Origin: Saitoella complicata NRRL Y-17804
Taxonomy: Eukaryota; Ascomycota; Saitoellomycetes; Saitoellales; Saitoellaceae
Length of the DNA: 64,000 bases
NCBI RefSeq assembly: GCF_001661265.1
Contig: NW_017566999.1
Coordinates: forward strand, 62,001-126,000
Direction of reading: 5' to 3'
Positions 1 to 64,000 of this stretch are shown here, in pieces. The notes under the pieces were generated by a model. It ran no database searches, was not told the DNA's origin, and was given only the letters and a program-made list of their open reading frames with translations. Numbering within the stretch: the stretch's first letter is position 1; each line of letters starts with the position of its first letter. Made by a program: the position numbers and the translations under genes.

Positions 1-1
1 A

Positions 2-679
2 GATCCGTTGGAGAATGTGACTCAAATCATGTTGTGGAATACCTATCAACAGCTCTTTACTCCGTTCATTCCGATTGGAAAGCCAATCCTCCAGGCGGCG
101 GATTTAATCAAAACCGTCTCTGAATCGGCGTTCCCTAAGGCTCCGGCCAAAGTGTTAGCTACAGAGGAGGGTCCGAAGTTCATCATTGAGGGTATCAAGC
201 CTCGCGTGACGCCTGTTGGTGTCAAGGGCAAGAGATACTTTGACTGTAAATGGGGAGTGGATGCTGCTACAGGCTACGGTTGTGGTATGATCTGCCCTAC
301 AGTGAACGAGCTCTACGCTCACATCGTGGATGCACATCTCGATAAGACTCCTGGCGCAACAATGGCATGTGACTGGAACCTCTGCCGACAATTACATGCC
401 AAACCCCGGGATATGAAGACCGTCGCGCTCCATGTCCGCACGCACATGCCTGACTCAGAACAAACAGAGAACTACCATGGCTTACGAAGTCAGTTGATTA
501 TCAATGAAGGGAAGCCGAAGAAGGATGGGTTGGGTGTTACGGCGACGCTTGTGTTGAGAAATCTTGCGAGGGCGAAGGGGGCTGCAAATGTTATGGTGGG
601 GGTTGAGAAGGAGATCATGGAGGCGATTGCGGTGAATAAGGGGTTGTTTGCGTACGCCGGAGACTTGCTGCCGAGGTAA
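2..679 (+). CDS. RSC9: RSC9-like chromatin remodelling subunit, C-terminal part (5' truncated by window)
   Basis: The reading frame is open from the left window edge and stops at TAA 677-679, so only about 225 C-terminal residues are visible. The start lies outside the window. The segment opens with DPLENVTQIMLWNTYQ and carries two C2H2-type zinc modules: one around FDCKW...GYGCGMICPTVNELYAHIVDAH (about residues 77-110 of the visible part) and one around CDWNLCRQLHAKP...ALHVRTH (about 120-147). This paired zinc-finger tail following a helical region resembles fungal Rsc9/ARID2 proteins, DNA-binding subunits of the RSC nucleosome remodeller in the nucleus. The diagnostic N-terminal ARID domain would be upstream and cannot be seen, so the family call rests on the tail alone. 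No intron is visible. The next gene, PAN2, lies 388 bp downstream on the same strand. Confidence 0.6.
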   Translation, partial: DPLENVTQIMLWNTYQQLFTPFIPIGKPILQAADLIKTVSESAFPKAPAKVLATEEGPKFIIEGIKPRVTPVGVKGKRYFDCKWGVDAATGYGCGMICPTVNELYAHIVDAHLDKTPGATMACDWNLCRQLHAKPRDMKTVALHVRTHMPDSEQTENYHGLRSQLIINEGKPKKDGLGVTATLVLRNLARAKGAANVMVGVEKEIMEAIAVNKGLFAYAGDLLPR

Positions 680-1067
680 TCGGTTGGATATGGGACCCAG
701 AAGGAGATGAGTGTTGATGGACACCCCGAAGGACTGTGCGAAAGATACCCCGAGCCTGAAAGAGTGGCACTTGCGGAAGAAAGCGGAGACGGCGCAATCT
801 TGGACCAACACTAGCTAGATTAAAATCAAATTTACCGAACATCCTGAATCCATGAACCCAGCGTATGTGAGTATATGCGTCGGTCGCGGTGTGCCTACGC
901 TGGCCTGCAGCCGATGCTCGTACGCGCTCATCACCTGAACATTTCGGACGGCCATTGTAGAAGCAGCTGAGTACCACTTGAGGCTCTGATTTTCTGTTGA
1001 CGCGTTTCGACACTCCGACTTTGACGCCTGTCTTTTTCGCCGGTGCATATAGCATACAGGGAGCATA
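680..1067. other. Intergenic spacer RSC9-like / PAN2
   Basis: This 388-bp tandem spacer must hold the RSC9-like 3' UTR and the PAN2 promoter. No coding sequence, repeat or RNA gene was recognised in it. Confidence 0.5.
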
Positions 1068-4000
1068 ATGGATGAGTGGAGGGAGGTGAGTGCAGCGCTG
1101 GCACCTTCGCCGCGGCATACGGTTTGCTGACTCGGTCAATAGATCACTCGAACCGGCGATCCAATAGGTCTGCCGCCGGCACGAAAGCCTGCCATCTCAG
1201 CGCTCTCCTTTGATGTGGACCATGACCTGGTGTGGGCAGGTGACGAGAATGTTTGCCAGGATTGCTGCATTCAGTGGAGGACGTGAGTTAACGGGGTATG
1301 CAGGGTCGTCTCTTCTCGTTATACGGGCCCGAACTACGGAAATACACGAGCTTCAAGGCACACAGCGGACCAGTCAAGCAGCTCTTATCAAACGAGCGTG
1401 GGATCATCTCGGTTGGTGACACTATACGGATGACCAACAGGAGGGGAATGGCGAGATGGACCATAAAGTAAATGCGGTTTCCAATGTATATAGTGACAGA
1501 GGCTAATGCTGTTCACAGCGATGACAGTGTGCAAGACCTTCAATGCATGACATATACCGGACGAGGAGCCTCCGAAATCCTGGTGGCCGGAATGCAGAAC
1601 GACATGCTGGTCGTAAATATTGATAGAGGGACGGTTATTCAGAAGGTACATACATCCGTGTCATACTGCCACCACATACTCACATTTACAAGGAACCTGG
1701 ACCAGAGCAGACTGCGGTCATGAGACGGGGGCGGATGATTTGTGCAGGGTCATCGACGGGAGAGGTTTCATTGCTGGATCCGAAGACATTCAAGGTACAG
1801 CATCGTTTCGCGGCGCATACAGGGACCATCACGGACATGGATACACAAGGAAATCTGCTATTGACCTGTGGTTTCTCAGCACGGTGAGTACATGAAACAG
1901 AAATACCGGCCAACAACTGACGATGTTCCCTTAGGCATGGACAGTACGTGTTGGATCCCATCGTGAAAGTCTTTGACCTGCGCACAATGAGACCACTGGT
2001 GCCTATCCCATTCCCAGCTGGACCGACCTTTATCCGCATGCACCCGAAGCTGCCTTCAGCGATCATCACCGCACAGATGGGTCAGTATCACATCACTGAC
2101 GTGAACAACGTGTCCGACCTCAAGTTGCGACAAGCCACCACAGTATCCTTCATTTCAGCTGTCGACCTCTCGCCGTCAGGTGATGCATTTGCGTTGGCTG
2201 ATGCTGATGGCATTGTGCAGTTGTGGGGCACGTCAGATGAGCCATCGTTTTCGGAGTTTGCTTCGCCTGTGGATTGGCCTGATCCTGTCGTAACTCCACC
2301 AAAAGTTGAGTTCAAAGATGATACGTGAGTCGTCACTTCCCTAGGTTGCGACCCGAGATGTTAACGTCTGACAGTCCCCTGAACATGATTGGGATGTCCT
2401 ATTACCGCGAGGAGCTGCTATCTTCTTGGCCTGCAACCATGCTTTTCGAAGTTGGCAATCCGTCACCCCAAATCGACCCCGAAGTGCTTGCGACTATGAA
2501 GACAGTTGACTTTGTCGGTTATGCGCCGAACCCACGACGGAAGCTTCGGAATCAAGTCGAAAAGAACCCAGATATTGAGAAGATGCGTGGTGCGAATAAT
2601 CGCGGCCCTAGGTTTAGAAGTGAGCGAGACAAGCTTGGACTTTCGGCCGGACCGGATGGGAGTGTCACGTTTGAGGATATGGAAGACGATGTACTGGGTC
2701 CTTCGAACGTACCACGGTACTATCGTAAGGTCGAAATCCAGTACAGTAAGTTTGGTATTGAGGATTTTGACTTCGGGTATGTATAAGGTACGAACGAGGA
2801 ATGAGTACCTTGCTGACCTGTTGTACAGGTTTTACAACAAGACAGCTTTTGCTGGCCTTGAAACGCATATTCCGAATTCATATTGCAATGCTCTGCTTCA
2901 GATGTACCACTTTATCCCACATCTACGACGGATGTCTCTTGCGCATATGTCTGCGAGCTGTTCTCGACATAAGTGTATGTTTTGCGAGCTGGGATTCTTG
3001 TCCAACATGCTGCAAGACGCAAAGGGACAGAATTGTCATGCGAGCAACTTCCTACGGACGCTGAAGTCGATGAAGCAAGCCTCTGCGCTTGGGTTGCTTG
3101 ACGGTGAAGACGGCATCGATGGCAAGATCGCATCTCGAGCACCAACGATCCAATCGTTCAACAGATTCTTCTTGGATCAGATCAATATGGAGGGGAGAGA
3201 GACCGATCAGCAACCGGTGACAGGGGATGTGCAAGCAGCAGTGACCGCAAAGGCTGCTACCAGCATTCCTGCAGACCTTATGGGTATGAACATCACGACC
3301 CTGATGCGATGCACTGCGTGTGCTTCAGAGTCCGTCAAGCCTTCCACCAACATGGTCTTTGACTTGATATATCCCAAGCCACATACGAACCGCCGGGAAC
3401 CCCCGGTTCCCTCCTTCTCGTCGGTTCTCCGAGCCAGCATCCATCGCGAAGGCCAAACTCGTGCGTGGTGCAACAACTGCCGTCAGTATCAGCTTCTCGG
3501 TACTCGTAAGCTGGTCCGCAACTTGCCGCCAGTGCTGAGCTTGAACGCTGCCGTGCTTACGCCAGATCAATGGCAGTGTTGGGCGTCAAAATCATGGCCA
3601 CCACCTCGTATCGGGTTGAGCCTCATCAACAATCGAGTGACCTGCATTCACGGAAGAGATCTGGAAAAGAAGACGAATGACAGCCGCGTGCACATTTACG
3701 AACTTACGAGTATCGTAACGGAGATTCGTGCTGACAAGAACGACACGCATTTGATCGCTCTTGTCAAGATTCCTGCGAACGATCTGAGCCCAGAGCAGAC
3801 TGGAAACGAAAGCCCGTGGTATCTTTTCAATGACTTCTTGGTAAAGAATGTGAGTGAGGAGGAGGCACTGGGTTTCCCGGGTGCATGGAAGGTACCGGCG
3901 GTTCTCTGTTATCAGCAAGTCAACGTTGAAGAAGCGATTACTTTGAACCTACCGAAGCCTGACATGAGCATCCTGTACCAAGATTACTCGATTGCTGCTG

Positions 4001-4743
4001 CACGCGATTTCCGTAACTTCACTGCAGAAATCTTGGATCCCTCAGAACTACCTGGCCCAGATTTCGTTGCGGCTATAGATGCGGAGTTCGTTGCTATGCA
4101 ACAAGAGGAAACAGAAGTCCGCAGTGATGGTACGAAGTCGACGATCAGACCCAGTGTCTTGGGTCTGGCTAGGGTATCTGTGCTCCGAGGAAAGGGTGAG
4201 AAGGAAGCCGTGCCATTCATCGACGACTACATCGCGACTGATGAGCCTGTAATCGATTACCTGACTGAATTCTCGGGTATTCGCCAAGGTGACCTTGACG
4301 TAGGTCTTTCACGGCACACCTTGCTTCCGTTGAAGATGGCGTACAAGAAGTTGCGGTTGCTAGTAAACCTTGGTTGCAAGTTCCTTGGACATGGACTGGC
4401 GAAGGATTTGCGAATCATCAACATTATCATCCCGAAAGAGCAGATCATCGACACAGTCGATCTCTTCTACCTGAAGAGCAGACATAGAAAACTTTCTCTG
4501 CGATTCCTCGCCTGGTACATCCTTCATGAAGAGATTCAGCAAGATACTCATGACTCCATTGAGGATGCACGAACCGCATTACGTCTTCATCAGAAGTATC
4601 TGGAGTACGAGGAGGCAGGAGTACTTGAGACGATTCTTCATGATCTTTACAATACTGGACGCAAACATAATTTTCGTCCTCCGGTAAAGGCTGAAGTGGA
4701 ACATGCACCTCCAGCGATAGAGGCGGCTTTTGGCGGAGATTAG
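1068..4743 (+). CDS. PAN2: PAN2, catalytic subunit of the Pan2-Pan3 deadenylase
   Basis: Pan2 shortens mRNA poly(A) tails in the cytoplasm as a DEDD-family 3'-5' exonuclease working with Pan3. Eight exons (1068-1085, 1143-1250, 1304-1467, 1519-1645, 1693-1883, 1935-2324, 2375-2776, 2829-4743) join in frame to a 1104-residue protein, the usual family size. An N-terminal WD40 region (roughly residues 1-330, e.g. GRLFSLYGPELRKYTSFKAH) is followed by a linker and a catalytically inactive ubiquitin-hydrolase-like domain (about 450-830). The C-terminal exonuclease shows AAIDAEFVAM (D and E near residue 883), HGLAKDLRI (near 987) and HDSIEDARTA (near 1041), which supply the DEDD residues. All seven introns are 47-57 nt and lie in the first 1.8 kb of the gene. 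The donor of the second (GTTTGC at 1251) is unusual, but the join is forced by the WD40 reading. The ATG chosen gives MDEWRE before intron 1. Confidence 0.95.
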
Positions 4744-5686
4744 ACAAAGACTTTAGCAAAAACAAAATTAAACGTGTAGTAATGAAACAGGTCGCTACGT
4801 CCGGAGTGCGCTGTAAGTTGTCATCCTGTCAGATACAAAATTCCTTTGATGTTGTTGTACGGCTCGTGTCAGGTATCATCTTTTCATTACCGCTGAGTGC
4901 AGACTAGTTTTCAGTAGCCGCCACGGCCGAGAGTCAGTTTGAAAAGCCCTACAAAAACCACTCGCAAAACGTCAATGTGGAATCATATGGAGCGGTAAGC
5001 ATTGCATCAATTAGCATGGCATGATCTTTACCTGCCCACTATTTGACAGTCTCTCTCTCGTCTTACTCATAGAAAGGGAGCAGGTTCAGAGTTCTTTGCG
5101 GATTGCGATCATGCACGTCTATGCGAGGTTATGCACGACGTTTATCGAACTACCTTTTCCTTCATCACTCTCCCAAAACACAATCATGGACCTTGAGGGT
5201 AACAGATCAGATAGGGCTACATTGTCCCCATAATACGCTACATTTTGCTCGTCCTCTAACTCCTTTTCCATGAAGATCTCTTTGATTTCCTGGAAATCAG
5301 TCATTTTTCCCTCGCAAGCGCGCCTACTGAAAACTAGTCTGCACTCAGCGGTAGTTCATGAAGCATCCTATTGCGTGAGAACTTCGACAAGCCAGGCGCT
5401 CGTCCAAAGCGCTAGTACATGTGTAGATGTACTGAATCTATAACTACTGAGAACGGGCAAGGAGAATCAGACTGTCAGCGTATCGTGCACCATGAAATTA
5501 CGATTGAGTTGGAAATTTCTCAGTTGCTAAATCAATTGACCATTTGGTCATACTACCATCTATCTGCCTAGCCTTAACCTGTTTAACCAGAAATCAATAT
5601 CGTTACTACCATATTATTCAGGAAGACTCCAAAACCATCCCATACGAACGTACAATCAGTGAGCCATCTCAATTCCGCACTGCTCA
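4744..5686. other. Intergenic region between convergent PAN2 and the GATA gene
   Basis: This 943-bp space lies between the 3' ends of two convergent genes. Its centre is occupied by a MITE-like element (4888-5353, listed separately). The remainder is 3' UTR-like sequence without recognisable genes. Confidence 0.5.
4888..5353. mobile_element. MITE-like non-autonomous DNA element with perfect 30-bp terminal inverted repeats
   Basis: Positions 4888-4917 and 5324-5353 are exact reverse complements over 30 bp. The left arm begins TACCGCTGAGTGCAGACTAG and the right arm ends with its complement. The outermost bases are TA on both sides, so a TA target duplication with 28-bp inverted repeats is one reading. 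That would fit Tc1/mariner-type MITEs, but the family is inference. The interior is 406 bp. On the minus strand it contains an open frame of 61 codons (5304-5119, starting MTDFQEIKEIFMEKE) with a good ATG context and acidic composition. It matches no family known to me. No transposase motif is visible. No second copy of the arms was noticed elsewhere in the window. Confidence 0.7.
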
Positions 5687-7255
5687 CTATCTCTGCTCCC
5701 GACGAAACCTATCTAACCTCGCCGAGTAGACATCCAAATATATCTGCGCCCTCTTCATCCTACTCTGATAGTCCTGATACTCGTGATACGCTTCGTCTCT
5801 CTTCGCCACTAGGTATGCTTCCAGTTGCACGGGGTCGTTTTCGATACCCGGTGGGATGCTAAAGTCTGCAACGATGTGATCAGGGCCCGGAGGTTTGGTA
5901 AGCGATGGTAGCATACCAGGAGGGAGAAGACCATTCGGTGAGCGAGACATGGCATGAAGATGAGAATGCGCTACTGGGGAAGGCGTACCCATCGGTGCTG
6001 GATGTTGCGGCTGTGGAGTCATTTGTCCTTGAGGAGTCGCTGCTGCCGCTGATGGGTTCAACAGTGACCTGATGCTCTGAACTTTTGACTGATTGCCCTC
6101 GCTTTGGTTCCTCCTGGGCAACGGCACAGCTTCCGCGTAAAAGTTGAGTGGAGGTAGCGTTCGTGACACACTCGCATCTCTCGGGTGAGATGAAGGCGGA
6201 GGTCCCTGATGAAGAGGAGCATCGGGCTGTCTGGAATACGCAGCTGTGAAATCAATCGGTTGAGGCGATCTCCCCGAGTCTGCTCCAAAACTTGGATGTG
6301 GGAGTGGTAGGCTCAACTTTTGACGCTTTGCGTCATTTCCTCGCACATCGACCTCTCCATCTTCGCTACCATCTGTATCACTCTTGCCTGACAATGATCC
6401 AGCATGCTGAAGCTGGTTAGCCGATACATGATGTGCCATGGGAGACTGCTTTGACGAAAAGGATCCTGATCTTGCCATGGGTGTTCCGGCTTCGCTGGCA
6501 CCTCCGGTGGCGGGCGGCACGACGCGCTTCCGACGCTTGATGGTAGCTTTCTTCATCGTTACTGGACGATGTACACCGTGTAATTTGTAATATAATCCAC
6601 AAGCGTTACAAATAGTATTGCCGCCTTCATCTCTTCGCCAGAGAGGAGTTGTTGTGGTACCGCAATTTTGGCATGCCATTATGAGTGATGCTGGATCCGG
6701 ATCAGGTGGTTTCACTCCTGTAGGATTATTCCCTTGTCCAACTGCTGCTGTGGCAGCGGCCGCCGCGGCCGCTGCTGCGGCTTGAGCTGCTTTTGCGACA
6801 CGGTTATTGAACGCCGGACATCCACTGCACCCTCGTGCTCCACCCGTACCGTTACAGTGCCCGTCTCCAGGGCATGTTCCCGCACACCCTGATGCTGTTG
6901 GTGGCGGTACAACTGGTGGGGTGGTAGTAGGTGCTGGCCGTTTCAGGTGCACTGGACGAATGGCGTTTCGTGACTTGTAGTACAATCCACACGCGTTACA
7001 GATCGTTGCGCCCTCCGGTGATCTTCTCCATAGAGGTGTTTGTGTAGTTCCACAGTTGCTAAGGAAATACGTAAGTATATGCCAACAATAACAGTGCGAC
7101 ACCTTGGCATACCTGCACACTTGTCCGGCAACATGCGGAATACTGCCGTCTGAGGATGCTGCTACCGCATGACTGGGAGCCGGAGATGCACCAGCAGAAG
7201 CAGTCGACTGAAGAGACTGCGACGGTGCAGCTTCGTTATGCGGATGAGTCGACAT
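5687..7255 (-). CDS. SRE1: Two-finger GATA repressor of iron uptake (SreA/Urbs1/Fep1 type)
   Basis: This is a nuclear transcription factor expected to repress siderophore and iron-uptake genes at GATA sites when iron is plentiful. Exons 7255-7113 and 7058-5687 (minus strand) give 504 residues from the ATG of MSTHPHNE. The first GATA finger ([14 protein letters not shown]-...-CNACGLYYK, about residues 46-73) is split by the intron just after its first cysteine. A cysteine-rich block [20 protein letters not shown] (about 107-126) follows; this is the diagnostic iron-responsive element of the SreA/Urbs1 family. The second finger ([14 protein letters not shown]...[21 protein letters not shown], about 177-215) comes next. 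The C terminus ends in a probable coiled coil ([21 protein letters not shown]...). The 54-nt intron has no stop and keeps frame if retained. The frame also stays open to a splice acceptor at 7304-7305, so a further upstream exon is possible. No siderophore genes are nearby. Confidence 0.85.
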
Positions 7256-7648
7256 ACGACGTTGACCTGAAGTAGCGTACGTGTCCGATCTGGTTGTTGA
7301 TCTCTGCAAGTATGGTATACGGTGGAGGTTAGCAGAGCATTCCTCCTGCCAAGGGCCAAGTATGAACGGTTACGCTCCAGAGCTCTGCTTCGGGGAGGTG
7401 AATGCTTAAGGTTCGTTATCGATACCACCGACGCGCCTACTATGCCGAGTCACCAATCAGAGTGCGACATTAGGTCATCCTCTCCAAATCACCCTGCTAT
7501 CTCAACTCGGATTACTATGGAATTTACATTTGAATTTCATTGTACCTCGGCCATAGAACCCTTCCGGGAGTGTACCGGGTGTCGGGTTTGTACCGGTGCG
7601 GAAGGGCAACATGATGGTACAGAGTCTGTCATTCTGCGAATTTGATCT
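7256..7648. other. Spacer upstream of the GATA gene and downstream of SYF1
   Basis: On the minus strand a convincing 3' intron end (CTAAC followed by CTTGCAG ending at 7304) precedes the open frame of the GATA gene. A 5' non-coding or short coding exon may therefore lie between about 7340 and 7500. I could not fix its donor or an ATG. The rest should be promoter and the SYF1 3' end. Confidence 0.35.
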
Positions 7649-10175
7649 CTAGATATCGTCATCGTCCATCATAATCTCATCCACATTCGCCGGCGCATCC
7701 GTCGTCTCAGGCCCCTCATCCTCAGCCTTCCGCTTCAACGTCCCGCCAACGGGCCCAGTAGACGAAGCGACGAATCCCACTGGCGCCTGTGCCTCTCTCT
7801 CCAACGCCGCCATAGCGTCTTCTCTTTCTGTGGGAGAAGTCCCAGTTGCTGCAGTAGCTGCAATATAGTTGATGTCGGTACTACAGATCTGTTAGTAAAC
7901 TCCATGAGCAAGTGGGTGAGTGGCTTACTTGTATTGTGCCTGCACCGTCCTCTTAATCCGCAACATTTCCTTAAACGTATCCTCATTCCCATGCTTGACT
8001 TCGAAATCATGCCACTTCTGCCAAAACGAAGGCTGCGTCCGGGGATCACAGAACTGACTTGCATGCGCCAAAATAACTCTCGCACGGTCAATCTCGCCCA
8101 ATCTCCGTTCCATATCGGCAAAGTCAATTGCCATGTCTCTCGCTTCTGCATCTGGTAGTGCGGCAATGGCACGTTCGTAGATGGGACGGGCGGAGGTGAG
8201 ACCAAATTGCGAGACTGATTTGGCGATGTAGAGGTCGTAGATGTCTTTGCGGTCCTCCTCGGCGACGGCAGAAGCTGCTCTGTCGTAGATCCGCATCACA
8301 TGTCGTGCAAGACCGTGTTGCTCCTCGAGGTCTGCGTACAGGAGGAAGATTGGCTTCGCGAACTTCGGCGGGCAGTTCTCTAATGCTTGCTCGAAGAGAT
8401 CACGAGCACGCTCCAGTTGCGTTCCGCCATATCGTTTGATGAACTTGGAAAGATAGAGGTTCCACAGTTCGAAGGCGATGGGGTATGTGAATACATCCAC
8501 ACCTCTCTCGTAAACCTTGAAGCTCTCCTCAAAGTACTCGTTCTCCTCCAAGAAGTTCGCATAGTTGACAATAATCTGGGCCGTCGCAATGCGCAGTTCC
8601 ATAATGCGATCGTATACAGCCTTTGTGGTCTCCACCGTTCCCAAACCCTCCTCGAGATCCACGTAGAAGGACCACAACTTCATGCATTTGTGCAATCTTG
8701 CCTGTGGTGTCAGAGTGTCGTCGTTGAAGTCAACGGTCGACTTCCGCGGTCCTTCTGTAGCCTTCTTCATTACTGCGAACGCCCTGTCAGCCTCATCCTG
8801 CCTTAGCTCCATCTCTGCCCACTCAATCCAGATATCAGCAAGCTCATTTACAGTTTTGTATGTGACGTTCGTAGACTTCTCCAGAATTTGCCGTGCCTCA
8901 GTCATCCGTCCTCCCTCCTCGTAGAACTTCGCAAAGTTGACCCATATTTGCGCGAGTTTTCCGGTCGCTTTCTTATGGTGGATGGTAGCTAACGCGTCGG
9001 TGTATGTCTTGACCACCATCTCTGGGTTATTAGCCCATAGACTTACGCGCTTCTGCCATTCCTCTGTATTATGAGGGTTTTGTCGCAGCAGAACGTCGTT
9101 CACCAAGAATGGACGACGATCCATGAGCTGCTCGAACCTCGCCATCCGGATGTCGAGATCGAGGTCATCTTCAGGTGTCGTGTTTCCTTCTTCAGCATCT
9201 TGCATCTTCTCCGCGATCAAAGACTCTTCGTATTCTGCGTATGCATCGAACACTTGCGTGAAATCCCTAACAGTGATGACAGTGGTGATGCCCTCCTCAA
9301 AGATATCCCGTGCCCGCTCAAAGTCACCGAGCGAGATGAAATAGGTGGCCAGCGACGTCCACAACTTTCCACGCTGATCAGTAAACTTCTGAATACCCGA
9401 ACGGATGATCTTCTCGACATTGATCTCGGCAGGGATAGACCTTGGGTGATGTACAAGAATATCGCACATTTCGGTCCACAGCTGGAAATGCGACTTACCC
9501 TCCAACGACCTAAACTTGGTGTTATTCAAAACCTTGAGATACTCCTTTGCCGCCAAGCCAAAGTACTCGTTTTCGATGAGCACGTCGATGTAGGACTCCA
9601 CTTGCTCCGGCGCAATCTGCATGTATCGCTTCCATACCCGCATCGCAGTCTCCCCACCCGCACTCTTCGCCCATGGTAGATACATCTTCCAGATCCTCTC
9701 GTGCTGCGTCAACGGCAGTGCCCGCAGAGCCTTGTCGAATGTACGTCGCGTCCGCGTGATGAGAGGCTGTGACATCAAGAACTCCAAATACATTTCCCAA
9801 ATCCTCGGCATCTTGTTCAACAACACCAGCGACTTTTCGAACGCATCATTGACCTTCTCGAATTCATCGGCATATCGCGCAGGATTGATGGCGCTCAGGT
9901 GTCGCACACGTAACTCCAGATATTCCTTCCACAGCTTGTATGAGCCTGGCAGATCGAGACATGCGCGCTCGTAGACGAAGACTCGTTCAGGCAGCGGCGC
10001 TCGTGATTTGTGGTTGATGTATCGCTGCCATGATTTCAGGGAATATGGGTTTCGTAGTAACTCCTGCTCGTATGGTTCGTCGAGAAGGGACTATTCGATT
10101 GTTTGTAAGTGGAATTGCTGCAAGATCAAGCTGACAACTCACGATTAGGTACAGATCAATGTTGGAGGATGTCAT
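7649..10175 (-). CDS. SYF1: SYF1 (XAB2/Cwf3-type) pre-mRNA splicing factor, HAT-repeat protein
   Basis: Syf1 is a scaffold of the Prp19-associated (NTC) complex in the spliceosome. Exons 10175-10143, 10090-7929 and 7880-7649 join to 808 residues, normal for the family. Nearly the whole protein is tandem HAT (half-TPR) repeats with the usual W..Y..fE pattern: for example EQELLRNPYSLKSWQRYI near the N terminus, then RIWEMYLEFL, RIWKMYLPWA and many more. It ends with an acidic tail (NVDEIMMDDDDI). The start MTSSNIDLYLI was preferred because it puts the conserved YEQELLRNPYSLKSW block near residue 20, as in homologues. An in-frame ATG 24 codons further upstream (10247) is possible. Introns are 52 and 48 nt. 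The promoter lies in the 1.6-kb space shared divergently with GCP4. Confidence 0.95.
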
Positions 10176-11783
10176 GTCTTCTACGACCGACCTGTTACCG
10201 CGACGGTGTATCGGCTGCAGCGGCTGCATGTGCCCATGTGAAGTCACGGGGTCGCCTCTCGATTCCGATGACGGCAGATCCCTTGCGAGCTGAAAGGCAA
10301 AAGTCCGCCTTCAATGGCATTCCAAGTTATAGATAGCCTGTCTCTCTCTATCTCTCTCTCTCTCTGGGTGGATGTTAGCGTGCGACTTGGTGGCTGACGT
10401 TTTCGCTGGCAGAATAAATTTCGCAAGTTTCCTCCAAAGCGGCTCTTCTCTTGCAACTCCACCCAACAATGCTTATCCTGTATATACCTACCTAATAATA
10501 CAAGGTAAGAAACAGAAGCTTGAGTTGCGATCGAGGTGACGCCGAGTTGATGAAAACTTTGTCCGAGCGATACCATGCGGACCACTTGGTTTTAAACCTT
10601 TAGGAATTCTTCGTTTCTGATCTTCGTTCTCGATCGACTCGCGATGCCTCTTTTTGCTTGTTGTTGTGACACAGTGCTAATCCGTCTGTTGTTCAGGTTC
10701 GTTACCAATTATCCATTCTTGAATCGCAAAGCCGGGAATGTGTCGCCTTGATGAGAGTTATCCATACCTTTCGCGGCGAACCATTCGTGTGCCTTCGAAA
10801 ACATGCACTACCAACTGAGCATCTCGTTTTCGGCTTCTGCGATTTCAACGGATGTCGTCTGCCTTACGCAGCAGCGGCTAACGGCATGTCAAGATAGTGT
10901 CCCTGTGACTTCTTGACTTTTCCGACCAATCGTGAACGTGAGTCTACTCTTCTCCGCAAAGTCTTAACATGAACAGCCGACGCGAAGAATGGTTTACTTG
11001 ATGATAAACTTAACTATCAGTTCTGCTTCTGTAACACAAGCTGAAGATACCCCATACCAAAGAAACTCAAATTGTCTGACCGAACCATTCTTCGCAGTCA
11101 GGCTTGTCATCGCGAGGCTTCGCTATCTTACATTTTGTTGGCCAGTGCTAACGATGTGCAAAAAGTTCTTTCAAGGTACATTCTTCCTTGTATCGCTCGT
11201 TGTATCGCGGACGAGCCTCGTTATGTGATGACAACTAGTCAATCCATTCTACGACAATCAAACCCACTCTTCCGTGTTCGTCCCGATTACCCTCCAATCT
11301 TCCTCCGTCCCGGCCATTTCGGTGGTGCAGCGCGGATAGGTCGGAGTGGGAAAGAGATGACGCAGGTGTCATGCCAGGTCGAGGAATGACTTTCCGTCTA
11401 CCCATTGTCAATCGTCTTGAGGGGCAGTGGCGGTGGATCGTCGGTGGTTTGGGAGGGTAAAGACAGGCTGCTGATCTCGGGCTCTCCGGATGCAACGTGC
11501 AATGCGTTTCTTTGCAAGGGACGGCGTGCTGACTTGTCGGTGCGCCTGTAGGACTCCTACGTGATCTGCTTGTGCTCCCCTAATGATAATGATAATTTGA
11601 ATTCTTTTTCACTTATTCCTGCTTCGTTCAATCGTATCCCGTGCTTCTCCCTTGCTCTCTGTCCATCTGCCGAAGTTCTCCAGACGCGACCTCATTGTTA
11701 TCGTCACGTGCCTCGACGCGTCTACTGTCAACGTTACACTGCGACGCTCTGAAATCGCTCCTCGGTCAAACTTCGATGCGGAC
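10176..11783. other. Long divergent intergenic region SYF1 / GCP4
   Basis: This 1.6-kb space is the longest gene-free stretch outside the AT-rich island. It contains a CT-rich microsatellite at 10341-10365. Open frames up to 113 codons exist on both strands (for example 11072-11389 plus), but none shows a family signature or convincing composition. A non-coding RNA gene cannot be excluded by eye. Confidence 0.4.
10341..10365. repeat. (TC)n simple repeat
   Basis: This is a 25-bp pyrimidine run of TC dinucleotides with one interruption (TCTA), lying about 170 bp upstream of the SYF1 start on the opposite strand. On the SYF1 transcript strand it reads as a GA-rich promoter-proximal tract. Confidence 0.9.
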
Positions 11784-13673
11784 ATGCTCCACGAACTCCT
11801 TCTCGTTCTGAATTGCCATTCATCCTCCATCTTCATCGAGACACCAACCACAACTACACTCAGCCCTACGTTCCCGAACGTTCACCCTTCCGAACGTGCC
11901 CTGCTCAACTCCCTTGCGCACCTCGCACATCTCCATCGACGGACACGAGATGCCATCAAATCGTCTATTTCGTCACATCCCAGTACGATTGTTCGCGCGG
12001 TAGCGTCCGCGATTGATGGTCAACTGAAGCTGTTTCAGCAAAGAGTGGTGGATTGTGAGAAAGCGATTCTTAGCCGGGATGTCGAATTGGTGGGCGGGTA
12101 TGATATTGTACCCTTGGCAAAGCTTGCGACATGGTTTTCGGGGTGGGATAGAATACTTGCATATGTTGAGGAATTGGCGACATTCATCAGCCTTCCGGAA
12201 CGAACTGGGGTGGAAGTGTTGAATCGTCTCAAGGGAGATACCAGAACAGGGTTCCCTGAACTGCGGCAGTTGAGCAATAAGTTTTTGGTGGTTGCTGAGC
12301 AGGTCTGGCTGAAGTTTTTGATGACGTGGGTGCTTTATGGGAAAGTCTCCAACCTGGGTTCTCGAGATTTATTTGTGAAGGAAGACGAGAAGCAGGATCT
12401 TGAAGAGAGGTACGCCGCTGATGAGAAGTTGATTCCGTGGTTCTTGTCAAAGGACACTGCGGATTCAGTACTGTTCATAGGGTTCGCCTTGGTGCGGACA
12501 TCATCGCATCTGACAAACTCGGGTTCGGAGATCCTGCATGCGCACTCTGCGCTCCTGCGAGCGATTGAACCTTCGATACAGCCGTCAACCATCGACTCGA
12601 CGATTGCGGCAGTGCGAGCATCCATATCCAATCGCCTGCTCCGACGTCTCCTCCCTTCACGAACCATCATCTCCGCAATTGGGTTTCTACGGAAGTTCAT
12701 GCTTTTGGGAGATGGCAAATTCATGGTAGCTCTGATGGATGAATGTGAGAAGTTCAAGAAGAGAAGATTAAGGGGTATGGGAAACGGTGTCATCCGGCAA
12801 GGTGAAGTAAGTGCCGTACTGAAGAGGGCGATGGTTGCTATGAGAGCGGGTCTTGATGATGATGATGAGATTGAGGAGGACGAAGGTGTTGATGCATCCG
12901 ACGCAGATATCGAGATGCCATCAGGTGCTCGAGCGGTGAACCTGGAGGAGCATCTTTCCCTGGAGGTTCTCAACATCGACCCGTCTTCGACCTCATTCTC
13001 AGACTTCTTGATTGGACATCCAGCAAGCTTGACCTTGCGTCCCCCATTTCCCCTCTCTCTGTTCCTCACTACATCGGACATTGTAATCTACGGATCCTTG
13101 TTCTCCTTTCTCGCCTCTATCGTACAAACACTGCGCCGTCTGCAAGCTCTCTATGAACAACGACGGGTACGCACACACGTCCCACTCGCTGTCTGGGGCC
13201 TGATAGCGCACGCAACCTTCTTCTGGCGCGAAGTCTGGGGGTGGATGCAATACGACGTGATCAACCCGCTTTATGACGAGTTCATCAATATTGAGGAGCA
13301 AAGTGATCCAGAGACTGTTCGCCTGCGACACACCAAATATCTGCGAAGGCTCAACAGAGCATTCTTCGGTCATATGCCGCGTGCACAAGAACTTTTGCGG
13401 TCGATCCATGTCAAGTGCGAGATCTTGTCTGGACGAGTCGTGCATTGGTCCGAGGAAGACGGTGTCGAAGATATCGAGGCACTTGGGAGGTTCAAAAAGG
13501 AATGTTCGGAGTTCGTGGGTGAGCTGGAATCTGCGGGTATGGTTGCGAACGGCGTGGGTACCGAGGAGGAAGAATGGGAAGCTATGATGGATATGGGACT
13601 GACGGACCGATTGCTGTTACGACTGGATTGGTTCTCAGGCGCTGGGCATGATGCTGTCGATGATGAAGAGTGA
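11784..13673 (+). CDS. Gamma-tubulin complex component 4 homologue (GCP4)
   Basis: GCP4 proteins assemble with GCP2/3/5/6 into the gamma-tubulin ring complex that nucleates microtubules at spindle pole bodies. A single exon encodes 629 residues, close to the metazoan length. The start was set at 11784 because MLHELLLVLNCHSSSIF matches the very conserved GCP4 N terminus (M-h-HELL-ALxG-x-SIF); the frame is open upstream but lacks an ATG. The body carries the GCP N-terminal helical bundle (for example LSNKFLVVAEQVWLKFLMTWVLYGKV). The C-terminal tubulin-binding half contains NRLLRRLLPSRTII, NIDPSSTSFSDFLIGHPASLTLRPPFPLSLFLT and LQALYEQRRVRTHVPLAVWGL. An acidic loop (DDDDEIEEDEGVDASD, about residues 355-370) interrupts the domain junction. 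There is no intron. The gene is convergent with the downstream transporter. Confidence 0.85.
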   Translation: MLHELLLVLNCHSSSIFIETPTTTTLSPTFPNVHPSERALLNSLAHLAHLHRRTRDAIKSSISSHPSTIVRAVASAIDGQLKLFQQRVVDCEKAILSRDVELVGGYDIVPLAKLATWFSGWDRILAYVEELATFISLPERTGVEVLNRLKGDTRTGFPELRQLSNKFLVVAEQVWLKFLMTWVLYGKVSNLGSRDLFVKEDEKQDLEERYAADEKLIPWFLSKDTADSVLFIGFALVRTSSHLTNSGSEILHAHSALLRAIEPSIQPSTIDSTIAAVRASISNRLLRRLLPSRTIISAIGFLRKFMLLGDGKFMVALMDECEKFKKRRLRGMGNGVIRQGEVSAVLKRAMVAMRAGLDDDDEIEEDEGVDASDADIEMPSGARAVNLEEHLSLEVLNIDPSSTSFSDFLIGHPASLTLRPPFPLSLFLTTSDIVIYGSLFSFLASIVQTLRRLQALYEQRRVRTHVPLAVWGLIAHATFFWREVWGWMQYDVINPLYDEFINIEEQSDPETVRLRHTKYLRRLNRAFFGHMPRAQELLRSIHVKCEILSGRVVHWSEEDGVEDIEALGRFKKECSEFVGELESAGMVANGVGTEEEEWEAMMDMGLTDRLLLRLDWFSGAGHDAVDDEE

Positions 13674-13936
13674 GGAGTTTGAGGAGATACCATGTATACC
13701 CGGAGTGAATATAACGAGATTCTCCTAAACTTCGTCATGTTTTGTGAGCGAACAGTGAAAATGTGTGACAATAACAATATCATATTAACGCAGACTACAG
13801 TAGCAATAACGTACAAACTAACACCTTTCGCATCCAAAGATTTCCAAAAATTATCCAACTAACCCGTCCCAACCAACAACATATCAATCTTGAGCTTCAT
13901 TATACGCGTACCAGTCCAAAGCCAGAACCCTGAGTT

Positions 13937-15823
13937 TTAATATTTTCCAGTGGTACGGGACTCCAGCTCGTACTCCTCACGAGCCTTGTCCTGGTTCGTC
14001 GCAAGCGTAGCATCAAAGTGGTAAAGAGGCTCAAGCTGTGCACTCTTGTCAAAAAAGACCCAGCGACGGATGAAGTAGGGCAAAGCCTTAGTGAACTGGT
14101 AGTGGACGTGCTTGCCAGTGGGAACGGCAAAGACGTAGTCGAGTTCCTCGAGGGTGCGCTGCTTAGTCTCCGGAACGAAACAGAAAATGAGGCAGAAAGC
14201 ACAGACGTTCAGGCCGGCGTAGAAGATGAAACTTCCGGTGGTGCCGAACGCGGAAAGCATGCGTGGGAAAGTAAGGGACAAGACGGCCGCCCAGAACAAA
14301 CAAGTCGAGACAGCCCAGGACATACCGACTTCACGGTGAGACAAGGGGAAGACTTCGGCTGAGTAGGTGAATGGGACGGGTCCCTCTCCAGGGGAGTAGA
14401 ACGCGGCGAACAAGAAGATGAACAAGGCGACGAGACCGAGGTGGGCGGCGCTCGAGCCGGGGATGAGAAAGCAGAGACCGGCGGCCAAGAGAGTCCAGGC
14501 CATCTGAGGGAAAGTGAAGAGGAGGAGGGAACGACGACCGAACGAATCGATGGTACGGATGGCGGGGATGGCAAAGAGGAAGTTGACCAATCCGAAACCC
14601 CAAGACGCAAGAAGAGCGCTCTTGGACGACGCACCAGCCTCGACGAAGATAGTGGAGGAGTAGAAAGCGATGATGTTGATACCGCACATCTGTTGCGCAA
14701 TCATGACCGTGAACGAAGCGAGAGTCGCGCGACGAACACGCGGGATGGTGAAGAGCTGGATAAAGCGGGTGACGTAGTTCGACTTTCCGATGATAGCCTG
14801 CTCCTCGATAAGCTGGACGTGGATGTAGTACAGATCACGAGCGGCCTGGAGCTCGGTGTTGCGGAGCCTGCAGAGAGACTTGAAGGCCTCGCGGTATCTG
14901 TTCTTCTTCATGTACCAACGAGGCGACTCTGGGCAAAAGTATACACCGATAGCGAGCGGAAGCGCAGGAAGGAACGCAGATCCCAACTCCAAACGCCAAG
15001 CGAGGGGTCCAACGGAGTAGAGAGCGAGGTTTGCGCAGAATCCGAGGAAGATACCGAAAGCCGTCCACATTTGCCATGACATGACCAATCCACCACGGAT
15101 AGCAGCGGGGGAATTCTCAGCGGCGAAGATGGGGACGGTGGAAGCCTTGGAGCCCATACCGATACCGAGGAGGAGACGACAGATGAAGAGTTCGACCCAG
15201 TTTTGGGTGAATGCACATCCGATGACCGACAACAAACAGAAGATAGCGGAGAAGAAGATTGTTCCGCGACGACCAAAGTAGAAGTTGAGAGGGTCACTCA
15301 ACCAACAACCACAGAAAGCAGAAGCGATATAAGGAGCGGCATTGACGAGACCAACGATCCAGTTGTCGCGGTCGTGGTTGGGCGATCCGACGGGTGCAGC
15401 AATCCCAAACTCTTTAGGGAAAGACAAGTTCGCACCATTACTACCAGTCTGATCCCACCCCTGAACAGCGGCGCCCAACGAACACATCACAATCGTATAA
15501 TACAACGCCCTCGGCTGCCTCCACTTGTGCAACGTCTCATTCCTCAACGCCTCACGCTCAAACTCCTCCAACTCCGCAATCTCCTCGAACGCGGGCGGGT
15601 TCTGTGCGACGAGGGCACCCTTTTGAAGGAGGGGTGCGATGTCGGTCATGTTTTGCTCTTCGGCGAAACGCTCGACTTGGCGGAGGAGTTCGGCCTTGGG
15701 GATTCCGGCGAGGGGGTTTGCGATCTTGCCGGAGACATTGGAGTTGAGGTTGACGTGGGTTTGTTCGGTTGTTGGCACCGCACCTTCGTGGTGTTCGGCG
15801 ATCGCTTTGCCGTTGTAGTCCAT
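13937..15823 (-). CDS. MFS sugar-porter family transporter with long cytosolic N terminus
   Basis: This is a 628-residue single-exon membrane transporter of the major facilitator sugar/H+ symporter family, expected in the plasma membrane. The N-terminal 115 residues are hydrophilic (start [17 protein letters not shown]). About twelve membrane segments follow. Family motifs are present: the loop-2 motif GRRGT, the segment [23 protein letters not shown], the middle loop [26 protein letters not shown] near helix 10, and [15 protein letters not shown] after helix 12. The substrate cannot be read from the sequence. An alternative longer frame reaching 16210 was rejected because it reads through a homopurine repeat. 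The promoter contains that repeat (16057-16179). The gene converges with GCP4; their stops are only 264 bp apart. Confidence 0.85.
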
Positions 15824-16748
15824 ACTGAGAATGATTCTCTTGACGAGTGATCTGAGGAGGAAGGTGGGAGGGAGGGAGGAGGGTTTATATAGAGAACTTA
15901 AGATTAAGCTACTGGCTACATCCCCATGGGGAGGAGCATGGATGGGGTAAGGCTTGGGGTTGGATGTTACAGTGGTCTGTCGTTTCAGTAAACTTTCTCC
16001 GGATGTGGCTGTCTGGGTATAGGCGCGGGATCCGCAAGCGCTGAACCTAGAAACGTGAAAGCGAAAGCGAAAGCGAAAGAGAAAGAGAAAGAGAAAGAGA
16101 AAGTGAAAGCGGAGAGGAAGCGGAAGAGAAGTAAAGAGGAGAGAAAGCGGAGAGAAAGAAAAGTAAAGAGGAGGAGAGTGACAACAACAGCATTCACCCC
16201 AACAACACACTCGTCCCAGGTCAAATCTGAAGAGAAATGAGAGAGGGGATCCACGGGTTCACTTAGCGTGTCGGGCATGGGGAACAACCTTTAACCGCCA
16301 AGTTCAAACTCGCCGATCATCTCCCAAACTTGCCGCCCGCACATTGACAACTCAAGCGACAAGGATCTGTGAGTGTATAAAGTTGGGAGATGAGATCAGC
16401 TGTCGTTAACTGGGATCAACAACTGTGGGGTAATCGTAAGATCTGAAGAGAAATGAGAGAGGGGGATGGAGGAAGTCATCCACCGACATCATCGAGGTCG
16501 GCGCTTAACTCGGGCTGGCTGGGGTTGCGCTTATGGCGTTTAACTCGGGCTGGGGTTGCGCTTAGGTTAACCGCGGGCGGAGGAGGTTGCAATTGAGGGT
16601 GGGGGTGGGGAACCAAGTCGACGCGTGCACGTGAACTGCAACGGGTGACTGAAGCGGCCCACCTGCATGGCGGCGTACGGCCGTGGTTGTCTGCGTCGAA
16701 AGCGGAAGACGTCAACAGAGACGAGACGAGGAGATGCCATGAGCTCAG
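15824..16748. promoter_or_regulatory. Divergent promoter region, transporter / PIK1, with several repeats
   Basis: This 925-bp region lies between two divergent genes. It holds a homopurine hexamer tract (16057-16179) and a 26-bp near-perfect direct repeat (16225-16250 and 16441-16467, core ATCTGAAGAGAAATGAGAGA). It also has an imperfect tandem repeat of TAACTCGGGCTGG...GGTTGCGCTTA at about 16505-16564. The missing PIK1 start codon or first exon should also lie here. Confidence 0.5.
16057..16179 (+). repeat. Homopurine GAAAGC/GAAAGA hexamer tract
   Basis: More than 100 bp are almost purely purine on the plus strand. The tract begins with about nine hexamer units (GAAAGC drifting to GAAAGA) and then becomes irregular GAGGAAGCGGAAGAG-type sequence with two or three isolated T/C interruptions. 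It sits about 235-360 bp upstream of the transporter ATG. Such mirror-like tracts can adopt triplex structures; any regulatory effect here is inference. Confidence 0.9.
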
Positions 16749-19484
16749 GCAAGCCAACACACTCCCCCTTTTAAAGGACAGGATCAATGCTAACACTCCA
16801 CCAGCTCTCCTCCTCCGCTTCTTCCAAAGCACTCACTTCAACTCATTCCTCTGCGTTGCCTATCTGTCCCGCTATGCGACGAGCCCGGGTATCGCATACT
16901 ACCTCTGTACTCGCTTACGAGGCTTCAATAATGAGGAGATCGAGTTCTTTCTTCCGCAGTTGTGTCATCTGTTGATCTCGGAGGATGCGGATATTCATGC
17001 TTTGGAGGACTTTATCGTTGATCTGTGTGAGCGGTCCGTGCATTTCGCGTTGTCGGTGCGTAGTACAGGGGGTTTGGTGCGGATGTATGCTGATCGAATG
17101 AACAGACGTTTTGGTTGTTGCAAGCGCATCTTATTGATCTGGCGTTGATGCCTAATACCCCATCTTTCCGACGGTGCCGAAGAATATTCAATACAGTTCA
17201 GACGATCGTGTTCCGAGATGCCGCACCACCGACTTCAACCAAGAAGGAGAAGATCAAGGAACACCCGCTACCCGCATCTTTCCTCGCCGGGCTTATGATG
17301 GGAGCGGTCGGTATGCCAGTGTTACCTGGTTTGGGTGGACCACCCGCCATGATGCAGGCTAGGGACACGACACCGTGGGGTGAAGATAGGATCACGCAGA
17401 TACAGCATGCGCCGACTGCACCGGCGAGGATGTCGTCTCCGTCAAGTCGGGCGCATTCACCGATTGTTGGGGACGAACTCGACTTTTCTTCACCAAGAAA
17501 ACCATGGTCATCGCTACGGCCGCCATTGCGCCATGCAGCTGCATCTTCGTCTTCCCCTAACGTCAACCGCAGCTTGTCGTATGCCTCCATGCGATCGTCA
17601 TCCTCGACATCATTATCAAACCACAAGAAAAACCAAGCCCATTTCGAAGGCATCCTCTACTCCGAGTATTTCCGGTCTGAGAACCAACTCCTCCTCGCCT
17701 TGCAGAACATCTCTGCCAAGCTGGTGCCCGTACCCAAATCTGCTAGATTGAGTGCACTGCGGACAGAGTTGGCTTTGATTAACACGGACCTGCCAGCGAT
17801 GGTTTGCATTCCGTGTATGTGCAGTGCAACGCCGGCGTCGCCTGTGCATCATCGAGTCGTCCGGATTAATCCTGCCGAAGCAACGGTGTTGAATAGTGCT
17901 GAACGTGTACCGTTCCTGATCACGGTCGAAGTACTGGAAGAAGACATGGATTTCGATGGGAGCTCGGCGAAGAACAGAAAAGAGGTACAAAAGATCATGC
18001 AGAACGGCGGACAAAATCGACGGAGGTTATTTGATTTGTCACAGTTGAATGATGACGATCTCTTGAAGTCCGCGGTTGATACATCTGTGATGGAGGTGAG
18101 CAACGAGCCTATTGAATCCGATTACGGGGATATAGGAATTTCGCCGTTACACCAGACTGAAGCTGCGCGTGAGGCGATGTTTAGGAATGTGTTGAGTGGT
18201 GGACCATCTCGGGATCGGTCGTATTCTGCTGCAGACATTTTTGATCCTGTGTCGGCCAAGTCGTCAACGACGTCGCTGAGTCGGGCATCTCTTGGGACGT
18301 ACGCGCTTAGTGATGATCGACCGGCGGATGCCATGAATCTATCATCGATAGCGACGCGGATGAGAGCTGCTGCCACAATGCTTTCACAACTTGATGCGGG
18401 TGGAGGCAAAAGACCTAAAGCGGAGACAGCAGCTATCAAAGCCAAGATCGTAGCCGAGATGGAGAGTCTCTTTCCCGAGGGTATGGAAGCATCACTCGTC
18501 GTTGCGGATGGTGGTCGACTCGAGAACGATCTGAACAAACAAGGTGGTGCCGGCGTCGCCAAGCAAATCACGAAGGAAGACCCAAGTGCCGCTCTTTTCG
18601 GTGAAGACTGGACAAAGAAGAAGGAGAGGATTAGGGCTGCGAGTCCGTATGGACACCTACCTAACTGGGATGTGTTCAGTGTTATTGTCAAGACTGGAGC
18701 GGATTTACGACAGGAAGCGTTCGCGTGTCAGTTGATTGAAGCATGTCAGAGGATTTGGCAGGATGCAAAGGTGGACGCATGGGTACGGAAGATGCGGATC
18801 ATGGTGACTGGGAATGATGGCGGGTTGATCGAGACGGTGACGAATGCGATCAGTGTTCATTCAATTAAGAAGACGCTTGCGACGGTTGCGGCTGCGACAC
18901 AGCCAGGTAAGGTTATTTCCTTGAAGGATCATTATGTCAAGACGTTTGGGGAGCCGGGGACGGAGACGTATGTCGCTGCGCAGGATGCGTTCTTGAAGAG
19001 TCTTGCGGCGTACTCTGTCATCAGCTACATCCTCCAACTCAAAGACCGACATAACGGCAATATCCTATGCGACAACGAAGGTCACGTCATTCACATCGAT
19101 TTCGGTTTCATGCTCGGAAGCTCACCAGGCAACGTCGGCTTCGAAGCCGCCCCATTCAAATTCACCCAAGAATACATCGACATACTCGAAGGCCCCACAA
19201 GCGATGCCTACAAAAAGTTTGTACAGTGCATGAAGAGCGCATTCAAAGCATTACGAAAGCGCGCAGATGATTTCGTTAGCATGGTCGAGATGATGCAGAG
19301 GAATTCGCATATGGCATGTATCAATGGACCAGCGACGAGTGCTGCATTGAGACAGAGGTTTGTGTTGCATTTGTCGGAGGCGGAAGTTGATGATTTCGTG
19401 GAGGGATTGGTTACGAAGTCGGCGAATAGTGTGTGGTCGAGGTTGTATGATCAGTTCCAGTTTTTGTCGCAGGGAGTTTACTAG
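16749..19484 (+). CDS. PIK1: PIK1-type phosphatidylinositol 4-kinase (start unresolved)
   Basis: This enzyme phosphorylates phosphatidylinositol at position 4, in fungi mainly at the Golgi and in the nucleus. Exons to 17055 and 17106-19484 are certain. The N-terminal lipid kinase unique (LKU) segment reads LLLRFFQSTHF...VAYLSRYATSPGIAYYLC and continues across the 50-nt intron (FALS/TFWLLQAHLIDLAL). A long low-complexity middle follows. The C-terminal kinase has VKTGADLRQEAFACQLI (nucleotide-binding lysine region), AAYSVISYILQLKDRHNGNILCDN (catalytic DRHNGN) and HIDFGFMLG (metal-binding DFG). No in-frame ATG precedes the LKU block. The coordinate given is a candidate splice acceptor (AG at 16747-16748), so a short first exon is missing. 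Visible length is about 895 residues. The LEU5-like gene starts 228 bp downstream on the same strand. Confidence 0.9.
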
Positions 19485-19712
19485 CATTCTTATACAAAGA
19501 CTTCAAGATTCCTACGAGTGTACAGGTTTGGCCGGAGGAATGGCTAGTGTGGCGATCACATATAACCCCGCAGGTGAGGCGCAGAAACTGCCGAAACGGA
19601 ATTGACGACACAAGAGGGCCATTGAAGGGAGCATATACCCTCGACGGTAGACCAATTGACCAGCATACACCCCGCCATATTGCTTACGACAATCGCATTC
19701 AAGCTGCGGTAG

Positions 19713-21005
19713 ATGCCTATGCCGCATCATGATGAAGTTTTACCTTCTCCGCCAATACAGCGATCAATAGCAATTCCCAAGCGACAAGAGGGAGCACCGC
19801 CGGTGTGTCCGACCGACGAGGAGGCCATAACGCCGAGGAAGCCGGTGGTGAGGAAGAGGCATGATACTGCTAGTTTGGATTATGTCTTGCGGAGTGGGTT
19901 GGCTGGAGGGTTGGCGGGGTGTGCGGTAAGCGTATAATCCTCGGAGTTGGCTCAGTTGACATGCTGACTAATTGTTGGGCAGGCAAAAACACTGATTGCA
20001 CCTCTGGATCGAGTCAAGATTCTGTACCAGACGTCCAATCCCGATTTTCAGCGGTATACTGGTCGGTGGACAGGCGTCTTCGAAGCAGCAGGAGCACTGT
20101 ACAAGCAAAATGGAATCCTCGGCCTATTCCAAGGCCACAGCGCAACACTCCTCCGGATTTTTCCTTACGCAGCCATCAAATTCGTAGCCTACGAACAATT
20201 CCGAGCCGTCCTCATCCGAAAACGGGAACACGAGATCGGTTGGAGAAGGTTCATGGCTGGATCCATGGCCGGTGTGACGAGTGTGTTGTTTACGTACCCT
20301 TTGGAGGTTATTCGTGTACGGCTCGCGTTTGAGACGAGGGCTGATCATCCGACGAGTTTTTCGCGGATATGTCGGGAGATTTACCATGAGCGGGATCACT
20401 TTTCGATATTGCCGAAGAGGAAGGGTGGGGCTGTTGCGGGGACTACGTTGCACCCGGCGGGAGAGACGATCGTACAGGCTGAACTTGCGCAGGCCGCAAA
20501 GGCGGAGACTGCGGTGGTACCTGTAACGAGACCATTGACGGGTATTGCCAACTTTTACCGGGGCTTTGCACCGACGATTGCGGGCATGCTACCGTATGCT
20601 GGAGTTTCGTTCTGGACGCATGATATGATAGGGGACGTTTTCCGGTCGCCAAATTTGTGCCAGTATACGGTGCTGCCATTGCGGGATGATCTCCCGGCCG
20701 ACTCTCCGCGGCGACGGAGACCGCCACTCACGGTGTGGGCGGAGCTGACAGCAGGTGGGTTGGCGGGTATGCTGTCACAAACAGCATCTTACCCACTCGA
20801 GGTCATCCGCAGACGCATGCAAGTGGGCGGAGCAGTCGGTGACGGCCGAGTAATCGGATTCTCAGAGACGGCGAGAACGATATGGCAAGCAAAGGGAATG
20901 AGAGGATTCTTTATCGGGTTGAGCATTGGGTACGTCAAGGTTATTCCTATGGTTAGTTGCAGTTTCTTCGTGTACGAGCGGATGAAGTTGGCGTTGGATA
21001 TCTAA
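19713..21005 (+). CDS. LEU5: Mitochondrial carrier, LEU5/SLC25A16-42 type (probable CoA carrier)
   Basis: This is a solute carrier of the inner mitochondrial membrane; Leu5 homologues are needed to accumulate coenzyme A in the matrix. Exons 19713-19925 and 19983-21005 give 411 residues. Three repeated carrier modules are visible with their PxD/ExxR signatures: APLDRVKILYQTSNPDF (module 1), YPLEVIRVRLAFETR (module 2) and YPLEVIRRRMQVGG (module 3). Each has the downstream aromatic-glycine motif (GILGLFQGHSATLLRIFPYAAIKFVAYE, NFYRGFAPTIAGMLPYAGVSFWTHD, GMRGFFIGLSIGYVKVIPMVSCSFFVYE). The hydrophilic N terminus of about 60 residues and an insert in module 2-3 (GGAVAGTTLHPAGETIVQAEL) are typical of the fungal Leu5 branch. 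Substrate assignment is by family resemblance. Confidence 0.85.
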
Positions 21006-22031
21006 GGGCGGCATACATCTTAAAAGTCCGGGCGAGTTGAAGGAAAGCGCAGTGTACGATAGGATGAATGATACCAAGACTGAATAGACCATTTCTTCAA
21101 GAGATCGCGGGCGGCCGTTAAATGCGTGATGGTCTGTTTAGGTGCTTACGATGGTCTTGGTGCCCCACTTGGGTGGAACTTGGACTTGGACTTGTACGGT
21201 AGCGGGCAGTGTGGCCTTGCGAACTACTGCAACACAGATCACTAAGGATAAGGTTCAGCTTAAGCTTAGATCGAGACAAGCTCGAAAATTAGAAGAGTGT
21301 CTTCGTTACAAGCTCGTAGAAACGCAGTCCTCTCCCTCTCATCGAAGAGTTCTCTCAATGGCCATGGGCTGCAACAGTGCTCGCGCTCGAGGTCGGAGCT
21401 GCCCTTCTGCGGTATCGACGAGACCGTCCACGTCATCACCGAAAGTGCCACGCCAGATATGATTGAAGGCGGACTGAAGTAGACTGCCGAACACCAAGCA
21501 ATGCAAACGTTCAAGAATGGCCATCGTCTCAGCACGTCGGGATTGCGGACACTGCGCCACTCGTTGAAATTTTCCGCTAAAAGGGCGAACAAGTGCGAAA
21601 CGAGTGCGAAACGAAGTCCAGTAAGTGGAGCGCGAACAACGTTGCCTGCGAACTGCCGGAGAACGAGACTTATAATTCGTAGGAGAGGTCATATAATCCA
21701 CCGTTGACGTCGCTCGATCAGGGTAAGCAGCCACGCACCGACCGCACCCCGTGTATTCTGACTGGCTGACGCGGTAAATTTTCGCACATTCTCAGGGTAC
21801 ACTCACGACTTGACTGCGCTGCCGCCCCCCTGCAACTCAACAAGACCATCTCCTACACCAAGTCGTCCCGAACGCTAAAAAGTCTACGGCGCGTCATCCA
21901 ACCTCCAAGAGCTCCTCGAGTACGATCAGAAGAATAGTGATAGCTTGACAGTCCTCTTGAGCTCCTCCGTTCGTCTGTCTTCCTCGTCCAGTTCTTTACG
22001 CGACTCCCTTCTCTCGTCCTCCCGCTAGACC
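21006..22031. other. Intergenic region upstream of the CON7-like gene
   Basis: This is a 1-kb tandem spacer. It probably contains the LEU5-like 3' UTR and a long promoter or leader for the CON7-like gene; the 100 bp before the ATG are pyrimidine-rich (TCGTCC/CTTCTC runs). Open frames up to 131 codons on the minus strand show no family signature. No repeat was recognised. Confidence 0.4.
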
Positions 22032-23542
22032 ATGAGCAACGACCAGTCGAACGCCTACGACTACTCACGCCCTGCTTCAGCATATAGCAACGGCGCGTCT
22101 GCTCCTGGTACTTCGAACGGAACTGCTGCTACTCACGACAACGCCTCTGGCCACTGGCCGTCGCGTTACCAATACGACCCTGCCGGCTCCAATTACGGAC
22201 AATCGGCTGACACCTACGCGCCTCCTGGATCAGCTGCAGCTCACTCCCACCACAACGCCCAGGACAACGATCACGACGAGTCCCTCCCTTCACTCTCTCG
22301 CGCTTTAGGTCCCATGCACTCTATGGCTTCGAAGACGGCCTCACCTGATCCTTACAGCGCGCATCACTCTGCCGCCAACTCCAACAACATCTCCCGTGCC
22401 AACTCCGCTCACGCGTCGCCAACCACTGTTCCCGGAGGTCTTCCTACTCACCGTCAAGCAGAACAAGTAGGTTTCCACTATCCTCAGTACAGCGGCGCGA
22501 CCACCCCTCAGCAGGTCATCGCCGGCAGCCACCTTGGATACAGCGCGACGCATACACCCGAACTCTCGTCCATGCATCAGACCGCGACTCCCGACGCGTA
22601 CGCGTTCCAGCGCTCCCTCTACGACCAGAACGGCACGGCTGAGCGCAACTTTGCCGCTCAATGGCCCAATTGGCCTCACGCGGCCCAGGCGAACGCGTAC
22701 GGTTCCCCGCAAACTGTTGCGCAGCCAGTTTTGCTCCCTGGAGGTCAAGGACTCCCAACGCCCGATCAATCAGGCGCTACTTCCCGTAAGTCTTCCGACC
22801 CTCATTACGACCCTCGCGCGAATTATGGCTCAGGTCCACCAGGATCCCAAAACGGTGTTGCACCCCAACAGCCCCAGCAACCCCATGTCTACTCCTTCGT
22901 TTCCCTCCCCGGTGCTACTCAGCAGAAGCGTCCCCGAAGACGTTACGACGAAATCGAACGTCTGTACAAGTGTGGGTACCAGGGCTGTGAAAAAGCCTAC
23001 GGTACCCTCAACCACTTGAACGCCCACGTCAGCATGCAGGGTCACGGTGCCAAGAGAACGCCGGATGGTAATCCTACTGTATGCTATGTGATCATAGATG
23101 TGTGCTAACCCGTTTCACTACAGAGTTCAAGGAAATCCGTAAGGCATGGCGTCAGCGCAAGAAGGAGGAGGAAGCGAAGAAGCGTGAAAACGGTGAGCAT
23201 ACCAACGTCGGCTATTATTACATCAATCCTCACACACCTTCGGCAGCTATCGCATACAACTCTCCCTCTGCTCCGGGGTACGCTCAGACCGGTGCCGCTG
23301 CTGCTGTCTCTCATCTCTCTGGCATGCAGCAGCACGGTGGAATGGTCAATGGCAATACCTTTGCCAACCCCTACGCTTACCCAGCGAACGCGTATGCTAC
23401 TCACTACGCGCAGCCAGTCGGTGTGCCGAGCTTGTACAGCACTCAGCACCAGGCTTACGGTGCCCCTTACGCGACGCACCCGGCTGTTGCTCAGCCTGTG
23501 AAGCACGATGACGAGAGGACCCACGGTGACGACGCTAGGTAG
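22032..23542 (+). CDS. CON7-like C2H2 zinc-finger transcription factor
   Basis: Exons 22032-23067 and 23124-23542 (56-nt intron) encode 484 residues. A single C2H2 finger sits at about residues 312-340 (YKCGYQGCEKAYGTLNHLNAHV, C-x4-C-x12-H). It is preceded by basic KRPRRRYDEIERL and followed across the intron by RTPDEFKEIRKAWRQRKKEEEAKK. This ordered block is the hallmark of the fungal Con7 family, known in Magnaporthe as a regulator of conidiation and infection morphogenesis. The flanks are disordered, rich in Ser, Pro, Ala, Tyr, Gln and His, as in those proteins. The role in this organism is inference. The start is the ATG after CTAGACC; no upstream in-frame ATG competes. It converges with the aminopeptidase gene, whose stop is 256 bp away. 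Confidence 0.8.
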
Positions 23543-23798
23543 TGAAGCATTGTTGAAATTTTTGTATTGGAGTTTGGGAATGGGTAAGAACACTCTACTT
23601 GTGATTCTGTCGTGTGTATGAAAGTTAATGGTTGGGTTCCTTTCTTTGGTAAAGGTCGGGTTAGAGGATATGTCTCGCTTCCTTATTGCTTTTTTTGTTC
23701 ACGTTGTTGTTTATCATGATGGTATCATATTGCTTGGCAAATTATAGAAAAGGCGTGTGAAAACTCCTGGGAACAAGTAACGTAGATGCCCTCGTCTA

Positions 23799-25700
23799 TC
23801 ACTGGTCAAACGACCGTGTCTCCCGCTCCAACCATCGGTATGTCCTGTCCTCCTCATCAAAAAAGATTTTCATCTTATTGAACACCTCCTTGTGGTACTC
23901 GTTCAGCCATTCAATCTCACTGCAGTCAAGCATGCTGACATCGATAAGGCTTCTCGCCATCGGGACAAGGGTGATGGTCTCGAAGCCGTAGTACGGCTTG
24001 CCACCGAATTTGTTTGGAGTCTCGACTTCCTTAACAGTAACCAAGTTCTCGATACGAATACCGTACTGACCGTCTTCGTAGTATCCAGGCTCGTTGGAGA
24101 GGACCATACCGGGCGCCAACGCAGTCTCGTTAAACGAGATACGAGTTCCGATGCCCGGAGGACCCTCGTGCACGTTCAGATAAGATCCGACACCGTGGCC
24201 GGTTCCGTGCAAGTAGTTCAGGCCGTCTCTCCACAAGAACTGTCTTGCAAGGATATCGAGGATGTATCCAGTAGTGCCCTTTGGGAAGACTGCTCGTGCA
24301 ATGGCGATGTGCCCCTTCAAGACCAGTGTGTAATTTCTCTTCTCGGTTAGGCTAGGAGATCCGAAATGCAGGGTACGTGTGACGTCGGTAGTTCCGTCCT
24401 TGTATTGAGCACCAGAGTCGCAGAGGTAGACAGCCTTGGGGTCGATCACCGCGCACGAGCCCTTCTCCGGCTGGTAATGGATGATAGCTCCGTTCGGTCC
24501 AGTTGAGCTGATTGTAGGGAAAGACAGTCCAGCAAAGTGCTCCTTCTTCTTGCGACACTCCTCAAGGTAGTCGGCCGCCTCAACTTCGTCGATTTCCTTG
24601 CCACTATGAAGGACCTCCTCCAACCACGCAAAGTATTCGATCAAGGCAGCTCCGTCCCGGATGTGGCACTGTCTCATCCCCTCAAGTTCTGTAGCGTTCT
24701 TGACCGCCTTGGCATCAGCGATGCAAGACTTGACTTCTTCGCATTTCTTCTCACCAAGAGCCTTGGCGAGCGCCCACGACGTCTTGTTCGTTATGAGGAT
24801 CTTTCCATCCGATTTCAGAGAGTCAGAAAGAACAGAGCAATCAGAAAAGATAGCATCATAAGGACGGACGATAACATCTTCACCCAACTGAGCCTTCCCT
24901 TCCTCGGTTAGCTTGCTCTCGTCGATGTAGAGGGTGACTTGAGTAGGGGTAATCATGGCAAAGGAGAAGAAGACAGGATTGAAAGGAATATCATCACCAC
25001 GGAGGTTGAAGAGCCATGCAATCTCGTCCAGCATAGAGACGACGGATCCGGACGCCTTCTTTGCCTCCAACTCTTTCCTGATCATCGCAATCTTCTCCGA
25101 AAAGTCCTGGCCAGAGTACTTGTAAGGCTGAGGGAAGACAGGTTGTGCAGGGCGCTTTGGCCTTTCGTCACCCCAAACCTCATCCACAAGGTTGTTGTTC
25201 ATCCCGATAAGCTTGGCAGCCTTGGTCTGCAACTTCTCCATCAATTGCTTCGCTTCGGTTGCAGTCAACAGACTAGCATCGATTCCAACCCGCTTCTTTC
25301 CAGCTTCAGCCTGTTGCAGAACCCATTCAGTCCATGTTGGCACATCAGGCAATCCTACTTTCATCAACGTCCAGTGCTTCAAGTCAAGCTGCTTCCCAGC
25401 CTGGTTAAAGTAACGACCGTCAGTGAACAGAGCGGCCTTGTCAGTAGTGATGACGGCACAGCCAGCAGATCCATTGAAACCGGAGATGTATGCGCGTCTT
25501 GCATCGCAGTCGGCGATGTACTCTGACTGATGTGCATCCTCGGAAGGGACGACGTAGACGTCGACGTCTGATGCCTTCATGCGATCCCGCAAAGCGGAAA
25601 GTTTAGCAGCGGCAGCCATGTTGCGCTTGCCAGTTGTAATGGCGTTTGTAAAGTTATTTGGTTTGAATGTGCTCAGGGATCGTGTCAAAGCTCGGAGCAT
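23799..25700 (-). CDS. Xaa-Pro aminopeptidase P (metallopeptidase M24B)
   Basis: This enzyme removes an N-terminal residue preceding proline. A single exon encodes 633 residues, matching the cytosolic/mitochondrial AMPP family. Two creatinase-like N-terminal domains precede the pita-bread catalytic domain. The five metal ligands are visible in [21 protein letters not shown] (two Asp), [17 protein letters not shown] (His), [19 protein letters not shown] (Glu) and the following Glu. The first 27 residues ([27 protein letters not shown]) are basic and hydroxylated with no acidic residue, like a mitochondrial presequence. Met28 ([14 protein letters not shown]) matches the usual cytosolic start. 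Dual targeting by alternative initiation is therefore plausible. CCT5 lies just upstream on the same strand, with its stop 187 bp away. Confidence 0.92.
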
Positions 25701-25887
25701 CTATCGCTGTTCAATGGCAGAGAGTTACGAGCAGGGTTGACGTCAGTTGCAGCAAATGCAGGTTGTCGGCTACAAGCAGCAACCGGCCGACGTCTATGAG
25801 GATCTGGATGGAGAGACAAATTCAGGTAGTATTCGGTGTCAATGAAAGTTTTATAATTGTCTAGTCAAGATCCTTGCTCGTACCGCT

Positions 25888-27516
25888 CTAGTATTGAGCC
25901 TCTTCCGTACCCGTGATGATAACATCGTTCACCTTCAAAACCATCCTACATAATTGGGTCGCCAACAAGAACTGCTGTCTCTTTCCGATCAGAGGATCAA
26001 TAACAAAGTTCTCGCGCATATCGTTGCTTCCCTTCTGCATACAGTCCACACCCAACCTGAAGTTACCCTCCTTCACCTGTCGTGACTTGACACTTGTCAG
26101 AGTCTCAATTGGTGCCAGACCAGAGTTCTCTGCCAAGGCCAAGGGAGTCGCGTCCAAGGCGTTCGCGAAAGCGCGCATAGCATACTGCTCGATTCCGGGA
26201 ATCTTGTCAGCAGCGTCTGCGACGGCAAGCGAACATGCGATCTCAGCGGCACCACCACCGTAAACAACACGGTTATCCTTGATCAAGTTGCGGACGACAC
26301 AGATAGCATCATGGAGGGCGCGCTTGGCCTCGTCAATAATCATCTTGTTGGAACCACGCACAAAGATGGTGACGGCACGAGTGTTTGCGCAGTCCTCAAT
26401 GACGAGCATACGATCCCGTGTAGTACCGAAAGAAAGCTCCCGGACAGTACCTGCTGATCCGAGCTTCTCTGCGGAAAGGTCCTGGAAACGAGGAACGATA
26501 CGGCCGTTGGTAGCGATAGCAATCAACTCGATTTCTGGCCCTCCAACCCATCTTACAGCAGGAAGCTCGTTTTGCAGTAACAGGTGGTTTGCCTCATCAT
26601 CGAAACCCCATTGGCAGATAACCAAGTTCGCGCCCGTGTCCTTCACCTGCTTAATCATCTCCTGGAACTTCTCCCTCTCGTAGTTCTGTAGCAGCTTGTA
26701 TTCATCGACGTTGGTGATATCGAGCTTGTGCTTGGTCTTAGGCTTCGGGGGCTCAAATGCACAGGTAAGAATAGCAATCTTGGCGTCCTTGACCTCACGG
26801 GGCATCTGCGGGTGAGACATGTCCTTGTCGATAACAACACCCTTGACAAGGGTAGTGTCCTCGAGAGATCCTCCAACCTTTCCGTCAACCTTGATAAGCT
26901 CGAAGTCAACATCCTTGCGCTCCAAATCGGCAACCGAGAGTACCGCATCAACGGCAATCTGAGAAAACTGAGTGTGTGCCTTCGAGACGATCTTGCTGCC
27001 CAAACAGGTCTTGGCGGTCTTCAACAAATTTGACGTGTCTTCTTTTGAGAAGGGAACGACATCAGACACCTTCTCAAGATGCTCCACGGCAACTTTGCAA
27101 GCGCGATCGAAACCGTCAGCGATACGGATGGGGTGGATACCCTTGTCAATAAGGTCCTCAGCCTGCTCAAGAAGCGCACCAGCAAGGACAACAACACCAG
27201 TAGTACCATCACCAATCTCGTCATCTTGTGATTTTGACAGCTGAACCAAAAGCTTAGCAATCTGGTGCTCAACCTCCATCTGCCCCAAAATCGTCGCGCC
27301 GTCATTGGTCACGGTGATATCACCATCAGGCGAAATGAGAATCTTGTCCAAGCCTCGAGGACCCAAGGATGTTCTGATGATGTTGGTGACCGTCTTCGCG
27401 GCAAGAATATGCGACTTGATGGCTTCGGTGCCGTGAATACGCTGCTTCATGCCGGGATCCCTCACAATGATGAAGGGACGACCGGTCTCGTCCGTAGCCA
27501 TAACAGCGTTGTCCAT
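25888..27516 (-). CDS. CCT5: CCT5, epsilon subunit of the TRiC/CCT chaperonin
   Basis: This is a subunit of the cytosolic group II chaperonin that folds actin and tubulin. The single exon encodes 542 residues, the normal length. It begins [20 protein letters not shown] and shows the group II signatures [30 protein letters not shown] and [23 protein letters not shown] (nucleotide pocket, catalytic Asp in GDGTT). Near the end are [16 protein letters not shown] and [10 protein letters not shown]. The epsilon assignment rests on the apical segment [21 protein letters not shown] and the C terminus [15 protein letters not shown]. No introns are seen, in contrast to its neighbour LEA1. LEA1 ends 228 bp upstream on the same strand. 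Confidence 0.95.
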
Positions 27517-27744
27517 TACAGCTGATGATTAATGGGTCGAAACAGAGGGGTGCCGAGGACTGGTGGAGCGTGTTGCTGCTGTCCCGTATGTGCATCGATA
27601 TCGCGCCAGGGACCGACGAACGAACGAACGCGCAACCTCGAACTCACGTGATAAAATCACCAACTATACATTTGAAGGTTACTGTAGGGTAATGGAAATG
27701 CTATGAGTAATTGTCCTTCATGGCTGTTCGATATGCTACTGCGG

Positions 27745-28623
27745 CTACTCTGGTATCCGTCCTTCTCGTAGGGCACGTTCTAACCTTGTCACTTCCTGGA
27801 GACCAGAGCTGTTAGTTGATAATAATCGAAGAGATAGAGGTGGTCACCATACCTCAAGGCTTGACGCGCTCTTGATCGCCTCCTCGATGCGTTTTCTCTC
27901 TTCCTCGGTCAATCTCAGGGGTGCAGCGGCCTTCTCTCCTCCTGCTGCGTCGCTGCCTCCAACCTCAAACACTCTCGACTTCACTCCCATAATAGACGCC
28001 GCCAGCGGTGTCGGTTCTCCTGATGCCGTACTGAACAACTCCTTCGCTTTTGCTCTCTCCTTATCTTTCACTCTCTGGAAATCCATGATCCGCACGGACG
28101 GACATTTCCAAATGATCCAGCTGCGGTAATGATCTTTTCTGCTGACAGGATTGTCCATGATACTCAGAACCGTCAACTTCTTGAGTCCTGACAGCGCATT
28201 CAAGTCCGCAAGTTCTGCAATTGAGTTGGAGGTGAGAATCAATATCTTAAGGTTTGGCAGAGATTCGTGAATTGATGCCGATATAGTTGAAATTCGATTC
28301 CGTGCGAGTAACAGTGTTGACAGGTGCGGCATCCTTGGGAAGCCATCCAGTCTGCGGATGTCGTTGTCGACAAAGTCAATTGCATCGTTTTGATCCTATG
28401 TATGCTATACGTCAGAATTGATAGATAGCAAATGTACTAAATGCGCACCTTTGTCACACCAAGATTGACAATCTCTGGGATCTTCTTGCCTTCACACGAT
28501 GTTGATGAGCCTGTAAGTGATGTGATGGAAGTCGGAGCACACACCTCTCAGATTAAGCTCTCTGTCCTTGACAGGATTGATATATGTCGGAGCATTTGCG
28601 AGAAGATCAGGAGTGAGCTTCAT
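27745..28623 (-). CDS. LEA1: U2 snRNP A' protein (LEA1), leucine-rich repeat
   Basis: Lea1/U2A' pairs with the U2 B'' protein on U2 snRNA in the spliceosome. Five exons were reconstructed by conserved reading: 28623-28545, 28489-28449, 28395-27853 and 27795-27745, with introns 28490-28544, 28396-28448 and 27796-27852. They give 237 residues; four exons in total are needed, the second only 41 nt. The N terminus MKLTPDLLANAPTYINPVKDRELNLR and GKKIPEIVNLGVTKDQNDAIDFVDNDI are typical of the family. Leucine-rich repeats follow (LSTLLLARNRISTI, LKILILTSNSIAEL), then the LRR cap NPVSRKDHYRSWIIWKCPSVRIMDFQRVK. The last exon supplies EEVTRLERALREGRIPE, the conserved tail. It shares a 179-bp divergent promoter with the HP1 gene. 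Confidence 0.92.
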
Positions 28624-28802
28624 TGTGTACCGCTCTTTCTATTGGCAATAGTTCGTCGAGGACGGTATGTCTGGTCGTTGTGTGCGTTACGCGCGTGCAC
28701 GTGAAGGGTCCCCTGATGTCGCGCGTTGTACGGCACGTATCGATCCTCCAATAACCAAAGTTACACTCAACTCCCGATCAACCAATCGCAATCGCAATCG
28801 CA
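28624..28802. promoter_or_regulatory. Divergent LEA1 / HP1 promoter
   Basis: These 179 bp separate two start codons in opposite orientation. They contain an ACCAATC (CCAAT-like) sequence immediately followed by about three AATCGC units that run directly into the HP1 ATG. A CACGTG hexamer lies near 28696. Function is inference. Confidence 0.5.
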
Positions 28803-29838
28803 ATGAGCTCTGCTGAGAAAGAGGACTTGCCTGTGGCCGTTGACGAAGCTGAATTCGCGATCGAAGCAGATGTTGAGGCTGCCGAGGATGCCGAAAACGC
28901 GTCTGGTGCTGTAGAAGGTGGTGAGGATGAGTATGAAGTAGAGAAGATCCTTGGACATAGATGGTCGCAAGTAAGTACTCACTTGATGTGCGCAACGCGT
29001 GTGATCGATGCTTATGCGTCGCGTAGCAGAGCGGAGAGTATGAATACGAGATCAAATGGCTGGGCTACGATGCCCCGGAAGACAACACTTGGCAACCAGA
29101 ATCAGAGCTAGAGTGGGTCAGTCACTCGTAGCTTAGGAGATCACAGTGCTAACTGACCTTCAGTTCCTGTCGCGACATGCTGGAGGCCTACTGGCAGGTG
29201 CGTGGAGGGAGGGCAAAGCCGCCCACTTCTGCCAGCTCCCGCAAGCGTGGACGATCACGGTCGACCGCCGTTGAAGAGTCTACTCCTGTTAGCAGCCGTG
29301 CGAAACGGTCGCGGCAAAGTACTGGTACAGCCCAAAGCAAAGCACATCTAGTTGATTCGGATGTTGAGGAGGAAGTCCTGCATCCAAAGCGGAGAGGGAG
29401 GAAGTCCGCTGCAAACGATGTGAACGCTCAAAGCGTCGAGATCGCAAATGGCGGAAAATGGACGCCACCTACACATAAAGATTCCTGGGAGGAGGTGAAT
29501 CTGACAATCGACACCATCGCCCGTGCCGAAGACGGCGAGCTGATGGTTTATGTCGATTGGAACAATGGGTACAAGACCGTCCACCGTACGGACATCATCT
29601 ATGACAAGTGTCCTCGGAAGGTATGTGTACACTCATCACTTATCACACCCGAAATGGAGTCCTGATCGCCTTGCGTGGCAGATGTGTCTCTTTTTCGAGT
29701 CAAATTTGAAGTTCACCCAAGGAAAAAACTGATGGGTTTCTAAAGATGTGTCTATTCTACCAAGGCCTGCTTCGGTTTAGCCACAGGACACGTAGCCAGT
29801 TGCCACCTGAGCTCGCTGCTGCGCTGGAGGAGATGTAA
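28803..29838 (+). CDS. HP1-family chromodomain/chromoshadow protein with two alternative terminal exons
   Basis: HP1 proteins bind histone H3 methylated at lysine 9 and dimerise through the chromoshadow domain to build heterochromatin. Shared exons are 28803-28970, 29027-29112 and 29164-29620 (237 codons, ending in phase 0). The acidic N terminus leads into a chromodomain (YEVEKILGHRW...EYEIKWLGYDAPEDNTWQPESEL, about residues 46-92, with the aromatic cage Y/W/W). A basic serine-rich hinge follows, then the chromoshadow domain (EVNLTIDTIAR...LMVYVDWNNGYKTVHRTDIIYDKCPRK). Two possible last exons both finish this domain. Exon 29682-29732 reads MCLFFESNLKFTQGKN; exon 29746-29838 reads MCLFYQGLLRF and continues with SHRTRSQLPPEL and more. 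Totals are 253 or 267 residues. Intron 1 ends in a TAG-CAG tandem acceptor, so one Gln is optional. Confidence 0.88.
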
Positions 29839-29998
29839 GACGAAGCATGAGAATGTGAATGAACGGCTCCTGGAACCAAGGCCGTACCATTGAGTTGTGT
29901 TAAGTGGGAATTTGGACAATGTCTGTGTTCAGAGACGGAAGGTACCAGTAGTGTAAGAAGCATCTGTTTTCGTATATTCCTCGCACGTTCTTGATCTA

Positions 29999-30475
29999 TT
30001 ACTGAGTGAACTTGAACGCGACAAATGCCAAAACAGCGATCAACGCAACGATCACCGCCAAATTCGATCCACCCGCCTGCTGCGCTTTGGTACTTGGCTG
30101 AGCCGCAGTAGACTTTGCAGGAGCATCACCGGCCTGTAAGGAGTTAGTAGACGGAAAAGGTGGTGTGAGAATGTACGTACACCGCGCTTCAAGTTACCAA
30201 CAAACATCTTCTCCAACAACTCCCGTGCCTCCTCGGAGTGACCAACATCCTCGAAAGCCTCAGTCGCATCCTTGCCTGTACGGGTTGTTAACATCATTAG
30301 ATATCGTTTCCCGGGACAACATACCTCCAACATCCATCAAGACCTCCTCACCACCGGGGTGTTCGTCCATGAACTGGGCGCACTGGTAGACCTTGTCGTG
30401 GATGACCATGAAGAGGTCGGAGCGGTCGGTGTGCTCAGCAACTTCGGTGTAGGTGTATTCCTTGACGTCGGCCAT
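29999..30475 (-). CDS. CYB5: Cytochrome b5, tail-anchored
   Basis: This small haem protein donates electrons to desaturases, sterol enzymes and P450s at the endoplasmic reticulum. Exons 30475-30325, 30275-30181 and 30133-29999 join to 126 residues. The haem-binding core is complete: [40 protein letters not shown] gives the first axial His (HPGG, about residue 40), and [12 protein letters not shown] gives the second (about 64). A linker rich in Ala, Gln and Thr precedes a C-terminal hydrophobic anchor ([17 protein letters not shown]). Introns are 49 and 47 nt; the second uses the strong donor GTACGT. The gene is convergent with HP1 and divergent from the ArfGAP gene. Confidence 0.95.
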
Positions 30476-30779
30476 GATTACAGAAGAATGGAAGGAGTGG
30501 GTAAGCTTTCTGGACGGTTCAGGGTGCGGTTGGGGGTGTATGCTAGAATCGCGACGCTATCGATAGGGCGAAGATGCCTGCACCAAGGGAGTATATGGAA
30601 GTGTCGGCATCTTTACCTAAAGAACACTTATATTCATTGATATTCGGGCCGTGTGGTTTCCTCCCTTGACTCACGACTGTAAACAATGACGGCACCGGGG
30701 GGGCTGTAGCTTGTATCAGGGTCGCACAGTCTGTCGACGTACGCTGAAACTGTAGGTAACAATCCGATCCCCGACTTCA
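30476..30779. promoter_or_regulatory. Divergent CYB5 / ArfGAP promoter
   Basis: This 304-bp space lies between two divergent start codons. A G-rich run (GGGGGGG) occurs near 30692-30700. No other element was recognised. Confidence 0.4.
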
Positions 30780-32307
30780 ATGGCGACGAGATCAGCCCGC
30801 ACAGCTGATAGGGCTCAGAATGAAAGGAACTTGAGCACGTTGAAGGTACTCCTAAAGGAGCCTGGTAACAAGTTCTGCGCGGATTGTAAAACTGCCGACC
30901 ACCCTCGATGGGCCAGTTGGTCATTAGGAGTGTTCATCTGTATCAGATGCTCGGGCATACACAGAAGCATGGGTACTCATGTTTCAAGGGTAAAGTCAGT
31001 CGACCTAGATGCTTGGACGAACGAGCAGTTGGACAACATGGTCAGATGGGGTAATGTACGAGCAAACAAGTACTGGGAGCATGGCCTTTCTCCCGGGCAT
31101 GTGCCATCAGACAGGTGCGTGGCGGCACTGTATTGATCTTTAAGAGTAGCTCGTTGACACCTAATTTAGTAAGATCGACAACTTTATCCGGACAAAGTAC
31201 GATATGAAGCGTTGGGTAATGCCAGGGCCCATGCCGGACCCAGATACCTTGGACGACGGTGATGAGGAAGAGGACGTGCTTACGAGCGCCATCAAGCAGA
31301 AGGTTGAGACTGCGCGAGCACCGGCTTCCTCGAATGTTCATCGTCGCGCCCCTTCACTGCACAAACCAACGCCGCCAAAGCCGGCACTTGCGACGTTCGA
31401 TCTCCTTGGCGGGGATGATTTTCCACCAGCTGCCCCTTCTGCACCATCTGCACCAGTTACTCGGGCAAAGCCTCCGGTTCTCAACGAACCGGCAACAAAA
31501 GCGTCCGCTGCCCCTCCAAAACCGGCAGACTCCCTTCTTGGCCTCGATTTCTTCTCTTCATCATCAAGCTCGGGTCCATCGACGACAGGCCCGGCTGCAG
31601 GTTCCATTGCTTCGAAGACTGCAACCGGTGGCAGAGCGGATTTGAAGACCAGCATTCTAAGTTTGTATGCTAGTGTGCCCCAGAAATCTCCTCGACCTCA
31701 GCAGCAGCAGACGTATGCAACAGGAGGGTACCAATCGGGATACACGTCTCCACCTGTTGCCACTACACCTTCTGCAGCCTCAGGAGCTATGGGTGATTTA
31801 GCATCCGCATTTGGCGGCTTTGGTTTCTCATCGACACCCGCTCAACCTCAGCCGCAGCCAACAGGCGCCTCATCCACCTTGTCTTCATTGAATACCCCAA
31901 ACCTTTGGGCATCATCGACCGCTCAGTCGCAGCCGCCGCGGAACACAACGGGTCAAGCCAGTAACAGCAAACAGGAGGATGCATTTGGCGGGTTGGCCAG
32001 TTTTGGCAACTTCACTTCTTCATCCTTCTCGAGGCCGAAGGTCACCCAAGCGCAGTCATTCGGGGGCAGTGCTGCAACTAGCGATTTATGGGGAAGTACT
32101 ACGACTTCTGCCTCCGCGGGAATCAGTTCAGGGAACAACTGGTCAACATCTGCGCTGCCAGCACAAACTCAGGCGAAGACGGGAGATCACGATGACTTTG
32201 GAGATTTCGAAGGTGCAAGTGCGGCGACGGGAGCCACAGCCGCAAAGACGTCGGGAGGCAACGCATTTGGTAGCTTTGGCAGTTTTGAAGACAACCCTTG
32301 GAGTTAG
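30780..32307 (+). CDS. ArfGAP of the AGE2/SMAP type
   Basis: This is a GTPase-activating protein for Arf, acting in vesicle coat release at Golgi/endosomes. Exons 30780-31114 and 31170-32307 give 490 residues. The N-terminal ArfGAP domain (about residues 17-125) has the zinc finger CADCKTADHPRWASWSLGVF (first cysteine pair), then CIRC (second pair). IHRSMGTHVSRVKSVDLDAW contains the catalytic arginine. The remaining two thirds are low-complexity Ser/Thr/Ala/Gln sequence. Short DFGDFEG and FGSFGSFEDNPW motifs near the C terminus are of the kind that bind clathrin adaptors. The single-domain layout with a disordered tail resembles yeast Age2 and animal SMAP rather than the coiled-coil Gcs1 type. 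The BSD gene follows 163 bp downstream on the same strand. Confidence 0.88.
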
Positions 32308-32470
32308 GCAATATATAATCCAGGTATACCGTGTTAACTCAGTTCACCCTTCCTGAATTAAAGTAATCCTCCCGCACTCGCCCAGGAACCCGCGGCCGGG
32401 GCGACACCCGTAACCACCACCAGTTGCACCCTGGAGTGTATGCTCCCTCCCAGTTGCACTTGCAGTTGCA

Positions 32471-33729
32471 ATGGACTTCATCGAAGCAAACACATATGTC
32501 CCCGAGGAACGAGAATCGCAGGAGGGCGAGCAGAAGCAGTCTCTTGCCTCTGACTTTGATGAGTTGAAGAAGAACTTGGCGGCTACCACCCTCGGTGCCA
32601 AGGCATTCAGCTTCTGGGGAAAGGCCGTCAAGCAAACCCAGGAGCTTAGCACGCAAGCACTGAAGCATTCCGCCGACTTATCACAGAAGGCTCAAGCAGA
32701 GCTTAAGCACTTGCAGGAGCAGAAAGCCTTACAGGATGCGCAAAAGGTGGGAACTAATGCTTTCGGCTACTTGAAGGGCGGTTGGGAGAAGGCAAACGAC
32801 GTCAAATGGAAAGACCTGGAGGGTGTAGAGGGGAAGGCTGAGCAGTACTTGAAGGGCTTGGGAACACTCCTGAAAGACGCGGTGATGATTCAGCCTCCGG
32901 GTGAGGGATCGAGTACGCCCGGCCCTCAGGAAAATACTATTTTTGACGCTGCTGAGGGAGACGACGTCAAAAAGAAGCAAATACAGTATGATTCTTCTAG
33001 TGTGCAGCGGCTTTGATCGTGTTAGCTTACCTCACGCATGTAGTGTTACCCGCCTTGGTCGCCAGTTGCACATCCTGCATACCACAGAATCGTCGTTCAA
33101 GGAAGACCCTTCTGATGACGGATTTTCCACATGGAGACAGAAGTTCGATGTTGAGGCCAAGACTGAAGACATTGCAAAAACCCTCGACCAATGGCCAGAG
33201 CTGCGGGCTGTCATGGATGGACTCGTACCCGAGGAAGTCACGTACGCCGTTTTCTGGACCAGATACTTCTGGTAATTATTCATGTGCCCTACGTTACGCA
33301 AGCCACTAATTCGAATATTAGGCATGCGGATAAGATTAGGGCAGAGGAGCAGAAGCGCAAGGAATTACTTCAAGGTGTGTTGTGCTGCAGGCAGTTCGAT
33401 AACAGGAGCTAACGATGCGTGCAGGGGCAGACAAAACGGAAGATGGTGGGGAAGAGTTCGCGTGGGACGAAGAGGACGAAGAGGACGAGTCTGCTACCCC
33501 GGCATCTCCGAAGAATGCGCCGTCCGCGTCTTCTACGGAAACCCTCGACGCAAAGGCTGCTTTGCCTGAGCCTTCCGAGAATGAGACTGCGCGTTCCTCC
33601 ACGGAGCAAACAGAGAGCTCTGGGAGTTACGATGTAGTTTCTGCAGGAAGTGCGACACCTCAGATGCCGGAGAAGAAGGAAAAGGCAGCTGATAAGGCGG
33701 ACGATGAGAGCGATGATGATTGGGAATAA
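32471..33729 (+). CDS. BSD-domain protein
   Basis: Four exons (32471-32985, 33044-33271, 33322-33374, 33425-33729) encode 366 residues. The N-terminal 160 residues are helical and amphipathic (LGAKAFSFWGKAVKQTQELSTQALKHSADLSQKAQAELKHL...), with alternating Ala/Lys/Gln like a lipid- or coiled-coil-binding segment. The BSD domain follows (STWRQKFDVEAKTEDIAKTL...LRAVMDGLVPEEVTYAVFWTRYFW, about residues 195-250). It includes the conserved FW pair. The last exon is extremely acidic (EEFAWDEEDEEDESATP) and ends DDESDDDWE. BSD domains also occur in TFIIH p62 and synapse-associated proteins; this architecture (helical N terminus, single BSD, acidic tail ending in DW) is the Dos2-like fungal group, whose biochemical role I do not know. 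Three copies of CAGTTGCA precede the ATG, the last abutting it. Confidence 0.85.
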
Positions 33730-33799
33730 GTAGTCCTAATGCGTGTCGTGTTTGCTGGTTATTCGGCGTTATCCAATGAATTTTGATATCTGTTCCTCA

Positions 33800-33846
33800 G
33801 AATATTCCGTGCGTCACGTGAGTCTCGGACACGTAGGAAGCCACGT
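33800..33846 (+). promoter_or_regulatory. Putative heat-shock/UPR element cluster upstream of BiP
   Basis: About 90-135 bp before the BiP ATG lies GAATATTC (33800-33807), a minimal two-unit heat-shock element. Three CACGT cores follow, at 33815-33819 (within CACGTG), 33830-33834 and 33842-33846; the last reads CCACGTCG. Such CACG-containing boxes resemble unfolded-protein-response elements. The spacing and the expected inducibility of BiP support this, but binding is inference. Confidence 0.4.
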
Positions 33847-33933
33847 CGACTGTGGGACAAAGGCGGCGCGTATTTCTAAGTGGAGCCCCCGTCAACCAAC
33901 CACCAACAACGATACCCTCGATCAATTGCAACA

Positions 33934-36024
33934 ATGAAGAAGTTCATCTTCTTCACTGCGCTCGTCTATCTTGCGGCGCTCATTGCATTCCCGTTACTGT
34001 CCAATGCCGATTCTAAGAAGGAGGAGTACGGTACCGGTACGTCACTGTCGCACTGCCATTCCTCGGCCGTTACTGACGATATCGCTAGTCATTGGTATCG
34101 ATCTCGGTACTACCTACTCCTGTGTAGGTGTCATGAAGTCTGGTCGCGTCGAAATTCTTGCCAATGACCAGGGGCACCGTATCACTCCATCGTACGTCGC
34201 ATTCACTGACGAAGAGCGTCTTGTCGGAGACGCCGCTAAGAACCAGGCTCCTGCCAACCCCACCAACACCGTCTTCGATATCAAGTAAGTTATGAAATAT
34301 CATTTGCCATTCTATGGTCTCGCTGACCTCAACGCAGGCGTTTGATTGGTCTTCGGTTCGATGACAAGCAGGTGCAGAAGGACCTTAAGCACTTCCCTTT
34401 CAAGGTTATCAGCAAGTCCGGCAAGCCCGTTGTTCAGGTTAAGGCGCAAGGTGAGGAGAAGATCTTCACTCCAGAGGAGATTTCTGGTATGATCCTGGGT
34501 AAGATGAAGGAGGTGGCCCAGGATTACCTTGGAAAGAAGGTTACCCATGCTGTCGTCACTGTCCCCGCCTATTTCAATGATGCTCAGCGTCAAGCTACCA
34601 AGGATGCTGGTACTATTGCTGGTTTGAACGTTCTTCGTGTCGTTAATGAACCTACTGCTGCTGCTATCGCCTACGGTCTTGACAAGAAGGGTGGTGAGCG
34701 CCAGATTATTGTCTACGACCTTGGAGGTGGTACGTTCGATGTCTCTCTTTTGTCCATCGAGGATGGTGTTTTCGAGGTTTTGGCGACTGCTGGTGACACT
34801 CACCTTGGAGGAGAGGATTTCGACAACCGCGTCATCGACCACTTTGTCAAGATCTACAACAAGAAGAATGACGTCGATGTTCGTAAAGACCTCAAGGCTA
34901 TGGGTAAACTTAAGCGCGAGGTCGAGAAGGCTAAGCGTACCCTTTCTTCCCAGATGTCTGTGCGCATCGAAATTGAGGCTTTTCACGACGGTGAGGACTT
35001 CTCCGAGACTTTGACTCGTGCTAAGTTCGAGGAGCTCAACATGGACTTGTTCAAGAAGACCATGAGACCTGTTGAGCAGGTTCTTAAGGATGCTGGTGTC
35101 AAGAAGTCTGAGATTGATGACATCGTTCTCGTCGGTGGTTCTACTCGTATTCCTAAGGTTCAGTCCCTTTTGGAGGACTACTTCAACGGTAAGAAGGCTT
35201 CTAAGGGTATTAACCCTGACGAAGCTGTTGCCTACGGTGCTGCAGTTCAGGGTGGTGTTCTTTCTGGCGAGGAGGGTGTTGATGACGTCCTTCTTCTTGA
35301 TGTTAACCCTCTTACTCTCGGTATCGAGACCACTGGCGGTGTTATGACCAAGTTGATTGGTCGCAACCAGCAGATTCCTAACAAGAAGACTCAGATCTTC
35401 TCCACCGCTGTTGACAACCAGCCTACCGTCCTCATCCAGGTCTACGAGGGTGAGCGTGCGCTTACTAAGGACAACAACCTTCTTGGAAAGTTCGAACTTA
35501 CTGGTATTCCTCCCGCCCCTCGTGGTGTTCCTCAAATTGAGGTCACTTTTGAGGTTGATGCCAACGGTGTCTTGACCGTATCCGCCGCTGACAAGGGCGC
35601 TGGCAAGACGGAGTCTATCACCATCACCAACGATAAGGGACGTCTTTCCAAAGAGGAAATTGAGCGTATGGTCCAGGAGGCCGAGGAGATGGCCGCTCAG
35701 GACCAGGAGCTTCGCGAGAAGATCGAGTCCCGTAACGGTCTCGAGAACTACGCTTACTCCCTCAAGACCCAGGTTGCCGATGAGGATGGTCTCGGAGGCA
35801 AGTTGGATGCCGATGACAAGAAGGCTTTGTTGGACGCTGTGAAGGAGACTATGGAGTGGTTGGAGGACAACGCTAGCACCGGTACCAAGGAGGAGTTTGA
35901 TGAGCAGAAGGAGAAGTTGTCCAGTGTTGCTCACCCATTGGTATCTAAGCTTTACGGAAGCGGTGGTGGTTCTGGAGCGACGCAGATGGACGATGATTAT
36001 GACTTCGGTCATGATGAGCTTTAA
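33934..36024 (+). CDS. KAR2: BiP/Kar2, endoplasmic reticulum Hsp70
   Basis: This is the lumenal Hsp70 that assists translocation, folding and the unfolded protein response. Exons 33934-34036, 34089-34284 and 34338-36024 give 661 residues. A signal peptide ([19 protein letters not shown], cleavage probably before residue 25-27) is followed by the ATPase domain with [34 protein letters not shown] and [13 protein letters not shown]. The substrate domain and lid follow. The C terminus is DYDFGHDEL, so HDEL is the retention signal. Codon use is markedly biased (GGT, GTC/GTT, CTT, AAG), as expected for abundant expression. That bias also leaves the antisense strand open for over 570 codons. Introns are 52 and 53 nt. 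Confidence 0.97.
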
Positions 36025-36163
36025 AATGGATGGTGTAATCATATCTTTCAGGTGGCGTTAGACATGTACGTTATTTTTGGAAAGGCATAAATAACTCGGA
36101 GTTGTAAATATATCATGTGCTCCAACGATAGCTATTGTACACATGCTTGCATTCTCGGTCGGT

Positions 36164-36733
36164 TTACTTGGTTTGTGCGACAACACCACACTTGGGGCAC
36201 TTTCTCTTTTCTTCATCGTTTGCAAAACCCTCTACCGCACTCTTGATCTGAGTGCCAAGATCTGTACAGTGGAACGTATCCTCAAAGACAACACTCTTGC
36301 ACTCAGCACAGTACCACCTCAACCTGTCCAGACTAGATTCAGGACGGTCCTGCTCAAGGACGATTCCCACTGTATCCGTAAACCTTACAGGATTGTGCGG
36401 AGTATTTGGGGGCAGCAGGAACATCTCTCCTTCGCCAATTTTGATGTCGCGGAACTTAGGGTTGTCTGTAAGTGAATCCTCAACAACCTTCAAGAGCATA
36501 GCTCTGTCCCTGGTCAGCTAGTAGCTTTCATTATTTTGGACGGCATACCCCTTGTACTGGTAAAACCACTCGGGGGTCTCGTTTATGTGATAGTCGGTCC
36601 TGGCATTGGGGCCGCCTACAATCATAACTGTGAAACCGCCTCTCTGAGCACAGTAGTTGTTGATGGGGGGTTTCAGAAGATGGCTATTTTCCTCGAGCCA
36701 TTTGGGAAGATTGAGCGGTGAGGCCAGAGACAT
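36164..36733 (-). CDS. BNA1: 3-hydroxyanthranilate 3,4-dioxygenase (BNA1)
   Basis: This iron enzyme of the kynurenine pathway to NAD+ opens the ring of 3-hydroxyanthranilate. Exons 36733-36549 and 36503-36164 (45-nt intron) encode 174 residues, the fungal length. The start [16 protein letters not shown] matches the family. Cupin iron ligands are in [16 protein letters not shown] (His and Glu) and NTPHNPVRF (second His). CAEC and CPKC near the C terminus form the rubredoxin-like metal site found in fungal and bacterial forms. The intron splits the conserved YQYKG/AMLLK join exactly. It shares a 141-bp divergent promoter with the Bin3-type methyltransferase. Confidence 0.95.
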
Positions 36734-36874
36734 GCTGTTGGTGGTGAAATACGTAAAGTACGTCTCGAGATGTCGGTAACGGTGAACACGCGGCGTCGCC
36801 TGGTCTGAACCTTCTCGATTCGGCTGCAGCTCCATGTAACGTAGACACAATAAACAAAGGTGCCGACAGTAGCA

Positions 36875-37846
36875 ATGGTCGACGGTCACCCATCCAAGAG
36901 ACTGAAAGTCACTCATACAATCAGGGAAGAGGAGCAGGCTTTTGCTGCTGCAACGGCACCTCTCCAATATGGCAACTATCACAACTACTACTCTGTCAGA
37001 CAGACGCAGGCTTCTACCGCAGATGGCGATCCCGTCGACTCGCGCCTTAGGCTTCTAGAGATGTTTGGAGACGGTGGACTGGATAGTCTCTTTCTGAACA
37101 AGAACGTGCTCGATGTTGGATGTAATGAAGGCCGCGTGACGTGTGCAATATCGCAGCACCTGGGTGCGAGGCATGTCAAAGGTGTCGACATCGATCCCTT
37201 TCTGATACGGAAAGCAAAGGAATACAAAAGGAAGCTATACTCACGTCAGAAAACTGGACGCGATACACAAGTGCGCTTTTTCCCTCTAAGCTCTCTCGAC
37301 AAGCATGGATTACGACCGCTATTGGATGCCGGCGACAAAGTTTCGATACGCCCAAGACTAAGCACCTTCCCGGAAAACACAGACTTCGTAGCTCAAGATT
37401 GGCTACAAACTCCCCTCGGCGACGATGAAGAAGGCATATATGATGTCGTACTAGCGTAAGCGCAATACCCGATGAGTTGACAAAGATGCTGACACACTCA
37501 AAGCCTAAGTCTGACAAAATGGATACACCTTAACTCATTCGATGCCGGCCTCAAATCATTCTTTGACAAATGCTTGCGAGCTCTGCGACCGGGCGGTCAT
37601 TTCATCGTTGAGCCGCAACCATGGCCAAGTTATGTAACCGCTGTCAAGAAGAAATGCAGAGCTCTGGCATCGAATCTCGATAAGCTAGAAATGAGGCCAG
37701 AAAACGGCTTTGGTGGGTGGTTATTGAACAATGGATGGGAGGAAGTCTTCATTGCTGGAGGCAATGAAGAAGGCAAAGGCTTTGACGCGAGAGAGATTAG
37801 AGTTTACCGCAAACCTTTGGATGTGACCGCGGTGAAGAAGTCATGA
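36875..37846 (+). CDS. Bin3/MePCE-type RNA gamma-phosphate methyltransferase
   Basis: Bin3 proteins methylate the 5' triphosphate of small RNAs (7SK and U6 in animals; the S. pombe homologue Bmc1 works with telomerase and U6). Exons 36875-37455 and 37504-37846 give 307 residues. SAM-binding motif I is [16 protein letters not shown] (about residues 70-85). The Bin3 signature block after the intron reads [20 protein letters not shown], then [20 protein letters not shown]. An insert of about 50 residues between motifs I and IV is common in this family. The N terminus [16 protein letters not shown] carries a short basic stretch. The gene in the window starts at the first ATG; GTG 15 bp upstream is not needed. 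Which RNA is modified here cannot be told. Confidence 0.88.
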
Positions 37847-38156
37847 ATCGTGGCTCGTTTAGCTTTGGGAGTAATGGATCATGCGCCTAACAAATTGCGT
37901 GCCGAGCATATATTTGTTGGAAATATTACATTGTAGTTAATTGACGAAATCTCGCCGTGTGAATTCCAAAATACCATTTGTCGCGTGCCATAACTCCATT
38001 CCATCCGAACCCATTAGACATTAACGTACCGCAATCTCGAGGGGACTTTCACCCTCCTAGCATCGTGAATTGCATATTGCCTTTCACGTAGACAGCGCAG
38101 CACGCTGCTTAGACAAGACTTGACCAGATAGGTTTGTCGTGAAGTGCATGTTCTCT
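37847..38156. other. Convergent 3' flanks, methyltransferase / small hypothetical gene
   Basis: This 310-bp AT-moderate sequence lies between two convergent stops. No gene, hairpin or repeat was recognised. Confidence 0.4.
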
Positions 38157-38612
38157 TTATCGCGTAACCCTGCCCAACTCGACCACTAGGTCCAGAGAAA
38201 TACCAGAATCTCGCCTGTCGTCGTAAATTTCACGAACATCGTCTTCCATAACGCACCCACCCGCCCTCATCCATTTTGTGATGAACCATGTCCATTTCTC
38301 GTTTCTGCTGTGACGAAATACTACCGTCCAATTTGTTTCTGTACTGTTGTAGTTTGCTTTCTGAGGCAAGCCTGAGATGACTTTCACGAGGTCCATGTCG
38401 GTCCTTATAATCTTCGGCACGTCAAGATGCATCAGGCCAATCGCCCGTCCGCCGTAAGCCTTGATAGCAGCTTGCACGAGCTTGGTAGGTTCATCGGGGT
38501 CGGCCTGCTCTGGTACGACGACGAGCATAGTTCGGAGCGGATTTGCGTATCGCGATGCCTCAGACGGAGCAATCAAAGGCGCGTAATATGTCGTCGTCGT
38601 CGTCGTCGTCAT
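38157..38612 (-). CDS. Hypothetical protein, 151 residues, no recognised family
   Basis: An uninterrupted frame starts MTTTTTTTYYAPLIAPSEASRY, with a Thr run encoded by seven ACG/ACA codons (a GAC/GTC-like microsatellite). It continues with LRTMLVVVPEQADPDEPTKLVQAAIKAYGGRAIGLMHLDVPKI, TNWTVVFRHSRNEKWTWFITKWMRAGG and an acidic segment MEDDVREIYDDRRDSG. The mixture of a hydrophobic beta-like strand, helix and Trp-rich centre looks like a folded small protein. I do not recognise it. It sits directly downstream of EGT1 on the same strand (256 bp gap). Codon use is like its neighbours, which supports it being real; the absence of homology evidence keeps confidence low. Confidence 0.45.
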   Translation of the reverse strand: MTTTTTTTYYAPLIAPSEASRYANPLRTMLVVVPEQADPDEPTKLVQAAIKAYGGRAIGLMHLDVPKIIRTDMDLVKVISGLPQKANYNSTETNWTVVFRHSRNEKWTWFITKWMRAGGCVMEDDVREIYDDRRDSGISLDLVVELGRVTR

Positions 38613-38868
38613 GGTATTTCCTGAGAAGTACAGTAGTGTTGGTGAAAGAAGGAGATCGCGACGGCAACAGAGTCTATCTAGCCCGTTGACCTCAACCGGG
38701 ACGCTTCATCTCGCCGACCGCCGAAGGACTTAAGCAGTTCATTAATTATTGCGGGATGAGCGCGCGTGTCCCACGTACGTGAACGATACAGTATCCCGCT
38801 GACATCATGATCCCGAGTATAAATATAAAGGATAAAATTATCAAAAACTTCTCCGCAGCTACCTACTC

Positions 38869-41453
38869 TTAATTCATATCGATATCTTTGATAACACGAC
38901 CAGTAACCCAGGCAAATCCGTAGTTACGTTGATACCAGTTCCTGAAGGTCCTCCTTCCCGCAAGACGCCCATGCGTGGCCCAACTTCCTCCAAGCACGAC
39001 ATTATGTTTTCCATCGAAGAAGTCTGCAGTATAACCAGAATACACCTTAGAGGGAACAAAACCCTCATGTGGAGCCATGGGTGTGGAGGTCCACTCCCAC
39101 GCTCCCACGCCGCCCGAGCCTACGAGCTGGGTGGCGTGGGCTGGTGTCGGGTGCCAGTGCTTGAAGCCTACATTGGCGCCCGACAGATCAATGAAGTTTG
39201 GGACGGCCGGTGGTGTAGTATGGACTCCGTTAGATGTCAAGTGGCCATTAACCCCAGCAATCAAGGTGCCGGGGGTAGCCGAGCTGTCGGCAATAACATC
39301 GTACAATGCTCTCAGCTCCTCTTCACGCGGCAATCGTCCGCCTGCATACGTTGCGTAGGATGCTATCTCGTCGTAGGATCCGATGACTGGCCAGTCATGC
39401 GCATGTTCCATGGCCACGAGACCGAATACCGTCTTGACCTTGTAGACCCCATCAACCCGCGACCAGCTTTCGGGGATCTTGGTAGAACCGCTTTCCTGCA
39501 AAAACGTAGCATACTCCCCATTTGTGATAGGGCGCTTGCTAGCGATGAATCCATTAACAGTCCACTCCCTCTGCGGCTTCTCATTGTCCCAGCCCATCAA
39601 CCTTCCATCCGTGCCGCCGTTTTCAGCGCCTTCGGGATCATTCAGGCCCACGTTGGTTTTGCGTGATTCTACCATCATCCACTTGTCCTCCTCCTTTGTG
39701 GCTGTGGGCCTTTGACTCGCAGACGCCAGGAGCTTCCAGTCAGGGACCGGGACACCGGGCGGAGGAACTGTTTGCGGACTTTGGAGGAGCATGTAGAGCA
39801 AGGTCTCCAGATGCATCGCCTCATGCTCGAAGGCTAACCAAAGTGCTCTCCTTCTGACATGATCCAAAGCACTACTGACAAGGCCATTTGCACCATAACA
39901 ATTCTTGACTCGAGCGCGTACTTCATCTCTGAACTCCAGCAGTTCCTGTAGATCTGGCCAGCTGTCGGGCACTTCAGAATGGACGTGACATTGGGTGGGA
40001 TCATCAACGTCGGGATCGATACCACGTTCAAAGATTCTCGTGTATGCGGCATTGATGTATGCATCACCTCCGAGTTTCGCACGCGTCAAGTGAATGTCCA
40101 GAAACGTAGGAATATGGCCGATGTAGAAGATGCAAGGGTGGCGCAAATCAATAGGCTTCGTAAGCAGCATTTTTTGGGGGATCATTTGCAAAGTAACGGT
40201 ATCCCAGGCTGACCAGAGATCACTCCAATCTTGCGTTGTAGGTACGGGTTCCTTTGAACCGAGGAGAGGAATGTGGAACGGTGGTACATGGAGCAAATGG
40301 AGATCTGGGCATGGTCAGCGGGATCACGGAAGTATAGGAGATTATGCATACCGTATAAATCGCGTGAACAGCCATACGACTCGGTTCGTGCTATGCCGGC
40401 CGTGTCGAAAAGCTCCTCCGCTTCACGTACATTGAACTTGACACTTTTCTCGACTCGTACCTTCTCGCCCTCCTTCACGACTATCCCCTCGACGTGCACA
40501 TTGGTATTCGGTACGAAATATGCCAAGTGTGCTCCAGCCTCCTCATCATACTCACCAACATAATCCCATTGATCGAGGTTGAAGACTTCGGATCCTAGGA
40601 TACCATTGGCATTACGAAGTCCGTTCAGTTCAAACTCACGAGTGACACCCCTACTATCGTTGTAGGCGCGCCAGACGGTTTCCGGGTTGTTACGTCTGTC
40701 AATACCGATCAGGAGTTGGTCTCCAACGTTGAGAGCCTCCTCAACGAACGTCCTTAAGAACTGTGCTGACTCCTCGCGATCCATGTTACCAGCACTAGAT
40801 CCCAACCAGAGGACCGTTTTTGGCGTATCCTTTGACAGTTTGGAAAGCCATGCGCGGCCGTCGTCATACGTACCATGGAGGCCACGTGCAGTAACATAGG
40901 TGAAGGAGGGGAGCGGAGTAAGTGAACGTTCAAGTTCGGAGCGCGACAGGTCAAGGGCGTAGTATGTGCACTTTTTCTTGGCTGCCTCGAGGGCAGTGAG
41001 GATCAATTGAGTTTTGCGGAGGCAGCCGCTGCCAAGTTCCACAATCACTGACCCCTCCTTGATCCTGGCGGCGATTCTTCCAGCTTCACGCTTCAGAACG
41101 TCGATCTCTGACGCGGTCAAGTAGTACTCGTCAAGATAAGTAATATCTTCGAACAATTGAAGACCTCGCTCGTCATATAATATCAAGGTAGGAAGTGTCT
41201 TTTGGCCTCCTGGAGCATTGAGGCCGTCGAGAATGGAAGCGCGGAGGGAGGAGGGAGCGAGAGAGGTAGGAGAGCGAATATCGAGGATGTCGATATCAGG
41301 CTTCGGGGCCATTACTGGGTATACTGGTATCCTTCGAGTGGGCCGGGGATGAATGCTGTTTTTGAATGGTCGTCCGGTCGAGGTGGTTCTGTTTGTTGCC
41401 AGTGCTCGGGGGGGCATCCCGTCGTGGCGCAAACGCGGGGAAGGAACCGCCAT
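38869..41453 (-). CDS. EGT1: EGT1, ergothioneine biosynthesis protein (EgtD-DinB-FGE fusion)
   Basis: Fungal Egt1 trimethylates histidine to hercynine and then adds cysteine sulfoxide to it, giving the precursor of the antioxidant ergothioneine. Exons 41453-40352 and 40304-38869 (47-nt intron) encode 845 residues, or 798 from the second candidate Met (41312, MAPKPDIDIL). The EgtD methyltransferase covers roughly the first 400 residues (LYDERGLQLFEDITYLDEYYLT, VIVELGSGCLRKT, TVLWLGSSAGNMDREE). The DinB-like region holds the iron motif FEHEAMHLETLLYM (H-x3-H-x-E). The sulfatase-modifying-factor-like C-terminal domain reads WDNEKPQREW, RLPREEELRALYD, VGAWEWTSTPMAPHEGF and FFDGKHNVVLGGSW. The domain order is standard. 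The extra 47-residue N terminus is Arg/Thr/Pro-rich and could be a targeting peptide. Confidence 0.95.
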
Positions 41454-42057
41454 GACGTAGGAATCGCGTGAGAAAGTTTAAATCGCACGCAAAGGTAACG
41501 TGAAGGAAATTGCGCTCGTTTTTATGTTGGACGGGTTTGGATCGTGAGGTTGGCTAGATTTCACGTGTCTTCGAGGGAGGAGGGTCGTTGAGGGTCGAGG
41601 TTTTTGATGGATCGAAGAGGATCAATGGTCTTTGGTGGCGGTTCTTTGGCCTGCGCCTTTTGAGAGTGACATGTGAGCACTGCTGATGCGCTGGCAAATT
41701 TCACCAAGTCCTCAGCACCAACCAGGAACCCACCACCATCAACCTCTCAATCTCCCTGGGTGTCTCACAACTGACTGACGAAAGCATCGAATCCTACACC
41801 TCACTGGCTCTCTCCCATCGAGATCACCAACTTCTACGCCTCCCTGATCCTCTCCCATCTGTTCTCCCGATGCTATGGTTTGTATCGTCTCAACCCAAAC
41901 TGGGCACATGATCGCTGTTGCTGAAAGGTTAACATGATGGTTGTTTAATCTCAACACTCTTGCTTGATGTCTCCTCTTATTCGGGTGATTCCCGCACTTT
42001 GTTGACAGCAACAGTAAAACGACTTTTCATCGGTTTTTACTAACCCGCCCTGACCCA

Positions 42058-42231
42058 ATGGCAATGAAGGTTCGTGGTAGGAAACAGCCTGGAAAGAAGA
42101 CCTTGCGCACTTCAGGGGCATCAAATCGATATACGTCCAATCGCAGTTTCCAAGATGATCCGGAGTTTGATGTTGACAATGATGATGAAGACGATGAACT
42201 TGTTTCGACTGAATGGACAAAGGAGAGATGA
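42058..42231 (+). CDS. Possible small protein or gene remnant, 57 residues
   Basis: An ATG frame at the edge of the AT-rich island reads MAMKVRGRKQPGKKTLRTSG, continues with a Ser/Asn segment and ends in an acidic run (DVDNDDEDDELVSTEWTKER). Basic-then-acidic polarity is seen in some chromatin and ribosome-associated proteins, but no family is recognised. A TACTAAC sequence just upstream (about 42037-42043) looks like an intron branch point, so this could be the last exon of a larger or degraded gene whose earlier exons I cannot find. Confidence 0.25.
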   Translation: MAMKVRGRKQPGKKTLRTSGASNRYTSNRSFQDDPEFDVDNDDEDDELVSTEWTKER

Positions 42232-43657
42232 GAGGAAGCGTCATGGTATGCATATGTGCGTTGACAGTGGGAATTGAGGCAAGGTTGGGCTTCTGAAATT
42301 TTCGGATCTTATTTAAGTGTCAACAAAATGAATGGGCCTAGATTGATGACCTGTGATAGATGGGACCAATGAGCGTCACGTCTGTGCAGTGTGCAGTCAT
42401 GAGGTAGAATATTATAACAGTGTAGTGTTGGTAAATCGTAAAAAAAAAAATCTACTTTCAAGACGAATTGTCAATCCAGATTGTGCCCAGAATATCCCAC
42501 TAACTCGAATAACTCTATTCGTGGTACTCGATAATTTTATTCGTGTTTTATAATCGTGTTCGGTAGAATTTGGGAGTCTCGTAGGGATGGGTCATATTTT
42601 TATTTCCATGAATGGGACTCCAGCCACGCTGGAGATGCAAAGTCTTATACACACTTGTAGTATTATCAGTTGAAGCAGTTGCAATGCTCCCACTGTATTG
42701 CATATCTGTGTTGGCTCTCGGCTCCGGTTCCGGTTCCGGAAATGCAAGGGTTTCATACCCAAATTGGGGTAGTAAGTCATCTGCTCTTGCATCACGACAA
42801 GCTCCTGCAACCCCTACGTCCGTTGGAATCATGGATTACAAAATCCCGTTTACTCCGTGATGGTATCATGGATTTGGGGACCCAAAGCACGATTTTTTCC
42901 CGCATAATCCACGATATGGTTCAGCATAATCCATGATGAGTATCTCTTTTTTTTAATCGGGTCCATAGCTAGCCCTAGAAAAAGGCGGAAAACTAACGGC
43001 CTATTAGGACAAAAGAGTAACATTACCAGAGAAAAATATTGTACTGTATTATGAGTATTCTAGTAGGGCTACAGTAGCAATAATTATGGTCTTATAACTC
43101 AGGATGTTAGCAAAAAGCAACATGGCATCATTTCCGTTGATCGAGTGTATATATAGCAGGTCGCCCTCTAAGTTAAATACATGAGAACAGTTCAGTTCAG
43201 CAAGTCTTGAATATCTCTAGACATATAGGTGTCATTTTCGCAGTTTCTGCGGTATTTTACTATGTTCTTTTTTCTGGCAGTGATCCACGATTTTATCTCG
43301 GATTGTAATCCGGTACTAATCTTATCAACCTTACTTTGTGAAACTTCTAAGAATTCCGTCCTTTCTTTGATCTCGGTGTAAGTTATCTTAATGATTCTCC
43401 CCAACTTTCACATTCATCTTACCTTTGGAACTTTGGTTTCCTATTAGGTCTATGTTTGATTATTCAGATAATAACTTGTATCACTCCAGCTATGTATTAT
43501 ACTCCTTCAATTGATCTAGCTTTCGTCTCTGTAAAACCTATAATGAGAGACGTGAACTGTGGATGAACATGCCATTTTTAGTGGGTTTTATCCATGAAAA
43601 TGTTAAGGGTTGTAATCCACACTTCTGTTCGGGAATTCAGCCAGGATAGTAATCAAT

Positions 43658-43675
43658 GATGAAGTGCGTAATCCA
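43658..43675 (+). repeat. 18-bp inverted repeat, left copy
   Basis: GATGAAGTGCGTAATCCA is the exact reverse complement of 44600-44617. Each copy is followed inward by another partial AATCCAYGATT motif. The pair encloses about 920 bp, including the TTACACGAGC cluster and a coding-like relic. Confidence 0.75.
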
Positions 43676-43991
43676 TGTGTAATTCTAGACTAATCCACGA
43701 TTTTGACGTAAATGATGTACTTGCCTAATAGAAATTGGGTCCACTTTGCTTTTCGTGCTGATATATACACCCAGTGATACCAGCCTAAAACCCGACTCTG
43801 AAGCTACAAATACATGAGCTGAATTAATGAAGTTATTTGCCAAGTTTCACACAAGTATCAAGTAAGGCCCTATGAATGGGAAAATCGTGGATTGAACCAG
43901 AATTTACTCGGGCAAGTCCGTAATCAATGTCAACATTGTGCATCTGACTAGAATCAGACATGGGTTACGGACTCTGCCCTACAGAGTCAAC

Positions 43992-44125
43992 GTTTGTGTA
44001 AATTACACGAGCACCTCTTAAGCTCGTCTAGATTACACGATGCGCTCTCGTCGTGTAATTTTTCCCACCGCATTCCACGAGCACACCGCTCGTGTAATCC
44101 GCTTGTGTAATCCGCTCGTGTAATT
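43992..44125. repeat. Cluster of TTACACGAGC / GCTCGTGTAA inverted repeats
   Basis: Within 134 bp there are about six copies of ATTACACGAGC or its complement and close variants, arranged as nested hairpins. For example, GATTACACGA...TCGTGTAATT is at 44031-44060 and CCACGAGC...GCTCGTG at about 44074-44093. No coding potential is present in the cluster. It resembles the subterminal repeats of some DNA transposons, but no flanking element could be defined. Confidence 0.7.
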
Positions 44126-44129
44126 GAGT

Positions 44130-44590
44130 CAACTCCGCGACCCAGTTCTGTTGATACTGATGACTCCGGAATGCGATTCGTCCAGTCTGCTAAGTGGGCT
44201 GTTGCCGAATAAGGAGGTCTTAGAACTCTTCTCCGTGGTGTGTTCGACGCTCAGGTGGCTTTCTTGAGCTGTGTTATGCGCGATGCCAACCGTTCAAAGC
44301 TTGTTGTGGAGCGGATGAGGTTGGACTATCATGCTGTGCTGAATGCGTTGCCGGGGGCCAAGATTGAGACAGTTGTGTTGGACTCGTTGTTAAGGACATA
44401 GTTGAGCTGGTCCCTGTCAAGATTGAAAAAGGCGATTTGGTCTCTGTCTCAGCCCAGCTGTTGTCGCTCCTCTGGTTTCGGTTTCCGGATCTCCGGCCGG
44501 TTTTGACTTGGCCCACCCGTTGGCCCTTACTTCTTAGAAGGGTGAGGGGGTCAAGTGCGTCATCCGCAGCAAAATCATGGGTCTGCCTGG
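44130..44590 (+). other. Coding-like relic of unrecognised family
   Basis: This stretch is GC-richer than the rest of the island and reads like decayed protein-coding sequence (for example FLSCVMRDANRSKLVVERM). It looks broken in a few places. It lies between the TTACACGAGC cluster and the right copy of the 18-bp inverted repeat. I do not recognise the protein, so whether it is a host pseudogene or part of a mobile element is open. Confidence 0.35.
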
Positions 44591-44599
44591 GATTAGTCG

Positions 44600-44617
44600 T
44601 GGATTACGCACTTCATC
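44600..44617 (-). repeat. 18-bp inverted repeat, right copy
   Basis: TGGATTACGCACTTCATC is the exact reverse complement of 43658-43675; see the left copy. Confidence 0.75.
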
Positions 44618-45230
44618 GTGGCAGGATTAACGCAACCCAGATCATGGATTTTAAAATCGTGCCCTTTCCAGAATCACATCATCCGAGTTTTTCCACGATT
44701 AAAAATCAAGCATTAGGGGTAGTCAAACCCTGGGAAGAAGTAATTCACTTGAATTATAATCCCTTGCTGTCATAGTAACTGCGCTAAAATCAGACCAAAC
44801 ATGGATTATTGTTCTTCCTCGAAGTTGGGTGTATGAAAAATGATCCATCAAATTATGAGCAGATCTTTTGATTTGGGTAACAGAAAGAGAATATTAAGGC
44901 AATATTAAGCAAGCATAGTACATGTAGAGGTAATCAAACTTGAAAAATCATAATTGCGATTATAATCTAGTCCTGCTTAAAATCCTCTAAAGTCTGACTA
45001 GACATATTGATGTAAATGAAGCTCACTGCGATATCAGATTGCTTAATTTCTCTCCCGTTTCCCGGGCCAGCCATTGTTAACAAAGTTGCTGATTCACGGT
45101 ACACCCCTATCCTTGGTGGGTTGGCGCTCCAAAATGGGCGGAGCTCTTTAAGGGTGTGACATTCCGGAAAGGCTCATCAATATGACGTCACGAATGAGCC
45201 AGAATGGTGCGCGTTGCGGGGTATGCATAT

Positions 45231-45268
45231 GGGGCCGATCATATATGTTGGGGCCGATCATATATGTT
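45231..45268 (+). repeat. Perfect 19-bp tandem duplication
   Basis: GGGGCCGATCATATATGTT occurs twice head to tail (45231-45249 and 45250-45268) with no mismatch, suggesting a recent local duplication in the island. Confidence 0.9.
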
Positions 45269-46404
45269 ATTTTCGCGAGAAATCGGGCCAGATCGAGGAT
45301 TAAACCGAACCAATGTATGGATTGAGCCTGAAAGTATTGTGCATAGTACTGACTTCTATCGTGGATTGATCATGGATTGTACACAGAATAGAATTTAGGA
45401 ATAAGCTGGACTCAGGTGTGGATCAAGCCCAATCTAACACTGAATTATACAAAGTTAAATAGTGGATTATGATGGTTCAAGCCAATTCAAATCGTGGTTT
45501 GGGTACTGTTATCCAGAATACGATTGCGAATTTTCCACGATCGAAAGTTCATGGATTTCAATGATGTTACCATCGAGAGATTCAAAACCAGTCAGATCGG
45601 AGCTTTTTTATTAGACAGGGTCCGCAAGTCGCGAATGTCAGCGCTGTCTAATGCACCCATCCATACGAAAGCGAGAGTCTCGTGGGGTTGACGAATCAGG
45701 TCGATCTTGGGAATCTCAGCGGCTGCAGTTTCACACGTTCCAGTAAATATCGTAACACTGGAAAATTTGGTGCGAATCCCAAGGAAGTGTTTGTGATTGA
45801 TCGGTTTTTCTGGGATTTCGACACGGTTGACATTTTCGATCTGGCCCCGAAGTCACCGGGCGACATACATGACATCGATAGGCGATTCAGTGTTATCTTA
45901 TATGTGGTAGATATATCTCATAGTATCGTGCCAATAGTACGAGCATTGACCGAAGTAGTAGGGTCGAAATATATGAGAAAAGGCGGTAGTACTGCGTAAC
46001 TGATCTGTGGTGCGGCTTGTGTATGTCTTGTGTGCGCCCCCAAAGGAACAATTTGCCAGGATACACAAGTCATGAATCAAACGGGATTTTGTTTTCCATG
46101 ATTTTCACGACCGTAGGGCAGGTATAAGCGAGAGACTTTAATCACGATCATGCTTGGCATTGACAGCGTAAACGAAGTGCTTCATTTCCTTAGCGTGGGA
46201 ACTGAATGTCGTTAACCCACGAGCTTCTTCAACAAATCGTACATACCAGAAGCTTAGGAGGACCGTCAAAAAGCACGGGAAAAGAGTTGTCATCTTTTTT
46301 AAATAGACATAAATACCTGGTATATAGATTTTCCAATCATCACCAATCAATTCACAACGTTTGATTATATGCTTGGCCACCAGTCTTCAATCTTCCGGGA
46401 CAAA

Positions 46405-48664
46405 TTATCCTGACGACCTCCCTGTCCAAAATCCCGAAATCCTATTATATACACCGCTGACCACATCGCTTACTGTCTCAACACTGCTAGCTACACTCGT
46501 TGGCCCGTTTGGTAAGCCTGCGTCTGTAGCTGTGATAGTTACTGGCTGCGAAATCAGTCGCTCATACTTGCTAGGCTTGACTCTTGATGTAGCATTGGCA
46601 GTTTCGACGTTGGCTTTCGCGGCCTTGAGGATCTCCAAAGCCCGTTCATGATATTCGATTCGCCCATTGAGAACTTCCAGAGCCAAGCGAGAAAAGTCTT
46701 GCTGACGTTCTGTGTGCATGCGATCAATTTCACTGAGTATCACATTGAACACCGTATCGCATCGAGCCTTCACCTGTTCTTCCTCTTCTTCGTGATCGTT
46801 TTCGCCTACAGAACCAGAGGTAACATCGGTATGTCGCTGCAGAGTACTAGCGTGTGTGGCTAGCAGTGAAGCACTATCCCGTGCCGGAGACCTCCATTCT
46901 TCGAATGCCTCACTAACGCTGATCATGGAGGGCCCGACAGCCTGCTCCCCCGCCAAATTCGCTTCGGCAATCAAGGCATCAGCCATGCTTTGCAACCTCT
47001 TTGTACATGCAACGCACTCCGTGCAGGTCTGTCGCCAACACCACGCCCCATCCAGGTTCATGCTACGTTCGTGAGGCTCTGCACCATGAGCGGTGACAAC
47101 AGCAATTGCGCTTAAACCAAACTGACGGAGGCTTGAGGCGGATTCCACCGCACTTGCACGGCTTGCTCGCATCGAATCGAGGAGAGAGGGCATCAACCGA
47201 TCAGTATTGCGTGCATGGTAGGAGAAAGCGGCAAGTGTCTCTGAATCGCCCTCACCATCGACATTGAAAGATGGATGGTAGACGTTCTCGAAAAACTTTT
47301 GACCAACGAGCTTGTCATTGTCGAAATCTGGCACGCGCGATTTGAATTCCTGATATTCCCTCGGTTAGCTCGAATACAGTCTCGGAATGTTGGGCAAGGA
47401 CATACCTGATCATTTTCACAACCCAGAAAGAACGTAACAACTGCCGAGTAACGAAGTATAGGGTGCCTCACAACGCGGCCTAACCACCTTTCCAGTGCTC
47501 TCCTCCTTGTCTCAAGAAACTCCTCGTTGAACCTTCCCGCAATTCGCTTCTCGCCAAGAGAAGGCATAATTATCAACGGAAACTTTGCTGCCAACTTACG
47601 AGCCAACCATTCGAACTGTGAGTATCTGCGCTCAACATCTATGACGACAGTAGATGCATCGTTGGCCAAAGTTGAGGTTACGGTGTACACGACATACGAA
47701 TGGAGACCGCCAACGCCCACATGTTTTCGCGGGTCATGTACTTTGACAATGAATGCAGGTGACTGTGCTTTCCACCTCGGACCATTCTCAATATAATGCG
47801 TTTCTCCGTCCAGAACAATGGTCTCAGCAGGGAGCGTAACTTCAGATGAAGTCTCGCCACAAGTTGGAGCAGATATAAACCCTTCAACACCGGTGGTGAC
47901 GAAAGCCGAGAACCGATGGTTGAGATTGATGCCCTGCAATATATGCGAGCGAAGAGTAGAGTAAGGCGTGCTCAGAGGTGGAGCGGGAGTGGTTTGGCCA
48001 CCCGTGATGGTTTTGCTTGAAGAGTCGGACCGAATACGATCATGCCCCGTGGGAAAGCCTCCCGTACGGCGTATATCATCGTGCGCCTCAATAGACGAAG
48101 ACGGAGAAGGGAACAGGAAGGTTTCGTAGATACTATCAGTGTCGCTTCCAGGCGTTGATGGTATAGCATGTCCGATTGAATAAGAGTGTGCACGGGTTGG
48201 TGTGCGAGGTCGTTGTCCAAAGTCGGTTGTAAACTATGACAAAGTCTTCAGTGACGGTATAAACAACTTACAGAATTCTAACATACTGTAACATATTCGC
48301 CCGGGACGAGACCTCGCGCGCCAGTCATCACGTGTACTGCCAACATCCATCCACCGCCGAGATCCTCTTCAACGATTTGCAGGGCGGAGTTCGCGGTAAA
48401 ACTGAGCTCGTTGAACTCTGAGTCGCCGTTGAAATCAAACAAAGCACGGGCTGCTCTGCCAGCAGGGATTGTGATATCTTCAGCATCTTCGGCAGGAGAC
48501 GGCGGAGCATAGGGAGCATCCACGTCTGATTTGCTGGGCATATCTAGTGTAGTAGCCTCACACTCAGGGTGAAGTGACGCGGTCGAGGAGGCGGACGAAA
48601 CTGACAACCGCGAAGAAAGGCGGATTGGTTTAGGGGGAGGTGTGGGACGTTGTGAGCTTGTCAT
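46405..48664 (-). CDS. SH3-PX-BAR sorting nexin (SNX9-like)
   Basis: This is a membrane-remodelling protein of the endocytic/endosomal system. Exons 48664-48287, 48233-47406 and 47349-46405 join to 716 residues. A proline-rich N terminus leads to an SH3 domain (ARALFDFNGDSEFNELSFTANSALQIVEED...GGGWMLAVHV...GLVPGEYV, about residues 68-126). A linker of about 140 residues follows. The PX domain (FIVKVHDPRK...VDVERRYSQFEWLARKLAAKFPLIIMPSLGEKR, NEEFLETRRRALERWLGRVVRHPIL) is at about 245-395. A helical BAR-like C-terminal region (VRARCDTVFNVILSEIDRMHTERQQDFSRLALEVLNGRIEYHERALEILKAA) ends in GFWTGRSSG. The order SH3-PX-BAR is that of SNX9/18/33. Introns of 53 and 56 nt lie after the SH3 and after the PX domain. 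The gene's 3' end abuts the AT-rich island. Confidence 0.85.
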
Positions 48665-49197
48665 GTCTGCAGCATATACGGCACTGTTGAAGGGGAGTCT
48701 TGCAAGGCACTGGAAGAACAGCAGGGAGCCAGGCTTTTATAACGCGACGGAAAGGAGAAGCAAAGACGTAGCATGCATGATCAGGCTCCATTGGATTGTA
48801 GGGTGAGGCTTGAGCGTTGCAATAAACAAGCACTCAGCGTAGAGTGTGGATCCGTGCACCGGTTCCAGCTGCACCGCGCGGATCCGTAGAGGAAGGGATG
48901 GCGGAAGAGTACACGGGCAAAGAGTGAGCGTCTTTCAAGCTGATTGTTCCATAATAAATAAAAACAGCTATCCTGTGGAGGTTTCGTTGTCTGTGCATCG
49001 GCGATCTGTGGGAGACATAAGGCGGTCATTGCTGCGGGCGGATCGCGGAATGCGAATCTCCACATCCACGGCGAGGAGGGCACTCACTCCATTCAACGCT
49101 GGAGCTCACCCGGAGATCCACCACCATGTCAACTTTTGCAGCTTCAATTGCAATCCTGTAAACATCTCCACTCACATGCTGAAGTCTTGTCAGTCTG
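48665..49197. promoter_or_regulatory. Divergent promoter region, SNX9-like / LON-RING
   Basis: This 533-bp space lies between divergent start codons. GGATCCG occurs twice about 35 bp apart near 48850-48890, in a GC-rich block. No open frame with family signature or RNA gene was recognised. Confidence 0.4.
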
Positions 49198-50697
49198 ATG
49201 TCGAATGCTGAAGAACACGCACATCGCCTGAATGACCAGTCTGATCCGACAGAGATCTATACGTTGTTCTCATGTTCCATTTGCTCGCAACGACTTGGAG
49301 ACCCGGTAACCTGCGCAGGCTGCGGAGAAACAAGATGTCGGGCGTGCTTTGCCCTATCGACCTCACCGACGCCGCCGCAGAGACCTGAAGGGGAAGCTGC
49401 ACCGCGGCGGGATGATGAGCATACACAGCCGGACTCGGAGGCAACAGACCCTCCTGTCCATGCAGAAGGGGTTCGAATACCATGCTGCTGTTCAGCACCC
49501 CAATTTAAACGCGCCAAGCAGGATGTTACGATTCATAACCTGCTCACCGCCATTATCCGATCCAACCCTTGTGCTATTAGTGGAGGTACCGGAACACTCA
49601 TGCGCGATGCCCCGTCTATCCCGATATCGTCTCTCAGGCCACTGTTAAAGCCTAATCTCGATTGCAGTGTCTGCTACGACATTTTCTGTGATCCCACAAC
49701 TACTCCATGCGGTCACAGCTTTTGTCGCGTATGCCTTCTTCGTTCCATGGACTACAGTACGAGTTGTCCAACATGCCGAGCCTCATTACCCTCTCACCGC
49801 GATCCTCTCGCTAAAAACCGCATGCTCGCTAAGGCTATCATGACGCTTTTTCCAACACAAGCTCGGGAAAGGTGCGAGGATGTTCGGGCAGGTTTGGAGA
49901 TGCCCGCCAATATTTTGAATGGTAACGATCAGCAGTCAGAGTTGACAATACCCCTTTTTGTGTGCGCTGTGGGTCTTCCGGAGATGCCAACGTTTTTGCA
50001 CGTTTTCGAGCCACGATATCGTCTAATGTTGCGGCGCTGCCTCGAGTCGGACCGAAGATTCGGGATAGTTTTACCATACAGACGCGTCGCCTGGGCATCG
50101 GATGATCCTCCAGTGAATGCCTACGGTCGTCTTCCTTGTATGACAAAAGGCACAGTCCTAGAGATTCGTGGCGTGGAGTATTTGCCAGATGGACGGATGT
50201 TGGTTGAAAGTTTAGGAGTGGATAGGTTCACGATAAGGGATTGGGCGTGGCATGACGACTATCTTATTGGACGTATCCGTACGTTCACCGACCTTGTGGC
50301 AGCTGAGCAGGCGAGGCTTGAGTTGGAGGATATTGCGGTAAACGTTGCATCAGGCTTGTTACCAGGCGCCGATTCCGACAATTCCACAGCTAGTACGTCC
50401 ATAGCTGCCTTGCCAACGCACGCACTGATCTCGCTTGCCGCACGGTTTGTTTCGCAAGTACACAACGCTTCAGCGCCGTGGTTGTCTTCGAGCGTGGTGA
50501 CTGCGTATGGTCCAGCACCTCTTGAGGATGCCAGTAAATTTTCTTGGTGGTGTGGAGCTGTGTGGCCTGTGGACGAATGGGAAAAATGGCGACTGCTTGA
50601 CGAAACATCTGTGCGAGGACGGATGAAAATTGTGGTGGGATGGATGGAGGCCATGGAGGGATCTCGATGGTGGGGAGGCGGATGTCACATCAGTTGA
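49198..50697 (+). CDS. LON-domain RING finger protein (LONRF / CrgA-like)
   Basis: This is a probable E3 ubiquitin ligase. The single exon encodes 499 residues. A first, divergent RING-like cysteine cluster (FSCSICSQRLGDPVTCAGC...TRCRAC, about residues 25-55) is followed by a classical C3HC4 RING (LDCSVCYDIFCDPTTTPCGHSFCRVCLLRSMDYSTSCPTCR, about 155-198). The C-terminal half is a LON N-terminal substrate-binding domain (IPLFVCAVGLPEMPTFLHVFEPRYRLMLRRCLES...FGIVLPY...GTVLEIRGVEYLPDGRMLVESLGVDRF, about 245-500). No Lon ATPase or protease follows. The best-known fungal member is CrgA of Mucor, a regulator of light-induced carotenogenesis; that role cannot be transferred from sequence. The ATG lies just downstream of AGTCTG, and no earlier in-frame Met was found. 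Confidence 0.88.
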   Translation: MSNAEEHAHRLNDQSDPTEIYTLFSCSICSQRLGDPVTCAGCGETRCRACFALSTSPTPPQRPEGEAAPRRDDEHTQPDSEATDPPVHAEGVRIPCCCSAPQFKRAKQDVTIHNLLTAIIRSNPCAISGGTGTLMRDAPSIPISSLRPLLKPNLDCSVCYDIFCDPTTTPCGHSFCRVCLLRSMDYSTSCPTCRASLPSHRDPLAKNRMLAKAIMTLFPTQARERCEDVRAGLEMPANILNGNDQQSELTIPLFVCAVGLPEMPTFLHVFEPRYRLMLRRCLESDRRFGIVLPYRRVAWASDDPPVNAYGRLPCMTKGTVLEIRGVEYLPDGRMLVESLGVDRFTIRDWAWHDDYLIGRIRTFTDLVAAEQARLELEDIAVNVASGLLPGADSDNSTASTSIAALPTHALISLAARFVSQVHNASAPWLSSSVVTAYGPAPLEDASKFSWWCGAVWPVDEWEKWRLLDETSVRGRMKIVVGWMEAMEGSRWWGGGCHIS

Positions 50698-50865
50698 AAC
50701 GTGAATATACCAGCTGTAGTAACTGAATTGACGTCGACCGTGCGAATTTCCAACTCTACTTGTAATTTGGCTGCACGGCCAGCATGCGCGCTCATTTCGA
50801 GCACCCCCGCGGTCCGCCGCATCTCCCGCCATAATATCCTGACGAGTCCTGGGGAAACGTCAAAA

Positions 50866-51574
50866 ATGTTCAGAGCAGGATTCGGACTTATTGCTACCAG
50901 CCTTTCGCGATCCCCTCCTGCTGTGGGACGCTCCGCTGCCCGTGCACCAGCTGTGTACCGTACGTGCTTTCCGAAGGGGAAGATTGCTCCGTCAGCTCGC
51001 TTTTATGCGTCGATAACGAAAGGTGCCAATACCTTGGAAAGGGGACTGTGAGTCTGGCTCGATTGTCTGTTAGCAACCGATCTCAACTAAAACACTGATG
51101 TATAGTGCTGCTTTGGAGAAACATGATCTCGCAGAAGCTGTTACGCTGTTTGATCAGGCTATCACGGAAAACCCCACAGAGGCAGCTCAGGCTTACGTCC
51201 TCCTAGGTGAAGCTCATTGGTTTGCCGGGGAGAAAACACTTGCCTCCTTGGCCTGGGAGGAAGCATTGAGATCGCCTGATATCGCCCCTGTGGAAGCAAT
51301 GGCTACTCATTGCAATCTCGGGGGGTATCACCTTCTCGATCAGCGGCCGGAACTGGCAAAGAAGCACTACAATGCGGCCGTTGAGCTAGACGTTGGACGA
51401 CAGGATGGAGAGATCAGGTTCAATCTTGGAGTTTGTTTGGAGCGGATGGGAGATCTTGAGGGTGCTATCAAATATTATGGTGAAGCAAAGGAGCTGGGTG
51501 TGGAGAAAGCTGCGCAGTTCCTCATCAACGCTGGTGCGAAGAACCTTGCTGCCAAAGGGAAGAAGGAGCAATGA
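50866..51574 (+). CDS. TPR-repeat protein, probably mitochondrial
   Basis: Exons 50866-51047 and 51106-51574 (58-nt intron) encode 216 residues. The N terminus (MFRAGFGLIATSLSRSPPAV, then RSAARAPAVYRTCF and ARFYAS) is basic, hydroxylated and lacks acidic residues for about 50 positions. This is a good mitochondrial presequence; ARFYAS looks like a cleavage site. The mature part is tetratricopeptide-like: EKHDLAEAVTLFDQAITENP, EAYVLLGEAHW-type helices, RPELAKKHYNAAVELD, IRFNLGVCLERMGDLEGAIKYYGEAKELG and a lysine-rich end (AKGKKEQ). No specific family member was recognised. It lies between two plus-strand genes, with a 168-bp promoter. Confidence 0.8.
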
Positions 51575-51801
51575 GGAGGATCCCCAACTGATTTTAATCA
51601 AAAAGAGTTGACCGTATAGATCAAGTTCTGTATCACGTGACGCCGTATGCATTTACCCTGCAGCAGCCGCGGCGTGCGTAGTGGACATCTAAAGTTTGGA
51701 GTCCTCGAGGAATCTCGCAGACGACTTCAACGTCGAGAATCAATTAGCTGTTCACCTTTGAGGAGCAAGTGCAACGGCGTCAAGGCATATAGCTTCCTTG
51801 A

Positions 51802-54711
51802 ATGCCCTTCGTCGCCACCTCGGCAAAGAATGGCACTCCAACTTTATTCAGATCGTACGTTTTCGACTTCAATGTGTGTACATCGTGCCGCATCGCTCTT
51901 TCACGAACAGCTGCGGGCGCGCGAAGGATTGCGAGATACTCGACGCCATCATTGGCGGTAGCAGAAAGTCAGGCGGTTACTTCTGGGCATGATTTAGGTT
52001 CGGGTCTTCGCCCGAGACACCGACGGTCAGCGCACGAAGTGTTAGCCGGGGAAGGTCGCGCTGTGTCAAACTTGAGGGATCAAGGGCGTTCATCCCCGTT
52101 CGAGCGAAGAAAAGGGGAGAATATAGCCAATCGTGTCTCAAATCGAAATCTTCGGAGCCCACTTGCACCGCTGGACGAGATATTCGAAGCGGTAGGCCTT
52201 CCCCCCGACGTCGATCTTCCTCATAATCTTCCTCAAGGACCACCAGAGCTTGAGGAACAATATGAGGCGAAACTATCACAGTATCTTGCGAATAACCAGG
52301 ATGATCAATTATTGTTTACTGTGAGACGGATGCACCGCAAGGGCATTACTCTTCCCGGAAGAGCCGAAGACGTATATACGTTGAAAGCACTGGAGCGAAG
52401 GCAGCGTCATCTCGCTGCTAAGGTTTTGGCCGAGGCAATGGTAAAACGTGGACAGATGCAGGGATGGAGCTATCTATTTCGAAATCTGGAGCCCACGTCG
52501 ACCTGTGGAAAGCAAGGTGAAGTTCTGAACCTCAGGAATAGGCTTCGGAACCGATGGAGCAAGTTCATCCAGAACCCTTCACAGGTGCCCACAGAAGGCG
52601 AATGTGCGGATGAAATTTGGGTGTCCGCACTCAAAGCAGCGCTAGCCGTTGCAGAGCCTTTCTGCACACCTAACCAAGAATCAAACCTCCGAGACATGTG
52701 GGAATTTGCACAATCGCTGCAGTCACGAGAAAAACGCTCATGGCTGCCATTTCGAGAAACAGTTATTGCCCACCTCCTTGAGAAGGTAAATGATGCCCAA
52801 GATGGTGAAGCTGCAGCCGAGAATGCACTGCTTTGGCATTGGGAGCTTTGCCACCAGGAGCCTCTGAGGCAAGAAGCCTGGACTGTACTCGTGAAGAAAG
52901 TGAGAAGCGACAGGGTGGAAAAGACTCTGAAAACTATCCATGCACGGACCATTTCTACCTTACGCACAAACGGCACTGCAGCGAAAGGTTTAGACAATAT
53001 ACGCGGGCCACGTTATGTGACGGGATTCTATGAAGCAATTATGCTACGTGCTTCAAGATTGGGTAAGCTCAAGGAAGCTTCCGAATGGCACGAGTATTGC
53101 ATGAATGTCGATGAGGCTCCTCTGACCACCGAACCTGCCAACCGCTTGCTTCTTTGGTATATGCGCTGGAATCCCGGTAACCCTGCAATACAGTGGTTAC
53201 TGTCCTCGCTAGTCGATGCTGGAGCAGAGTTGGTGGAATCAACTTTGCTCTTGTTCGCATTCTATTTTGCTAAAGGAAAACGAAAAGACGTGTCCAGCAT
53301 CATGAAGTTGACGAATATGGTGAACAAGGAAAATGCGCGAACGGTGCTCTCTGATCAGTTCTGGGCAATTGCTATCAGGGCCTGCTCTGAGAGCCAGCAA
53401 CGTAATGCTGTTATGAGCAAGATGGCTGAATTTGGCTTAGAACCCGGTCCGTTAATCTTTGAAGCCCTTATTTCCGCTGAATATAGCGTTGAAACCGTCG
53501 AGAAGCTAATTCGAGAACTGGTAACTCGGGGATTCAATATTACTACAACAATGTATGCGTCACTTGCGCGCCTTCTTTCGAAGCAGGGCCATGTCAATAT
53601 CGCACTTCAAATCCTCCGAACAGTTGTTGACACAGCTGGTACATCTGACGAGGGACTGATGCGATCGGTTTTGAGAGGACTGATGGATGTTCAGAATTGG
53701 GATGAACTCGAAAACGTCCATAAACTTATGGTCGCTGACGGGTTAGCGAACGAGAGAACTTGGAACCTCCTTATAAGAGCACGGGCAGAACGAGGTGAGT
53801 TACGCAGAGCATTGCAGGGCTTGGAAGAATTGCTCTTGAAATCTTTCAGCGTCGAAGCTTCAACAGCGCATGTCCTCGTTAAGCGCATGCTTAAACCCGA
53901 AGAGCCAGCTCAAGGTGACGGCCGTTTTGCAGAGGTGCTAGACACCTCGCGTCGTAGCCATAAGTCGGGTCTGCAGCAAGCGATTGAGATCGGCGTGGCA
54001 TGTATGCGAGCGGGTGGACACGTACATCCTGAAACGTGGAAGATGCTTCTTTTCAAGCTGGCAAAAGAATGCGGGAGCAATATCAAGAGTCTAGACTCAC
54101 TTTGTCTCTGGCTAATCCGACAGTATACGCCCGAGGCAAAGGTAGATGAGACCATCGCCCGGACTCAGGCTCCAGGCGGGGAGAAATTGAGCATCGTCAA
54201 GAAAACGATGAAAAGGAAGGCAGGTGACCCTGTCAATATATTGCATCGACGAGCTCTTGAATGGGCCCAAACAAAGTCGTACGTCGCGTTACCCAAGGAT
54301 GTCACTCGAGGTCTTGTTGATGCAAGTACATCCGCCGTTCATCCACTCAGAAGAATATTCACTCCCCCGTTCTTAAGTGCCTGTCTTTATTACAGCTTCA
54401 ACACAGGTGCGATGCGAAACCCTATTTACCTACGCATGGATCAGACAGCGAACGCGGTGAAGATGCTCAGCCGTTGGCAGGATCTTGGTGTTCATATTGA
54501 TGATAGAGTAATCAGCCGGAACCTACGGGTGTTTTTGAAGAAATGGGCCGCGCTACGGCCAAAAGTGACATCGGATCATGTTACTGCAAGCGTGAGGAGA
54601 CTTGAGAAGGCATGGAAGAAAGAATTGGTGATTCAATCAGATCCTCACCCTGCAGACATGAAAAGGAAGACTGTGATGGCGACAGATGATGAAGAGCAGG
54701 TGGTCAATTGA
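51802..54711 (+). CDS. PPR-like helical-repeat protein, probably mitochondrial RNA-binding
   Basis: A single exon encodes 969 residues. The N terminus (MPFVATSAKNGTPTLFRSYV..., then CRIALSRTAAGARRIARYSTPSL) is arginine- and serine-rich like a mitochondrial presequence, with an RYS/RYST cleavage-like motif near residue 45. From about residue 460 the sequence becomes a series of helix pairs of roughly 35 residues. They read like pentatricopeptide repeats: MSKMAEFGLEPGPLIFEALISA, IRELVTRGFNITTTMYASLARLLSKQG, LRGLMDVQNWDELENVHKLMVADGLANERTWNLLIRARAERGELRRAL. PPR proteins act in mitochondrial RNA maturation and translation, with fast-evolving sequence. Which transcript this one serves is unknown, and no exact orthologue is recognised. 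It follows the TPR gene by 227 bp on the same strand. Confidence 0.75.
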   Translation: MPFVATSAKNGTPTLFRSYVFDFNVCTSCRIALSRTAAGARRIARYSTPSLAVAESQAVTSGHDLGSGLRPRHRRSAHEVLAGEGRAVSNLRDQGRSSPFERRKGENIANRVSNRNLRSPLAPLDEIFEAVGLPPDVDLPHNLPQGPPELEEQYEAKLSQYLANNQDDQLLFTVRRMHRKGITLPGRAEDVYTLKALERRQRHLAAKVLAEAMVKRGQMQGWSYLFRNLEPTSTCGKQGEVLNLRNRLRNRWSKFIQNPSQVPTEGECADEIWVSALKAALAVAEPFCTPNQESNLRDMWEFAQSLQSREKRSWLPFRETVIAHLLEKVNDAQDGEAAAENALLWHWELCHQEPLRQEAWTVLVKKVRSDRVEKTLKTIHARTISTLRTNGTAAKGLDNIRGPRYVTGFYEAIMLRASRLGKLKEASEWHEYCMNVDEAPLTTEPANRLLLWYMRWNPGNPAIQWLLSSLVDAGAELVESTLLLFAFYFAKGKRKDVSSIMKLTNMVNKENARTVLSDQFWAIAIRACSESQQRNAVMSKMAEFGLEPGPLIFEALISAEYSVETVEKLIRELVTRGFNITTTMYASLARLLSKQGHVNIALQILRTVVDTAGTSDEGLMRSVLRGLMDVQNWDELENVHKLMVADGLANERTWNLLIRARAERGELRRALQGLEELLLKSFSVEASTAHVLVKRMLKPEEPAQGDGRFAEVLDTSRRSHKSGLQQAIEIGVACMRAGGHVHPETWKMLLFKLAKECGSNIKSLDSLCLWLIRQYTPEAKVDETIARTQAPGGEKLSIVKKTMKRKAGDPVNILHRRALEWAQTKSYVALPKDVTRGLVDASTSAVHPLRRIFTPPFLSACLYYSFNTGAMRNPIYLRMDQTANAVKMLSRWQDLGVHIDDRVISRNLRVFLKKWAALRPKVTSDHVTASVRRLEKAWKKELVIQSDPHPADMKRKTVMATDDEEQVVN

Positions 54712-54891
54712 CTGAGACGTAGGTTGCGGTTGACTCTCAATGGTGACCGGGCTACTCAGCCTGAATGGCGATATGCATACCATTGGATAAAAAAATCAAT
54801 TGTGTCACCTCTGGGTATCGAGTACCGCTGACGCTGGGCAATCCGCGATGCGGCCTCGGGTATCATCGTAAATAGCTTGTTAGGTGTTCCG

Positions 54892-55224
54892 TCAAATAGT
54901 TGCTGTGCTAATAGCACCGGCAGCATTGAAGGCACCTTTGCTCTTGATTACTAGCTGTGCAGCAGGCCATATGCGCCGTGCAACCGAACCCCAAACTTTG
55001 CAATACGTTAGCAAGTATTGTGCACCGCCACAGCGAATCAACATACTGTAATAAGCGACCTGTCTTCCTGCCCATTTCCCGAACACCGGTAACAGTATCA
55101 TCGAACAGAGCAGCTCAAGCTGACGCATTGATTCGTCCCATTCCGCCTGAGCTTCAGAGGGAGACGTTGTGATATCTGAGTAATCGGAAGCGATCGAAGG
55201 CGAGCGTGCTCTTGACCGGGACAT
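54892..55224 (-). CDS. MIM2-like small outer-membrane protein of mitochondria
   Basis: Exons 55224-55047 and 54995-54892 encode 93 residues. Ser/acid-rich MSRSRARSPSIASDYSDITT leads into EAQAEWDESMRQLELLCSMILLPVFGKWAGRQVAYY, a short membrane segment flanked by conserved Trp/Gly/Arg. After the intron come WGSVARRIWPAAQLVIK and a small C-terminal tail. The pattern W-x-ES-h-xQL-x(3-6)-h-LLP-h-GK-h-xGR matches fungal Mim2, partner of Mim1 in inserting helical proteins into the outer membrane; the call is by resemblance of a very short protein. The 51-nt intron (54996-55046) has a good donor GTATGT and branch TGCTAAC. It happens to be a multiple of three without stops, so retention would add 17 residues. 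Confidence 0.6.
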   Translation of the reverse strand: MSRSRARSPSIASDYSDITTSPSEAQAEWDESMRQLELLCSMILLPVFGKWAGRQVAYYSMLIRCGGAQYLLTYCKVWGSVARRIWPAAQLVIKSKGAFNAAGAISTATI

Positions 55225-55407
55225 TTCGTTTTTGACAGGGTGGTGAATGAATGCTGTTTAACGCAGCTGAACGTCAACAGCTCCAGGTGTTGTGTTGCCT
55301 ACGTGCAGTTCAGGCACGCACCGCGGGGTGAGTAATACGCAGGACGTCATTGTGTACATTCCCTTACCAGTGATAAAGGCTTCTGCTAAATAAACAACGA
55401 TGCTATC

Positions 55408-57485
55408 TTAGTATTGCCAGACTGTTCTCTGTGCCAAAGCTCTCCAGCCGAGAAGCTCCCACTCCTGCTTCCTCACCCAGTACTCCCGTGCGCTCAACAA
55501 CTTGCTCACCACGGCTGCACCTTTCCAGCACAGATGAGTTGCATCCATTTCTCGAGGCGGTGGAATAACTGCAATTTGCTGAGGGCCGGCAAGATCCGGC
55601 CGTAGCATTCTCAGTCTATCCTCAAGGTGGGTCGCAAAACCCGGGAAACCTGCACCACCGCCGACCACCAAGATTGAACCATACAGCCTCTTCAATCGGT
55701 CCTCAGACTGGGCTGCGCCCAAACGAATAGATTCGACAATTGCCGCATCCAACGGGGTTATAGGGTAGGTTGATGACGGATGCCGGGCTTCTGTACTTTG
55801 TGGTGGACTCGGTGCCGTGGAAGGCCGAGGAGTAGACGAGTCCTCAATTAAAGCAGGAGCCAGGGACGCGTTATTGACGTCAGGCCTCGTATTCTTGGGA
55901 ACGGCATCATCCACAGCAAGCAACTCCGGAGCCGGCAACGTCGCTACATTGCTACCTTCAACTTTTGGTAAGAGGTTGTTCTGAGCAACCGATTCCGGAT
56001 CGTTCAGTGACTCATCATAGATATCCTCACTTCGCGAGATAAGCGTGTAACGGCCCTTAAACTTATCGCCTTGCTCATACACCTGCGGGTGATATATTGA
56101 CATGGGCGCAAAGATATACTCGTCATACAACTTCAACGTGTACTTCAAAGTTTGTGGTTCTGTTGGTGATCGGAGATAGAAGTCGTGAAGGCGGATGTTC
56201 ACGTCGCTCTCATTCATTGTACAGAACCTTGCCTTGAGCTCTTCGACAAGTAACCAGTCATGCATACGTCTAATATCAACTGCATGGTATGGCAGCGAGG
56301 AACGCAGGAGCAATTTCGTCCAGAGAAGCGTGATATCATCACCTCCGTACTTCATGAGTATGCGGGAATCCGGAATAACGAAGCCGTCATCGACGCATGC
56401 GATACTTGTCGTCTGTGCGCCGATATCAACAACCACAGAAGTTGACATTCCAGCGCCGAAGCTACCGCATAGCGATTCCTGCTGTACCATTATCCGTGAG
56501 AATCCGAAATCCGTCATAAGCAGGCGAAAGAAGACATCATTGTATGACTTCTCGTAGAGATCTGGTACAACAAGACACACGGAATAATCTCCATAATCTG
56601 CGGCTTTTATACCCAACTCCGAATCTAGGGCATCCTGCAGAATAGCATGCATATCGCCCATTAGCTCCTCACGTGAATTATAATCGGATTCGTTGAGCAT
56701 GCCGTATTGTATAGGCCAGAACAACTTGTATCGATCGTCTTTCAATCTCAGAGCCGGTAAACCGCACACGCGCTTGGGTGATGCTGTCGTATCAGTCCAG
56801 TCAATACGATACGGATCGTTATGCTCTGGAATCTTTTCTGGAGGTGTTTGCTGCATCCGGCGGTTGTAAGACGCTGCAAGCTCATGGCCCTGAGGTACAG
56901 TGCGTAATTTGAGTAAACGCATACGAGCTCTGAAAGACGCTTCAATTGGCGCAATTTCGGTTTCAAAACAATCACCGAAAGCTCCTTCCCCTCCGTCTAG
57001 CTTCATTCTTTTGGGCTCAGGCTCGCGGCCATTCATGACTCTCCCTTGGTGTCCCGGCAGCAGCCTTGCGATAACCATAGGTACCGTCTTCGGAAAAGCC
57101 GCGTTGGCTAAGCCCAGACGTAGGTTACGTGAACCAGGATGAACAACAATGGTTTTCGCACCCAGCCTCTCATTTCCTGCTGTAATGTTGGTGTCCTCGT
57201 CATCTAACTCGGGAGGGTCTCCTTCAACAGAGGTCGCCGCCTTTGCAGCGGCTTTTGCTTCTGCTTCTTCACGATCCGATCTGTATGACAAGAACTGTTC
57301 GTCTCGCTTGAGATATTCTGCGTATGCGTTCTTCTGATTGAATGCGTAGTACGGCTCAATTGAGCTGAAACGGAACTACAACTTCGTCAGCTTCATCTAC
57401 CAAGACGATGTACTTGACTTACGTCATTACCCTGCCGATTTATGCCATAGTCGGCCTCATCGATTCTCTTCTTCTTCGGCGGCAT
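55408..57485 (-). CDS. ARP8: ARP8, actin-related subunit of the INO80 remodeller
   Basis: Arp8 sits in the nuclear INO80 complex and helps bind extranucleosomal DNA. Exons 57485-57423 and 57375-55408 (47-nt intron) encode 676 residues. The basic start MPPKKKRIDEADYGINRQGND precedes FRFSSIEPYYAFNQKNAYAEYLKRDEQF. The actin fold begins near TIVVHPGSRNLRLGLANAAFP, continues through VCLVVPDLYEKSYNDVFFRLLMTDFGFSRIMVQQESLCGSFGAGMSTSVVVDIGAQTTSIACVDDG, and closes with GSILVVGGGAGFPGFATHLEDRL. A disordered Ser/Thr/Pro insert (about residues 495-545) splits the core, as is usual in Arp8. The gene is divergent from OXA1. Confidence 0.92.
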
Positions 57486-57631
57486 ACAGGCAGAGTCTGG
57501 GCACTGCTACGGGTCCTTGATGCTCCGAGGTCGTCGTTGCGGGTGTATGCTGGGCGGTGCACGTGAACGCGCCGACGGCTGCCCTACATTTATGTACATT
57601 AAGTGCAACCCCCAGCTCCCGAAAACAGCAA

Positions 57632-59055
57632 ATGATGATGGCCGCTGCAAGAGCGTACGCCCGGTTATCAACAAGATCGAGGTTCGCCTCTCTATCTACG
57701 TGTGTTCTTCCCGTTAATTACTTTTGTGTAGCTTCTCCGCTCAGAACCTTGTCCGTGCAAAGCTTGGTGCTCAACCTGCACAGCTCTCTCGGTCTATCCA
57801 TATCCTCGCCCGGGCACGACCATCACCATTCCACAAGGCTTCTAGCCCCGTCCTTCTTTCCCTTCGCAACAACTCCACAGTCCCTTCCGCTACCGACAAT
57901 GCTGCCGATCTCGCCGACGTCCAGCGTGGTCTGCAAGCTACCACTACCTCACATATGCCAGTCGTGACTGCCGCCGATGCCGCACCGACGCCCGAACTCC
58001 CTGTTATTCCTGAATCTTTTCAGACCGTGGTGGATCCTCTTACCACTGAGGCTGTGGTGCAGGCTGCCCACCAGATTGGTGACTTGAAGGCTATGGGTTT
58101 GGTTCACTGGACTCCGGTTGGTGCCTTGGAAGGGGTTATGGAGCTCGTTCATGTTGGTACTGGATTGCCTTGGTGGGGTACAATCGCGGCTGTGACCATT
58201 GGTCTCCGTTTTGCGCTCTTCCCGCTCTTTGTCTTTGTGGCACGTCATACTGGGAAGCTCGCTGCAATTAAACCTAAGCAGGAAGCACTCACCAATAAGC
58301 TCAAGAGGGCTAAGGCTGAAGGCGACATGGTCAGGCAACAGGAGGCTTCGGTGGCCCTTCAGACTCTGTTCAAGAATAACGGGGCCAACCCTTTCTCTTC
58401 TCTGCTTTTGCCGGCATTGCAGGTCCCCATCATGATGTCCTTCTTCCTCGCTTTGAGGGCCATGGCTAACCTCCCTGTGCCTGGATTCCAGACTGGCGGT
58501 ACACAATGGTTCCTTGACTTGACTGCTGCCGACCCATATGTCGCCCTTCCATGTATCTCTGCGGCGATTACTATCGGCTCCCTTCGTATGGGTCCTGAGG
58601 TTGGACACAGTACGTCCACTAAGACCATGAGCAACGTCTTTCAGTTGCTTGCCGTCTTGGTTATTCCGTTCGTTGCAAATCTCCCCGCCGCTGTCTTTGC
58701 TTTCTGGATTCCCAATGCTGCCTTCGGTTTCTGTCAGGCAGGCCTTTTGCGCAATCCTAATGTGCGCAAGAAGTTGTGTATCCCCGCTCTTCCCAACCCT
58801 CCAGCACTAAAGCCAGGAGCTGTTCCGGAGAAGTCAATGGGATTTTTTGAGGGCATTAAGACTGGCTGCCAGGCTGCGATAAACGTTGCTAAGGAGCAGT
58901 ACGACCAGGCAGTGAAGACTGCCCAGGTTGAGGCAAACAAGCGGGCACTTGAGGACCGCAAGAGTGGCCGCAAGACGAAGTACCAACTTTCTAGTGGTTC
59001 CAAGTTGGTTGAGGAGGAACTCAAGAAAAGAAGAAACATGAAGACGTCGAAGTAA
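57632..59055 (+). CDS. OXA1: OXA1, mitochondrial inner-membrane insertase
   Basis: This is a YidC/Oxa1-family insertase for proteins made in the matrix. Exon 2 (57732-59055) is firm. The first exon starts at a run of three ATGs (57632) reading MMMAAARAYARLSTRSR, a typical presequence. Its donor is uncertain: GT at 57655 and at 57682 both give the right phase, and the latter makes a 50-nt intron and a 457-residue protein. The mature protein has five membrane segments: WWGTIAAVTIGLRFALFPLFVF, a hairpin with KLKRAKAEGDM, LLLPALQVPIMMSFFLALRAM, PYVALPCISAAITIG, FQLLAVLVIPFVANLPAAVFAFWIPNAAFG. A long basic matrix tail follows (EANKRALEDRKSGRKTKYQ...LKKRRNMKTSK) that binds ribosomes in homologues. 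Confidence 0.93.
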
Positions 59056-59205
59056 ATGGCTTGGAGGTTGTACAGCAAAACGGATGGTTAAATAGGAGTA
59101 GCTGAGGGAGTAGAAGATGTTTCACAGGGACAGAAGCCAGGGCGAGCGAATGGTGGGAAACAACCTGGAAGTTTATCTGGAAATAGAAATACGATTCTCA
59201 ATTAG

Positions 59206-61416
59206 CTAAGTATATCTCCTTTCTTCCCACCGCTCTTCTTCTCTCTCTCGCTCCACGCGCGCTTCGCGTTCTTCCAGCGTTTCCCCATCATCATACTTCG
59301 AGCTTCGAGGTGTGTCTCTCGTCCGACGGCGGGAACTGCTTCTGTCACGATGACTTCGATCATGCCTGTGGCGTTTCCGAGTTCGCCTCTCTTCACGAGG
59401 TGTGGACGATCGGTCTCGTCTGCGACGGCGCGAGGACTGGTGAGGTGACTTAGAATTTCCGTGACGTCTAGACCGAGAACCACTACGCCGCCTGCGTCTC
59501 GTGGAGTCTTTCGCAAGTCCTTCCTTGCGAGAGCGAGATGATCTTGTCTGTGTCGGTTCTCTGGACCTAGACCTTGACCTGGATCGCCGCGGCGAAGAAG
59601 ATTCACGCTTATGCCGACGCGAGGACCTATGCTTACGCCGCTTCGCATGTCTCGTTCGGCTTCGGCTTCTGCTTGCACTGCGATTCTTACTCTTACTTCT
59701 GCTGCGGCGATCCTTGCTACTAGCGGAGCGACCGCGCTTCGTATAATTCGGGGATCGGGTTCTCGATCGCGAACAAAGTCGATCCCCCGACGTGTTGATT
59801 TTGCTGCGTGATCTTGACCTCGACATTGATCGCGACCTTTCGCGACTTCTGGGGAAGGAACGATATCTTGACGATTGACTCAAGCCTGAACGAACCGACG
59901 GGGTATCTCTGTCGCTGCCGACAGATCGGGCTCTTGACCGAGAATGACTTCTGCCCCTGCTCCTACTTCGACTTGCACTTTTCCCTCTGTACTCATCATT
60001 AAACATCGGCTCGTCCTGAGGCCCGTGCGACCTCATAGCACCTAGGATATTTCCCAGGTCAGAAGTATGTCCAGTCCGACCTCTCGAGCCGAAACCTCCT
60101 CGCAGCTGCATACCACCACGGAAATTACCACGACCACCACGAATCGAAGGCACATTGCTTCGAGGACCAATCGGCGCCCCTTCCACAATAACTGGGGCTG
60201 GCGGTAGAGTCGATGACCCTCGACCAGCAGGATGCGTTCCCATTGACCATGCTCCACGGTACGCCTGAATCGCTCGCCCATGAGCGTATTGCTGATAAGA
60301 GCCAGACATCCCACCAAGGTCACCAACTTCGGAGGCATACATAGCATGACCTGCAGGGAAATGTGCGATCGGTTTAGGAGCCATATCGGAAGGAGGTGCA
60401 GGCGATGCACTCGCGGAAGCTTTGATAATAGCATCAATACGAGCTTGCACGTTATCAGGGTCCAGCTTCTGAGTAGTATTGTTCGGCCCTGAGGTCAGGT
60501 CTAACTCATGCTTTGCCGTGCCATTTGTTGACTCCGAGCCAGACAAATCTTGCATGTTATGGCCTGATTTGGCTTCGACGTGGGCCATAGTGTCTGATGA
60601 CCGCTCGACGGGTACCGGCCGTTGAGACTGATGTTGCTGCTGTCTGTGATGTTGCTGATGGGCAGCCCAATTGTCGCCTTTGCCATTCACACCTCCGTTC
60701 GCTGTTCCGCCAACAGCACCGAAGCGCATATTAACGATAGGGTAGCCTTTGTAGAAGAGCACATGTTAATTGGACTGAAATCATGAATAATGCTAAGAAA
60801 GAGGAAACACTACCACCCATGCCCATTGAAAGTGGGTTGAACATTCCCGAAGTACCCATATTTCCGTAGAGACCCATCATGCTACTCGCAGACGCATAAG
60901 GGTTCTGATTTTGAACAGACCACTGTGCGGACAGATCCGCCAGGCCACCATTGGCTGCTGTGTTATTGTCGCTATCAGTGTTATCCTGGACTTCATCGCT
61001 CTTCTGTCCACCACTCTATACAGAAGGTAAGTACATGTGTATGAGATCAATTGGCCGGCCATACGTACCACTTCCAGCTTCAAGGTTGGTACGTCGGGAT
61101 CAGTACCGGAGCCTTGCACATTGAACTGTTCAGCCACCCTTTTCTTGGCTTCCTTCGTCTGAGCATCCTTCCACTTTTTCTCTGCCATCCTCAGAAATAC
61201 TGCCACTGTTGTCTTCAAACTCGGGTTCTCTGTGCAGTCTTCCGGGGTGGTTGGGGAATGGTCACATATTGGACACGAGGGAGGAAGATCATCACGACAG
61301 TTACCGCAGATGGACTGTTCGCAACAGGGCGTTTTGTAGGGTCGCTTGACGAATTGCTGGCAATTGGAACAACGCAGACGCTCGGGGATTGTACCTAGAG
61401 GAAAGTCGCTGGACAT
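59206..61416 (-). CDS. N-terminal RING protein with SR-rich tail (RBBP6/Mpe1-like RING)
   Basis: Exons 61416-61069, 61015-60814 and 60746-59206 join to 696 residues. A RING/U-box-like module lies at residues 14-60 (LRCSNCQQFVKRPYKTPCCEQSICGNCRDDLPPSCPICDH) and is followed by NPSLKTTVAVFLRMAEKKWKDAQ. That spacing and wording resemble the RING of RBBP6/Mpe1 (3'-end processing factors). The usual upstream DWNN domain and zinc knuckle are absent, and there is no room for them before the divergent neighbour. The middle is Gly/Asn/Met-rich. Residues from about 430 to the end are dense RS/SR and RSRSR repeats with KRRKHRS-type basic blocks, as in splicing factors, ending in an acidic/basic charged helix (EEREARVEREREEERWEERR). 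Introns are 53 and 67 nt. A role in nuclear mRNA processing is inferred from composition. Confidence 0.75.
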
Positions 61417-61570
61417 TACCACCCGAGAAGCATAGGCTCAAGTCAACTGGTGTTCCGTTGGATGTACGTTTCAATGAATGTTCCGTTTGCTCAATGAATT
61501 CGGAGGCCAGCATTGCAGGAACACACTTCATGCAGTGCACCGGTAACGAAGACTCCCCAAAATTGACATC

Positions 61571-62239
61571 ATGAGACCGATTCCTGTTTTCGTTTCTTCT
61601 TGGGCGAGAAGACCATTCTCGTCTTCGTCTCGGCTATGGGCTGACTTCTATGACCGTTGGTTGCCCTGTATTGTCCGATTTTGACCTATACTCACCACTG
61701 TGCCAGTCTTGCTCGAGCAACCGCGAATTGGGCCAAGGGTTTTCGGTGGATCCACGGCTGCCCCAGAGTTTGCCTATATCAAGCCCTCAGCAGAACGTGA
61801 TGCTTTGGACGCCAAGAAGCGTAAAGAGGCTATGCAGCGAAACGCGAAAACAATTCAAGGCGTTTCCATTCCAAATAAACCAGAGGAGCCTGACAACTGC
61901 TGTCAGAGTGGCTGCATACATTGCGTTTGGGATCTTTACCGAGAAGATTTACAAGAGTGGCAAGACGCCCGACGAAGAGCTGTGAAAGCTCTGCGGTCTC
62001 ACGATCCACCATTGCCTACTCCAGAGTTCCTACTTGACGCAGATATCGGAGTTGAGGATGATCCGTTGGAGAAGGTCAGTCCGGGCATGCGTGCGTTCAT
62101 GATGCTTGAGAAACGTATTCGGGAAAAGAATGAAGGAGATGTCGGATTAAGAGAGGGAGCAAAAGGAGTAGGCCAGAGCACTGGCTCAGTAGTTGACGAG
62201 GCAGTCGGCTTAGACAACAAATTCGGAGGCGAGGGGTGA
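61571..62239 (+). CDS. Oxidoreductase-like domain protein (OXLD1 family), probably mitochondrial
   Basis: Exon 2 (61707-62239) is firm. Exon 1 starts at 61571 (MRPIPVFVSSWARRPFSSSSR, a textbook mitochondrial presequence) and ends at about 61655, giving 205 residues. An alternative donor at 61668 also fits the phase. The only recognisable domain is the oxidoreductase-like segment PEEPDNCCQSGCIHCVWDLYREDLQEW (about residues 95-121), whose C-C-x2-G-C-x2-C cysteines are strictly conserved in this poorly understood family. The C-terminal half is charged and probably disordered. It is divergent from the RING/SR gene, with 154 bp between starts. Confidence 0.8.
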
Positions 62240-62406
62240 GTTAATTGAGATATAATTAGATCATTGAAAGAGAAGCCCAGGACACCATTCGCACAGAACA
62301 AATAAAAGAACCCCATATCAATACCAGAGACGCCACGGCAGCATGCTCGCTGCGTCCTCAGGAGGGGACATCAAACAAATATACACCATACGCCAATTCT
62401 ACATTC

Positions 62407-64000
62407 TCAGGCATTAATCATCCTCTTCTTCGGCACGCCAATGCTGGTAGAGTTGACCTGTGATCAAATGTGTTAGTATCGGTTCGACCACCAAAAAATG
62501 TTCGCACGAACCTTAGTCGCGAATCTCAAAGAACACAATGTCTCGTTCAGATGCTGCTGCAACGGAGAGATGTTCACGAACATGAGTGTCTTAGAGTTTC
62601 CACCAAGAGAGTTTTGCAGAAGATATGTCAACTGGAAGAAGTTGTTAGCATTTGGATGAGGAACGAACCCATTTGTTTCCTGCCTTGGAATTTCTGTACG
62701 GAACATGACCTCCTTCCTTGCCACTGCCCAGGGCGTAAATGACGTCTCCCAAGCAACTCAAACTCTTGTTGATAGCTTGTGTTTCTTTGAGCCTATCCCC
62801 TGTGAAGCTTCCACTGTGATTCAAGCGTTCACTTCCGGCTAAATCAATCAAGTTCAATGTGCCTTGGCTCTTTTCGCCGGTGACGGAGTTCGTGCCGCGC
62901 AGGTGCAACATGAAGACACTGTGAGAACGCGAAGAGCGCTCGTTCGCATGCGTCGCCGCAACAGAACGGTTGTTACTGGCGCGTTTCAACAAAGTTGCCA
63001 CGCGTCCCGGAGTATCGAGCGGAACACTAGTGAGATCGGTGACGATCGTGGTGCCCTTGTCGTGACGGATCTCGTGTTTCTTCTTGTCGAACTCTTCTGC
63101 TTTACCAAGCAAGTCGTTGATGGTCTCGTTGTAAATTTCAAGGAACTGGCCTTCCATAGTGTATGTCCAGCCCTTATTGCGAAGTGCCTCGGCCGTCGAG
63201 TAGATTTGGTGAACGGCGCGTGGGATCATACCATCGTCACTGGACATGGTGTATGTCTTACCCGAACCAGTCTGTCCATAGGCGAAGATGCAAACATTGT
63301 ATCCATCAAGAGCCGACTGGACCAATTGACTGATTTCTTCAAAGACCTCCTGATTGGCGCTGGCAGCATTGAACACCTTGTCAAATGAAAACGGCCAAGA
63401 CTTGGCAGCCTTGACACCACCCATGGCCGTCTTCTCTTCGGTTCCAACAAGCTCAATCTCCTTACCTTCACTATCTTGATCCTCCATCTTCATCTCCACT
63501 AAGCCTCCTTCCATGCCAAGTTCCTTCTCCAAAGGTGGGCGGACACGACAGAAAACGCGGATATTGCCCTTCAGCTCCTGAATCTGATTGTGCAACTTTC
63601 GCCGGATTGTCTCTTCAGTGATGAGTTGGGTTTCCGCGGCTTGTTGCTTGTGCTGCGCTTCCGCCAATTCCTCTCGCAATTTCTGAATCGTGCTGTGCAT
63701 CTCGTACACATTGCCTTCAAGTCCATCGCTTCTTGCTTTCAAAGCGTTTGTCTGGGTTTCCAGAGCCAGGTGAGCAGCGGACTGCTCCGCAACTGTCTGC
63801 CTAAGAGTTGCCGTGATGTGCCTTTCTGCCTCCCAAGCGGCCTGGGTAGACGCAAATTCCGTCTTAACAGTCTTCAATTCACGATCTTTGATTTCTAGTT
63901 CAGCATGAACTCGTTCCTTCTCCACCCTTGTTTTCTCGAAAGCATCATGGATTTCACGCTCCGCTCGTGATTGCATGTCCTCAATGTCACGTTTAGCTTT
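62407..64000 (-). CDS. Kinesin-14 (Kar3/KlpA/Ncd type), C-terminal motor, 5' truncated by window
   Basis: This is a minus-end-directed motor acting on spindle microtubules. The visible exons are 64000-62684, 62631-62512 and 62457-62407; the frame is open at the right window edge, so the tail and start are outside. A long coiled coil ([28 protein letters not shown]... to [18 protein letters not shown]) leads into the motor, which lies C-terminally as in kinesin-14. Motor motifs are [14 protein letters not shown] (P-loop), [11 protein letters not shown] (switch I), [12 protein letters not shown] (switch II) and [22 protein letters not shown]. The neck-mimic end is [16 protein letters not shown]. 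The intron inside YRNSK/LTYLL (62632-62683) begins with GC rather than GT (GC-AG class); the last intron (62458-62511) has donor GTTCGT. Confidence 0.95.

Follow-up and report, generated by a model that had tools for sequence, protein, structure and literature searches.

Whether a single fungal gene can supply two HP1 proteins by splicing alone is the question raised by the HP1/Swi6 homologue in the yeast Saitoella complicata, a basal ascomycete of the Taphrinomycotina; the protein is encoded at positions 28803 to 29838 on the plus strand of the window, the 64,000-nucleotide stretch of DNA analyzed here. Behind the third exon of this gene lie two candidate last exons, referred to here as A and B. 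An earlier note on this DNA had read them as a duplicated exon used in a mutually exclusive way, giving isoforms that differ in the surface used for dimerization and partner binding. On the evidence below, we consider it probable, though well short of certain, that the last exon was duplicated, that both copies have been kept coding, and that they are spliced alternately to produce two HP1 isoforms with different partners.

RESULTS

A single chromoshadow gene detected in the genome

The encoded protein carries an N-terminal chromodomain (PF00385, 52 bits, residues 44 to 96) and a chromoshadow domain (PF01393) that extends from residue 199 to near the C-terminus. The shared part of the latter scores 28.9 bits on its own (cut-off, 22.4 bits), and the score is raised by either exon, to 43.7 bits with A and to 38.1 bits with B, which bears out the proposal that both supply the end of the domain. 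The solved chromoshadow domains of Swi6 (1e0b) and Chp2 (6fto) match the protein with either ending. In a structure model of isoform A (P0001), strands lie between residues 197 and 226 and helices at residues 227 to 233 and 235 to 245, with block-mean pLDDT values of 88 to 94 over residues 191 to 250; exon A starts at residue 238, inside the last of these helices. The parts of the gene are listed in Table 1.

Table 1. Exons, intron forms and splice signals of the S. complicata HP1 gene (window coordinates)
Feature	Position	Strand	Basis or remark
HP1 exon 1: start codon, acidic N-terminus, chromodomain start	28803..28970	+	Gene model; translation is P0001
HP1 exon 2: chromodomain core	29027..29112	+	Gene model; PF00385 residues 44-96
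HP1 exon 3: chromodomain end, hinge, most of chromoshadow domain	29164..29620	+	Gene model; ends DKCPRK, phase 0
Intron 3, short form, 61 nt: GTATGT ... CTGAT at 29662 ... GCAG, to exon 4A	29621..29681	+	
Terminal exon 4A: MCLFFESNLKFTQGKN-stop	29682..29732	+	C-terminus of annotated P0001; top AG site for helix profile
Intron 3, predicted long form (125 nt), from the donor of the short form to acceptor AAAG; exon 4A spliced out	29621..29745	+	Sequence signals only
CTGAT, predicted branch site of acceptor B, includes exon 4A stop TGA (29730-29732)	29729..29733	+	
Terminal exon 4B: MCLFYQGLLRFSHRTRSQLPPELAAALEEM-stop	29746..29838	+	AG site rank 2; raises PF01393 score

This was the sole chromoshadow gene detected in the 14.1-Mb genome by searches with PF01393 and with the A-ended chromoshadow protein (E up to 10), which were run in six frames, exon by exon, so that a divergent copy could escape them. 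Exon A was matched in the six-frame search with the A-ended domain, and exon B was absent from its matches. A chromodomain and a Pre-SET domain occur together, in the layout of Clr4, in a single 528-residue frame on contig C1 (L006, 1501-3087). The frame also holds an NHSCDPN motif, which we take to be SET-like, making it presumably a candidate Clr4-like H3K9 methyltransferase. Since such a Clr4-like frame exists, the H3K9 methylation pathway is probably present in S. complicata. Four further open frames, 913 to 1115 residues long (L005, L007, L010 and L011, on contigs C1, C20, C28 and C4), also contain chromodomains and are possibly retrotransposon or remodeller proteins.

Homology of exons A and B

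The earlier note had the coordinates, phase and translations of the two exons right: exon 3 ends at 29620 in phase 0, and the exons at 29682-29732 and 29746-29838 both begin, as it had also pointed out, with the same 8 nucleotides, ATGTGTCT, with their acceptors and starts 64 nt apart. The ending contributed by B comprises 30 residues and begins MCLFYQGLLRF. The region from 29641 to 29900 holds 19 AG sites, of which just acceptors A and B lead straight into the helix; another, at 29721, reads EKTDGFLK and then continues into the ending of B.

We searched both strands of the window, with 8042 AG sites (5572 open for 11 codons), using a profile of the 11 residues that follow the CPxx motif. The profile was built from 53 distinct 11-mers taken from 95 homologue rows, with Saitoella excluded; 27 of 122 non-Saitoella proteins had been dropped by the pattern as truncated models, other proteins or sequences with no recognizable motif, and a slightly different extraction that kept 96 of the 122 again gave 53 distinct helices. 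Exon A (20.0 bits) and exon B (15.2 bits) took the first and second ranks, and the third-best site scored 6.5 bits. Homologue helices have a median score of 38.5 and a minimum of 10.0. A and B, lying above the minimum and below the median, are thus both divergent helices.

When open AG acceptors 40 to 200 nt apart were compared pairwise, A and B gave the highest BLOSUM62 score (38) of all 41,376 pairs; the next-best pair reached 34, and low-complexity RKRKR stretches followed at 32 and below. From the two top ranks and the top pair, we conclude on the basis of sequence comparison that exons A and B are homologous. The proposal of a duplicated last exon thereby gains solid ground, and A and B have in common with mutually exclusive duplicated exons that they are homologous neighbors. 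It might be objected that the exons are short, with 11 comparable residues, that other AG sites in the region also yield short open endings, and that the resemblance may hence be a matter of chance, with just one of the exons being real. We regard this as very improbable, given the rankings above, a BLOSUM score that was reached at most 3 times in 200,000 neutral simulations (see below) and an unusual Cys at helix position 2, which is common to A and B and occurs in just 1 of the 53 distinct homologue helices.

Elsewhere in the window, at about 9671-9811 on the minus strand, two neighboring stretches read MPRIWEMYLEF and HERIWKMYLPW, which we take to resemble repeats of a HAT-type splicing protein.

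Preservation of the protein pattern

The two exons differ at 16 of 33 nucleotides (5, 4 and 7 by codon position), and 6 of the 11 residues are identical, with conservative replacements at 3 of the other 5 (F/Y, E/Q and K/R). All four of the Leu and Phe residues common to A and B are encoded by different codons. In simulations, a BLOSUM score of at least 38 was obtained in 0 of 200,000 runs starting from A, in 1 of 200,000 starting from B and in 3 of 200,000 starting from A with the first 8 nt kept, and an identity of at least 6 residues in 103, 279 and 1461 per 200,000 runs of the three null versions; exact values are rough, as the null places 16 changes at random, without transition bias or tree. 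Since the nucleotide sequences have diverged while the protein pattern was preserved beyond what neutral simulation gives, both copies have apparently been selected for protein during much of the time since the duplication. The direction of this result is clear, and it is also compatible with a recent loss of use of B. For B, codon usage does not discriminate between coding and noncoding sequence: its score was equalled or exceeded by 24% of wrong-frame stretches, and that of the tail of B alone by 6.4%, compared to 2.1% for exon A.

Splice signals and the proposed mechanism

Acceptors A (GCAG, ending at 29681) and B (AAAG, ending at 29745) have a common donor, GTATGT at 29621. The branch A of CTGAT lies 16 nt upstream of the last G in the case of acceptor A and 13 nt in the case of acceptor B, against a background in which CTRAY with its A 9 to 20 nt upstream is found at 252 of 8044 AG sites. 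One donor with two acceptors, each with its branch site, is at the sequence level the arrangement of an alternative 3' splice site. Introns 1 and 2, at 56 and 51 nt, are near the 61 nt of the A intron. Because the A intron is the shorter one and ends in CAG, compared to 125 nt and AAG for B, acceptor A would probably be the default and acceptor B a minor or regulated site. A rough, uncurated intron scan of the window, in which A preceded AG in 4 of 31 first-acceptor candidates, proved too noisy to gauge the rarity of AAG acceptors.

We propose a tandem duplication of the last exon of a single HP1 gene, after which both copies stayed protein-coding. Joining of donor 29621 to the near acceptor at 29681 would produce isoform A, with a short ending, and joining to the far acceptor at 29745 would produce isoform B, whose last helix is related and whose tail is longer. 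Since exon A carries its own stop codon, B would be 3' untranslated region in A transcripts, and A would be intron in B transcripts. Both isoforms should be able to dimerize and yet select different partners.

The description of A and B as mutually exclusive duplicated exons fits in part. They are homologous, but the choice would be one between alternative 3' splice sites: the 13 nt from the stop codon of A to the start of B fit no intron, and the exons are not each bordered by introns and skipped whole. At the protein level, exclusivity would result from the stop codon of A and from the frame rather than from exon skipping.

Two further routes to B were considered and rejected, namely, stop codon read-through from A, because the 64-nt offset puts B in another frame, and a second intron joining A to B, because the gap is too small. 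Folding calculations gave no support for an RNA structure that hides acceptor A (z = 0.14; equal or better folding in 102 of 200 shuffles). Retention of intron 3 (29621-29665) would yield CPRKVCVHSSLITPEMES-stop, that is, an HP1 ending in VCVHSSLITPEMES that lacks the last chromoshadow helix and would possibly be a nondimerizing form. The TGA stop of this retained form sits within the CTGAT of acceptor A, just as the stop of exon A sits within the CTGAT of acceptor B.

Annotated proteins

The annotated protein P0001 (G7K_1187-t2) is identical to isoform A letter for letter. It derives from an assembly other than that of the window, and exon A is therefore no assembly slip. Most likely, this other assembly is the one in whose annotation Augustus was combined with 89.3 million RNA-seq read pairs (PMC4447899). 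The suffix t2 points to the annotation of two or more transcripts, and t1 of G7K_1187 was not found among the matches listed (best 120 of 290 hits, cluster heads). The cluster represented by P0001 has 4 member sequences; provided that each cluster is headed by its longest sequence, t1 is unlikely to be the B form of 267 residues. A protein search with the ending of exon B matched just P0001 and P0002 among cluster heads, neither of them B-ended, and the 29620-29746 junction was not found in any annotated protein examined. Isoform A is thus well supported, and isoform B is predicted from its sequence.

P0002, the JGI model for S. complicata NRRL Y-17804 (SAICODRAFT_24606), uses neither acceptor and is reproduced exactly by a donor at 29038 and an acceptor ending at 29659. 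Its internal donor, GTATGA at 29038 (window 29038-29163), cuts out most of chromodomain exon 2, and P0002 may be either a poor model or a further isoform.

These annotations bear on the possibility that B is a relic, i.e., that both copies once worked and that B has since become just 3' untranslated sequence of the A transcript. A alone appears in the RNA-guided annotation examined, no protein carrying B was found, codon usage is uninformative, and B has the AAG acceptor and the long intron. Nevertheless, B retains an open in-phase frame, an acceptor and a well-placed branch site, and it keeps the hydrophobic helix pattern despite the nucleotide changes; unless disuse was recent, loss of at least one of these features would be expected, and we consider a relic rather unlikely.

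Alternatively, both acceptors might be used, with B reflecting low-level splicing noise or serving to lower the HP1 dose, without any partner-specific role. Alternative 3' splice sites are regular in fungi, accounting for 21% of primitive events in Schizophyllum commune (PMC5034255) and being commoner than alternative 5' sites in fungal pathogens (PMC6176087), and B is the site predicted to be weaker. Neither the preserved protein pattern of B nor the fact that B extends the domain instead of truncating it would be accounted for in this way, making the explanation improbable in our view.

Partner groove, dimerization and tail

In the Chp2-Mit1 crystal structure, the partner groove is lined by Y372, Y373, H376, I377 and F379 of both protomers (PMC6499331). 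In our alignment, all five residues map to the terminal exon, at exon positions 4, 5, 8, 9 and 11, and all five residue types match the printed Chp2 segment. Exon A has F, F, N, L and F at these positions and exon B has F, Y, L, L and F, so that two positions differ and three are the same. Position 5 is Tyr in 52 of the 53 distinct homologue helices and position 8 is His in 50 of them, so that the A and B grooves would each depart from the usual one, and would do so differently.

We take Swi6 L315 to correspond to exon position 2, with the numbering derived from the presumed protein length; the aligned position is Cys in both A and B. In Swi6, L315 is described as required for dimerization (PMC11272775). 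Replacement of A by B would change one central and one outer groove position and would exchange a 5-residue tail for one of 19 residues; homologue tails range from 0 to 36 residues, some of them from faulty models. Since two groove residues and the tail differ and the L315-aligned Cys is the same, partner choice is likelier than dimerization to be altered by the swap. The suggestion of a different dimer and partner surface thus survives for two of the five groove residues and the tail, but not for the remaining three or for the Cys.

Published work counts against the partner-choice step, locating much of the specificity of Swi6 and Chp2 outside the groove: in Schizosaccharomyces pombe Swi6, HP1 specificity is reported to be tuned in auxiliary surfaces outside the dimerization interface (PMC11272775), and Chp2-Mit1 specificity is reported to need contacts beyond the groove (PMC6499331), whereas the S. 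complicata isoforms can differ in no more than their last helix and tail. That splicing of the duplicated last exon swaps the groove and yields two functional HP1s without a second gene, with mixed A/B dimers that could form a third, asymmetric groove, is a tentative proposal, possible rather than probable.

Orthologues and origin of the duplication

No orthologue with two endings was present among the homologues examined, including that of Pneumocystis wakefieldiae (P0082), which at the protein level has one canonical ending; a second Saitoella species was absent among the protein matches listed. In the model of homologue P0109, translation continues through an intron at the site that corresponds to intron 3, giving CPQR, 21 foreign residues and MLQFYEKHVVF. 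The CPxK/M exon boundary would thus seem to be old, and the duplicated unit to be an ancient last exon, on the basis of a protein model and with fungal DNA from S. complicata only.

DISCUSSION

Swi6 and Chp2 of S. pombe have the same domain layout as S. complicata HP1, but they are encoded by two genes, whereas S. complicata has one gene with two endings. A related situation has been described in ascomycetes, including S. complicata itself, for SKI7/HBS1, where in S. complicata RT-PCR and sequencing revealed the use of two 3' splice sites of one intron (PMC3597508). As is proposed for HP1, one donor and two acceptors give two proteins from one gene, and Schizosaccharomyces has two genes instead (PMC3597508). 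Unlike in HP1, where homologous duplicated endings would replace each other, the long SKI7/HBS1 isoform adds an extra segment. By analogy, HP1 would be a parallel case, with one spliced gene here and with Swi6 and Chp2 in Schizosaccharomyces.

HP1 isoforms also arise through alternative splicing of Caenorhabditis elegans HPL-2, for which we know of no duplicated exon. Tandem-duplicated alternative exons of animals, such as those of U2AF1, are internal and have introns on both sides, whereas in S. complicata HP1 they are terminal, lie 13 nt apart and would owe their exclusivity to a stop codon. What the HP1 exons would share with the U2AF1 type is that splicing picks between duplicated exons (PMC5224494). 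In fungi, an RNA-seq survey of human pathogens describes mutually exclusive exons as almost absent, at below 0.2% (PMC6176087), and the S. commune study reports 171 genes with mutually exclusive events, which fall mainly in untranslated regions (PMC5034255). The two HP1 endings of S. complicata were unreported in the titles and abstract openings, among the matches listed, on fungal duplicated or mutually exclusive exons, HP1 splice isoforms and Saitoella.

Specialization of HP1 is usually ascribed to gene duplication. In S. complicata, a duplication of 64 nt within one gene, which exchanges partner-groove residues, could take the place of gene duplication in this process. If B is used, the locus would test how few groove residues suffice to give HP1 a new set of partners, with both versions present in one cell and under one promoter, and it would provide a clear fungal example of a coding exon that was duplicated and retained for alternative splicing.
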